NCBI RefSeq assembly: GCF_004210375.1
Contig: NC_134830.1
Coordinates: 2,356,001 to 2,420,000 of the forward strand
Source: Tachypleus tridentatus
Lineage: Eukaryota > Arthropoda > Merostomata > Xiphosura > Limulidae
DNA length: 64,000 bases
Direction of reading: 5' to 3'
Shown piece after piece: positions 1-64,000 of the stretch (the first letter of the stretch is position 1; each line of letters begins with the position of its first letter). A program made the translations under genes and the position numbers. The notes under the pieces were generated by a model. It ran no database searches. It saw only the letters and a list, made by a program, of their open reading frames with translations, and was not told where the DNA came from.

Positions 1-3000
1 TCTGCAGCATTCAACCAGATACTTGGTTTGTGAAACAACTTACTTGTGTTAAATGACCTGTAGAAACAATAAGTGAATCTAGACTATCAACTAGTCTGCA
101 GCATTCAACCAGATACTTGGTTTGTGAAACAACTTACTTGTGTTAAATGACCTGTAGAAACAATAAGTGAATCTAGACTATCAACTAGTCTGCAGCATTC
201 AACCAGATACTTGGTTTGTGAAACAACTTACTTGTGTTAAATGACCTGTAGAAACAATAAGTGAATCTAGACTATCAACTAGTCTGCAGCATTCAACCAG
301 ATACTTGGTTTGTGAAACAACTTACTTGTGTTAAATGACCTGTAGAAACAATAAGTGAATCTAGACTATCAACTAGTCTGCAGCATTCAACCAGATACTT
401 GGTTTGTGAAACAACTTACTTGTGTTAAATGACCTGTAGAAACAATAAGTGAATCTAGACTATCAACTAGTCTGCAGCATTCAACCAGATACTTGGTTTG
501 TGAAACAACTTACTTGTGTTAAATGACCTGTAGAAACAATAAGTGAATCTAGACTATCAACTAGTCTGCAGCATTCAACCAGATACTTGGTTTGTGAAAC
601 AACTTACTTGTGTTAAATGACCTGTAGAAACAATAAGTGAATCTAGACTATCAACTAGTCTGCAGCATTCAACCAGATACTTGGTTTGTGAAACAACTTA
701 CTTGTGTTAAATGACCTGTAGAAACAATAAGTGAATCTAGACTATCAACTAGTCTGCAGCATTCAACCAGATACTTGGTTTGTGAAACAACTTACTTGTG
801 TTAAATGACCTGTAGAAACAATAAGTGAATCTAGACTATCAACTAGTCTGCAGCATTCAACCAGATACTTGGTTTGTGAAACAACTTACTTGTGTTAAAT
901 GACCTGTAGAAACAATAAGTGAATCTAGACTATCAACTAGTCTGCAGCATTCAACCAGATACTTGGTTTGTGAAACAACTTACTTGTGTTAAATGACCTG
1001 TAGAAACAATAAGTGAATCTAGACTATCAACTAGTCTGCAGCATTCAACCAGATACTTGGTTTGTGAAACAACTTACTTGTGTTAAATGACCTGTAGAAA
1101 CAATAAGTGAATCTAGACTATCAACTAGTCTGCAGCATTCAACCAGATACTTGGTTTGTGAAACAACTTACTTGTGTTAAATGACCTGTAGAAACAATAA
1201 GTGAATCTAGACTATCAACTAGTCTGCAGCATTCAACCAGATACTTGGTTTGTGAAACAACTTACTTGTGTTAAATGACCTGTAGAAACAATAAGTGAAT
1301 CTAGACTATCAACTAGTCTGCAGCATTCAACCAGATACTTGGTTTGTGAAACAACTTACTTGTGTTAAATGACCTGTAGAAACAATAAGTGAATCTAGAC
1401 TATCAACTAGTCTGCAGCATTCAACCAGATACTTGGTTTGTGAAACAACTTACTTGTGTTAAATGACCTGTAGAAACAATAAGTGAATCTAGACTATCAA
1501 CTAGTCTGCAGCATTCAACCAGATACTTGGTTTGTGAAACAACTTACTTGTGTTAAATGACCTGTAGAAACAATAAGTGAATCTAGACTATCAACTAGTC
1601 TGCAGCATTCAACCAGATACTTGGTTTGTGAAACAACTTACTTGTGTTAAATGACCTGTAGAAACAATAAGTGAATCTAGACTATCAACTAGTCTGCAGC
1701 ATTCAACCAGATACTTGGTTTGTGAAACAACTTACTTGTGTTAAATGACCTGTAGAAACAATAAGTGAATCTAGACTATCAACTAGTCTGCAGCATTCAA
1801 CCAGATACTTGGTTTGTGAAACAACTTACTTGTGTTAAATGACCTGTAGAAACAATAAGTGAATCTAGACTATCAACTAGTCTGCAGCATTCAACCAGAT
1901 ACTTGGTTTGTGAAACAACTTACTTGTGTTAAATGACCTGTAGAAACAATAAGTGAATCTAGACTATCAACTAGTCTGCAGCATTCAACCAGATACTTGG
2001 TTTGTGAAACAACTTACTTGTGTTAAATGACCTGTAGAAACAATAAGTGAATCTAGACTATCAACTAGTCTGCAGCATTCAACCAGATACTTGGTTTGTG
2101 AAACAACTTACTTGTGTTAAATGACCTGTAGAAACAATAAGTGAATCTAGACTATCAACTAGTCTGCAGCATTCAACCAGATACTTGGTTTGTGAAACAA
2201 CTTACTTGTGTTAAATGACCTGTAGAAACAATAAGTGAATCTAGACTATCAACTAGTCTGCAGCATTCAACCAGATACTTGGTTTGTGAAACAACTTACT
2301 TGTGTTAAATGACCTGTAGAAACAATAAGTGAATCTAGACTATCAACTAGTCTGCAGCATTCAACCAGATACTTGGTTTGTGAAACAACTTACTTGTGTT
2401 AAATGACCTGTAGAAACAATAAGTGAATCTAGACTATCAACTAGTCTGCAGCATTCAACCAGATACTTGGTTTGTGAAACAACTTACTTGTGTTAAATGA
2501 CCTGTAGAAACAATAAGTGAATCTAGACTATCAACTAGTCTGCAGCATTCAACCAGATACTTGGTTTGTGAAACAACTTACTTGTGTTAAATGACCTGTA
2601 GAAACAATAAGTGAATCTAGACTATCAACTAGTCTGCAGCATTCAACCAGATACTTGGTTTGTGAAACAACTTACTTGTGTTAAATGACCTGTAGAAACA
2701 ATAAGTGAATCTAGACTATCAACTAGTCTGCAGCATTCAACCAGATACTTGGTTTGTGAAACAACTTACTTGTGTTAAATGACCTGTAGAAACAATAAGT
2801 GAATCTAGACTATCAACTAGTCTGCAGCATTCAACCAGATACTTGGTTTGTGAAACAACTTACTTGTGTTAAATGACCTGTAGAAACAATAAGTGAATCT
2901 AGACTATCAACTAGTCTGCAGCATTCAACCAGATACTTGGTTTGTGAAACAACTTACTTGTGTTAAATGACCTGTAGAAACAATAAGTGAATCTAGACTA

Positions 3001-6000
3001 TCAACTAGTCTGCAGCATTCAACCAGATACTTGGTTTGTGAAACAACTTACTTGTGTTAAATGACCTGTAGAAACAATAAGTGAATCTAGACTATCAACT
3101 AGTCTGCAGCATTCAACCAGATACTTGGTTTGTGAAACAACTTACTTGTGTTAAATGACCTGTAGAAACAATAAGTGAATCTAGACTATCAACTAGTCTG
3201 CAGCATTCAACCAGATACTTGGTTTGTGAAACAACTTACTTGTGTTAAATGACCTGTAGAAACAATAAGTGAATCTAGACTATCAACTAGTCTGCAGCAT
3301 TCAACCAGATACTTGGTTTGTGAAACAACTTACTTGTGTTAAATGACCTGTAGAAACAATAAGTGAATCTAGACTATCAACTAGTCTGCAGCATTCAACC
3401 AGATACTTGGTTTGTGAAACAACTTACTTGTGTTAAATGACCTGTAGAAACAATAAGTGAATCTAGACTATCAACTAGTCTGCAGCATTCAACCAGATAC
3501 TTGGTTTGTGAAACAACTTACTTGTGTTAAATGACCTGTAGAAACAATAAGTGAATCTAGACTATCAACTAGTCTGCAGCATTCAACCAGATACTTGGTT
3601 TGTGAAACAACTTACTTGTGTTAAATGACCTGTGTTAAGAAACAATAAGTGAATCTAGACTATCAACTAGTCTGCAGCATTCAACCAGATACTTGGTTTG
3701 TGAAACAACTTACTTGTGTTAAATGACCTGTAGAAACAATAAGTGAATCTAGACTATCAACTAGTCTGCAGCATTCAACCAGATACTTGGTTTGTGAAAC
3801 AACTTACTTGTGTTAAATGACCTGTAGAAACAATAAGTGAATCTAGACTATCAACTAGTCTGCAGCATTCAACCAGATACTTGGTTTGTGAAACAACTTA
3901 CTTGTGTTAAATGACCTGTAGAAACAATAAGTGAATCTAGACTATCAACTAGTCTGCAGCATTCAACCAGATACTTGGTTTGTGAAACAACTTACTTGTG
4001 TTAAATGACCTGTAGAAACAATAAGTGAATCTAGACTATCAACTAGTCTGCAGCATTCAACCAGATACTTGGTTTGTGAAACAACTTACTTGTGTTAAAT
4101 GACCTGTAGAAACAATAAGTGAATCTAGACTATCAACTAGTCTGCAGCATTCAACCAGATACTTGGTTTGTGAAACAACTTACTTGTGTTAAATGACCTG
4201 TAGAAACAATAAGTGAATCTAGACTATCAACTAGTCTGCAGCATTCAACCAGATACTTGGTTTGTGAAACAACTTACTTGTGTTAAATGACCTGTAGAAA
4301 CAATAAGTGAATCTAGACTATCAACTAGTCTGCAGCATTCAACCAGATACTTGGTTTGTGAAACAACTTACTTGTGTTAAATGACCTGTAGAAACAATAA
4401 GTGAATCTAGACTATCAACTAGTCTGCAGCATTCAACCAGATACTTGGTTTGTGAAACAACTTACTTGTGTTAAATGACCTGTAGAAACAATAAGTGAAT
4501 CTAGACTATCAACTAGTCTGCAGCATTCAACCAGATACTTGGTTTGTGAAACAACTTACTTGTGTTAAATGACCTGTAGAAACAATAAGTGAATCTAGAC
4601 TATCAACTAGTCTGCAGCATTCAACCAGATACTTGGTTTGTGAAACAACTTACTTGTGTTAAATGACCTGTAGAAACAATAAGTGAATCTAGACTATCAA
4701 CTAGTCTGCAGCATTCAACCAGATACTTGGTTTGTGAAACAACTTACTTGTGTTAAATGACCTGTAGAAACAATAAGTGAATCTAGACTATCAACTAGTC
4801 TGCAGCATTCAACCAGATACTTGGTTTGTGAAACAACTTACTTGTGTTAAATGACCTGTAGAAACAATAAGTGAATCTAGACTATCAACTAGTCTGCAGC
4901 ATTCAACCAGATACTTGGTTTGTGAAACAACTTACTTGTGTTAAATGACCTGTAGAAACAATAAGTGAATCTAGACTATCAACTAGTCTGCAGCATTCAA
5001 CCAGATACTTGGTTTGTGAAACAACTTACTTGTGTTAAATGACCTGTAGAAACAATAAGTGAATCTAGACTATCAACTAGTCTGCAGCATTCAACCAGAT
5101 ACTTGGTTTGTGAAACAACTTACTTGTGTTAAATGACCTGTAGAAACAATAAGTGAATCTAGACTATCAACTAGTCTGCAGCATTCAACCAGATACTTGG
5201 TTTGTGAAACAACTTACTTGTGTTAAATGACCTGTAGAAACAATAAGTGAATCTAGACTATCAACTAGTCTGCAGCATTCAACCAGATACTTGGTTTGTG
5301 AAACAACTTACTTGTGTTAAATGACCTGTAGAAACAATAAGTGAATCTAGACTATCAACTAGTCTGCAGCATTCAACCAGATACTTGGTTTGTGAAACAA
5401 CTTACTTGTGTTAAATGACCTGTAGAAACAATAAGTGAATCTAGACTATCAACTAGTCTGCAGCATTCAACCAGATACTTGGTTTGTGAAACAACTTACT
5501 TGTGTTAAATGACCTGTAGAAACAATAAGTGAATCTAGACTATCAACTAGTCTGCAGCATTCAACCAGATACTTGGTTTGTGAAACAACTTACTTGTGTT
5601 AAATGACCTGTAGAAACAATAAGTGAATCTAGACTATCAACTAGTCTGCAGCATTCAACCAGATACTTGGTTTGTGAAACAACTTACTTGTGTTAAATGA
5701 CCTGTAGAAACAATAAGTGAATCTAGACTATCAACTAGTCTGCAGCATTCAACCAGATACTTGGTTTGTGAAACAACTTACTTGTGTTAAATGACCTGTA
5801 GAAACAATAAGTGAATCTAGACTATCAACTAGTCTGCAGCATTCAACCAGATACTTGGTTTGTGAAACAACTTACTTGTGTTAAATGACCTGTAGAAACA
5901 ATAAGTGAATCTAGACTATCAACTAGTCTGCAGCATTCAACCAGATACTTGGTTTGTGAAACAACTTACTTGTGTTAAATGACCTGTAGAAACAATAAGT

Positions 6001-9000
6001 GAATCTAGACTATCAACTAGTCTGCAGCATTCAACCAGATACTTGGTTTGTGAAACAACTTACTTGTGTTAAATGACCTGTAGAAACAATAAGTGAATCT
6101 AGACTATCAACTAGTCTGCAGCATTCAACCAGATACTTGGTTTGTGAAACAACTTACTTGTGTTAAATGACCTGTAGAAACAATAAGTGAATCTAGACTA
6201 TCAACTAGTCTGCAGCATTCAACCAGATACTTGGTTTGTGAAACAACTTACTTGTGTTAAATGACCTGTAGAAACAATAAGTGAATCTAGACTATCAACT
6301 AGTCTGCAGCATTCAACCAGATACTTGGTTTGTGAAACAACTTACTTGTGTTAAATGACCTGTAGAAACAATAAGTGAATCTAGACTATCAACTAGTCTG
6401 CAGCATTCAACCAGATACTTGGTTTGTGAAACAACTTACTTGTGTTAAATGACCTGTAGAAACAATAAGTGAATCTAGACTATCAACTAGTCTGCAGCAT
6501 TCAACCAGATACTTGGTTTGTGAAACAACTTACTTGTGTTAAATGACCTGTAGAAACAATAAGTGAATCTAGACTATCAACTAGTCTGCAGCATTCAACC
6601 AGATACTTGGTTTGTGAAACAACTTACTTGTGTTAAATGACCTGTAGAAACAATAAGTGAATCTAGACTATCAACTAGTCTGCAGCATTCAACCAGATAC
6701 TTGGTTTGTGAAACAACTTACTTGTGTTAAATGACCTGTAGAAACAATAAGTGAATCTAGACTATCAACTAGTCTGCAGCATTCAACCAGATACTTGGTT
6801 TGTGAAACAACTTACTTGTGTTAAATGACCTGTAGAAACAATAAGTGAATCTAGACTATCAACTAGTCTGCAGCATTCAACCAGATACTTGGTTTGTGAA
6901 ACAACTTACTTGTGTTAAATGACCTGTAGAAACAATAAGTGAATCTAGACTATCAACTAGTCTGCAGCATTCAACCAGATACTTGGTTTGTGAAACAACT
7001 TACTTGTGTTAAATGACCTGTAGAAACAATAAGTGAATCTAGACTATCAACTAGTCTGCAGCATTCAACCAGATACTTGGTTTGTGAAACAACTTACTTG
7101 TGTTAAATGACCTGTAGAAACAATAAGTGAATCTAGACTATCAACTAGTCTGCAGCATTCAACCAGATACTTGGTTTGTGAAACAACTTACTTGTGTTAA
7201 ATGACCTGTAGAAACAATAAGTGAATCTAGACTATCAACTAGTCTGCAGCATTCAACCAGATACTTGGTTTGTGAAACAACTTACTTGTGTTAAATGACC
7301 TGTAGAAACAATAAGTGAATCTAGACTATCAACTAGTCTGCAGCATTCAACCAGATACTTGGTTTGTGAAACAACTTACTTGTGTTAAATGACCTGTAGA
7401 AACAATAAGTGAATCTAGACTATCAACTAGTCTGCAGCATTCAACCAGATACTTGGTTTGTGAAACAACTTACTTGTGTTAAATGACCTGTAGAAACAAT
7501 AAGTGAATCTAGACTATCAACTAGTCTGCAGCATTCAACCAGATACTTGGTTTGTGAAACAACTTACTTGTGTTAAATGACCTGTAGAAACAATAAGTGA
7601 ATCTAGACTATCAACTAGTCTGCAGCATTCAACCAGATACTTGGTTTGTGAAACAACTTACTTGTGTTAAATGACCTGTAGAAACAATAAGTGAATCTAG
7701 ACTATCAACTAGTCTGCAGCATTCAACCAGATACTTGGTTTGTGAAACAACTTACTTGTGTTAAATGACCTGTAGAAACAATAAGTGAATCTAGACTATC
7801 AACTAGTCTGCAGCATTCAACCAGATACTTGGTTTGTGAAACAACTTACTTGTGTTAAATGACCTGTAGAAACAATAAGTGAATCTAGACTATCAACTAG
7901 TCTGCAGCATTCAACCAGATACTTGGTTTGTGAAACAACTTACTTGTGTTAAATGACCTGTAGAAACAATAAGTGAATCTAGACTATCAACTAGTCTGCA
8001 GCATTCAACCAGATACTTGGTTTGTGAAACAACTTACTTGTGTTAAATGACCTGTAGAAACAATAAGTGAATCTAGACTATCAACTAGTCTGCAGCATTC
8101 AACCAGATACTTGGTTTGTGAAACAACTTACTTGTGTTAAATGACCTGTAGAAACAATAAGTGAATCTAGACTATCAACTAGTCTGCAGCATTCAACCAG
8201 ATACTTGGTTTGTGAAACAACTTACTTGTGTTAAATGACCTGTAGAAACAATAAGTGAATCTAGACTATCAACTAGTCTGCAGCATTCAACCAGATACTT
8301 GGTTTGTGAAACAACTTACTTGTGTTAAATGACCTGTAGAAACAATAAGTGAATCTAGACTATCAACTAGTCTGCAGCATTCAACCAGATACTTGGTTTG
8401 TGAAACAACTTACTTGTGTTAAATGACCTGTAGAAACAATAAGTGAATCTAGACTATCAACTAGTCTGCAGCATTCAACCAGATACTTGGTTTGTGAAAC
8501 AACTTACTTGTGTTAAATGACCTGTAGAAACAATAAGTGAATCTAGACTATCAACTAGTCTGCAGCATTCAACCAGATACTTGGTTTGTGAAACAACTTA
8601 CTTGTGTTAAATGACCTGTAGAAACAATAAGTGAATCTAGACTATCAACTAGTCTGCAGCATTCAACCAGATACTTGGTTTGTGAAACAACTTACTTGTG
8701 TTAAATGACCTGTAGAAACAATAAGTGAATCTAGACTATCAACTAGTCTGCAGCATTCAACCAGATACTTGGTTTGTGAAACAACTTACTTGTGTTAAAT
8801 GACCTGTAGAAACAATAAGTGAATCTAGACTATCAACTAGTCTGCAGCATTCAACCAGATACTTGGTTTGTGAAACAACTTACTTGTGTTAAATGACCTG
8901 TAGAAACAATAAGTGAATCTAGACTATCAACTAGTCTGCAGCATTCAACCAGATACTTGGTTTGTGAAACAACTTACTTGTGTTAAATGACCTGTAGAAA

Positions 9001-11964
9001 CAATAAGTGAATCTAGACTATCAACTAGTCTGCAGCATTCAACCAGATACTTGGTTTGTGAAACAACTTACTTGTGTTAAATGACCTGTAGAAACAATAA
9101 GTGAATCTAGACTATCAACTAGTCTGCAGCATTCAACCAGATACTTGGTTTGTGAAACAACTTACTTGTGTTAAATGACCTGTAGAAACAATAAGTGAAT
9201 CTAGACTATCAACTAGTCTGCAGCATTCAACCAGATACTTGGTTTGTGAAACAACTTACTTGTGTTAAATGACCTGTAGAAACAATAAGTGAATCTAGAC
9301 TATCAACTAGTCTGCAGCATTCAACCAGATACTTGGTTTGTGAAACAACTTACTTGTGTTAAATGACCTGTAGAAACAATAAGTGAATCTAGACTATCAA
9401 CTAGTCTGCAGCATTCAACCAGATACTTGGTTTGTGAAACAACTTACTTGTGTTAAATGACCTGTAGAAACAATAAGTGAATCTAGACTATCAACTAGTC
9501 TGCAGCATTCAACCAGATACTTGGTTTGTGAAACAACTTACTTGTGTTAAATGACCTGTAGAAACAATAAGTGAATCTAGACTATCAACTAGTCTGCAGC
9601 ATTCAACCAGATACTTGGTTTGTGAAACAACTTACTTGTGTTAAATGACCTGTAGAAACAATAAGTGAATCTAGACTATCAACTAGTCTGCAGCATTCAA
9701 CCAGATACTTGGTTTGTGAAACAACTTACTTGTGTTAAATGACCTGTAGAAACAATAAGTGAATCTAGACTATCAACTAGTCTGCAGCATTCAACCAGAT
9801 ACTTGGTTTGTGAAACAACTTACTTGTGTTAAATGACCTGTAGAAACAATAAGTGAATCTAGACTATCAACTAGTCTGCAGCATTCAACCAGATACTTGG
9901 TTTGTGAAACAACTTACTTGTGTTAAATGACCTGTAGAAACAATAAGTGAATCTAGACTATCAACTAGTCTGCAGCATTCAACCAGATACTTGGTTTGTG
10001 AAACAACTTACTTGTGTTAAATGACCTGTAGAAACAATAAGTGAATCTAGACTATCAACTAGTCTGCAGCATTCAACCAGATACTTGGTTTGTGAAACAA
10101 CTTACTTGTGTTAAATGACCTGTAGAAACAATAAGTGAATCTAGACTATCAACTAGTCTGCAGCATTCAACCAGATACTTGGTTTGTGAAACAACTTACT
10201 TGTGTTAAATGACCTGTAGAAACAATAAGTGAATCTAGACTATCAACTAGTCTGCAGCATTCAACCAGATACTTGGTTTGTGAAACAACTTACTTGTGTT
10301 AAATGACCTGTAGAAACAATAAGTGAATCTAGACTATCAACTAGTCTGCAGCATTCAACCAGATACTTGGTTTGTGAAACAACTTACTTGTGTTAAATGA
10401 CCTGTAGAAACAATAAGTGAATCTAGACTATCAACTAGTCTGCAGCATTCAACCAGATACTTGGTTTGTGAAACAACTTACTTGTGTTAAATGACCTGTA
10501 GAAACAATAAGTGAATCTAGACTATCAACTAGTCTGCAGCATTCAACCAGATACTTGGTTTGTGAAACAACTTACTTGTGTTAAATGACCTGTAGAAACA
10601 ATAAGTGAATCTAGACTATCAACTAGTCTGCAGCATTCAACCAGATACTTGGTTTGTGAAACAACTTACTTGTGTTAAATGACCTGTAGAAACAATAAGT
10701 GAATCTAGACTATCAACTAGTCTGCAGCATTCAACCAGATACTTGGTTTGTGAAACAACTTACTTGTGTTAAATGACCTGTAGAAACAATAAGTGAATCT
10801 AGACTATCAACTAGTCTGCAGCATTCAACCAGATACTTGGTTTGTGAAACAACTTACTTGTGTTAAATGACCTGTAGAAACAATAAGTGAATCTAGACTA
10901 TCAACTAGTCTGCAGCATTCAACCAGATACTTGGTTTGTGAAACAACTTACTTGTGTTAAATGACCTGTAGAAACAATAAGTGAATCTAGACTATCAACT
11001 AGTCTGCAGCATTCAACCAGATACTTGGTTTGTGAAACAACTTACTTGTGTTAAATGACCTGTAGAAACAATAAGTGAATCTAGACTATCAACTAGTCTG
11101 CAGCATTCAACCAGATACTTGGTTTGTGAAACAACTTACTTGTGTTAAATGACCTGTAGAAACAATAAGTGAATCTAGACTATCAACTAGTCTGCAGCAT
11201 TCAACCAGATACTTGGTTTGTGAAACAACTTACTTGTGTTAAATGACCTGTAGAAACAATAAGTGAATCTAGACTATCAACTAGTCTGCAGCATTCAACC
11301 AGATACTTGGTTTGTGAAACAACTTACTTGTGTTAAATGACCTGTAGAAACAATAAGTGAATCTAGACTATCAACTAGTCTGCAGCATTCAACCAGATAC
11401 TTGGTTTGTGAAACAACTTACTTGTGTTAAATGACCTGTAGAAACAATAAGTGAATCTAGACTATCAACTAGTCTGCAGCATTCAACCAGATACTTGGTT
11501 TGTGAAACAACTTACTTGTGTTAAATGACCTGTAGAAACAATAAGTGAATCTAGACTATCAACTAGTCTGCAGCATTCAACCAGATACTTGGTTTGTGAA
11601 ACAACTTACTTGTGTTAAATGACCTGTAGAAACAATAAATGAATCTAATCTAGACTATCAGCATTCAACCAGATACTTGGTTTGTGAAACAACTTACTTG
11701 TGTTAAATGACCTGTAGAAACAATAAGTGAATCTAGACTATCAACTAGTCTGCAGCATTCAACCAGATACTTGGTTTGTGAAACAACTTACTTGTGTTAA
11801 ATGACCTGCAGAAACAATAAGTGAATCTAGACTATCAACTAGTCTGCAGCATTCAACCAGATACTTGGTTTGTGAACCTGTAGAAACAATAAATGAATCT
11901 AGACTATCAACTAGTCTGCTGCATTCAACCAGATACTTGGTTTGTGAAACAACTTACTTGTGTT
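1..11964. repeat. 94-bp satellite array
   Basis: Head-to-tail monomers of 94 bp, each starting at tctgcagcattcaacc, begin at position 1 and continue to about 11964, roughly 126 units. By eye the units are identical from 1 to 11636 except one at about 3631, where gtta is inserted and shifts the register by 4 bp. The last three or four units (11637-11964) carry deletions and substitutions, the usual decay at an array edge. Each unit contains a perfect 6-bp hairpin, agacta-tcaac-tagtct. No CENP-B-box-like motif is seen. The array runs off the left edge, so its full size is unknown. Confidence 0.98.
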
Positions 11965-12251
11965 TATCATATTTCTTGATAAAATTCTCCACATTTTAAA
12001 CTCCACTACTTGGTTTTGTTGTTCTCATCTTGATCTATTTAAACGTTTACGATTGAACAGTTTACAATGAGGAGACAGTAGTTATTGAATAAGTTGAGAA
12101 ATTGTACCTTCTTGTATAGGTTTCATATATACAAATTGTAACACTTATAAATGTAGAGATAAAGGTTGGTTTACTAAAGCAATTGTCACATATAAAACTG
12201 TCTTGCCACAACAACGAAACGGGGTGTAAATTGGAATGTCTTGGGTTCAAT
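11965..12251. other. Unique spacer
   Basis: Short AT-rich unique sequence between the 94-bp satellite and the 31-bp array. No coding potential or recognisable element is seen. Confidence 0.6.
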
Positions 12252-13592
12252 CACTCACCTTCTAACCCAGAACTGACTTATACACTCATTTCCTAATCCT
12301 GAACTGACTTATACACTCACCTTCTAACCCTGAACTGACTTATACACTCACCTTCTAATCCTGAACTGACTCATACACTCACCTTCTAATCCTGAACTGA
12401 CTTATACACTCACCTTCTAACCCTGAACTGACTTATACACTCACCTCCTAATCCTGAACTGACTGATACACTCACCTCCTAATCCTGAACTGACTCATAC
12501 ACTCACCTTCTAACCCTGAACTGACTTATACACTCACCTTCTAACCATTAACTGACTTATACATTCACCTCCTAATCCTGAACTGACTCATACACTCACC
12601 TTCTAACCCTGAACTGACTTATACACTCACCTTCTAACCCAGAACTGACTCATACACTCACCTTCTAATCCTGAACTGACTTATACACTCACCTTCTAAC
12701 CCAGAACTGACTTATACACTCATCTCCTAATCCTGAACTGACTCATACACTCACCTCCTAACCCTGATCTGATCTCAATCACTTATCTCCTAACCCTGAA
12801 CTGACTCATACACTCACCTTTTAATCCTGAACTGACTTATACACTCATCTTCTAACCCAGAACTGACTTATACACTCACCTCCTGATCCTGAACTGACTC
12901 ATACACTCACCTCCTAACCCTGATCTGATCTCAATCACCTATTCTCTAACCCTGAACTGACTCATACACTCACCTCCTAACCCTGATCTGATCTCAATCA
13001 CTTATATCCTAACCCTGAACTGATTCATACACTCACCACCTAACCCTTAATTAATTCAAACACTCATCTCCTAATCTTTAACTGACTCATACACTCACCT
13101 CCTAATCCTGAACTGACTCATACCCTCACCTTCTAACCCTGAACTGACTTATACACTCACCTTCTAACCCTGAACTGACTCATACACTCACCTTCTAACC
13201 CTGAACTGACTTATACACTCACCTTCTAACCTGGAACTGACTCATGACTCCTAACATGCACTCACCTCCCTGACTGACTCTGAATACCTCCTGAACTGAC
13301 TCATACACTCACCTTCTAATCCTGAACTCATACACTCACCTCCTATGATCTCACTCACCTTCCTACTACCCTGAACTGACTCATACACTCACCTTCTAAT
13401 CCTGAACAGACTCATACACTCACCTCCTAACCCTGATCTCATCTCAATCACTTACCTACTAACCCTGAACTGACTCATACACTCACCTCCTAACCCTTAA
13501 TTAATTCAAACACTCATCTCCTAATCCTAAACTGACTCATACACTCACCTCCTAATCCTGAACTGACTCATACGCTCACCTCCTAACCCTTA
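12252..13592. repeat. 31-bp minisatellite
   Basis: About 43 units of 31 bp built around cctgaactgactcatacac followed by tcacctnctaa. Units differ at a few positions (cat/tat, cctcc/cttct, accc/atcc). Between 12765 and 13510 a variant with gatctgatctcaatcac recurs, and the stretch 13240-13380 is rearranged with partial units. There is no open reading frame of interest. Confidence 0.95.
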
Positions 13593-13650
13593 ACTAATTT
13601 GTATTTGGATCTTGTCTGATGAGTGGAACATCCTCAACACGTCTGTTAGC

Positions 13651-13845
13651 TATGACCACAAACAATATCCGTTACAGTTTTGACAAGGACTGGTGAGTAA
13701 TATGACCACAAACAATATCCGTTACAGTTATGACAAGGACTGGTGAGTAATATGACTCACAAACAATATCCGTTACAGTTATGACAAAGACTGGTGAGTA
13801 ATATGACAAAACAATATCGTTACAGTTATGACAAGGACTGGTGAA
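13651..13845. repeat. 50-bp tandem repeat, about 4 units
   Basis: Four near-identical 50-bp units starting tatgac(c/t)cacaaacaatatcc, at 13651, 13701, 13751 and 13802. The last is truncated. Each contains ggtgagtaa, which resembles a splice donor, but no exon is evident. Confidence 0.9.
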
Positions 13846-14099
13846 AACTTTCTTACAGTTATGTGACTTTTTTCAAAAGTGGTTAATATGACTCACAAAT
13901 TGTTTGTGAAAATTTCTCATTGTGATTTTTTAAAGTTTTATTGTTCTTCTTGAACCCTGACTTTATTCTCTATTTTTAATTAATATAATATTATAATTAG
14001 TGATTTGTATGTGTGTATATTGATACTTTGATCATTTACCAAGAGTAAAATGATAAATCAGTTACAAGTTAAACTGATCAAAACACACCATGGTGAGCT
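13846..14099. other. AT-rich spacer
   Basis: Very AT-rich unique sequence with homopolymer runs. I see no gene or element. Confidence 0.5.
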
Positions 14100-14790
14100 A
14101 AAAACCACTGTGTGTTCAGTTTTAAATGAACTGAATAAGATTAAACAATGTGAGTTACACAAACTTTGTTCCCCCTAGTGGCAAAGCTGTGCGTTTAGTT
14201 TTAAATGAACTGAATAAGATTAAACAATGTGAGTTACACAAGTTACACCAACTTTGTTTTCAATGAACTGAATAAGGTTAAACAATGGCAAAGCTGTGTG
14301 TTGTTCAGTTTTAAATGAACTGAATTAAACAATATGTGTTAAAATGAACAATGTGAGTTACACCAACTTTGTTCCCCCTAGTGGCAAAGCTGTGTGTTCA
14401 GTTTTAAATGAACTGAATAAGATTAAACAATGTGAGTTACACCAACTTTGTTCCCCCTAGTGGCAAAGCTGTATGTTCAGTTTTAAATAAACTGAATAAG
14501 ATTATACAATGTGAGTTACACCAACTTTGTTCCCCCTAGTGGCAAAGCTGTGCGTTTAGTTTTAAATGAACTGAATAAGATTAAACAATGTGAGTTACAC
14601 AAACTTTGTTCCTCCTAGTGGCAAAGCTGTGTGTTCAGTTTTAAATGAACTGAATAAGGTTAAACAATGTGAGTTACACCAACTTTGTTCCCCCTAGTGG
14701 CAAAGCTGTATGTTCAGTTTTAAATAAACTGAATAAGGTTAAACAATGTGAGTTACACCAACTTTGTTCCCCCAAGTGGCAAAGGTGTGT
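14100..14790. repeat. 79-bp tandem repeat, about 9 units
   Basis: Units of about 79 bp contain gttccccctagtggcaaagc, then an internal inverted repeat around cagttttaaatgaactg, then gagttacaccaacttt. One unit near 14240-14350 is rearranged. The palindromic cagttttaaa/tttaaaactg-like core could form a small hairpin. Confidence 0.93.
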
Positions 14791-14924
14791 GTGCGCGAAC
14801 TTAGAAAGTTAAAAACCAGTTATCGATACCAGTAGTGAGCAGGACACAGATATCTCATTGTGTAACTTTGTGCTTACCTTTAAACAAAACAAAAGGCTGT
14901 ATCTTGATGTATTTATAAACAGTT

Positions 14925-15125
14925 ATCACCCACGATTATACAAAATCATGTCTGTTTACAATGAGTTATCACCCACTATTATACAAAATCATGTCTGTTT
15001 ATAATGAGTTATCACCCACTATTATACAAAATCATGCCTTTTTATAATGAGTTGTCACCCACTATTATACAAAATCATGTCTGTTTATAAACAGTTGTCA
15101 CCCACTATCATATAAAATCATGTCT
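14925..15125. repeat. 43-bp tandem repeat, about 4.5 units
   Basis: Units of 43 bp centred on gttatcacccactattatac followed by aaaatcatgtctgttta. The variation is substitutions only. Confidence 0.92.
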
Positions 15126-16186
15126 GTTTATTCAATGACACAGTTGTGGTTGAAAGTGTAACAACGACCACAGTAAAATAACATAATTAATATAACAAAG
15201 TGATAAATAAATAAGATCAGGAAAAGTAGAAAATAATTTAAATTGACAAAAATGTTTACGTTGAAGATATTGAAAATAATTTGTTGTAAGTGGATCACGA
15301 GATTCGAGTTATTGGATTAAATTGAACAGAAACTTGACGTCATATGATAAACAAAATAACAGAATCTTCCTACACAACTTTAATTACAGTTTATTTAAAA
15401 CCACATCGTTGTTGTGTCCATGTTATTTCACAACTTTAAATATAGTACAGAGACTGTTTTCTGATCTATCAGTGCAATATCCAGTAAAGAATATACTATC
15501 TGCTATTTTCTAGCATCTTATTTAGCTACCTAAATAAATGTACGTTCTTACTGATCTAACTAGAGTCACTAATAATCAAAAGTTGTTACTGATTTAGCTG
15601 TTAAACAAATATAGAATAAAATGTCTGAAAGGAGAATTTCCTGATAGACAAGAATAATACTTCCGGTTTCCGAACACTGAAACTTGAGTCGGTGCCAAAC
15701 CTCTGAACACTGAACTGTGGGAAAAAGGACAGAGATCTGACAAAAGAAAACAGCCACACTTAAACAACCAGTTACCAAACAACCCTGACAGCTGCTGTCT
15801 AAGTATGTCTTAGATCGCTACTAGGGGACTTATAGAAGATGCAGACAACAGTCGAGAGCTATTCATAAAAACTCTGCTGTATAACATGAAACGTCTGGTG
15901 TTTTTTATAACAACAACAAAAAAACATTTCATCTCTCACGACTGTTATGGTTTTAAACGACTTTTTTAGCATTTCTTCGTGCTGTTTCTTATACCAGTAT
16001 CGTATTTTTAAAAAGTGCTCGAACTTGGAATTTAGCACACGGTAGAATTGTATTTGTTTGTACTTTAAATTTAATGTAATTTGAATAAAATGTTTTATTG
16101 TTTTATTTTTCTTCAAAATATTAAACTTTTTCTTACGCTATCGAACGAATGATATAGAAATCACATGATAAATTGGCGGATTAAAA
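15126..16186. other. Intergenic DNA without a recognised feature
   Basis: About 1 kb of AT-rich sequence. Reading frames of 60-85 codons on both strands show no splice context, no family resemblance and biased low-complexity composition, so I treat them as chance. Confidence 0.5.
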
Positions 16187-16312
16187 TTAGTTTATTTGTT
16201 ATTACACACAAAACTACATAAAGATCAATCTATGTTTCCCTACCAAGGATATCAAACCTCGGATTCTAGCAGAATAAGTCCGCAGATATATTTGTGTGCC
16301 GGTAGGAGGCAG
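16187..16312 (-). mobile_element. tRNA-derived SINE, decayed
   Basis: Read on the - strand this is a tRNA-like head with a degenerate B box (aggtttgatatcc) after gcggacttattctgctagaa. It is followed by a tail resembling acatagattgatctttatg and tagttttgtgtgtaataaca. The same layout (gcggacttacaac..., B box, agatag-cc-atgtggctttgt tail) is seen at 16617, 18379, 46810 and 48545, so this is one SINE family. Confidence 0.75.
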
Positions 16313-16616
16313 TTATTTATTTTCAATTGTTACAATAATTACAACTGTCTCGTAGAACCATAGCTGCACCATCTAGTGGTCGGTGGATTAAAGGATAAAA
16401 AAATATACACATATTTAAAAATAATAACAATAAACTAAAACTCGTGTGACGACATTGCAAAGTACTGACTGTTTTGCTGCCAGGAAATATCCATGTTCCA
16501 AACAACTAATTTTTTATACAGAAGATGTTAGTTCCAAACTATCGTCCTTTATTTATTGAGAGCTTTTATTTACCGACTCGGTAAAATACAAGGACATATT
16601 AATCTAAACAAGTAAA

Positions 16617-16742
16617 AGGTTAGTTTTGAACCAAACACAAAGCTAAACAATTGGTTAGATATGCTTTACCTACCACCGGTAACGAAACCCGGTTTCTAGA
16701 GTTATAAGTCCGCCAATATACCACTGTGCCGTTGGGGAAAAC
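16617..16742 (-). mobile_element. tRNA-derived SINE
   Basis: On the - strand: cggcacagtggtat, then ggcggacttataactctaga, a B-box-like gggtttcgttacc, and a tail ending in gtttagctttgtgtttggtt. It has the same head-tail order as the copies at 16187 and 18379, and is moderately diverged. Confidence 0.78.
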
Positions 16743-16939
16743 ACGTAAAAAAAATATTTTCAAAATAGGAAGTGGGTATAGGGAATATCTGATATCATTC
16801 CTGAAATATAATATAAACAGGAAGGTAGAGATATAATTTCCATCATACACAGTGTAGTTAGTAGAATGTTAAGAGATATACACAAGGAAAATTAAATTCA
16901 ACTGTATTTGAAATATTATAAATAATTTAAATAATAATA

Positions 16940-17292
16940 GAAGTGTTACCCCTGCTATCTTGTTTGTACTGTTTTTAAATTACTCATATCAGCCATTCCT
17001 GCTTTATTATTTGTATTGTTTTCAAATGATTCACATCAGCCATCCCAGCTATCTTGTTTGTATTGTTTTTAAAGGATTCATATCAGCCATCCATGCTGTC
17101 TTGTTTGTATTGTTTTAAATGAATTATGTCAGCCATCCCTGCTATCTTGTTTGTATTGTTTTTAAAGGATTCATATCAGCCATCCATGCTGTCTTGTTTG
17201 TATTGTTTTAAATGAGTTATGTCAGCCATCCCTGCTATCTTGTTTGTATTTTTTGAATGTTTCATATTAGCCATCCCTACATTTGTTGCATT
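16940..17292. repeat. 47-bp tandem repeat, about 7 units
   Basis: Units of 46-47 bp with the core agccatccctgctatcttgt then ttgtattgttttaaa and a variable attcatatc or attatgtc. Both edge units are degenerate. Confidence 0.9.
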
Positions 17293-17929
17293 TTTTAAAG
17301 TTTTTCTTTACTAGTTTGCTTGTTTTTTTAATGTAGGTTTAATAGACACAGTATAGTTGTATTTATGACCCAGTACTAAACACTATGATGTTAAAACTGT
17401 AATATTTATTGTTTGTCTGTTATTGGTTGGCAATTCCTCTTTTATCCTATATTTAAGCTTTTCAAGCATCATAATATTCTATAAGAAAGCTCCCTTCGAT
17501 AGATAATAATAACACTAAATACTGTATGGAATCATGAGTTGATTAATTATTAATAATATACTTATAGAAGCGAATACTCTGTGCCTAATTTAGTGATCTC
17601 AGTGAAACTGGCTCTTTCCATTGTTTACAGACATTTTTAGAACTCGTAACTTAGTCATTACAGAGATATTGTTATATAAAATATATTGTAAAGTAGTGAT
17701 GACTTATTGAGAAGATATTTAAAGTATCACTTTAATGAACAACCACAGCTATCCATACATAGACAGTGCTGCCACCTGCCAGATTAGGTATTAAAGTAAG
17801 ATCTTCATTGTTAGCATATGTATCAGAAGTAGCTGTCCCTAAATTTGCAAACAGACTAGTTGCTTTGCGCTATACAACACCAACCAACCAACCAACCAAC
17901 CGTAATTTAGAAGTGAAGGAACAGACATA
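17293..17929. other. Intergenic DNA with a short ACCA microsatellite
   Basis: Unique AT-rich sequence with no supported gene. A pure (accA)-type microsatellite of about five units sits at 17879-17900. Confidence 0.5.
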
Positions 17930-18113
17930 GGAACTGCCGCTAGTCAACACTATCCACAGCTAACTCTTGGTCCACTCTAATCGAATAATTAGATTGACTG
18001 TTACATTATAACGCCCTCATAACTAAAATGGAAAGCATGCCTGATTATAGCATTTGAACCCGGAATCCTTAGGTTGTAAGGCCTGACCATTATGTCACGC
18101 CAAACTGGTTGGC
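17930..18113 (-). mobile_element. tRNA-derived SINE, second family
   Basis: Read on the - strand: a tRNA-like head (ggcgtgacataatggtcagg, then a B-box-like gggttcaaatgc). The body runs gagggcgttataatgtaaca, tcaatctaattattcg, ccaagagttagctgtgga, gttgactagcggcagt. This matches the young full-length copy at 56267-56540 in order and spacing. It is clearly older, with many substitutions and no 3' poly-A-like tail. Confidence 0.75.
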
Positions 18114-18252
18114 ATATGATAATTGATCGTATCCTGTAAACATTAGGTCACGCCGAGTTGGTTAACATATAATAACTGGTTGTAGCTGGTAACCACTAAG
18201 TCACGCAAAGATGGTTGACATATTATAACTGGTTGTAGTCTGTAAACACCCT
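18088..18252. repeat. 54-bp tandem repeat, 3 units, partly SINE-derived
   Basis: Three units of about 54 bp carrying (a/g)tcacgcc..., ggttgacatat(t)ataact and ggttgtag..tgtaaac. The first unit overlaps the outer head of the adjacent SINE, so the array seems to have grown from the SINE end and its flank. Confidence 0.7.
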
Positions 18253-18378
18253 TTCAACGTCAGTATGTAAACACCACATTTATTCAGTAAAAACATAGCT
18301 AGCTACTACATAAAAACCATCTCCAACCAGTTAAAACAAGTAGACACATGCATTACTTTGACAATAATAAACCTTGTA

Positions 18379-18488
18379 TAGTCCCCCCTAGTACAGCGGT
18401 AAGTCTACGGATTTACAACGCTAAAATCGGGGGTTCGATTCCCCTCAGCAGATAGCCCGATGTGGCTTTGTTATAAGAAAACACAAAC
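18379..18488 (+). mobile_element. tRNA-derived SINE
   Basis: The head has an excellent A box (tagtacagcggtaagt) and a perfect B box (gggggttcgattcccc), 36 bp apart as in a tRNA gene. It is followed by cagcagatagcccgatgtgg and ctttgttataa. The anticodon arm does not pair, so this is not a functional tRNA. It is the best-preserved head of this SINE family in the window. Confidence 0.85.
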
Positions 18489-19014
18489 CTTACATAACAA
18501 GCACATGGCAACTAGTTTTACAGAAAGTCCCATGTGTCCCTAACACCAGAAAAAACTGACTTTGTTTAACCACCAGAAAGCCTTCATATCACAAGGCCAT
18601 AGAACCAGATTTTAAGCAGAAGTGTCTGACATCGTTGGCACACCATAACTGGAACCGGTTATAGTTGTTTCCGACAAATAGTCTGAGAAATGACTAAAAT
18701 CATGATTATTAAAAATTATTAATTTAAAAAGGAAGGTAACAGGGATCGTAAAAAACTTTAGTCGCAGAAAAAGTAAACAAACAAGACAAAAAATCTGGGA
18801 ATTTAAAAATCTGAAAATAGGGTTAGAAACCAGATAACCAAGAGGGCTGGAGTTACTTTAGACACCATATAGTCCAACCTCTTGGTAATGACCAACTTAT
18901 TGTGACATTTAACAGAAGCGGTTAAAATAAGTGTTGAATTGACCATTATTCATGTAATGGAAGAAAAGCAGAAAACTGTATACTATCGATGACTTAACAT
19001 TCAGGATATTAGAG
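18489..19014. other. Intergenic DNA without a recognised feature
   Basis: Unique AT-rich sequence between a SINE and a Tc1-like element. Nothing can be supported in it. Confidence 0.5.
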
Positions 19015-20130
19015 TACACTACGTGGCCAAAAGTATGTGGACACCCGACCATCACACCCATATGTGTTTGTTGAACGTCTTATTACAAAACCGTGGACAT
19101 TAATATAAAGTTGGTTCCCTCCTTTGCTGCTATAAAAGCCTCCACTCTTCTGGGAAGGCTTTTCACTGGGTTTTGGAACATAGCTGCATGGATTTGTTCC
19201 TTTTCAGCCGCAAGAGCATTAGTGAGATCTGGCACTGATGTCGAGCGAGAAGGCCTGGCTCACATTCGGCGTTCCAATTCATCCCAAGGGTATTCGATGG
19301 GGTTGAGGTCAGGGCTCTGTGCAGACCAGTTAAGTTCTTCCACGCCAACCACGGCAAACCATGTCTTTATGGGCCTTTCTTTGTGTACAGGGACATTGTC
19401 ATGCTGAAAGAAAACAGGGCCTTCCTCAAATTGTTACCACAAAGATAGAACATACAATTCTCTAGAATGTCATTGTATGCTGTAGCATTAAGATTTCTCT
19501 TCACTGGAACTGAAGAGCCCAAACCATGAAAAACAGCTCCACACCATTATTCCAACTCCACAAAATTTTACAGTTGCACTATGCATTGAGAGAGGTAGTG
19601 TTCTTCTTACATTGTACATGGTGATCTCAGGCTTGTGTGAAGCTGTTCGGCCATGGAAACCCGTTTCATGAAGCTTTCGACGAACAGTTCTTGTGCTGAC
19701 GTTGCTTTCAGAGGCAGTTTGGAACTCAGTAGTGAGTGTTGCAATTGTGGACAGACGATTTTTACGCGTTACGCGCCTCAGCACTCGGCGTCTCGTCCTG
19801 TGAGCTTGTGTGGCCTACCGCTTCGTGGCTGAGCTGTCGTTGCTCCTAAACGTTTACTCTTCCCCAAAACAGCACTTACAATTGACCTGGTCAACTCTAG
19901 CAGGGTTGAAATTTGACGAATTGACTTGTTGAAAAGGTGGCGTCCTATGACAGTGCCACGTTGAAAGTCACTGAGCTCTTCAGTACGACCCATTCTACTG
20001 CCGATGTTTGTCTACGGAGATTGCATGGCTGTATGCTTTATTTTATGCACATGTTAGTAATGGATGTGACTGAAATAGCTGAACCCACTAATTAGAAGGT
20101 GTGTTCACATACCTTTGACCATATAGTGTA
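19015..20130 (-). mobile_element. Tc1-like transposon, internally deleted
   Basis: About 30-bp terminal inverted repeats flank the element: tacactacgtggccaaaagt at the left and its complement, read inward, tacactatatggtcaaaggt at the right. Both abut TA, the Tc1/mariner target. The length of 1.1 kb is short of the 1.5-1.7 kb usual for this group. The transposase reads on the - strand (see 19090-19993). Substitutions between the two termini and the broken reading frame indicate an old copy. Confidence 0.9.
19090..19993 (-). pseudogene. Tc1-like transposase remnant
   Basis: The start is the ATG at 19993 (MGRTEELSDFQRGTVIGRH), a typical Tc1 transposase N-terminus. The paired helix-turn-helix DNA-binding region follows, including the GRPHKLT GRP-type linker. 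The frame shifts near 19785 and continues as NRLSTIATLTTEFQ and TASHKPEI, then jumps to VKFCGVGIMVWSCFSWFG. The segment that should carry the first catalytic aspartate is missing between these, so there is an internal deletion of the order of 150-200 bp. Further frameshifted remnants cover the second aspartate region and, near 19310, the third (PDLNPIE-like). It cannot make active transposase. Confidence 0.87.
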
Positions 20131-20146
20131 TGGTAGCTAATACTGA

Positions 20147-20372
20147 TCAGCCAGTACATGGAGATAAAACTGGTACTATTGTATATTTTATTGTGTTGTA
20201 TAACTGTTCTACAATAAAGTAATATTATAGTTTAACATAATACAGTCCAGCTAGTACATCAAGATAAAACTGGTATTATTGTATACTTTATTGTGTTGTA
20301 TCACAGTTCTACAGGTAAGTGTGTTATAGTTTAACACAATACAATCCAACCAGTACATGAAAATAGAACTAT
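20147..20372. repeat. 100-bp tandem repeat, about 2.2 units
   Basis: agtacat...agataaaactggta, then ttattgtgttgtat and tatagtttaacataatacag, recurs at 20152, 20253 and 20352 (partial). Confidence 0.85.
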
Positions 20373-20934
20373 GTCTTTGTCTTAGTGCAATATAACTGAC
20401 AGGTCAACTTTATCCTGAAATTAAATGTCAAGGTCTCGCTACGCAGCCTAATTTACACTTCCTGCTGCAGGTTTATTACTGAGTGAACATCATACTAACT
20501 TACTGCTGATTATCTGTGTTATTACGTGTTAAAATGTTTTATATTTTAAACCAATTATCATTGTTTGTCTTCAAAAGGTTTACAATAAATTATGTGGTGG
20601 AAACATGTCTTATTGAACTGCTTCCTTGAACGTTAGTAGTTCTGAAGGAGTGTGTTTAAACATTGAATTGTATACTGTTTGTGAGATGACGTAAATTTTG
20701 TTATAAGACAAGACTGTTTTAACAGTCAACAGACCTGATTCATCAGTTGCACCAAACAAATTCAGAAACTTACTGCGAGTAAGCCAAGACTTTAGGAAAT
20801 ACAGTATTGATTAATAATCTGTTTAATGTCAGAATATTTAAATTTGTTACGTCACAAACTGATCTCGTGCGATGTTGTCAACTTTCAGAAAGCGTGAGAC
20901 ACACACTGATTTCATGGTTATAATTAACAGGGTT
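20373..20934. other. Intergenic DNA without a recognised feature
   Basis: Unique sequence. I find no gene, element or splice-flanked reading frame. Confidence 0.5.
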
Positions 20935-23900
20935 GTACCGACTTACAACTGACAAAGGGTCTGGGTAGGTACATCTAGTCACTTGCTATAAAGACAACAA
21001 CAGTCTATAATTTACAGGATTGTACTAACCTACAAGTGATACAGGGTCTGTGTAGGTACATCTAATCACTTGCTATAAAGACAACAACAGTCTATAATTT
21101 ACAGGGTTGTACTAACCTACAAGAGATACAGGGTCTATGTAGGTACATCTAGTCACTTGCTATAAAGACAACAACAGGCTATAATTTAAAGCGTTGTACT
21201 AACCTACAAGTGGTACAGGGTCTATGTAGGTACATCTAGTCACTTGCTATAAAGACAACAACAGGCTATAATTTACAGGGTTGTACTAACCTACAAGTGA
21301 TACAGGGTCTATGTAGGTACATCTAGTCACTTGCTATAAAAACAACAACAGTCTATAATTTACAGCGTTGTACTAACCTACAAGTGGTACAGGGTCTATG
21401 TAGGTACATCTAGTCACTTGCTATAAAGACAACAACAGGCTATAATTTAAAGCGTTGTACTAACCTACAAGTGGTACAGGGTCTATGTAGGTACATCTAG
21501 TCACTTGCTATAAAGACAACAACAGGCTATAATTTACAGGGTTGTACTAACCTACAAGTGATACAGGGTCTATGTAGGTACATCTAGTCACTTGCTATAA
21601 AGACAACAACAGGCTATAATTTAAAGCGTTGTACTAACCTACAAGTGGTACAGGGTCTATGTAGGTACATCTAGTCACTTGCTATAAAGACAACAACAGG
21701 CTATAATTTACAGGGTTGTACTAGCCTACAAGTGATACAGGGTCTGTGTAGGTACATCTAGTCACTTGCTATAAAGACAACAACAGTCTATAATTTACAG
21801 CGTTGTACTAACCTACAAGTGATACAGGGTCTGTGTAGGTACATCTAGTCACTTGCTATAAAGACAACAACAGTCTATAATTTACAGCGTTGTACTAACC
21901 TACAAGAGATACAGGGTCTATGTAGGTACATCTAGTCACTTGCTATAAAGACAACAACAGGCTATAATTTAAAGCGTTGTACTAACCTACAAGTGGTACA
22001 GGGTCTATGTAGGTACATCTAGTCACTTGCTATAAAGACAACAACAGGCTATAATTTACAGGGTTGTACTAACCTACAAGTGATACAGGGTCTATGTAGG
22101 TACATCTAGTCACTTGCTATAAAAACAACAACAGTCTATAATTTACAGCGTTGTACTAACCTACAAGTGGTACAGGGTCTATGTAGGTACATCTAGTCAC
22201 TTGCTATAAAGACAACAACAGGCTATAATTTAAAGCGTTGTACTAACCTACAAGTGGTACAGGGTCTATGTAGGTACATCTAGTCACTTGCTATAAAGAC
22301 AACAACAGGCTATAATTTACAGGGTTGTACTAACCTACAAGTGATACAGGGTCTATGTAGGTACATCTAGTCACTTGCTATAAAGACAACAACAGGCTAT
22401 AATTTAAAGCGTTGTACTAACCTACAAGTGGTACAGGGTCTATGTAGGTACATCTAGTCACTTGCTATAAAGACAACAACAGGCTATAATTTACAGGGTT
22501 GTACTAGCCTACAAGTGATACAGGGTCTGTGTAGGTACATCTAGTCACTTGCTATAAAGACAACAACAGGCTATAATTTACAGGGTTGTACTAACCTACA
22601 AGTGATACAGGGTCTATGTAGGTACATCTAGTCACTTGCTATAAAGACAACAACAGGCTATAATTTAAAGCGTTGTACTAACCTACAAGTGGTACAGGGT
22701 CTATGTAGGTACATCTAGTCACTTGCTATAAAGACAACAACAGGCTATAATTTACAGGGTTGTACTAGCCTACAAGTGATACAGGGTCTGTGTAGGTACA
22801 TCTAGTCACTTGCTATAAAGACAACAACAGTCTATAATTTACAGCGTTGTACTAACCTACAAGTGATACAGGGTCTGTGTAGGTACATCTAGTCACTTGC
22901 TATAAAGACAACAACAGTCTATAATTTACAGCGTTGTACTAACCTACAAGAGATACAGGGTCTATGTAGGTACATCTAGTCACTTGCTATAAAGACAACA
23001 ACAGGCTATAATTTAAAGCGTTGTACTAACCTACAAGTGGTACAGGGTCTATGTAGGTACATCTAGTCACTTGCTATAAAGACAACAACAGGCTATAATT
23101 TACAGGGTTGTACTAACCTACAAGTGATACAGGGTCTATGTAGGTACATCTAGTCACTTGCTATAAAAAACAACAACAGTCTATAATTTACAGCGTTGTA
23201 CTAACCTACAAGTGGTACAGGGTCTATGTAGGTACATCTAGTCACTTGCTATAAAGACAACAACAGGCTATAATTTAAAGCGTTGTACTAACCTACAAGT
23301 GGTACAGGGTCTATGTAGGTACATCTAGTCACTTGCTATAAAGACAACAACAGGCTATAATTTACAGGGTTGTACTAACCTACAAGTGATACAGGGTCTA
23401 TGTAGGTACATCTAGTCACTTGCTATAAAGACAACAACAGGCTATAATTTAAAGCGTTGTACTAACCTACAAGTGGTACAGGGTCTATGTAGGTACATCT
23501 AGTCACTTGCTATAAAGACAACAACAGGCTATAATTTACAGGGTTGTACTAGCCTACAAGTGATACAGGGTCTGTGTAGGTACATCTAGTCACTTGCTAT
23601 AAAGACAACAACAGGCTATAATTTACAGGGTTGTACTAACCTACAAGTGATACAGGGTCTATGTAGGTACATCTAGTCACTTGCTATAAAGACAACAACA
23701 GGCTATAATTTAAAGCGTTGTACTAACCTACAAGTGGTACAGGGTCTATGTAGGTACATCTAGTCACTTGCTATAAAGACAACAACAGGCTATAATTTAC
23801 AGGGTTGTACTAGCCTACAAGTGATACAGGGTCTGTGTAGGTACATCTAGTCACTTGCTATAAAGACAACAACAGTCTATAATTTACAGCGTTGTACTAA

Positions 23901-24368
23901 CCTACAAGTGATACAGGGTCTGTGTAGGTACATCTAGTCACTTGCTATAAAGACAACAACAGTCTATAATTTACAGCGTTGTACTAACCTACAAGAGATA
24001 CAGGGTCTATGTAGGTACATCTAGTCACTTGCTATAAAGACAACAACAGGCTATAATTTAAAGCGTTGTACTAACCTACAAGTGGTACAGGGTCTATGTA
24101 GGTACATCTAGTCACTTGCTATAAAGACAACAACAGGCTATAATTTACAGGGTTGTACTAACCTACAAGTGATACAGGATCTATGTAGGTACATCTAGTC
24201 ACTTGCTATAAAGACAACAACAGGCTATAATTTAAAGCGTTGTACTAACCTACAAGTGGTACAGGGTCTATGTAGGTACATCTAGTCACTTGCTATAAAG
24301 ACAACAACAGGCTATAATTTACAGGGTTGTACTAACCTACAAGTGCTACAGGGTCTGTGTAGGTACAT
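20935..24368. repeat. 87-bp tandem array with higher-order structure
   Basis: About 39 units of 87 bp with the core ttgtactaacctacaag, tacagggtct(a/g)tgtagg, tacatctagtcacttgct, aaagacaacaacag. Monomer types differ at fixed sites (acagggttg/aaagcgttg, agtgata/agtggta/agagata, caggcta/cagtcta). The agagata type recurs at about 21121, 21904, 22947 and 23993. The spacings are 9, 12 and 12 units, so the array has a 12-unit (about 1,044 bp) higher-order repeat. Confidence 0.96.
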
Positions 24369-24719
24369 CCAGTCACTAACCTACAATGTTCTCACATAAT
24401 ACATGAGTTTTTATTGTTAGTGTTGCCTCCAAGTGGATCAGTTGTTCTTCTGAATATTTAGGACTAAAGATTGTGTTTCAACATATGTAGAGCTCACAGC
24501 ATAGAGATTCAAGCGTTTCAGACATTCTCAGTTCTAAACTTTATAAAATCGTCTAGTGTCAACTAAAATCCCATGTATAATTTGTGGTGCGCCCGTTTCT
24601 TAAGTCTGTTCTCTTATAAATAGCCGACACCAAGAGTAGGTGAGGTTTAATCCCGGATCATCGATGGAACGGTTCAAAATAGTGGAAAGGCCGACCCTTG
24701 CCCCAAGTATATGATTACA
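24369..24719. other. Spacer between arrays
   Basis: Unique sequence with no supported feature. A B-box-like gaggtttaatcccg near 24645 lacks an A box at tRNA spacing, so no SINE is called. Confidence 0.45.
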
Positions 24720-25732
24720 TTGATAAGACCAGTGTGTTTGTATGGTACTGCCAGTGTTGGGAAGGAAGTACCACCATTATATTGCAGGTACTGCCAGTGT
24801 TGAGAAGGAAGTACCACCATTATTTTACGGGTACTGACAGTGTTGGGAAGGAAGTACCACAATTATTTTACAGGTACTCCCAGTGTGGGGAAGGAAATAC
24901 AACAATTATTTTACAGGTACTGCCAGTGTTGGGGAGGAAGTACCACCATTATATTGCAGGTACTGCCAGTGTTGGGAAGGAAGTACCACCATTATTTTAC
25001 AGGTACTGCCAGTGTTGGGAAGGAAGTACCACAATTATTTTACAGGTACTCCCAGTGTGGGGAAGGAAATACAACAATTATTTTACAGGTACTGCCAGTG
25101 TTGGGGAGGAAGTACCACCATTATTTTACAGGTACTGCCAGTGTTGGGAAGGAAGTACCACAATTATTTTACAGGTACTGCCAGTGTTGGGGAGGAAGTA
25201 TCACCATTATATTGCAGGTACTGCCAGTGTTGGGAAGGAAGTATCACCATTATTTTACAGGTACTGCCAGTGTTGGGAAGGAAGTATCACCATTATTTTA
25301 CAGGTACTGCCAGTGTTGGGAAGGAAGTACCACAATTATTTTACAGGTACTGCCAGTGTTGGGAAGGAAGTACCACAATTATTTTACAGGTACTGCCAGT
25401 GTTGGGAAGGAAGTATCACCATTATTTTACAGGTACTGCCAGTGTTGGGAAGGAAGTACCACCATTATATTGCAGGTACTGCCAGTGTTGGGAAGGAAGT
25501 ACCACAATTATTTTACAGGTACTGCCAGTGTTGGGAAGGAAGTACCACCATTATTTTACACGTACTACCAGTGTTGGGAAGAAAGTACCACCATTATTTT
25601 ACAGGTACTGTCAGTGTTGGGAAGGAAGTACCACTATTATATTGCAGGTACTGTTAGTGTTGAGAAGGAAGTACCAGAATTATTTTACAGGTACTGACAG
25701 TGTTGGGAAGGAATTACCACCATTATATTTAA
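24720..25732. repeat. 43-bp minisatellite open in all three + frames
   Basis: About 23 units of 43 bp, core ggtactgccagtgttgggaa then ggaagtaccaccattatttta. The unit is not a multiple of three and has no stop in any + frame. All three frames therefore stay open for 285-319 codons, each encoding the same 43-residue cycle. The ATGs are accidental and there is no promoter, splice context or codon bias, so I do not call a gene. Confidence 0.95.
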
Positions 25733-25875
25733 TATTTAGATTTTCTAATTTGATAACTGCCTCAACTTTAATTACTGTTTTTGTATAAATCTCTATAATG
25801 GTGAACAAACTTCTTTGTTTCTTTTAATGCAAATATGTGATGCACAACTGTTTTCTTCTTGAATAAGTTTCTCGA

Positions 25876-26418
25876 ATATCACCTAGTGAAATGAATAACA
25901 GCAATAAAAGAATACCACCTAGTGAAATGAAGAACAGTAATAAAAGAATACCACCTAGTGAAATGAATAACAGTAATAAAAGAATACCACCTAGTGAAAT
26001 GAATAACAGTAATAAAAGAATATCACCTAGTGAAATGAAGAACAGTAATAAAAGAATACCACCTAGTGAAATGAATAACAGTGATAAAAGAATACCACCT
26101 AGTGAAATGAATAACAGTAATAAAAGAATACCACCTAGTGAAATGAATAACAGTGATAAAAGAATACCACCTAGTGAAATGAATAACAGTGATAAAAGAA
26201 TACCACCTAGTGAAATGAAGAACAGTAATAAAAGAATACCACCTAGTGAAATGAATAACAGTGATAAAAGAATACCACCTAATGAAATGAATAACAGTGA
26301 TAAAAGAATACCACCTAGTGAAATGAATAACAGTAATAAAAGAATACCACCTAGTGAAATGAATAACAGTAATAAAAGAATACCACCTAGTGAAATGAAT
26401 AACAGTAATAAAAGAGAA
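25876..26418. repeat. 36-bp minisatellite open on both strands
   Basis: Fifteen units of 36 bp, core agaataccacctagtgaaat then gaataacagtaataaa. Because 36 is divisible by three, one + frame encodes a repeated KRIPPSEMNNSN and a - frame a hydrophobic LLLLLFISLGGI cycle. Both are open across the array only because the unit lacks stops. No start context or flanking exon supports translation. Confidence 0.95.
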
Positions 26419-26845
26419 AGTTCTTGATTTGTCACTTTCTAGAATTAATCATTCTTATGTCAGATAAACTGCGAAATGGAAGCAGTTCGTTCTTTAGAAA
26501 TACAAAATACACCGATTATTTACGTAAAACAGCCAGATCTCAGTATAAAAAAATGAATTATTTTAAGTCTAATTGGTGTGACTATTTATTTACAAGTGTC
26601 ACAGCTGTAACCAGAAGAAAGGCTGTAGTCACGCAACAGCTTGTTGATAAAGAATCGTGTTCCGTACATCGACTGACCACTTGACTGATTCTTCAATTAG
26701 GTGTGAGTCATGTTATGAGTGTTCGGTGGCGACATGTGTGAGACATGTTTTCTGAACAAACAGGAACAAGCTGGCAATCAGAGAAGCAACGTAGAACATT
26801 AAACTCGAAGAAGCCATTCTTACACAAACAACTCAAACGAAATTT
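26419..26845. other. Spacer between array and Penelope element
   Basis: Unique sequence with a chance 86-codon frame. Nothing is recognised. Confidence 0.45.
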
Positions 26846-27330
26846 GAACCAATATAAAGGGACACCTTTGTACTTATAATAATTTATAACCTAATATCTA
26901 AGTGCAACGCCCCCTACAATCCCGTACCCTTATATCAGGACAGCTGGTATGGGTATTAACACTTTTACTAACAAAGCAGAGAACAGCGTTTCACCATTCT
27001 TAGATCAGGTTAACAAAGAGAAGGTCGAAACGTTGTTCTCTGCTTTATTAGTAAAATTGTTAATACCCGTACCAGCCGTCTTGAGATACATTGTTACTTA
27101 AAGTGGGTTTCTCGTCATCACGAATCCCGTACCTGTTTACAGTCTCGTCTCTAACACATGTGCCCGGCAAGGTCACTTGCAAACTCTCTTTATTAACCTG
27201 AAGATGACCCAGGAAGGTTGAAACGTTGTTCTGTACTTTATTTCAATTAAAGTTTTAATACCCGTACCAGCCATCTTTAGAATACATTTTTACTTCAAGT
27301 GGGTTTCTCATAATCATGAATTACTTCAAC
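26846..27330 (+). repeat. Left Penelope terminal repeat with long palindrome
   Basis: The stretch from accaatataaagggacacc (26852) through aacgccccctacaa matches the right end at 32633-32705, so it is the 3' end of an upstream copy or a pseudo-LTR. Inside lies an inverted repeat: arms 26946-26992 and 27027-27073, each 47 nt with a few mismatches and a 34-nt spacer. A second pseudo-LTR stretch follows, containing cctgaagatgacccaggaag then gttgaaacgttgttct (27197-27231), a conserved hairpin-plus-GAAAC motif also present at 32775 and, inverted, near 59165. Confidence 0.75.
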
Positions 27331-27398
27331 AAGCCGATTGTTCGGGAAGTGTAAGTCTACGGGGTTTCTCTGTGTACTGTTTTATCTGTTTGAACATT

Positions 27399-27582
27399 AT
27401 GTCTGAACTCACCGACAGGAGGCCATTGTTAAACTTACGCGTTCATGCGATCCTGACGAAACTAAGAAACTTAAACCAACAATACCAAAAGGAAAAATTG
27501 ATTCCTGATTTTATGGAAATAAAAGTATCCAAGAATTTTAATTATATACAAACATCATCCAGAACTTACAGAAAAAACTGCT
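27399..27582 (+). pseudogene. Penelope ORF, N-terminal remnant
   Basis: An open stretch beginning at the ATG near 27400 reads MSELTDRRPLLNLRVHAILT, then KLRNLNQQYQKEKLIPDFM and KVSKNFNYIQ. This charged region fits the poorly conserved N-terminal part of a Penelope polyprotein. The frame is lost just before the 20-bp array. Read in the other frame, the downstream bases give EKTAKSYIK, which is the sequence that has been amplified. Confidence 0.6.
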
Positions 27583-29215
27583 AAAAGCTATATTAAACTG
27601 CTAAAAGCTATAATAAACTGCTAAAAGCTATATTAAATTGCTAAAAGCTGTATTAAACTGCTAAAAGCTATATTAAATTGCTAAAAGCTGTATTAAACTA
27701 CTAAAAGCTATAATAAACTGCTAAAAGCTATATTAAATTGCTAAAAGCTGTATTAAACTGCTAAAAGCTATATTAAATTGCTAAAAGCTGTATTAAATTG
27801 CTAAAAGCTGTATTAAATTGCTAAAAGCTATATTAAACTGCTAAAAGCTATAATAAACTGCTAAAAGCTATATTGAATTGCTAAAAGCTGTATTAAACTG
27901 CTAAAAGCTGTATTAAACTGCTAAAAGCTATATTAAACTGCTAAAAGCTATATTAAACTGCTAAAAGCTATAATAAACTGCTAAAAGCTATATTAAATTG
28001 CTAAAAGCTGTATTAAACTACTAAAGCTATAATAAACTGCTAAAGCTATATTAAATTGCTAAAAGCTGTATTAAACTGCTAAAGCTGTATTAAACTGCTA
28101 AAAGCTATATTAAACTGCTAAAAGCTATATTAAACTGCTAAAAGGTATAATAAACTGCTAAAAGCTATATTGAATTGCTAAAAGCTGTATTAAACTGCTA
28201 AAAGCTGTATTAAACTGCTAAAAGCTATATTAAACTGCTAAAAGCTATATTAAACTGCTAAAAGCTATAATAAACTGCTACAAGCTATATTAAATTGCTA
28301 AAAGCTATAATAAACTGCTAAAAGCTATAATAAACTGCTAAAAGCTATATTGAATTGCTAAAAGTTGTATTAAACTGCTAAAAGCTGTATTAAACTGCTA
28401 AAAGCTGTATTAACCTGCTAAAAGGTATATTAAACTGATAAAAGCTGTATTAAACTGCTAAAAGCTATATTAAATTGCTAAGATCTGTATTAAATAGCTA
28501 AAAGCTATAATAAACTGCTAAAAGCTATATTAAATTGCTAAAAGCTGTATTAAGCTGCTAAAAGCTATATTAAATTGCTAAAAGCTGTATTAAACTGCTA
28601 AAAGCTATAATAAACTGCTAAAAGCTATATTAAACTGCTAAAAGCTGTATTAAACTGCTAAAAGCTATAATAAATTGCTAAGATCTGTATTAAATAGCTA
28701 AAAGCTATAATAAACTGCTAAAAGCTATATTAAACTGCTAAAAGCTATAATAAACTGCTAAAAGCTATATTAAATTGCTAAAAGCTGTATTAAACTACTA
28801 AAAGCTATAATAAACTGCTAAAAGCTATATTAAACTGCTAAAAGCTGTATTAACCTGCTAAAAGGTATATTAAACTGATAAAAGCTGTATTAAACTGCTA
28901 AAAGCTATATTAACTTGCTAAGATCTGTATTAAATAGCTAAAAGCTATAATAAACTGCTAAAAGCTATATTAAACTGCTAAAAGCTATAATAAACTGCTA
29001 AAAGCTATATTAAATTGCTAAAAGCTGTATTAAACTACTAAAAGCTATAATAAACTGCTAAAAGCTATATTAAACTGCTAAAAGCTGTATTAAACTGCTA
29101 AAAGCTATAATAAACTGCTAAAAGCTATATTAAACTGCTAAAAGCTATACTAAACTGCTAAAAGCTGTATTAAACTGCTAAAAGCTATATTAAACTGCTT
29201 AAAGCTATATTAAAC
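27563..29215. repeat. 20-bp array grown inside the Penelope ORF
   Basis: About 82 units of 20 bp, ctgctaaaagctatattaaa, with recurrent variants (gctgtattaaa, gctataataaa, gctaagatctg). The first and last units merge smoothly with Penelope coding sequence on both sides: aaaaactgctaaaagctat at the left and tatattaaactcgaaacaga at the right. One ancestral unit was therefore part of the element. The unit is not a multiple of three and introduces stops. Confidence 0.95.
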
Positions 29216-29279
29216 TCGAAACAGAAAGAACGAAATGACTTGAAGAAACAAAAACATGAACCTAGACCACCACCCGACA

Positions 29280-29440
29280 TGCTGCATTCAACCACCACTT
29301 GGCCTGCTCTATTCAACCACCACCTGGCCTGCTGTGTTCAACCACCACCCGGCCTGCTCTATTCAACCACCACCTGGCCTGCTGTGTTCAACCACCACCC
29401 GCCCTGCTGTATTCAACCATCACCTGGCCTGCTGTGTTCA
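29280..29440. repeat. 25-bp array inside the Penelope element
   Basis: About seven units of 25 bp, core ttcaaccaccacctggcctg then ctgtg. It lies between N-terminal and RT remnants of the element. Short overlapping frames across it (78-96 codons) are repeat by-products. Confidence 0.92.
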
Positions 29441-29979
29441 CCAGACATTTATGGACTCGTACAACGTAACATCAATCAACTCAGTAGAATAAACAACAAA
29501 GAAAAGTGGACCGCCACAACAAGAAACTAGATAAATTAAGGTGACAACAACAAAATAGCCGCCACACGACGAACCACCAACAAACCTTGTGGTTAACAGA
29601 TCAGACCGACAGTTAAGCAATGAAGAAATACATCTACTCAACTTCGTAGTAACACGAAATGAAAGCTTACCTGGAAGACTTAGCTAATAGAATGGAGAAC
29701 AATTCTACACAAGCCGAAATACCAACAAAACAACAAAAAGCATCCATCAGAAAGAAGACAACTTCGACAACAATTCCACCGACAACCAACAACCTAACTT
29801 TCCAGGTAGATCTGAAAACATCTATTTCCCCGAAACACCTTCAACAGTATCGTAAACAACATTTTCAAAGAATTTTCACGCAAAACCATCAATGTAATTT
29901 CACAGAAAAGAAAACTAAAAAAACAACCTCATACGGAAAGATATTATTTCTATAAACAACCCAAAACAAGACAACAACA

Positions 29980-31915
29980 TCAAACTTCTAAAAGCAGATA
30001 AGGGCAATGATATAGTTGTAATTAACAGAAATGAATACATTCAAAAAATGAACATCTTATCAGATACAAACAAATTTAAACTAATAAGCAAAAATCCAAC
30101 AAAAACACATGAAAACCAATTAAACAAAATGTTACTCCAAATTTTAAAAAAATTTCATGAAACATTTATTTTTACCTACATCAGAACTATACGGCTTTCT
30201 TAATCCTCACAAACCCAATTATCCACTATATCCTCGGTAAACATATAGCGTGGACATATTCTAAATATCAGTCTTTTTACAAAGACTCTTTTTACTTTAC
30301 ATATATTCTTTATCAACTAAATCATAAAGCCCTAATGGTCAGTTTGGATGTAATCTCTCTGTTCACAGAAGTCCCAACAACTGAAGCCTGCAAGATAGCT
30401 TTAGAACTTTATATCCAAGACCCCAACACATTGATATACATCTCCAGCAACCAAGTAGCAACTCTTACAGAATTCACTACCACCAAAACTATCTTTATGT
30501 TTAATAACCAAAATGACCTATAAATAAATGGCCTAAGTATGGGGAATCCTGTGTAACCAGTTCTAGCCAACATTTTTATAACACAGATTGAACCACCACT
30601 ATACTGGTACAGGTATGTTGATGATACATTACACCCACCACTATACTGGTACAGGTATGTTGATGATACATTACACCCACCACTATACTGGTACAGGTAT
30701 GTTGATGATACATTACACCCACCACTATACTGGTACAGGTATGTTGATGATACATTACACCCATCACTATACTGGTACAGGTATGTAGATGATACATTAC
30801 ACCCACCACTATACTGGTACAGATATGTTGATGATACATTACACCCACCACTATACTGGTACAGGTATGTTGATGATACATTACACCCACCACTATACTG
30901 GTACAGGTATGTTGATGATACATTACACCCACTACTATACTGGTACAGGTATGTTGATGATACATTACACCCACTACTATACTGGTACAGATATGTTGAT
31001 GATACATTACACCCACCACTATACTGGTACAGGTATGTTGATGATACATTACACCCACCACTATACTGGTACAGATATGTTGATGATACATTACACCCAC
31101 CACTATACTGGTACAGATATGTTGATGATACATTACACCCACCACTATACTGGTACAGGTATGTTGATGATACATTACACCCACCACTATACTGGTACAG
31201 ATATGTTGATGATACATTACACCCACCACTATACTGGTACAGGTATGTTGATGATACATTACACCCACCACTATACTGGTACAGGTATGTTGATGATACA
31301 TTACACCCACTACTATACTGGTACAGGTATGTTGATGATACATTACACCCACTACTATACTGGTACAGATATGTTGATGATACATTACACCCACCACTAT
31401 ACTGGTACAGGTATGTTGATGATACATTACACCCACCACTATACTGGTACAGATATGTTGATGATACATTACACCCACCACTATACTGGTACAGATATGT
31501 TGATGATACATTACACCCACCACTATACTGGTACAGGTATGTTGATGATACATTACACCCACCACTATACTGGTACAGGTATGTTGATGATACATTACAC
31601 CCACTACTATACTGGTACAGATATGTTGATGATACATTACACCCACCACTATACTGGTACAGGTATGTTGATGATACATTACACCCACCACTATACTGGT
31701 ACAGATATGTTGATGATACATTACACTCACCACTATACTGGTACAGGTATGTTGATGATACATTACACTCACCACTATACTGGTACAGATATGTTGATGA
31801 CACGGTTGATGGATTCACATCTACAGAACACACACTTAGGTTTTTCAATCACGTTAACTCGACACACCTCAACATTAAGTTCACATGTGAACAGGAAGAA
31901 AGCAATCAAATATGA
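29980..31915 (+). pseudogene. Penelope reverse transcriptase, broken, catalytic motif amplified
   Basis: Recognisable RT segments in order, in shifting frames: GNDIVVINRNEYIQKMN, TSELYGFLNPHKPNYPL (near 30180), motif A MVSLDVISLFTEVP with its aspartate (30335), motif B GLSMGNPV followed by a stop at 30554, then PVLANIFITQIE and motif C YRYVDD. From 30557 to the stop at 31913-31915 the correct RT frame is continuously open for 452 codons, because a 42-bp segment encoding PPLYWYRYVDDTLH is repeated about 28 times. After the array the normal downstream sequence DGFTSTEHTLRFFNHVNST resumes. There is no in-frame ATG at the start of this stretch. It cannot be a working enzyme as it stands. Confidence 0.85.
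30592..31800. repeat. 42-bp array of the RT YVDD motif
   Basis: Units of exactly 42 bp (14 codons) with core ccaccactatactggtacag then gtatgttgatgatacatta. About 28-29 copies occur without a single indel. Variants are limited to cca/cta/tca, agg/aga and one gttgat to gtagat change that keeps Val-Asp. Long frames in the other five registers (66-479 codons) are shadows. Confidence 0.97.
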
Positions 31916-32660
31916 TTTCTTAACCTCAAAATTACAAGAACCGACACACAATTGAAAACAGAAATGTACCGAAAAATCACCCATACTGGATTATACATTG
32001 CTTGGGACTGAGCACATGAAACAGAAAAACTGAACATATTAAGAAACCAAATAAACACAGCCATATAACTATGCTCACCAGGTAAAATTAACAACGAATA
32101 AGACAAAATAAAACAGCACTTCATCAACAGCAACAAATGTCCTCAAAAAACCGTGGAAAAAATTATACACACACAGCTAGATCAACAACAAACAATAATA
32201 AATCCCAAGATACAAGAAACTACAAAACCATATACTGCTGCATACCATATGTTCCCGACATCAGCGGAAAAAATAACCAACATTTGGCAAAAACTCGTAA
32301 CAAAATATGACATTTCAGTAAACACCAATTTTATTCAAAAACCAGGTCAAAAGTAAAGTCCGTACTAGGTAAAACCTACACTGACAAACACCACACCAAC
32401 ATTATTTATAAAATACAATAACTGCCACGACTTCTATATTCGAGAAACAAGTAAAAAAATGGAAACCAGATTCAAAGAACATAAAAAGTCACCTTCACAC
32501 GTTTTCGAACACTGCAAATCAAATAAACACAACATAACCACAGAAAACACTCAAATACTAAATAAAGAAACAAACATAAACAAATGTAAAATTAAAGAAA
32601 CCCTACTTATACAGTAACTAAAACCAAAATTAAACCAATATAAAGAACACCTTTATACCG
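31916..32660 (+). pseudogene. Penelope C-terminal region with GIY-YIG-like endonuclease, broken
   Basis: Downstream of the RT the frame carries connector sequence (FLNLKITRTDTQLKTEMYRK, HTGLYIAWD), then KYDISVNTNFIQKP near 32300. From about 32400 comes the endonuclease signature KYNNCHDFYIRETSKKMETR, then FKEHKKSPSHVFEHCKSNKH and IKETLLIQ-stop-LKPKLNQYK. In canonical proteins the motif reads YIGET; here the glycine is arginine. Stops interrupt the frame at several places. Confidence 0.82.
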
Positions 32661-32868
32661 ATACTAATTAATAACCTAACATCCAACTGCAACACCCCCT
32701 ACAAACTCGTACATTATACTCTCGTCCCTAAATATGTGCCCGGCAACGGTCAGTTGTATACTCTCTTTGTTAACCTGAAGATGACTTAAGAAGGTCGAAA
32801 CGCTGTTCTCTACTTTATTTTAATTAAAGTTTTAATACTCGTATCAGCCATCTTTACAATACATTTAA
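32629..32868 (+). repeat. Right Penelope terminal repeat
   Basis: Matches the left terminal repeat block for block: accaatataaag(a)acacct, aacaccccctacaaa, ctctctttgttaacctgaag, aggtcgaaacgctgttctc, aattaaagttttaatac and cagccatctttacaatacat. The hairpin-GAAAC motif lies at 32775-32808. Confidence 0.75.
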
Positions 32869-33699
32869 ACTTGTTTCTATGTTAATTTCTACCCCTTTCC
32901 CCAGTAGTGCAACCATGAATCTGAAGACTTATTAACCCCATAAACTGGGTTTCAATACTTATGACAGACACGGCACAGATAGCCTTGAATAAAACACTTA
33001 CTTCTGAACGTTTCTTTCACATGGGGTCATAACTTCACAGTAACCTTTCACCCATTAGTATTTTGTTAATTAAACACCATCCCTAAACATTCAGATATTA
33101 CTGGTTCTATGCTGTACATAAATTACATTGTTGATTTGACATTCTGTCAGTCCGTCTGTATGTATTTTTTGGCTCATGACGCTGAATAAGTTGCGTAAAA
33201 ATTGACCGTGGTGTTGGAGTAACAAGTTGGAAAACAAGGTTCTATTAAACACACGTTCCACATCACTGACATTAAGTTATTTTGTTGTTTACAAATCGAG
33301 TGACGTAAGCTTTACTTCCCGAAATCACCAACTTTTAAACTGACGCCATGTTATAATTATAAATATGTTAATTCAACAATCTAAGACAATATTCAGTGAT
33401 TTAATATTTTAAAACAGAGAATCAATTGAAGAATGTAACACATCTTCAGATATTTCAAAACTGGATTCAACTTTCATATTTTTTACTTTGTAAACGTCTG
33501 TAAGGTTACTGTGAACGAAGTAAACCTCAAAGATGTCAACCGTTTACAAAATAAATATAATAGTAAGTACTTGTATTTTAACTACCGTATTAAGAAATCA
33601 TAACGTTTCAATTTAAATAAAAATTAAAGTGTTTATATAAAGTGAACAAAATATTTAAGTCTGCTGCGGACTGTGTGACATCCTGATCCTGCTGACCAG
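32869..33699. other. Intergenic DNA without a recognised feature
   Basis: About 0.8 kb of unique AT-rich sequence between the Penelope element and the 51-bp array. I see no gene. Confidence 0.5.
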
Positions 33700-34912
33700 A
33701 GTCGTATAAAGTTTGGACTCTGTTAAATGGTGTTCACACTCTACAACTATCGTCATGTAAAGGTGTGACTCTGTTAAACAGTGTTCACAGTCTACAACTA
33801 TCGTCATGTGAAGGTGTAACTCTGTTAAATGGTGTTCACACTCTACAACTATCGTCATGTAAAGGTGTGACTCTGTTAAACAGTGTTCACACTCTACAAC
33901 TATCGTCGTATAAAGTTTGGACTCTGTTAAATGGTGTTAGGACTCTACAACTATCGTCATGTAAAGGTGTGACTCTGTTAAACAGTGTTCACACTCTACA
34001 ACTATCGTCATGTGAAGGTGTAACTCTGTTAAATGGTGTTCACACTCTACAACTATCGTCATGTAAAGGTGTGACTCTGTTAAACAGTGTTCACACTCTA
34101 CAACTATCGTCGTATAAAGTTTGGACTCTGTTAAATGGTGTTAGGACTCTACAACTATCGTCATGTAAAGGTGTGACTCTGTTAAACAGTGTTCACACTC
34201 TACAACTATCGTCATGTGAAGGTGTAACTCTGTTAAATGGTGTTCACACTCTACAACTATCGTCATGTAAAGGTGTGACTCTGTTAAACAGTGTTCACAC
34301 TCTACAACTATCGTCATGTGAATGTGTAACTCTGTTAAATGGTGTTCACACTCTACAACTATCGTCATGTAAAGGTGTGACTCTGTTAAACAGTGTTCAC
34401 ACTCTACAACTATCGTCGTATAAAGTTTGGACTCTGTTAAATGGTGTTCACACTCTACAACTATCGTCATGTAAAGGTGTGACTCTGTTAAACAGTGTTC
34501 ACACTCTACAACTATCGTCGTATAAAGTTTGGACTCTGTTAAATGGTGTTCACACTCTACAACTATCGTCATGTAAAGGTGTGACTCTGTTAAACAGTGT
34601 TCACATTCTACAACTATCGTCATGTAAAAATTGGACTCTGTTAAATGGTGTTAGCACTGTACAACTATCGTCATGTAAAGGTTTGACTCTGTTAAACAGT
34701 GTTCACACTCTACAACTATCGTCGTATAAAGTTTGGACTCTGTTAAATGGTGTTCACACTCTACAACTATCGTCATGTAAAGGTGTGACTCTGTTAAACA
34801 GTGTTCACATTCTACAACTGTCGTCATGTGAAGGTGTGACTCTGTTAAATGGTGTTCACACTCTACAACTGTCGTCATGTAAAGGTGTGACTCTGTTAAA
34901 TGGTGTTCACAC
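33700..34912. repeat. 51-bp minisatellite open on both strands
   Basis: About 24 units of 51 bp (17 codons), core tctgttaaa(c/t)(a/g)gtgttcac, actctacaactatcgtc, atgtaaaggtgtgac. Two monomer types alternate: aacagtgtt with aaatggtgtt, and tgtaaaggt/tgtgaaggt/gtataaagttt. A + frame of about 400 codons (VTLLNSVHTLQLSSCKG) and - frames (MTIVVECEHCLTESHLY) are open only because the unit lacks stops. Confidence 0.95.
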
Positions 34913-35348
34913 TTTTGGTTTTTGGTATTTTAATGACAACGCTGCATTGTATTACCTGTACTGGACGATGTTATAGAAAAAAAAACAGTCATGCTGTTAT
35001 GACTGTATTTACTTGAATGAGAAACTGATGAAATCTCAAACAGTTTGATAATCAGTAGATAAACTAAAGGTAATTAATTACAATGTGCAACAAATTTCAG
35101 GTTCAAAAAAGTACAAGTTAAGTAAGACTTGTTTCTGGGTCAAAAATTGTCCTAATTCTGAATCTGACCTTTATTCCTCCAGATTAGGCACTGTTTTCCT
35201 GTACCATGAACCATATGTTTTATAATATACTGCAAAATATCGCGTATTGAACACAACATTGCAAATACTGAAAGTTACAAAAAACAAAACAAAAATTTAG
35301 TTGGTATAACAAAACATTTATTGGTTATGAATTAAAAACACACACCTG
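34913..35348. other. Spacer without a recognised feature
   Basis: Unique sequence downstream (in - orientation) of the frameshifted gene at 35349-36996. Several AATAAA-like motifs exist on both strands, but none can be assigned. Confidence 0.4.
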
Positions 35349-36996
35349 TCAGTTTAAACAACTTTTGTTCTTCTTGTGTGGAGTGTGATCTTCTTTTTTT
35401 ATACCCCAGCAGTGGTCTGCCAACATGCCAGGGTTCCATTTTCCTTTAAATCACTGAAATATCCTGATGGAATCTCTCGCCATGTTCATCACTCACATCA
35501 CCAAGATTTTCCGCAAAAAAATTCAAATGAGAGTGGAGCACATGAACTTTTAGAGATGTTACATCCAATATCATGATAATGACTCAGTAGATCATTCACA
35601 ACTTGCACATAGTCTTCTGAACGATGGTTCCCCAGGAGGTTATCACAAACTTTCTTGAATGACTCAAAGGCAAGCTTCTCTTTTCTCTTGAGATATGTGA
35701 TGAAGGTTTCATCAAGTACAAGTTGGGTACCAATGAAGATACCTTCTTTAATTTTAGCTTGACTCAGGAAACTTCTCTGCAAGATATGCAAATGTGGAGG
35801 ATTCCTTGTCCAAGGCTTTCACAAATTTCTTAAACAAACCAAGTTTAATATGCAAAGGTGGTAAAAGAATTCTATCACTTTTCACAAGTGGTTTGTGCAT
35901 GATGTTGTGTTTTCCTTGCTCAATTTCATCTCGGATCGGCCAATCCTTGCGTACATAATGTTCAGTTCTTGCTCTGGAGTTCCATAAGTACAGGAAGCAG
36001 CAAAATTTAGTATAGCCAAGCTGAAGGCCAGTAAGTATGGCCACAACCTTGAAATCTGCACAAATATGCCAGTTATGGTCATCATACTGCATGCTTGTTA
36101 CAATTGCTTTCAGATTTTCATATGATTCTTTCATGGCTGTGCTATAAGCTATGGGAACAGAAGGCAGAGTGTTACCATTGTGTAGCAGAACAGCTTTAGT
36201 GCTGTCCTTGGATGCATCTATGCAAAGTCGCCAGTTGGTGTTATCATATGGTATTTCCAGTTGCTCAAAAAGTTCAGTGATGCTATTACAAAAGCGTAAG
36301 TCATCCTTCATGGTGAATAATGCAAGCAGATCCTCTGTACGTTTCCTGTACAGTGTTATCTTCACTCCTTTCTCAAGAAGATTACGTTCTTGAAGCCTTG
36401 ATGACAGAAACTCACTTTTGTCTTTGGTTAAGTAGAGATCCTTGCACAAATCATTTAGAGCCTCTTGAGAAAATGATATTGGTTTATTCTCACTTTCTGG
36501 ATGATTGGGCTCCACATATTCACCACTGGAATGTTCAGCTGCACTGCTGAAACTCTGCATTTCTTGATCTGGAGGTTTGGGCGCAGGTAAATTTTCTGAG
36601 TGCTCTACTGGGTGCATTGCTGATTGCAAATTTGGGTAAGCAATGTGTTTCTTTTTCTTTGCTGTAGTACAGTCTGTAAAGTCTTGCTGACAGAAATAGC
36701 AATCATTAGAGTGATCTTTCTGCTCACGCCAAATCATTGGCACACCAAACTTCATGTGAACATTTTTTCCTGCATACCAGGCACTCAATGTCTTCACACA
36801 TGTAAGGCAACACACATGAGAAGCCCATGATTTGTCCTGGTCTCCTAAGTCACAAACGAAGTACGCCTTGTACATTTTCTTGATATGGCGTGTAATACTG
36901 CGCTTTTCTTTAGCAAAGTTAATTCCCACATATGTAACAGAATCTGTTTGGATCATTTTGCACTGTCTTGCACTCATTGTTGAAAACAAATAAGAT
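35349..36996 (-). pseudogene. Frameshifted member of an expanded uncharacterised arthropod family
   Basis: The exon opens after an acceptor-like tttttctttcag (36997 upward), with ATG at 36977 (MSARQCKMIQTD). In order: LGDQDKSWASHVCCLTCVK, HMKFGVPMIWREQKDHS, DCYFCQQDF (CxxC pairs that could bind zinc), a low-complexity linker, then a conserved core ending ILLPPLHIKLGLFKKFVKAL and YLAEKFPE. The frame shifts near 35757 into QAKIKEGIFIGTQ and LGNHRSEDYVQVVNDLLSH, again near 35553 into LKVHVLHSHLNFFAENLGDV and SDEHGERFHQDIS, and again near 35455 into FKGKWNPGMLADHCWGIKKE. The stop is at 35349-35351. I know this protein type from memory as a high-copy family in chelicerates and other arthropods, with no known function, possibly transposon-derived. 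An early CxxC seen in relatives reads VTYVGINF here. It is either a pseudogene or affected by sequencing indels. Confidence 0.7.
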
Positions 36997-37430
36997 CTGA
37001 AAGAAAAAATAAATAACATTAAACACAAGCTTTGACGTATAAAGTATTAAGTGATAAATTCAATTAAATATAAGCACACAATAATAAACCAGAAAATATG
37101 ATTTTAAACTGTACTGTGCTATTTATCATATCACATTGTAGGTGTTACTAAGATTGGTCTCTAGCCCTGGGTTGAAAATCATTTTACAATGCGGTAGAGA
37201 ATTTTATTTAGTAATAATGACAAAAAGGGTATACAGTGACAATTCTGCAAAAACCATGCCTAATTCAACAAAAAGAAGGACAGAAATGGATTTCCCATGT
37301 TACTTTGCATATAAAAATGGCCACAGATCTCTTGTACTTTTTTGAGTGTTGCACAGTGTTATCTGTGACGAAACTTTTGTATTTATATTTATTTTGTGTT
37401 TATATCTTACGTTCTGAACAACGTTTTAAA
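36997..37430. other. Sequence upstream of the - strand gene, probable intron
   Basis: The acceptor-like polypyrimidine tract immediately 5' of the coding exon on the - strand suggests a 5' UTR intron here. No upstream exon can be identified. Confidence 0.35.
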
Positions 37431-37512
37431 AATATAATATAATATAATATAATATAATATAATATAATATAATATAATATAATATAATATAATATAATAT
37501 AATATAATATAT
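37431..37512. repeat. AATAT pentanucleotide microsatellite
   Basis: About 16 uninterrupted aatat units, followed by atatttaataaac. Confidence 0.97.
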
Positions 37513-37764
37513 TTAATAAACAAATGTGTTGTTTTTTCTCAAAACTATAACTTAGTTAAATACGTAACGTATAAAGTAATGGATAAAGTTAGAAATCTGA
37601 TAATTTCTTGTTTTACTCGTTGTTGTTTAAACATAGTAGTTTAATAAGTCTTAACATCACTGTATTTGTAAGGAGGTCAAAACATATATAAAAGACAATA
37701 AAAGTTTGTACATTAGAGTCAGACAATTAAAACTAATGAAGAGACTAGAGTGGCTGAAAATAAT

Positions 37765-39195
37765 CATTTGTGTTAGTTATTGAAGTGTGGGACTCATGGC
37801 AGGAGGAGTGCTGTGTCTGTGTTAGTTATTGAAGTGTGGGACTCATGGCAGGAGGAGTGCTGTGTCTGTGTTAGTTATTGAAGTGTGGGACTCATGACAG
37901 GAGGAGTGCTGTGTCTGTGTTAGTTATTGAAGTGTGAGACTCATGGCAGGAGGAGTGCTGTGTCTGTGTTAGTTATTGAAGTGTGGGACTCATGGCAGGA
38001 GGAGTGCTGTGTCTGTGTTAGTTATTGAAGTGTGGGACTCATGGCAGGAGGAGTGCTGTGTCTGTGTTAGTTATTGAAGTGTGGGACTCATGACAGGAGG
38101 AGTGCTATGTCTGTGTTAGTTGTTGCTGTGTCTGTGTTAGTGTGATGGCAGGAGGAGTGCTGTGTCTGTGTTAGTTATTGAAGTGTGGGACTCATGACAG
38201 GAGGCTGTGTCTGTGTTAGTGAAGTGTGGAACTCATGTGTGTCTGTGTTAGTTATTGAAGTGTGGGACTCATGACAGGAGGAGTGCTGTGTCTGTGTTAG
38301 TTATTGAAGTGTGGAACTCATGACAGGAGGAGTGCTGTGTCTGTGTTAGTTATTGAAGTGTGGGACTCATGGCAGGAGGAGTGCTGTGTCTGTGTTAGTG
38401 TACTCATGGCAGGAGGAGTGCTGAAGTGTGGGACTCATGGCAGGAGGAGTGCTGTGTCTGTGTTAGTTATTGAAGTGTGGGACTCATGGCAGGAGGAGTG
38501 CTATGTCTGTGTTACTTATTGAAGTGTGGGACTCATGACAGGAGGAGTGCTGTGTCTGTGTTAGTTATTGAAGTGTGGGACTCATGACAGGAAGAGTGCT
38601 GTGTCTGTGTTAGTTATTGAAGTGTGGAACTCATGACAGGAGGAGTGCTGTGTCTGTGTTAGTTATTGAAGTGTGGGACTCATAGCAGGAGGAGTGCTGT
38701 GTCTGTGTTAGTTATTGAAGTGTGGGACTCATGGCAGGAGGAGTGCTGTGTCTGTGTTAGTTATTGAAGTGTGGGACTCATGGCAGGAGGAGTGCTGTGT
38801 CTGTGTTAGTTATTGAAGTGTGGGACTCATGGCAGGAGGAGTTCTGTGTCTGTGTTAGTTATTGAAGTGTGGGACTCATGGCAGGAGGAGTGCTATGTCT
38901 GTGTTACTTATTGAAGTGTGGGACTCATGACAGGAGGAGTGCTGTGTCTGTGTTAGTTATTGAAGTGTGGGACTCATGACAGGAGGAGTGCTTTGTCTGT
39001 GTTAGTTATTGAAGTGTGGGACTCATGACAGGAGGAGTGCTGTGTCTGTGTTAGTTATTGAAGTGTGGGGCTCATGACAGGAGGAGTGCTATGTCTGTGT
39101 TAGATATTGAAGTGTGGGACTCATGACAGGAGGAGTGCTATGTCAGTGTTAGTTATTGAAGTGTGGACTCATGGCAGGAAGAGTGCTGTGTCACT
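37765..39195. repeat. 49-bp minisatellite
   Basis: About 29 units of 49 bp, core gttattgaagtgtgggactc then atggcaggaggagtgctgtg and tctgtgtta. Common variants are atgacagg/atggcagg and gctatg/gctgtg. Units between 38115 and 38430 contain internal deletions and rearrangements. Confidence 0.95.
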
Positions 39196-39422
39196 TCACC
39201 TCTCCATCTGGAGTGGATAAAACTTAACAAAAATCACCTCAAATTATCACCCAACCTAGCAAACAGGTAAAAACGGGAGTAAACAGCTCAGTACTAAATG
39301 ATAACAAACATTACATCCAGTAGGTGGCTCTTCAGTGTGAATAATGGTAAAATTCGAAGATTCTAGTAAAACGTAACGTCTAGAATATTACCCCCTCAAT
39401 TACTCTTCATAAAGAATTATGG

Positions 39423-39542
39423 AGAAACATCGAAATGTTCACCCAACCACACACTCTACAAAGAAACATCGAAATGTTCACCCAACCACACACTCTACAA
39501 AGAAACATGGAAATGTTCACCCAACCACACACTCTACAAAAA
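39423..39542. repeat. 39-bp tandem repeat, 3 units
   Basis: Three copies of gaaacat(c/g)gaaatgttca then cccaaccacacactctac. The gaaacatcgaaatgttc core is itself partly palindromic. Confidence 0.93.
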
Positions 39543-39589
39543 AAGTCTCTTTTTATCCTTCGCTTCTTCCAACTTTCTTTAGTCTATAC

Positions 39590-40640
39590 TCCAAAACGAC
39601 GATCCTCACCACAGCAACCCACCTGGAGGTGTGTTTTCTTTCCTCAGCGTGCTGTGCTCTTATGGAATAAATGGCCTGCCGTTCTTCCTTTTGGCCTTGG
39701 TGTCCAGACACAGCTGACTCAACTGGGTCTTTCGTTGGCTGACATTGTTGTCTCTATTGGTCAGCTCATCACACCATGGCTTATTACCATTCGTACCTGT
39801 GACCTTCCTTTCAGCCACCCGATGAAGACAGATACTCCATATTAATAGTTCTGTCTTCTATATTTGTGAGCATCGTTCAAACCATTATTTCCATTCCCAT
39901 TTATACAGATGCTTCGACATCAGGTGTCTCTGTAAGCTCTGCCATGACTCGGTCATTTCTCATAAAATCCCCTCTACAGTTTCTGTGTTCACTGCTGAAT
40001 CGTAAGTCATTTCTCTTATCCTGGATCACATAAAAGCAATGCAGTACACCAATTGTACTACCTATACTGAATTTTTTAGCTCTCTACGGGTCATGGAATC
40101 GCTTCATGTTAGTTATCATTCTGTTTTCGTCGATATTTAAAACTGACTGGCCCACTTCTTTTTATCATCTATTTCTATCCAGCTTTTCTGAATACCACAT
40201 CAGTATTCGCGGAAATAAATTTGTTGACACCTCAGTTAAGTTTGTCTTGCTGTCGTGTACAATATATAGACTACAGTTCTGTATTGAATACAGATTGCTG
40301 TCGTGTACAATATATAGACTACAGTTCTGTATTGAATACTCAGCTTCGCGCCAGTTGACAGCTGACTTGTAATGAACAACATGATAACAAGTTCTTCCAG
40401 TTAAAACTCTCTATTGATCATCTTGTTTGTGTAAGGATCAGAAGGAGAAAGTTGTTCTAACTAGACTACACATTGGTCACAGTTTTTTAACTCATCGTTT
40501 TCTTTTATCTGGGACTGATGCACCAATGTGTTGTCTGTGTGACATTCAAGTCACAATAGCTCATGTTTTACTCTCATAATGTCGTTACAACTGTGAGTGG
40601 CTGCGCCATTTTAAACATGTTTCTTCTACAAGTTTATCTT
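39590..40640 (+). pseudogene. Non-LTR retrotransposon C-terminal (RNase H) remnant
   Basis: Segments in order, in shifting frames: LPFGLGVQTQLTQLGLSL, then PWLITIRTCDLPFSHPMKTD (39660-39840), a stretch usual between RT and RNase H in I/Jockey-like elements. RNase H pieces follow: YTDAST (first catalytic Asp, about 39892), FTAES (catalytic Glu), TYTEFFSSLRVMES, where the third catalytic Asp of a YTDS-type motif reads Glu, and EYHISIRGNKFVDTSVK (ISIRGNE.AD-like). Past a small duplication comes VVLTRLHIGHSFLTHRFLLS then GTDAPMCCLCDIQVTIAHVL, the C-terminal CCHC-like region. Stops and frameshifts throughout make it dead. No RT domain lies upstream in the window. Confidence 0.78.
40248..40341. repeat. 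47-bp duplication inside the RNase H remnant
   Basis: ttgctgtcgtgtacaatata then tagactacagttctgtattg occurs twice in tandem, 47 bp apart. The duplication disrupts the RNase H sequence. Confidence 0.93.
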
Positions 40641-40667
40641 TGACGATGGACAGTGTCGTTCGCGAAG

Positions 40668-40866
40668 TGTCTCAGGGGGTTATTGTGTCGTGCCTCACTC
40701 AGATGGTTAATGTGTCGTGCCTCACTCAGATGGTTATTGTGTGGTGCTTCACTCAGATGGTTATTGTGTGGTGCCTAACTCAGATGGTTATTGTGTCGTG
40801 CCTAACTCAGATGGTGCAGGGCCCCATTCAAAAGGTTATTGTGAGATGCTTCATTCAGAAGGTTAC
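40668..40866. repeat. 27-bp tandem repeat, about 7 units
   Basis: Units of 27 bp: cagatggttattgtgtcgtg then cctcact. The last units become attcaaaaggttattgtgag and similar. One frame gives a repeated SDGYCVVPH-like peptide with no supporting context. Confidence 0.9.
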
Positions 40867-41029
40867 AAGGAGCGCAGTTTTTCCTTCAACAATCTTTGTT
40901 CATCAAACTTCCTCTTTCATCATAAATGAAAAACAAACACACATTGCAAAACTAGAACCACTTATGAAGTACCGCCTCCAACGACCAATGAGAATGATTC
41001 AACTTGAGATATGAATTAACCCTGTAAAC

Positions 41030-41785
41030 TGATGTGACCCATACAATAATAATGGTTCTTGACCCTATAATATGACATGACCTATCTATACAGTTACGAT
41101 GGTTGTTTAGCTTGTAATCTGATATGACTTATGCAGTTATGATGGTTGTTGACCCTGTAAACTGATGTGACCTATACAATTATGATAGTTGTTGACCCTG
41201 AAATATGACATGACCTATACAGTTATGATGGTTGTTGACCCTGTAAACTGATGTGACCTATACAATTATGATAGTTGTTGACCCTGAAATATAACATGAC
41301 CTATACAGTTATGATAGCTGTTGACCCTGTAAACTGATCTGACCTATACAGTTATGATAGCTGTTGACGTTGTAAACTGATCTGACCTATACAGTTATGA
41401 TAGCTGTTGACGTTGTAAACTGATCTGACCTATACAGTTATGATAGCTGTTGACCCTGTAAACTGATCTGACCTATACAGTTATGATAGCTGTTGACGTT
41501 GTAAACTGATCTGACCTATACAGTTATGATAGTTGTTCACCCTGTACACTGATCTGACCTATACAGTTATGATAGCTGTTGACCCTGTAAACTGATCTGA
41601 CCTATACAGTTATGATAGCTGTTGACCCTGTAAACTGATCTGACCTATACAGTTATGATAGCTGTTGACGTTGTAAACTGATCTGACCTATACAGTTATG
41701 ATAGTTGTTCACCCTGTACACTGATCTGACCTATACAGATATGATAGCTGTTGACCCTGTAAACTGATCTGACCTTTACAGTTCC
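41030..41785. repeat. 43-bp minisatellite
   Basis: About 17 units of 43 bp: gacctatacagttatgatag then ctgttgaccctgtaaactga. Two main monomer types carry gaccctg or gacgttg, and left-edge units are more diverged. Confidence 0.94.
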
Positions 41786-42407
41786 CCATGCCTCTCTATG
41801 ATTAATGTGTTGGTAGATGACCACTGATTAGAGAACAATTATAAAAATATTGGTTTGTGAAGAAAACACTTAGTTATCAACGTTTTCTGCAACCAAGAAA
41901 ATTCATAAAACAAGAGAATTTTCCATCCAGGATTAGAATCTTCTATCATTTATGTGTCTGGCATACCAGTGTAAAACAGATTACACAGCATCCTCCATTA
42001 ACCACAGTAATTCTTCATGTGACAGAGCCAAAGACAATTTCCATTTATGGACTTCCCAGCGCTGGAGGTTGAGGAAATAGTTAGTTTAAACGTACTTTGG
42101 GATCAGCTACTGGTTCAGTGAAACACGGGGAATTTCCCTCTCTCCTTCCCGTCACGTGGTTTACACAGAAGAAACCAGACACCTACCCCTTCCCCCATAG
42201 CCCGAGCAGTCATTCTGGCTGTAAGATGAAAATTGTAGAATCAGTGAGAGGTTAGCCCGGGAGTATGCTTTCTTCAACACAACAAATGTAACACAAAACT
42301 AGCCTCTCTGTGATCTTAAGGTTACACAAACAAAGGTCGTAACAAGAGTGACAGCGTGACCTGCAAAATATACTTCAAAACCCATAAAGGTCGGAATTCA
42401 CCAAATA
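41786..42407. other. Spacer without a recognised feature
   Basis: Unique sequence. A 71-codon frame at 41857-42072 has no splice context or recognised relatives. Confidence 0.45.
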
Positions 42408-44885
42408 GGATAAGCAGAAAGCTATAAAACAGTTCAATATAATAACTAGACAGCTATAAAATAGTTCAATATAATAACCAGACAGCTATAAAACAGTTCA
42501 ATATAATAACTAGACAGCTATAAAACAGTTCAATATAATAACCAGACAGCTGTAAAACAGTTCAATATAATAACTAGACAGCTATAAAATAGTTCAATAT
42601 AATAACTAGACAGCTATAAAACAGTTCAATATAATAACCAGACAGCTGTAAAACAGTTCAATATAATAACCAGACAGCTATAAAATAGTTCGATATAATA
42701 ACCAGACAGTTGTAAAATAGTTCAATATAATAACCAGACAGCTGTAAAATAGTTCAATATAATAACCAGACAGCTATAAAACAGTTCAATATAATAACCA
42801 GACAGTCATAAAATAGTTCAATATAATAACCAGACAGCTATAAAACAGTTCAATATAATAACTAGACAGCTATAAAATAGTTCAATATAATAACCAGACA
42901 GCTATAAAACAGTTCAATATAATAACCAGACAGCTATAAAACAGTTCAATATAATAACCAGACAGCTGTAAAACAGTTCAATATAATAACCAGACAGCTA
43001 TAAAATAGTTCAATATAATAACCAGACAGTTGTAAAATAGTTCAATATAATAACCAGACAGCTGTAAAATAGTTCAATATAATAACCAGACAGCTATAAA
43101 ACAGTTCAATATAATAACCAGACAGTCATAAAATAGTTCAATATAATAACCAGACAGCTGTAAAATAGTTCAATATAATAACCAGACAGCTATAAAACAG
43201 TTCAATATAATAACCAGACAGTCATAAAATAGTTCAATATAATAACCAGACAACTATAAAATAGTTCAATAAAATAACCAGACAGCTGTAAAACAGTTCA
43301 ATATAATAACCAGACAGCTATAAAATAGTTCAATATAATAACCAGACAGCTATAAAACAGTTCAATATAATAACCAGACAGTCATAAAATAGTTCAATAT
43401 AATAACCAGACAGCTGTAAAATAGTTCAATATAATAACCAGACAGCTATAAAATAGTTTAATATAATAACCAGACAGCTATAAAATAGTTCAATATAATA
43501 ACCAGACAGCTGTAAAATAGTTCAATATAATAACCAGACAGCTATAAAACAGTTCAATATAATAACCAGACAGTCATAAAATAGTTCAATATAATAACCA
43601 GACAGTCATAAAATACTTCAATATAATAACCAGACAGCTGTAAAATAGTTCAATATAATAACCAGACAGCTATAAAACAGTTCAATATAATAACCAGACA
43701 GTCGTAAAATAGTTCAATATAATAACCAGACAGTCATAAAATAGTTCAATATAATAACCAGACAGCTATAAAATAGTTTAATATAATAACCAGACAGCTA
43801 TAAAATAGTTCAATATAATAACCAGACAGCTGTAAAATAGTTCAATATAATAACCAGACAGCTATAAAACAGTTCAATATAATAACCAGACAGTCATAAA
43901 ATAGTTCAATATAATAACCAGACAGTCATAAAATACTTCAATATAATAACCAGACAGCTGTAAAATAGTTCAATATAATAACCAGACAGCTATAAAACAG
44001 TTCAATATAATAACCAGACAGTCATAAAATAGTTCAATATAATAACCAGACAGTCATAAAATAGTTCAATATAATAACCAGACAGCTATAAAATAGTTTA
44101 ATATAATAACCAGACAGCTATAAAATAGTTCAATATAATAACCAGACAGCTGTAAAATAGTTCAATATAATAACCAGACAGCTATAAAACAGTTCAATAT
44201 AATAACCAGACAGTCATAAAATAGTTCAATATAATAACCAGACAGCTATAAAATAGTTCAATATAATAACCAGACAGCTGTAAAATAGTTCAATATAATA
44301 ACCAGACAGCTATAAAACAGTTCAATATAATAACTAGACAGCTATAAAACAGTTCAATATAATAACCAGACAGCTGTAAAACAGTTCAATATAATAACCA
44401 GACAGCTATAAAATAGTTCAATATAATAACCAGACAGTTGTAAAATAGTTCAATATAATAACCAGACAGCTGTAAAATAGTTCAATATAATAACCAGACA
44501 GCTATAAAACAGTTCAATATAATAACCAGACAGTCATAAAATAGTTCAATATAATAACCAGACAGTCATAAAATAGTTCAATATAATAACCAGACAACTA
44601 TAAAATAGTTCAATAAAATAACCAGACAGCTGTAAAACAGTTCAATATAATAACCAGACAGCTATAAAAGAGTTCAATATAATAACCAGACAGCTATAAA
44701 ATAGTTCAATATAATAACCAGACAGCTATAAAACAGTTCAATATAATAACCAGACAGTCATAAAATAGTTCAATATAATAACCAGACAGCTGTAAAATAG
44801 TTCAATATAATAACCAGACAGCTATAAAATAGTTCAATATAATAACCAGACAGCTGTAAAACAGTTCAATATAATAACTAGATAG
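42408..44885. repeat. 32-bp minisatellite with higher-order units
   Basis: About 77 units of 32 bp: agttcaatataataaccaga then cagctataaaat. Monomers fall into types with gctata, gctgta, gtcata or gttgta. Rare variants recur at fixed spacings: aaatacttca at 43611 and 43931 (10 units), and caataaaataacc at 43268 and 44611 (42 units). Blocks of monomers have therefore been duplicated. Confidence 0.95.
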
Positions 44886-45520
44886 CTGCTGATTAGATGG
44901 ATAGTAACCCATAAAACAGAACCTCCACGCTAGTAGATTGGTACCACACTCACATCTTATAATAGAAAGAGTGGTGGTGAGTGCATTTGAACACGGATTG
45001 CATGGTACGAAATTGAAAGCTGCACCAGGATTCATGAGATTCCATTTCTTACATCTTTTTGTTTTTAAGAATCACAACATTCTACGTTAAAATCTAAAAT
45101 AGTGAATATACAGAACATTGTGACTGAATTTTAATTTAAAGTTGTCGACAGTCGTTTCACTGAATATACATGTTTGTATTATTGATAGATTACTAAGTGT
45201 TTTGTTGAAGTAAACTGTTGGGTCTCACGAATTATTGTCTTTTATTAATATTTATTAGGCTATAAATAGATCTCAGTAAACTTATAATTAATTATATAGG
45301 TGTTAAACGACTTTATGGACAGTTATAGAAGCTTTGATAGTTGAGTAATTTTAGGTCGTGGACCTTAAAAATCAACTGAATGTATCTGCTAGTTTTGTAT
45401 AGTTCTTAACTCTGTGATGTTTACTGCATTGTTGTGGACGAGAAACACCTAAAATCAGTTTTACACAACTCAGTGTTATTCAGAAGCACAGTGCTATGTC
45501 TGAGGACTTAAAACACTGAA
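44886..45520. other. Spacer without a recognised feature
   Basis: Unique sequence. A 77-codon - strand frame at its left edge runs into the repeat array and has no exon boundaries I can support. Confidence 0.45.
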
Positions 45521-45592
45521 AACCGGGTTTTTAGCTGTGGTGGACAGCACAAGATGGCCTATTTGGTAGCTTTGTGCTTAACTGTAAACAAC
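45521..45592 (+). mobile_element. SINE 3' fragment
   Basis: accgggtttttagctgtggt, ggacagcacaagatggccta, tagctttgtgcttaactgta. This is the B-box-to-tail part of the SINE family seen at 16617 and 18379, 5'-truncated. Confidence 0.65.
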
Positions 45593-46066
45593 GAGGACAC
45601 AACTCAGAAAATACTGGTGTGAGTTCGAAGTTTACTGTGCGAACTGTTAGGTTCTTGTTGAATGAAAAACACAGTTAGATTTGATTGTGTAGATTTTCTG
45701 TAGTTTGTAACTTCTGTTACAGCAATTTGAGTGTCCCCTAGTGTTTAATTAAGATAATTCAAGGAAGGTGGAAAACGAAAGCGTTGTAGAAACAATCTGT
45801 TTATTAGTTGTTAAGCCCGAAGCTGCACAATAGGTTATCTGTACTATGTACACCACGGGTATCGAAATCTAATTTTTTAAAGTTGCACAAACGAAGGTAA
45901 AGTAAGTACAGAAGTCAGTAGCATCATATATGATTTACACATTTCGGGGACACATGAATTTTATTGAGAATAGCTTGTCCCTTTAAAAGACGATTTAACA
46001 AAGTTTGAAAATATGGCCTCTTAAAAAAAATTACCAAAATGTGTAACTAAAGTCAGTAAATCCAAA
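45593..46066. other. Spacer without a recognised feature
   Basis: Unique AT-rich sequence upstream of the metallothionein gene and its flanking SINE. Nothing is supported. Confidence 0.45.
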
Positions 46067-46275
46067 GGGTTTGTTTGTTTTGAATTTCACACAAAGCTAC
46101 TCGAGGGCTACCTGCTCTAACCGTCTCTAATTTAGCAGTGTAAGACTAGAGAGAAGGCAGCTAGTCATCACCATCCACCGCCAACTCTTTGGCTACACTT
46201 TTACCAACGAATAGTGGGATTAACCGTAATGTTATAACGCACCCACGGCTGAAAGGACGAGCACGTTTGGTGCGT
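46067..46275 (-). mobile_element. SINE of the 56267 family, head missing
   Basis: Read on the - strand it shares the body and tail of the full-length copy at 56267-56540: ttggtaaaagtgtagcc, ggcggtggatggtgatgact, agctgccttctctctagtct, then ctcgagtagctttgtgtgaa and a caaacaaac tail. The tRNA-like head is absent. Confidence 0.85.
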
Positions 46276-46486
46276 CCGGAAGAGTCCAAAGGGACTTTGT
46301 ATTTTCTAACGTACTTGTTAAATAAAACAAAATTAATGGGTTTATTGTTATGATTATTTCTGTATCTCTCCGTTTGTGTGCGCGTGCTCGTGTCTCTCTT
46401 TGTTCACATGGGTGAGTTAATGCCTGTCTGCGACTCATTTAATTGTCTACAACTTTATTCAGGAATGTGAGGCTGTGTCATCGTTT

Positions 46487-46652
46487 CCACGTGGTTGATT
46501 TCACTGTGGAACGTGCAGGACGTCACGTGCATACGCCCTTGGCGCGCCAATTTTCTGACGTCATAATTGGCTGGTGTTGAAATTGTGAGACTCCATTCAT
46601 TGGTTTGTGCACACGAGACGCAACTTCTTCACACTGCACGAAAATTATATAC
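46487..46652 (+). promoter_or_regulatory. Putative metallothionein promoter
   Basis: Upstream of the first ATG lie palindromic E-boxes ccacgtgg (46487) and cacgtg (46524), a perfect cAMP-response palindrome tgacgtca (46556), inverted CCAAT boxes (attggc 46566, attgg about 46599) and one metal-response core tgcacac (46608-46614), fitting the TGCRCNC consensus bound by MTF-1. A TATA-like ttatatac lies at 46645-46652. A start about 25-30 bp downstream would give a 5' UTR near 80 nt with no earlier ATG. Only one clear MRE core is seen, whereas strongly metal-induced genes usually have several. Confidence 0.5.
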
Positions 46653-46755
46653 ACAAAACTTCTGTTATATTAAGCGCCTATTTTGAAAATTGTTCAGTTG
46701 GTTGGAAATCGAGAATAGTTTCTGTACTCAACTTTTTTATCTAATAATTCCTGTC

Positions 46756-47859
46756 ATGCCAGATCCCGCCTGTCAGTGTAGCGGTAAGTATAGTAGTTGG
46801 TTTTGTTGTCTGGGGAGCTATAATACTACAAATCAGGGTTCGATACCCGTGGTGAGGGAAGAACAAATAGTCCATTGTGTAGCTCTGTGATTAATAGCAA
46901 ACAAACAAAAACGTTTTTTTATAAATATTATATTACGTTAAAACGAGACGCACGCTGTGTGTGTGTCCTTTGTTTAGGCAAGTATCTTGTACCTTGAATA
47001 ACACGTGTACTATTCTGTCGGTTAGTGGTTACTGATTTTTACTTCGGGCTTTACCCTATTTTAACTGATACAGTTAGGTTTGAACAGAACTCTGCTTTCC
47101 ACGTGAAAAGATGTTTGATTCTACTTGTTCCAAGACGCAAGTAAAATGGTAGATTTTAAGAAAGACAAGTGTTATACTCGTTTTCTCAAGGCGGTTGGTA
47201 TGGGTGCTAACTTGTACTTTAATTGAATTTCTAATACCCCTACTAGGAGTCTTGACTGCGTTTTTACTTCAAGTGGGTTTCTCGTCATCACGAAGTGTTA
47301 GACGTGAAGGAGACAAATGCGAGATAGCTCTTAAGTTTAAATCATTAAAACTGTTTTGTTTTGATTTCAAGCTCACTTATTTTTTCTCTTAGAAAAGTGT
47401 GTGTGTGAAGAACAATGCACGTGCAACAAAGAGGGAGGCTGCGAGTGTCCCACGTGCACCAAAAAATGTACAGATGATACGCGATGTCCACGTAAGTATT
47501 AAACATGTGTTGCCAAGACTGATAGTTTGGTTCGTTGAAGTGTAGAAAATAAGTCCTTAAATTAAATGACTGACGTAATCAAAAACTAAGAACGTGCTGT
47601 GTGTTAATGGAACTTTGTTTTATTAAATATATTTAAATCTGAAATTTAACTCGTTCATATTTGTACCAGAACCACGACTCTGTATGAACATCTTCCAGCA
47701 TAAGAAAGGGCGAGAATTTTAGTTCATTTTTCTATTAACGATCAGTATATGGACAAGCTTTGATTTAGTTTGTACATTAGAGACTCGTAATAGAAACCTT
47801 CTCTTGTTTTAGAAGACAAAGACTGCGGTTCCGAATCAACGGGTGACCCTCAGAAGTGA
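46756..47859 (+). CDS. Metallothionein, three exons
   Basis: Coding exons 46756-46783, 47393-47491 and 47813-47859 join at GT-AG introns (gtaagta...ctcttag; gtaagta...gttttag), both in phase 1, giving 57 residues and TGA. The protein begins MPDPACQCSEKCVCEEQC and has cysteines at 6, 8, 12, 14, 18, 20, 26, 28, 31, 35, 41 and 47: four CxC and one CxCxxC arrangement. It has no aromatic, His, Leu or Ile residues, which is diagnostic of metallothioneins. These bind Zn, Cu or Cd in thiolate clusters in the cytosol for metal storage and detoxification. The MPDP start resembles arthropod forms. The ATG is the first after the TATA box and has G at -3. The acidic tail (GSESTGDPQK) is cysteine-free. A SINE and a Penelope terminal-repeat fragment lie in intron 1. 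Confidence 0.88.
46810..46912 (+). mobile_element. SINE in metallothionein intron 1
   Basis: gtctggggagctataatact, then aaatcagggttcgatacccg (good B box), then aatagtccattgtgtagctc, ending in agcaaacaaacaaa. This is the SINE family of 18379. The A-box-like agtgtagcggtaagt sits 20 bp further upstream than expected, at 46775-46789, overlapping the end of exon 1 and its splice donor. The SINE may therefore begin inside exon 1 with a 20-bp insertion, or be 5'-truncated with a chance match. Confidence 0.8.
47189..47295 (+). mobile_element. Penelope terminal-repeat fragment in metallothionein intron 1
   Basis: ttggtatgggtgctaac, tgtactttaattgaatttct, aatacccctac and ttttacttcaagtgggtttc match, in order, the Penelope terminal repeat at 27230-27320. 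A small inverted repeat (ggtatggg...taataccc) is retained. No coding part is present. Confidence 0.7.
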
Positions 47860-48014
47860 CCAATGAGTCGAGTATCTGCGGTATGATGCCACCAGAGGGA
47901 CCAAAGAGACAATATCAATTGCAAATGTGACCTGTGTTTAGTTCAGATAATAATTTATTTACAGAAACAACCTTTGTTTATTGTTTTAAATATATCGAGA
48001 TAAAAAACTTGGAA

Positions 48015-48030
48015 AATAAAATTTAATAAA
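48015..48030 (+). terminator. Polyadenylation signals of the metallothionein gene
   Basis: Two AATAAA hexamers, at 48015-48020 and 48025-48030, lie about 155-170 bp after the stop codon and are the first canonical signals downstream. Confidence 0.6.
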
Positions 48031-48544
48031 AAATTCTGGCTTTAGTGTTAGTTGTGTTCGAATAGAATAAAATTCGCTCACCTTGTCTATCGCAGGATTT
48101 AGGGTCGGAGTTTAAAACGTTATAAAGGTTTGTGTAGAAAGGTACTTGAGCAATCACTACTTTTGAAAGTTAAGGAAACTAAGTATGATTATACAAACAT
48201 TTAGATATATATTTACAGGAACTACAAACCTCCTTACACCTCAGAAATAATCATATACAAGGTTCATTGAACTCTAACCGTGTGTTTAATACCACGTGGA
48301 AATGTTATGTACGCATGACAAAAAATCTGTTTAAATGTAAGCTCTCTGAAAGCTATTACTCCCAGAAACTCTGCCCTAGGCGCGGCTGTTTGTGATAGTA
48401 ACTACTGATTGAAGTATTCATACTTCATTTAAAAAAAAAAAAAAACTGTAGAAAAATTTAGGTTTCTGAAAATTCTGCACTAGACGAGTGGGGTTGTGGC
48501 CTTCAGTGAGACGTACCTCATTATACCAAGGCGACCCACCCACC
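48031..48544. other. Intergenic DNA without a recognised feature
   Basis: Unique sequence with a 15-bp A run near 48431 and a short (cccacc) stretch near 48536-48550. No gene is supported. Confidence 0.5.
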
Positions 48545-48665
48545 CACCCCTACACGCTGCTACAGCGGTAAGTACACGAATTTACAACTCTAAAATCAGA
48601 CGTTCGATTTCTCTCGGTTGGCTCAGCAGATAGCCCGATGTGGCTTAACAAGTTGCACACGCACA
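48545..48665 (+). mobile_element. tRNA-derived SINE
   Basis: A box gctacagcggtaagtac, then gaatttacaactctaaaatc, a mutated B box (acgttcgatttctct) and the tail ggctcagcagatagcccgat-gtggctta, ending in a (cacacg) stretch. Head spacing equals that of the copy at 18379. Confidence 0.8.
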
Positions 48666-48859
48666 CGCACAAAATGATTCAAGGTCCAGTGGTCAAATGT
48701 ATTACTGATATAAACTGTAATGTTTTTAGTAGATTAAAAGTGGTAACGTTTATTGAAACAGTTTTTTTTTTTTAACTCTTATTACAAAAGTGTTTTCAAA
48801 TAAAATATAATCAAACCATTACTAGTGAAAAGTTGTGTCCTTGTTGTGAGCAGAGAACT

Positions 48860-49292
48860 TTTTTTAAGCACATTAGGTTTCATATACAAAGGTCCTTTAC
48901 TTTCGATACACCCAAGTTACACTTAACACGGATTCGGTTTCATTTATACAAATGTCCCTCACTTTGTGTACCTCGAAGTTACAATTTCGGTTTCATATAT
49001 ACAAAGGTTCCCGACTTTCGGTACATCCAAGTTACACTTAACATTGTTTCGGTTTCATATATACAAAGGTCCCCCACTTTCGGTACATCCAAGTTACACT
49101 TAACATGGTTTCGGTTTCATATATACAAAGGTCCCCCACTTTCGGTACATCCAAGTTACACTTAACATGGTTTCGGTTTCATATATACAAAGGTCCCCCA
49201 CTTTCGGTACATCCAAGTTACACTTAACATTGTTTCGGTTTCATATATACAAAGGTCCCCTACTTTTGGTACATCAAAGTTACATTTAACAG
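48860..49292. repeat. 62-bp tandem repeat, about 7 units
   Basis: Units of about 62 bp: tttcggtttcatatatacaa, aggtcccccactttcggtac, atccaagttacacttaacat. The first two units are diverged. A 110-codon + frame over it is a by-product. Confidence 0.93.
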
Positions 49293-49568
49293 GTATCCAG
49301 TTTCCGTGGACGTAGAGAGTTCAATGTTTTCCTTGGTATCTGTGGACTTCCCCAGTTACAGTTAACACCAGAAGGACACAGACTGTCCATATGTTTCACC
49401 ATCAGTAATCTGTGTTTACCTTCCTGTTATTAACATTATGTTCTTTCTTACTTGAGTGTGTTTGTTTCTCTTTAAAATAGTTCAATACTGTTAGTGATAC
49501 AAATGTTGCTGAGCTACCCTTATCACATTAGGAAAGAAAGAATACAAAATTTGGTATGACAGAGAAAC
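49293..49568. other. Spacer downstream of the NSUN-like gene
   Basis: Unique sequence beyond the likely polyadenylation signal of the - strand gene. No feature is supported. Confidence 0.4.
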
Positions 49569-49574
49569 TTTATT
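49569..49574 (-). terminator. Candidate polyadenylation signal of the NSUN-like gene
   Basis: AATAAA on the - strand (tttatt on +), about 325 bp past the stop codon at 49900-49902. It is the nearest canonical hexamer I noticed; shorter variants are possible. Confidence 0.4.
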
Positions 49575-49899
49575 GTTTCATATCTTCTCACAGAACTTTT
49601 CAATTTTATCTTTTAAAATAATTGTTATGTTTTCTGATAGTATCTGGACGTCTATAGACAGTCTACAAACTTTGTGGTTCTGTCAACGCAATGGAAATTA
49701 TCAAACTGCTATCTTGAAATGTTTGGTAATTTTACTGTTTTTTTTCTCCACTCACTTCAAAACTTGGAAGGCAGTTATAAGATCATTTTTCCAAATGTCA
49801 CTGGACCAATAATGAGCTCTTTACGTACTTTCAATATAATTTGAGTTACAACACTTTCCGTTAGTCTCCATATTAAAACAAACACTGAGAATTTTGTAT

Positions 49900-50403
49900 T
49901 TAGTTTTGATCAGATAATGTGACTTTATTCTTGCTGGAGGTGTTTGTTCCAACCCTATAAACGTCAGAGAGAACATTCCCTGCAGCCAGGAACATTCCTA
50001 CATCTATCTTAGTCAGAGGATACGGTTTCCTTACAGCCTTCAATCTCGGTGGCTTCTCCTGGAATGGATATAGAGAGGCTCTGCCCCTCCCTGGAATACT
50101 TGTGGGCGCGGCTCGCACCCTTCTCCCACGCACTGTTAGGTCAAAGAGTTTCAAGAATTCCATACCTCTGAGATGACCTTTGTGGTCCGTTCGAAATTTA
50201 TGGTTTCTCAGTAACCTAGGAACCATGGGTGAAGGTTCTCGGGACTTCTGTATTAACCGGTTAATTCTTGTATTGTGGTCACTAGCTAGGTTTTGGTTTC
50301 GTTTCTTGTCAACTGGCTGTAAATAATTGACTCCCATACTTGTAGGTAAATCTTCTGTTTCAACCGGTTTCTTAACATCTGTTAACTGTGTGATTATTTC
50401 TTT
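49900..50403 (-). CDS. Terminal exon of a - strand gene, proposed NSUN-like C-terminal tail
   Basis: An acceptor attaatgttttcag (50404 upward) opens a phase-0 exon of 167 codons plus TAA. It starts KEIITQLTDVKKPVETEDLP and continues with MGVNYLQPVDKKRNQNLASD, a basic Arg/Lys/Pro-rich middle (TVRGRRVRAAPTSIPGRGR) and KIDVGMFLAAGNVLSDVYRV. The composition is non-repetitive and protein-like, unlike the chance frames around it. I do not recognise a domain. The next plausible exon on this strand, 56995-57335, ends in phase 0 with donor AAG|gtaatt, so the two can be joined as ...CFIAVMIKK then KEIIT.... A basic, poorly conserved tail would suit an NSUN7-type protein. That linkage is inference. Confidence 0.6.
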   Translation of the reverse strand, partial: KEIITQLTDVKKPVETEDLPTSMGVNYLQPVDKKRNQNLASDHNTRINRLIQKSREPSPMVPRLLRNHKFRTDHKGHLRGMEFLKLFDLTVRGRRVRAAPTSIPGRGRASLYPFQEKPPRLKAVRKPYPLTKIDVGMFLAAGNVLSDVYRVGTNTSSKNKVTLSDQN

Positions 50404-50406
50404 CTG

Positions 50407-53400
50407 AAAACATTAATAAAACAGTTTGAACACAGACACCAAACTTGTAAATAAACCTCCTGGTATATTAACACCTGTTAACTGTGTGATTATTTCTTTC
50501 TGAAACCATTAATAAAACAGTTTGAACACAGACACCAAACTTGTAAATAAACCTCCTGGTATCTTAACAAGTGTTAACTGTGTGATTATTTCTTTTGAAA
50601 ACATTAATAAAACAGTTTGAACACAGACACCAAACTTGTAAATAAATCTCCTGGTATCTTAACACCTGTTAACTGTGTGATTATTTCTTTTGAAAACATT
50701 AATAAAACAGTTTGAAGACAGACACCAAACTTGTAAATAAACCTCCTGGTATCTTAACAAGTGTTAACTGTGTGATTATTTCTTTTGAAAACATTAATAA
50801 AACAGTTTGAAGACAGACACCAAACTTGTAAATAAACCTCCTGGTATCTTAACAAGTGTTAACTGTGTGATTATTTCTTTCTGAAACATTAATAAAACAG
50901 TTTGAAGACAGACACCAAACTTGTAAATAAACCTCCTGGTATCTTAACAAGTGTTAACTGTGTGATTATTTCTTGACATGTGTGAACTGTGTGATTATTT
51001 CTCAACAAGTGTTAACTGTGTGATTATTTCTTTCTGAAAACATTAATAAAACAGTTTGAAGACAGACACCAAACTTGTAAATAAACCTCCTGGTATCTTA
51101 ACAAGTGTTAACTGTGTGATTATTTCTTAACACCTGTTAACTGTGTGATTATTTCTTAACAAGTGTTAATTGTGTGATTATTTCTTAACAAGTGTTAACT
51201 GTGTGATTATTTCTTAACAAGTGTTAACTGTGTGATTATTTCTTAACAAGTGTTAACATTGTGTTATTATTTCTTAACAAGTGTTAACTGTGTGATTATT
51301 TCTTAACAAGTGTTAACTGTGTGATTATTTCTTAACACCTGTTAACTGTGTGATTATTTCTTAACAAGTGTTAACTGTGTGATTATTTCAACAAGTGTTA
51401 ACTGTGTGATTATTTCTTAACAAGTGGTAACTGTGTGATTATTTCATAACAAGTGTTAACTGTGTGATTATTTCTTAACAAGTGTTAACTGTGTGATTAT
51501 TTCTTAACAAGTGTTAACTGTGTGATTATTTCTGTTAACTGTGTGAACACCTGTTAACTGTGTGATTATTTCTTAACACCTGTTAACTGTGTGATTATTT
51601 CTTAACAAGTGTTAATTGTGATGATTATTTCTTAACACTTAACAAGTGTTAACTGTGTGATTATTTCTTAACAAGTGTTAACTGTGTGATTATTTCTTGT
51701 GAACAAGTGTTAACTGTGTGATTATTTCAACAAGTGTTAACTGTGTGATTATTTCAACAAGTGTTAACTGTTAACTGTGTGATTATTTCATAACAAGTGT
51801 TAACTGTGTGATTATTTCTTAACAAGTGTTAACTGTGTGATTATTTCTTAACAAGTGTTAACTGTGTGATTATTTCTTAACAAGTGTTAACTGTGTGATT
51901 ATTTTTGAACAAGTGGTAACAACACCAAACTTGTTAACTGTGTGATTATTTCTTAACACCTGTTAACTGTGTGATTATTTCTTAACAAGTGTTAACTGTG
52001 TGATTATTTCTTAACAAGTGTTAACTGTGTGATTATTTCTTAACAAGTGTTAACTGTGTGATTATTTCTTAACAAGTGTTAACTGTGTGATTATTTCTTA
52101 ACAAGTGTTAACTGTGTGATTATTTCTTAACAAGTGTTAACTGTGTGATTATTTCTTAACAAGTGTTAACTGTGTGATTATTTCTTTAACTGTGTGATTA
52201 TTTCTTAACAAGTGTTAACTGTGTGATTATTTCTTAACTTAACAAGTGTTAACTGTGTGATTATTTCTTAACAAGTGTTAACTGTGTGATTATTTCTTAA
52301 CAAGTGTTAACTGTGTGATTATTTCTTAACAAGTGTTAACTGTGTGATTATTTCTTAACAAGTGTTAACTGTGTGATTATTTCTTAACAAGTGTTAACTG
52401 TGTGATTATTTCTTAACAAGTGTTAACTGTGTGATTATTTCTTAACAAGTGTTAACTGTGTGATTATTTCTTAACAAGTGTTAACTGTGTGATTATTTCT
52501 AACAAGTGTTAACAAGTGTTAACTGTGTGATTATTTCTTAACAAGTGTTAACTGTGTGATTATTTCTGTTAACATTAGTGTTAACTGTGTGATTATTTCT
52601 TAACAAGTGTTAACTGTGTGATTATTTCTTAACAAGTGTTAACTGTGTGATTATTTCTTAACAAGTGTTAACTGTGTGATGTTAACTGTGTGATTATTTC
52701 TAACAAGTGTTAACTGTGTGATTATTTCTTAACAAGTGTTAACTGTGTTATTTCTTAACAAGAACTTATTATTTCATAACAAGTGTTAACTGTGTGATTA
52801 TTTCTTAACAAGTGTTAACTGTGTGATTATTTCTTAACAAGTGTTAACTGTGTGATTATTTCTTAACAAGTGTTAACTGTGTGATTATTTCATAACAAGT
52901 GTTAACTGTGTGATTATTTCTTAACAAGTGTTAACTGTGTGATTATTTCTTAACAAGTGTTAACTGTGTGATTATTTCTTAACAAGTGTTAACTGTGTGA
53001 TTATTTCTTAACAAGTGTTAACTGTGTGATTATTTCTTAACAAGTGTTAACTGTGTGATTATTTCTTAACAAGTGTTAACTGTGTGATTATTTCTTAACA
53101 AGTGTTAACTGTGTGATTATTTCTTAACAAGTGTTAACTGTGTGATTATTTCTTAACAAGTGTTAACTGTGTGATTATTTCATAACAAGTGTTAACTGTG
53201 TGATTATTTCTTAACAAGTGTTAACTGTGTGATTATTTCTAAACAACTGTGTTAACTGTGTGATTATTTCTTAACACCTGTTAACTGTGTTTATTTCTTA
53301 ACAAGTGTTAACTGTGATTATTTCTTAACAAGTGTTAACTGTGTGATTATTTCTTAACAAGTGTTAACTGTGTGATTATTTCTTAACAAGTGTTAACTGT

Positions 53401-54630
53401 GTGATTATTTCTAACAAGTGTTAACTGTGTGATTATTTCTTAACAAGTGTTAACTGTGTGATTATTTCTTAACAAGTGTTAACTGTGTGATTATTTCTTA
53501 ACAAGTGTTAACTGTGTGATTATTTCTTAACAAGTGTTAACTGTGTGATTATTTCTTAACAAGTGTTAACAAGTGTTAACTGTGTGATTATTTCTTAACA
53601 AGTGTTAACTGTGTGATTATTTCTTAACAAGTGTTAACTGTGTGATTATTTCTTAACAAGTGTTAACTGTGTGATTATTTCTTAACAAGTGTTAACTGTG
53701 TGATTATTTCTTAACAAGTGTTAACTGTGTGATTATTTCTTAACAAACTGTGTTATTTCTTACAAGTGTTAACTGTGTGATTATTTCTTAACAAGTGTTA
53801 ACTGTGTGATTATTTCTTAACAAGTGGTAACTGTGTGATTATTTCTTAACACCTGTTAACTGTGTGATTATTTCTTAACAAGTGTTAATTGTGTGATTAT
53901 TTCTTAACAAGTGTTAACTGTGTGATTATTTCTTAACAAGTGTTAACTGTGTGATTATTTCTTAACAAGTGTTAATTGTGTTATTATTTCTTAACAAGTG
54001 TTAACTGTGTGATTATTTCTTAACAAGTGTTAACTGTGTGATTATTTCATAACAAGTGTTAACTGTGTGATTATTTCTTAACAAGTGTTAACTGTGTGAT
54101 TATTTCATAACAAGTGTTAACTGTGTGATTATTTCTTAACACCTGTTAACTGTGTGATTATTTCTTAACAAGTGTTAACTGTGTGATTATTTCTTAACAC
54201 CTGTTAACTGTGTGATTATTTCTTAACAAGTGTTAATTGTGTGATTATTTCTTAACAAGTGTTAACTGTGTGATTATTTCTTAACAAGTGTTAATTGTGT
54301 GATTATTTCTTAACAAGTGTTAACTGTGTGATTATTTCATAACAAGTGTTAACTGTGTGATTATTTCTAACAAGTGTTAACTGTGTGATTATTTCATAAC
54401 AAGTGTTAACTGTGTGATTATTTCTTAACAAGTGTTAACTGTGTGATTATTTCTTAACAAGTGTTAACTGTGTGATTATTTCATAACAAGTGTTAACTGT
54501 GTGATTATTTCTTAACAAGTGTTAACTGTGTGATTATTTCTTAACAAGTGTTAACTGTGTGATTATTTCTTAACAAGTGTTAACTGTGTGATTATTTCAT
54601 AACAAGTGTTAACTGTGTGATTATTTCTTT
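50407..54630. repeat. 29/95-bp array grown from a splice acceptor
   Basis: The part nearest the gene (50407-51100) holds seven units of about 95 bp. Each has, on the - strand, ttttattaatgttttca(g) followed by aaagaaataatcacacagtt, the exact acceptor and first codons of the exon at 49900-50403. From about 51110 to 54630 only the exon-start part remains, as some 120 units of 29 bp: ttaacaagtgttaactgtgt then gattatttc. Variants are cacctgtt and tcataac. Many small indels occur. Intact acceptor-like ctg (CAG on -) is kept at 50500, 50881 and 51034 and lost in other units. Confidence 0.93.
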
Positions 54631-54744
54631 TGAAAATATGAAAAACTTCAAACTTTACTTCAGAACTCATTTTTTAATTACCAGCAATGACGTCACTATA
54701 AATACTGGACTTCTTTGTAAAAAAATGAAACTAATTTCCACTTT
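54631..54744. other. Spacer between two intronic arrays
   Basis: Short unique sequence with a tgacgtca palindrome near 54688. No exon is evident. Confidence 0.4.
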
Positions 54745-56072
54745 TGAAATACGGACTTTGACAACATTACTAACAAAGAGAAACTAACACAAATACGGAC
54801 TTTGACAACATTACTAACAAAGAAAAACTAACACAAATACGGACTTTGACAACATTACTAACAAAGAAAAACTAACACAAATACGGACTTTGACAACATT
54901 ACTAACAAAGAAAAACTAACACAAATACGGACTTTGACAACATTAGTAACAAAGAGAAACTAACACAAATACGGACTTTGACAACATTAATAACAAAGAA
55001 AAACTAACACAAATACGGACTTTGACAACATTACTAACAAAGAGAAACTAACACAAATACGGACTTTGACAACATTACTAACAAAGAAAAACTAACACAA
55101 ATACGGACTTTGACAACGTTACTAACAAAGAGAAACTAACACAAATTCGCACTTTGGCAACGTTACTAACAAAGAGAAACTAACACAAATACGGACTTTG
55201 ACAACATTACTAACAAAGAGAAACTAACACAAATACGGACTTTCACAACATTACTAACAAAGAAAAACTAACACAAATACGGACTTTGACAACATTAGTA
55301 ACAAAGAGAAACTAACACAAATACGGACTTTGACAACATTAGTAACAAAGAGAAACTAACACAAATACGGACTTTGACAACATTACTAACAAAGAGAAAC
55401 TAACACAAATACGGACTTTGACAACATTAATAACAAAGAAACACTAACACAAATACGGACTTTGACAACATTACTAACAAAGAGAAACTAACACAAATAC
55501 GTACTTTGACAACATTACTAACAAAGAGAAACTAACACAAATACGGACTTTGACAACATTACTAACAAAGAAAAACTAACACAAATACGGACTTTGACAA
55601 CATTAGTAACAAAGAGAAACTAACACAAATAGGGACTTTCACAACATTACTAACAAAGAGAAACTAACACAAATACGGACTTTGACAACATTATTAACAA
55701 AGAGAAACTAACACAAATACGGACTTTGACAACATTACTAACAAAGAGAAACTAACACAAATATGGACTTTGACAACATTATTAACAAAGAGAAACTAAC
55801 ACAAATACGGACTTTGACAACATTACTAACAAAGAAAAACTAACACAAATACGGACTTTGACAACGTTACTAACAAAGAGAAACTAACACAAATTCGCAC
55901 TTTGGCAACGTTACTAACAAAGAGAAACTAACACAAATACGGACTTTGACAACATTACTAACAAAGAGAAACTAACACAAATACGGACTTTCACAACATT
56001 ACTAACAAAGAAAAAATAACACAAATACGGACTTTGACAACATTATTAACAAAGAGAAACTAACAGACAAAA
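54745..56072. repeat. 44-bp minisatellite
   Basis: About 30 units of 44 bp: acaaatacggactttgacaa, cattactaacaaagagaaac, taac. Recurrent variants include attcgcactttggcaacg (55145 and 55893, 17 units apart) and actttcacaac, which suggests block duplication. It lies within the proposed intron of the - strand gene. Confidence 0.95.
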
Positions 56073-56266
56073 TGTCTAACAAATATTGGTAAGTAAGTAA
56101 AACTTCAGAGTTATTAGTTTCATGTGCTCTTACCATACAAACATAACACGAGGATTTAGTTTGAAACGTGATTGAGGAATTATAAACATAAATGAGGATA
56201 TTCAATACTATTTATTGAAGCAAACTTACTTTATAAATACGCAGTAATTATTTCTCAGAGAAAGGT

Positions 56267-56540
56267 GGCCTGGCATGGCCAAGCGCGTAAGGCGTGTGAC
56301 TCGTAATCTGATGGTCGCGGGTTCGCGCCCGCGTTGCGCTAAACATGCTCGCCCTCCCAGCCGTAGGGGTGTATAATGTGACGGTCAATCCCACTATTCG
56401 TTGGTAAAAGAGTAGCCCAAGAGTTGGCGGTGGGTGGTGATGACTAGCTGCCTTCCCTCTAGTCTTACACTGCTAAATTAGGGACGGCTAGCGCAGATAG
56501 CCCTCGAGTAGCTTTGTGCAAAATTCCAAAACAAACAAAC
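56267..56540 (+). mobile_element. Full-length young SINE with target-site duplication
   Basis: A tRNA-like head (ggcctggcatggccaagcgc, gtaaggcgtgtgactcg, B box gcgggttcgcgcccgc) leads into aacatgctcgccctcccagc, the conserved core (cccaagagttggcggtgggt, ctagtcttacactgctaaat) and a tail ctcgagtagctttgtgcaaa ending in caaacaaac. Perfect 11-bp direct repeats cagagaaaggt flank it at 56256-56266 and 56540-56550. This sets both ends and implies recent L1-type-mediated insertion. It sits in the proposed NSUN-like intron. Confidence 0.93.
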
Positions 56541-56550
56541 AGAGAAAGGT

Positions 56551-56994
56551 TACAAAAAGAAAGAAAGACAGTCACCGGTTACACGTTGGTTTTGTTAAAT
56601 TCTGAGAAAAAAAAAAAGCCTTACTCTAAAAACGTTATTGTTGAGTGTAGATCACCAGTAACCACCAGACATAATGAATTTAGGAAACAGATGAATGATT
56701 CTCAATGTGAAAATTTGTCGAAAGTTACTTATAACTTTATTAGTAAGATAATTTGTACCATAGGTCCGTAACCAAACTTAAAAGAGCAGAAACGGTTTGT
56801 TCTCCCCCTACTTTGTTTAATAAACAATTTTCCTACCCAGTTAGTTCCTGAGTTTCTCTTTTATATCCCTCACTTTTAACAAAGGAGCACTTGGTTCGAA
56901 CATTAACCGAACTGTTAAAATCCGCATTTAATCAGGACATTAAAAATAATGAAACGTCACGTGAGTTAGAAGAACACACAGACATCAAAATTAC
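56551..56994. other. Intron sequence of the - strand gene, no feature seen
   Basis: Unique sequence between the SINE and the exon at 56995. + frames of 85-99 codons here are chance or antisense to the exon. Confidence 0.45.
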
Positions 56995-57335
56995 CTTTTT
57001 GATCATCACAGCGATAAAACAACCGTTAGAACTTCCAGTCGGGAGAATTCTGATAAATGGTTCTTTAATCTCGTCTTCCTTAGTAACTTTCGAGCTATCA
57101 TGGCCGTCAATGTGGACACATGGACGAACGATCTCAAAACTGACCCCGCCAGATGTATCGGACACTGAGCGACTGACAGAACAAACGTGATCACTGTCGT
57201 CTATTCCCGTGTTCTCACTACTGCGACAATTCTCGATAAAGGAATTCGCTGAGCACATGGCTCTATGGACCACGTCTTGGTTTTCTTCATCATGCAAAGA
57301 ATACGTAACGTACACAACAGTCCTCACTCTAGGAA
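56995..57335 (-). CDS. Internal exon, NSUN-family RNA methyltransferase C-terminal domain-like
   Basis: Acceptor tgattgtatttgttag (57336 upward) and donor AAAAAG|gtaatt bound a 341-nt exon encoding 113 full codons, ending in phase 0. It begins PRVRTVVYVTYSLHDEENQD and ends FIRILPTGSSNGCFIAVMIK. This pairing resembles the end of NSUN/RsmB-type cytosine-5 RNA methyltransferases: the motif around the catalytic cysteine (V-Y-C/S-T-C-S-x-x-x-E-E-N-E-x-V-V) followed about 75 residues on by R-x-x-P...G-F-F-x-A-x-L. Here the catalytic TCS position reads T-Y-S, so methyl transfer by the usual mechanism is doubtful unless the residue lies elsewhere. NSUN7-like is my best guess. The N-terminal exons would lie beyond the window or inside unrecognised sequence. 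Confidence 0.58.
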
Positions 57336-57381
57336 CTAACAAATACAATCAGTTAAAATGAAACGAGTTAAAATAGAGTCA

Positions 57382-58925
57382 TGTGAAAAAGTTAGGACAC
57401 CTTATGAAAGCCTATGTATTTTTGTAACATTTATGGATATATAGATATTTAATCTCAATTTTAACAATACTGAGAGAATATAGGAATATAACTAAACAAT
57501 TAAAACTGAAGACTTTTCAAGATCTTCTGTAAATGTAATTCTACAAAAATGCATATTCTAACTGAGGAAAAAGTTAGAACACTCCCACATTTATTCCCAC
57601 TTAAATTGGCTCAACACACACACGTGTATCACACCAAGTGCACATGATTAGAAGATCGTTACTCAGCATTTTGAATGAGGCTTGCCCTATTTAAACCTCA
57701 GACATTTAGTTTGGTGTTCTCCGGACTGTTGGAGTCAGAGTGAGCACCATGGTGAGAACAAAAGAGCTGTCTGAGGCCTTCAGAAAGAAAATTGTAGCAG
57801 CTTATGAGTCTGGTAAGGGATTTAAAAACATTTTGAAATCAGCCATTCCACTGTCCGGAAAATAGTCAACAAGTGGAGGGTTTTCAAAACAACTGCCAAC
57901 AGGTTTGGTCGTCCAGGCAAGTTCACTCCGAGAACAGACCGCAAGATGCTAAAAGAGGTCTCCAAACACCCTAACATGTCATCACAGGACCTACAGCAGG
58001 CTCTAGCTACTGTTGATGTGAAAGTGCATACCTCTACAATCAGAAAGAGACTGCACAAGTTTAACTTGCACGGGAAGGTGTGCTAGGAGGAAACATTTGC
58101 TCTCTAAGAAAAACATGAAGGCCAAACTGAAGTTTGAGAGAATGTAGACAAAGACCAGGACTTCTGGAATAATGTTCTTTGGAAAGATGAGTCCAAAATT
58201 GAATTATTTGGACACCAGAACAGAGGACATGTCTGGCGTAAACCAAATACAGCATTCCAGGAAAAGAACCTCATACCAACTGTAAAGCATGGAGGTGGAA
58301 GTGTCATGGTTTGGGGCTGCTTTACTGCAGCAAGACCTGGACAGCTCACAATCATAGAATCCACCATGAATTTTACTGTGTATCACAGGATGCTTGAGGA
58401 ACATGTGAGACTATCTGTAAGAAAATTAAAGCTGAAGCAGAACTGGACCCTGCAACACGACAAAGACCCAAAACATACCAGTAAATCCAAAAAGGACTGG
58501 TTGAAAACTAAGAAATGGAGAGTCCTAAAATGGCTGAGTCAAAGCCCAGATCTTAATCCCATTGAGAGAGATGCTGTGGGTGACTTGAAACGGGCTGTAC
58601 ATGCAAGAAATCCCTGAAACATCTCACAGCTGAAAGAATTCTGCATTGAAAAGAAGGAAAAACTTTCTTCCGACTGATGACAGAGACTGGTAGATGGCTA
58701 CAAGAAGCATCTCACTGCAGTTATTTCAGCCAAAGGGGGTAACACTAGCTATTAGGGGGTAGGGTGTCCTAACTTTTTCCTCAGTTAGAATATGCATTTT
58801 TGTAGAATTACATTTACAGAAGATCTTGAAAAGTCTTTTCTTCAGTTTTAATTAAGTTATATTCTTATAATATCCCAGTATTGTTAAAATTGAGATTAAA
58901 CATCTATATATTTAATATCACTAAA
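57382..58925 (+). mobile_element. Tc1-like transposon with long inverted repeats
   Basis: The left end (catgtgaaaaagttaggaca onward, to about 57590) contains cttttcaagatcttctgtaa, tgcatattctaactgaggaa and aaagttag. The same blocks return inverted at 58766-58910, giving terminal repeats of at least 150 bp of the long IR/DR type. The right outermost 60 bp (the complement of gttaggacaccttatg) is missing or unrecognisable, so that end is damaged and no TA duplication can be assigned. The transposase remnant lies between. Confidence 0.9.
57749..58755 (+). pseudogene. Tc1-like transposase, frameshifted
   Basis: ATG at 57749 starts MVRTKELSEAFRKKIVAAYE, the N-terminal helix-turn-helix. A frameshift near 57825 leads to STVRKIVNKWRVFKTT and RFGRPGKFTPRTDRKMLKEV (GRPR-like linker). 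Stops follow near 58085, 58107 and 58144. The catalytic core is DFWNNVLWKDESKIELFG (first Asp), GGGSVMVWGCFTAARPGQL, LQHDKDPKHTS (second Asp) and SQSPDLNPIE (Glu), the DD34E arrangement of Tc1. After a stop at 58616, QLKEFCIEKKEKLSS and YKKHLTAVISAKGG lead to the TAG at 58753. It is inactive but only moderately decayed. Confidence 0.9.
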
Positions 58926-58969
58926 CATATACATACCATACTTATAACTTATCGATATATTTTTACCTC

Positions 58970-59100
58970 AAACATACTTGCCCTTTCAATCGTGGGGGCG
59001 TTATAAAGTGAGTAAAGATCAGACCCAATTTATATTGACAAATGGTAACACAAGAGTTGGCGGTGAGTGACATTGAATAGCTGCATCTCCATTAGTCTAT
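58970..59100 (+). mobile_element. SINE fragment of the 56267 family
   Basis: caaacatacttgccctttca, gtgggggcgttataaagtga, acacaagagttggcggtgag and agctgcatctccattagtct follow the order of the full-length copy at 56267. The head and tail are missing and it is diverged. Confidence 0.75.
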
Positions 59101-59114
59101 AACTTATAAATCAT

Positions 59115-59740
59115 GTAAAAACGCCTGGTATGGGTTGAGAACATTTTTATCTAGAATGGCGAACAACGTTTCGACCTTCTTGGGTCATCGTTAGGTTCAC
59201 AAAGAAAGAAAGAAGTAACTGACCGAAAGCTGACCACATGTTTGAAGGGGGTTGCGTAGTTCAGTGTAGGAATGTAGAGGGCCTGCTTAGATGTTTGATT
59301 ATATTTATTAATATAGGTATAAAGGTGTTCTTTTGTATTGGTTTATTTTGGGCTCGAATTGTTGTATAAGTAAGGCTTCTTTAATTTATCGTTTGTTTAT
59401 GTTTGTTTCTTTATTTAGTATTTGAATGTTTTCTATGGTTATGTTTTGTTTATTTGATTTTCAGTGTTCGAAAACGTGTAAAGGTGACTTTTTATGTTCT
59501 TTGAATCTGGTTTCCATTTTTCTACTTGTTTCTCTAATAACAAAATCGTGGCAGTTATCAGATTGTATTTTATAAATAATGTTGGTGTGGTGTTTGTCAG
59601 TGTAGTTTCTACATAGTATAGACCTCAGTTTTGCGTCTGGTTTTTGAATAAATTTGGTATTAAGTGGAATGTCATATATTGTTACCAGTTTTTGCCAAAT
59701 AGTGGTTATTTTTCTTCTGATTCAACTTCCTTCTGTTTAC
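59115..59740 (-). mobile_element. Penelope-like element 3' fragment
   Basis: On the - strand: PLNTKFIQKPDAKLRS, then NYTDKHHTNIIYKIQSDNCH, DFVIRETSRKMETRFKEHKK, SPLHVFEH-stop-KSNKQN and EALLIQQFEPKINQYKRT. This is the GIY-YIG-type endonuclease end with stops. It is followed by the terminal repeat containing gatgacccaagaaggtcgaa then acgttgttcgc (59165-59200). It represents a second, separately inserted copy, inverted relative to 26846-32868. Confidence 0.82.
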
Positions 59741-59759
59741 GAACATAATGACCGTTAGG

Positions 59760-62700
59760 CAAGATCGCAGGTTTTGTCATCTTCACAGTGTGAATACTAA
59801 ATCCTACTTTAATAAACACACAACTGTCCACGTTACACAGGTTTTGTCATCTTCACAGTGTGAATATTAAATCCTACTTTAATAAACATACAACTGTCCA
59901 CGTTACACAGGTTTTGTCATCTTCACAGTGTGAATACTAAATCCTACTTTAATAAACACGCAACTGTCCACGTTATACAGGTTTTGTCATTTTCACAGTG
60001 TGAATACTAAATCCTACTTAAATAAACACACAACTGTCCACGTTACACAGGTTTTGTCATCTTCACAGTGTGAATACTAAATCCTAATTTAATAAACACA
60101 CAACTGTCCACGTTACACAGGTTTTGTCATCTTCACAGTGTGAATACTAAATCCTACTTTAATAAACACGCAACTGTCCACGTTACACAGGTTTTGTCAT
60201 CTTCACAGTGTGAATACTAAATCCTACTTTAATAAACACGCAACTGTCCACGTTATACAGGTTTTGTCATCTTCAAAGTGTGAATATTAAATCCTACTTT
60301 AATAAACACGCAACAGTCCACGTTATACAGGTTTTGTCATCTTCACAGTGTGAATACTAAATACTACTTTAATAAACACACAACTGTCCACGTTACACAG
60401 GTTTTGTCATCATCACAGTGTGAATATTAAATCCTACTTTAATAAACATACAACTGTCCACGTTACACAGGTTTTGTCATCTTCACAGTGTGAATACTAA
60501 ATACTACTTTAATAAACACGCAACTGTCCACGTTATACAGGTTTTGTCATCTTCACAGTGTGAATACTAAATCCTACTTAAATAAACACACAACTGTCCA
60601 CGTTACACAGGTTTTGTCATCTTCACAGTGTGAATACTAAATCCTAATTTAATAAACACACAACTGTCCACGTTACACAGGTTTTGTAATCTTCACAGTG
60701 TGAATACTAAATCCTACTTTAATAAACACGCAACTGTCCACGTTACACAGGTTTTGTCATCTTAACAGTGTGAATACTAAATCCTACTTTAATAAACACG
60801 CAACTGTCCACGTTATACAGGTTTTGTCATCTTCAAAGTGTGAATATTAAATCCTACTTTAATAAACACGCAACCGTCCACGTTATACAGGTTTTGTCAT
60901 CTTCACAGTGTGAATACTAAATACTACTTTAATAAACACACAACTGTCCACGTTACACAGGTTTTGTCATCTTCACAGTGTGAATACTAAATCCTACTTT
61001 AATAAACACACAACTGTTCACGTTACACAGGTTTTGTCATCTTCACAGTGTGAATACTAAATCCTACTTTAATAAACACACAACTGTCTACGTTACACAG
61101 GTTTTTTCATCTTCACATTGTGAATACTAAATCCTACTTTAATAAACACACAATTGTTCACGTTACACAGGTTTTGTCATCTTCACAGTGTGAATACTAA
61201 ATCCTACTTTAATAAACACACAACTGTTCACGTTACACAGGTTTTGTCATCTTCACAGTGTGAATACTAAATCCTACTTTAATAAACACACAACTGTCCA
61301 CGTTACACAGGTTTTGTCATTTTCACAGTGTGAATACTAAATCCTACTTTAATAAACACACAACTGTCCACGTTACACAGGTTTTTCCATCTTCACAGTG
61401 TGAATACTAAATCCTACTTTAATAAACACACAACTGTCCACGTTACACAGGTTTTTCCATCTTCGCAGTGTGAATACTAAATCCTACTTTAATAAACACA
61501 CAACTGTCCACGTTACACAGGTTTTTCCATCTTCACAGTGTGAATACTAAATCCTACTTTAATAAACCGACAACTGTCCACATTAGACAGGTTTTGTCAT
61601 CTTCACAGTTTGAATACTAAATCCTACTTTAATAAACCCACAACTGTTCACGTTACACAGGTTTTGTCATCTTCACAGTGTGAATACTAAATCCTACTTT
61701 AATAAACACACAACTGTCTACGTTACACAGGTTTTGTTATCTTCACAGTGTGAATACTAAATCCTACTTTAATAAACACACAACTGTCTACGTTACACAG
61801 GTTTTGTCATCTTCACACTGTAAATACTAAATCCTACTTTAATAAACACACAATTGTCCACGTTACACAGGTTTTGTCATCTTCACAGTGTGAATACTAA
61901 ATCCTACTTTAATAAACACACAACTGTCCACGTTACACAGGTTTTGTAATCTTCACAGTGTGAATACTAAATCCTACTTTAATAAACACACAACTGTCCA
62001 CGTTACACAGGTTTTGTCATCTTCACAGTGTGAATACTAAATCCTACTTTAATAAACACACAACTGTCCACGTTACACAGGTTTTGTCATCTTCACAGTG
62101 TGAATACTAAATCCTACTTTAATAAACACACAACTGTCCACGTTACACAGGTTTTGTCATCTTCACAGTGTGAATACTAAATCCTACTTTAATAAACACA
62201 CAACTGTCCACGTTACACAGGTTTTGTCATCTTCACAGTGTGAATACTAAATCCTACTTTAAAAAACACACAACTGTCTACGTTACACAGGTTTTGTCAT
62301 CTTCACAGTGTGAATACTAAATCCTACTTTAATAAACACACAACTGTCCACGTTATACAGGTTTTGTCATCTTCACAGTGTGAATACTAAATCCTACTTT
62401 AATAAACACACAACTGTCCACGTTACACAGGTTTTGTCATCTTCACAGTGTGAATACTAAATCCTACTTTAATAAACACACAACTGTCCACATTACACAG
62501 GTTTTGTCATCTTCACAGTGTGAATACTAAATCCTACTTTAATAAACACACAACTGTCCAAGTTACACAGGTTTTGTCATCTTCACAGTGTGAATACTAA
62601 ATCCTACTTTAATAAACACACAACTGTCCACGTTACACAGGTTTTGTCATCTTCACAGTGTGAATACTAAATCCTACTTTAATAAACACACAACTGTCCA

Positions 62701-64000
62701 CGTTACACAGGTTTTGTAATCTTCACAGTGTGAATACTAAATCCTACTTTAATAAACACACAACTGTCCAAGTTACACAGGTTTTGTCATCTTCACAGTG
62801 TGAATACTAAATCCTACTTTAATAAACACACAACTGTCCACGTTACACAGGTTTTGTCATCTTCACAGTGTGAATACTAAATCCTACTTTAATAAACACA
62901 CAACTGTCCACGTTACACAGGTTTTGTCATCTTCACAGTGTGAATACTAAATCCTACTTTAATAAACACACAACTGTCCACGTTACACAGGTTTTGTTAT
63001 CTTCACAGTGTGAATACTAAATCCTACTTTAATAAACACACAACTGTTCACGTTACACAGGTTTTGTCATCTTCACAGTGTGAATACTAAATCCTACTTT
63101 AATAAACACACAACTGTCCACAGTTATACAGGTTTTGTCATCTTCACAGTGTGAATACTAAATCCTACTTTAATAAACACACAACTGTCCACGTTACACA
63201 GGTTTTGTCATCTTCACAGTGTGAATACTAAATCCTACTTTAATAAACACACAACTGTCCACGTTACACATGGTTTTGTAATCTTCACAGTGTGAATACT
63301 AAATCCTACTTTAATAAACACACAACTGTCCACGTTACACAGGTTTTGTCATCTTCACAGTGTGAATACTAAATCCTACTTTAATAAACACACAACTCTT
63401 CACGTTACACAGGTTTTGTCATCTTCACAGTGTGAATACTAAATCCTACTTTAATAAACACACAATTGTCCACACTATACGGGTTTTGTCATCTTCACAG
63501 TGTGAATACTAAATCCTACTTTAATAAACACACAATTGTTCACACTACACAGGTTTTGTCATCTTCACAGTGTGAATACTAAATCCTACTTTAATAAACA
63601 CACAACTGTCCACGTTACACAGGTTTTGTCATCTTCACAGTGTGAATACTAAATCCTACTTTAATAAACACACAATTGTCCACACTATACAGGTTTTGTC
63701 ATCTTCACAGTGTGAATACTAAATCCTACTTTAATAAACACACAACTGTCCACGTTACACAGGTTTTGTCATCTTCACAGTGTGAATACTAAATCCTACT
63801 TTAATAAACACACAACTGTCCACATTAAATATGGTTTTGTCATCTTCACAGTGTGAATACTAAATCTTACTTTAATAAACACACAACTGTCCACGTTACA
63901 CAGGTTTTGTCATCTTCACAGTGTGAATACTAAATCCTACTTTAATAAACACACAACTCTCCACGTTACACAGGTTTTGTCATCTTCACACTGTAAATAC
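59760..64000. repeat. 70-bp minisatellite
   Basis: About 60 units of 70 bp: ggttttgtcatcttcacagt, gtgaatactaaatcctactt, taataaacacacaactgtcc, acgttacaca. The left third carries recurrent variants (acgcaac, gttatac, tactactt) arranged in repeated blocks, while the rest is more homogeneous. Single-base insertions occur near 63121 and 63270. The array runs off the right edge. Confidence 0.96.

Follow-up and report, generated by a model that had tools for sequence, protein, structure and literature searches.

A minisatellite probably derived from the motif C segment of Penelope-like elements in Tachypleus tridentatus

Introduction

Why would the catalytic motif of a reverse transcriptase (RT) be repeated in frame, again and again, inside a single broken transposable element? 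The question is raised by a stretch of 64,000 nucleotides of the Tachypleus tridentatus genome (NCBI RefSeq assembly GCF_004210375.1, contig NC_134830.1, positions 2,356,001 to 2,420,000; hereafter the window). A first-pass annotation, made from the letters of the window, had described about 28 indel-free tandem copies of a 42-bp segment encoding motif C, with its YVDD pair, of a Penelope-like element (PLE). It had regarded the multiple-of-three expansion as odd, and had suggested slippage or unequal exchange in a dead element, or a minisatellite to which other arrays could be traced. Here, the array, its host element and its relatives elsewhere in the genome are analyzed.

Results

The array and its host element

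The description of the array was borne out. TRF returned 28.8 copies with 97% matches and 0% indels, and the 28 full units are spaced at exactly 42 bp (Table 1); in a 29th, 32 bases match the unit before the 3' flank sequence begins. The consensus unit translates as PPLYWYRYVDDTLH. Half of the full units (14/28) are identical to it, and the remainder mostly carry C5T or G21A changes. As to higher-order repeats, similarity is slightly raised between units spaced 6, 9 and 15 apart (0.71, 0.61 and 0.58 differences versus ~1). With a 42-bp unit in 28.8 head-to-tail copies, the array falls within the range of ~10- to 100-bp units of a minisatellite.

Table 1 Features of the window around the 42-bp array (TRF, tandem-repeat calls; a dot marks features given without strand).
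Feature	Position in window	Strand	Basis
Repeated PLE 3'-end pieces upstream of the element, pseudo-LTR-like arrangement	26782..27295	.	Alignment; partial pieces
Second tandem array, 20 bp x82, breaking up the PLE 5' part	27575..29216	.	TRF
Third tandem array, 25 bp x7, breaking up the PLE 5' part	29266..29440	.	TRF
PLE body 5' of the array (RT part, motif B), stop-broken	29674..30592	+	Aligns to ordinary copies L028, L029, L031, L035
Stop-free frame of 452 codons (with its stop), array inside; no evidence of coding	30557..31915	+	
42-bp tandem array of the PLE motif C segment, 28.8 copies	30593..31800	+	TRF and unit list
PLE body 3' of the array: remaining RT, presumed endonuclease part, 3' end	31801..32866	+	Homology

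The identification of the host as a PLE-type RT whose motif C carries the YVDD pair was also correct. The array flanks translate as RT, every unit of the window array encodes YVDD in the consensus frame, and GLSMGNPV*PVLANIF, directly upstream of the array, is what we take to be a motif-B-like stretch. Eight ordinary relatives in the same genome (L028 to L035) have a single motif C core each. One of these, L030, has a 467-codon frame that matches PF00078 RVT_1 (E = 3.5e-10; 40.4 bits, cut-off 29.6). Pfam returned no RT match for the window element's own pieces, which as DNA align to ordinary PLE copies. Pfam also returned no GIY-YIG endonuclease match in the L030 protein or in window positions 32384-32614; in L030, FYIGETSRKMETRFKEH presumably resembles the GIY-YIG motif. 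A search of solved structures gave three weak matches (best E = 0.075).

The match of the window element to other loci stops at ~32866. In the 5' part, positions 1812-2199 of L028 align piecewise to window positions 27488-27598, 29192-29294 and 29416-29638, around the two interrupting arrays. A fragment of the same PLE's 3' part, 80% identical, lies on the opposite strand at 59114-59721 (-).

The same array at other loci

In a whole-genome array search, 40 of 2471 candidates were scored, with 76 matches, so the census of 42-bp loci is a lower bound. Nineteen array-like loci were fetched, the window included, and 16 proved to be of the 42-bp type. This type is therefore present at a minimum of 16 loci, near the ends of three contigs (C5, C6 and C1), in 3 to 77 units. 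The earlier guess of a minisatellite with traceable relatives thus held, with the same array at 15 other fetched loci; since these are mostly of other lengths, a one-off assembly artefact is unlikely.

On the basis of their flanks, the 16 loci fall into eight groups: C6a (the window), C6b, C5a (three loci), C5b (two), C5c (three), C5d, C1a (three) and C1b (two). Not all of these are independent, because the 110-bp 5' flanks are identical between C5a and C5b and 2% different between C1a and C1b. All 16 arrays end at unit phase 34-37, and ten of them start at phase 36. Representatives of the groups (stretches of 8.5-10 kb) have in common the PLE, additional pieces of the PLE 3' end and a ~270-bp dispersed repeat; one other short match between them spans 48 bp. 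The upstream end of PLE homology before the array differs (~126 bp in L022, ~215 bp in L012, ~440 bp in L010). Flank identities across groups were set aside where homology stops early, on the 5' side for L011, L012, L013, L015, L022, L026 and L033 and on the 3' side for L016, L017, L020 and L034, as flank that is unrelated or wrongly aligned would enter the values.

Members of one group have flanks 95-100% identical, yet their unit numbers span 3-37 or 12-46. In L009, L024 and L014, flanks that are 99-100% identical enclose 37, 3 and 26 units, respectively, and L021 and L011, with 3' flanks 99% identical, have 12 and 46. Copy number, the other mark of a minisatellite, is thus variable between duplicate loci.

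Two side observations concern these flanks. The ~270-bp repeat, perhaps a SINE, flanks several array loci in both orientations (L017:7537-7767, L009:1051-1319, L012:687-961). Two pairs of loci, L012/L013 (C5, 51 kb apart) and L016/L017 (C1, inverted, 0.41 Mb apart), are near-identical with equal array length, and may be either recent duplications or assembly duplications.

The open frame

A frame check confirmed that the frame stays open for 452 codons. That the rest of the element is full of stops, as had been stated, is roughly true, judging from the open stretches in the array's frame between 30203 and 32700 (106, 10, 452 for the array, 31, 18, 10, 84, 3, 82, 17, 0 and 8 codons). The three forward frames across the window array hold 0, 1 and 57 stops, and the three reverse frames 0, 0 and 65. 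Three of the six frames are thus free of stops, so openness cannot be taken as a sign of constraint; any array built from a unit that happens to lack a stop stays open.

The suggestion that expansion by a multiple of three is odd or constrained found no support, as only two of the nine periods seen at motif C (see below) are divisible by three. Other loci, although not alleles of the window array, also argue against frame constraint. Array-frame stops are present at 5 of the 16 loci with the 42-bp type (L011, L016, L017, L019 and L020), and indels at three: one 5-bp insertion in L015, three 2-bp deletions in L019 and many in the unit parse of L020. In L016 and in L017, 70 units encode YVDN versus 7 that encode YVDD, and the changes that make YVDN are common to most units. 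Distinct unit variants were then counted per group, excluding L020, and compared with a neutral expectation derived from the possible changes, given the numbers of transitions and transversions seen. Synonymous variants numbered 25 (22.3 expected), non-synonymous variants 57 (56.1 expected) and stops 2 (5.6 expected), although these are non-independent observations and the shortage of stops is slight. The unit variants are consistent with neutrality. The open frame of the window array has an ordinary explanation, and the array itself is real.

Motif C as a site of repeated tandem duplication

The motif C segment has been expanded with nine periods (31, 32, 36, 37, 38, 42, 43, 50 and 52 bp). 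Arrays of this segment occur as 50 bp x11 in L023, 43 bp x3.7 in L025 and 38 bp x3.9 in L026, and six loci found by a pattern search have 32 bp x22, 38 bp x5, 31 bp x20, 36 bp x4, 52 bp x2 and 37 bp x21. The pattern consisted of two exact motif C cores 20-41 or 43-73 bp apart; L026 was missed by it, and a match at C5:5605620, inside the L015 array, was excluded from the count. Eight tandem places or place pairs beyond the 42-bp type were recovered, L023 and L025 among them. The pairs at C2:142.7/143.28 and C1:178.14/178.98 were each counted once, their second places (C2:143.28 Mb and C1:178.98 Mb) not having been fetched. In the 37-bp locus, L049, no PLE body lies within the fetched stretch, and the array runs past its left end.

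Motif C cores total 4374, or ~3,869 after subtracting the 505 in fetched array loci. For comparison, three control PLE segments gave 0/3583, 0/4701 and 2/5102 tandem places (2 in 13,386 copies) with a slightly different pattern (periods 21-74, with an A required in the gap); both control duplications have two copies each among the matches listed. The difference between motif C and the controls is significant without the 42-bp family (Fisher p = 2e-4), with its eight groups (p = 4e-9), and without both the 42-bp family and L023 and L025, which were known before the pattern was designed (p = 0.002), in a test for which the segment was picked because of the finding, the core was tuned to admit L023 and only three controls were used. 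Motif C is probably a hotspot at which tandem repeats arise.

By eye, the repeated segment has its left ends inside a span of ~15 bp (CAATT to TTACACC), and the right ends are spread over ~50 bp. Junction leftovers amount to 5 bases for the 50-bp array, 4 for the 52-bp array and 0 for the 38-bp array of L045; TRF bounds leave 2 bases in both the 31-bp and the 36-bp array. Under a stricter extension, the leftovers were 29/31 bases (L046) and 33/36 bases (L047); the two methods disagree for these two loci, so their microhomology is uncertain. Leftovers of 0-5 bases would be compatible with microhomology at the junctions.

In four of the eight non-42-bp loci with a left flank, PLE homology upstream of the array is absent or very short (0 bp in L026 and L045, ~19 bp in L047 and ~43 bp in L046); L026 and L045 have the same period and may be a single event. 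In the first 34.5 Mb of C1, 79 motif C cores were counted, 23 with motif B and 42 with the 3' core, but this co-occurrence is too confounded by mutation to serve as a base rate of 5' truncation. A hairpin was considered as a cause and rejected: when two joined units and the ordinary copy L029 were folded as DNA, each on both strands, the z scores were unremarkable (2.51, -1.63, -0.44 and 0.46).

Probable exchange between loci

The consensus unit is identical (0/42 differences) in all 11 C5/C6 loci, whereas 3' bodies differ by 6.9-15.7% between the groups of these contigs. If five groups are taken as independent, the chance of zero consensus change is 2e-3 for a per-site change of 3% and 2e-7 for one of 7%. 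Units diverge by 2.9-3.8% between C5/C6 groups versus 2.3-3.2% within them, and by 8.4-9.8% between C1 and C5/C6 versus 2.3-5.9% within each side, the within-group values including self-pairs and hence being slightly low. The closer likeness inside a locus or chromosome that marks a satellite under concerted evolution is clear for C1 versus C5/C6 and weak among the C5/C6 groups. The best unit is likewise unchanged (0/36 changes) in three of ten non-42-bp loci (L025, L046 and L048), so slow change of the segment may account for part of this identity.

Array variant profiles are nearest within contigs, with the actual labeling among the best 2 of 420, and body distances too lean to contig clustering (18 and 16 of 420). 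The clearest case is that of C6a and C6b, which are nearest by array profile with bodies 14.5-15.7% apart. For the profiles, L020 was omitted (52 insertions in the parse, though TRF gives 42 bp x77), as were the first and last units of longer arrays, and body distances were taken from one representative per group.

A tree of 3' bodies was built from 23 rows, 14 of them non-42-bp copies, leaving out L032, L034, L049 and near-duplicate loci. Its nine rows of 42-bp copies occupy more than one position, and a single clade is rejected (lnL 110 lower, p-AU 0.0001). In a 5' body tree of 16 rows, from which L022, L026, L033 and L045-L048 were lost through short homology, a single clade of 42-bp copies is compatible with the data (p-AU 0.625), so a single founder followed by recombination on the 3' side is possible. 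The array and 5' part are seemingly joined to different 3' parts, as recombination at or near the array would bring about. Taken from these sequence comparisons, arrays have probably been exchanged between dispersed PLE copies. A gradient of 3'-side body divergence away from the array, such as conversion might produce, was looked for and rejected, being weak and non-monotonic (8.9% over the 60 bp nearest the array and 10-17% in the bins beyond).

Genomic setting

Tandem repeats outside the array cover 22-44% of the eight group representatives versus 0-19% of eight 4-kb C6 samples (p = 0.0009); for all 16 loci the range is 8-44%, with L019 lowest. The C6 samples at 1 Mb and 5 Mb had zero tandem repeats, so the setting consists of repeat-rich patches and not of whole contig ends. 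L023 and L025 lie in repeat-poor places (cover 7% and 3% with the array included) and have 11 and 4 units, and L026 has 4 units in a repeat-rich place (64% cover). Array length is therefore not set by the surroundings alone.

A link to telomeres was considered and rejected. TTAGGG gave 2 overlapping 36-mers at a single place. TTAGG, which we take to be the arthropod-type repeat, gave 158 overlapping 35-mers versus 0 in the control; of the matches listed, most are internal and none lies near the window.

Tandem repeats with a period of 10 or more make up 61.5% of the window, in many unrelated arrays that include 94 bp x126, 87 bp x40, 32 bp x77, a 29-bp type x124 and 70 bp x60.

Discussion

The array is probably best explained as a minisatellite that came from a dead PLE copy, was seeded by slippage or microhomology and was spread and homogenised by recombination, and not as a feature of a protein. 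The first duplication would stem from backward slippage of a polymerase, at 0-5 bp of microhomology, from a nearly fixed left end (CAATT...CCTTACACC) to variable right ends. The array could then have lengthened by unequal exchange or slippage, mostly in patches dense in other minisatellites. Gene conversion or other recombination between PLE copies would transfer the array from copy to copy and keep it uniform inside a chromosome region.

Two rival readings are very improbable. That the array is a collapsed or expanded product of assembly is one of them: L012/L013 and L016/L017, near-identical including array length, could be false duplications, but 16 loci with 3 to 77 units, eight sets of flanks and coherent unit variants, along with further periods at further loci, are not what such an error would leave. 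Selection on the repeat as a protein, as a multi-YVDD RT or a repeat protein, is still harder to credit. The divisibility of 42 by three, the indel-free window array, the stop-free array frame at 11 of 16 loci and the 2 stop variants in place of 5.6 all lean towards it. However, half of the six frames across the window array are stop-free, synonymous and non-synonymous variants occur in a neutral ratio, L015, L019 and L020 carry indels, YVDN outnumbers YVDD 70 to 7 in both L016 and L017, seven of nine periods at motif C break the frame, and the element around the window array is itself broken.

Two further readings concern how the arrays arose or spread. One founder PLE with a 42-bp duplication may have retrotransposed to several sites, with independent expansion and no exchange. 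Differing flanks, differing upstream ends of PLE homology (L022, L012 and L010), a junction that is the same across loci and 5' bodies compatible with a single clade would all follow from this. We nevertheless consider it unlikely, given 0/42 consensus changes against 3' bodies that are 6.9-15.7% different in C5/C6 (chance 2e-3 at 3%, 2e-7 at 7%), 3' bodies that reject a single clade, minor unit variants common to loci of the same contig, and 16 loci confined to three contig-end regions (with 40 of 2471 candidates scored). Alternatively, arrays could be born during reverse transcription, with the PLE enzyme copying its own RNA, slipping back and repeating in the manner of telomerase; the PLE family and telomerase are described as having a common ancestor (PMC3846280). 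Copying would run up to a nearly fixed left boundary, the AC-rich run that precedes motif C (CCTTACACC or CAATT), from which the enzyme would return to right sites of variable position with 0-5 bases paired. This would explain clustered left ends, scattered right ends and the PLE homology that stops near the array in four of eight non-42-bp loci. Against it, PLE homology reaches beyond 100 bp upstream of the array in all eight representatives of the 42-bp type, and arrays also change length once their loci have been duplicated; we regard such a birth as improbable. Slippage or microhomology followed by recombination between PLE copies remains the reading we favor.

The origin of minisatellites is poorly explained in general. 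In human TE-derived minisatellites, as reported by Ahmed and Liang 2012 (PMC3389668), arrays start inside TE copies and grow by local duplication, the TE regions enriched in tandem repeats are two in AluS and two in LTR12, and known mechanisms explain 6% of cases. The window case differs in that a coding, catalytic PLE motif is involved, with nine periods, and in that one type is common to dispersed copies and apparently homogenised between them. A review (PMC9659126) reports no conclusive evidence for preferred parts of TEs and places its stress on terminal or non-coding parts, with some ORF cases. In a literature search limited to the titles and abstracts of open-licence papers, nothing was found on tandem arrays at PLE motif C. 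With its relatives, the window array makes a good example of minisatellites arising repeatedly from a single short coding stretch of a transposon, and a probable example of a minisatellite exchanged between transposon copies. The motif C segment, in thousands of copies and with nine array periods beside non-expanded copies, provides natural replicates that can be used to test what predisposes a sequence to tandem duplication, and the 42-bp arrays test whether recombination among dispersed transposon copies moves and homogenises minisatellites.

The Drosophila 1.688 and Rsp-like satellites are dispersed in euchromatin at many loci and homogenised along the chromosome by exchange. Unlike these, the arrays described here lie inside TE copies, and the flanking TE supplies the homology. 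In Tetris TIR-220 of Drosophila virilis (PMC4079207), internal transposon repeats also feed longer arrays, with growth seemingly favored by the chromosomal environment; TIR-220 lies in the element's terminal repeats, whereas the PLE unit is single in the ordinary copies examined.

Through its ordinary copies, the host element shares the RT domain with PLEs of the Penelope/Poseidon clade (PMC11167929), and its pseudo-LTR-like pieces may correspond to those that arise there from partial tandem copies, but the array is a mutation of dead copies and does not belong to the PLE architecture. On C1, several PLE copies among the matches listed also occur as inverted pairs ~2 kb apart, for example at 614622(-)/616681(+), 1379429(-)/1381454(+) and 30801637(-)/30803601(+).
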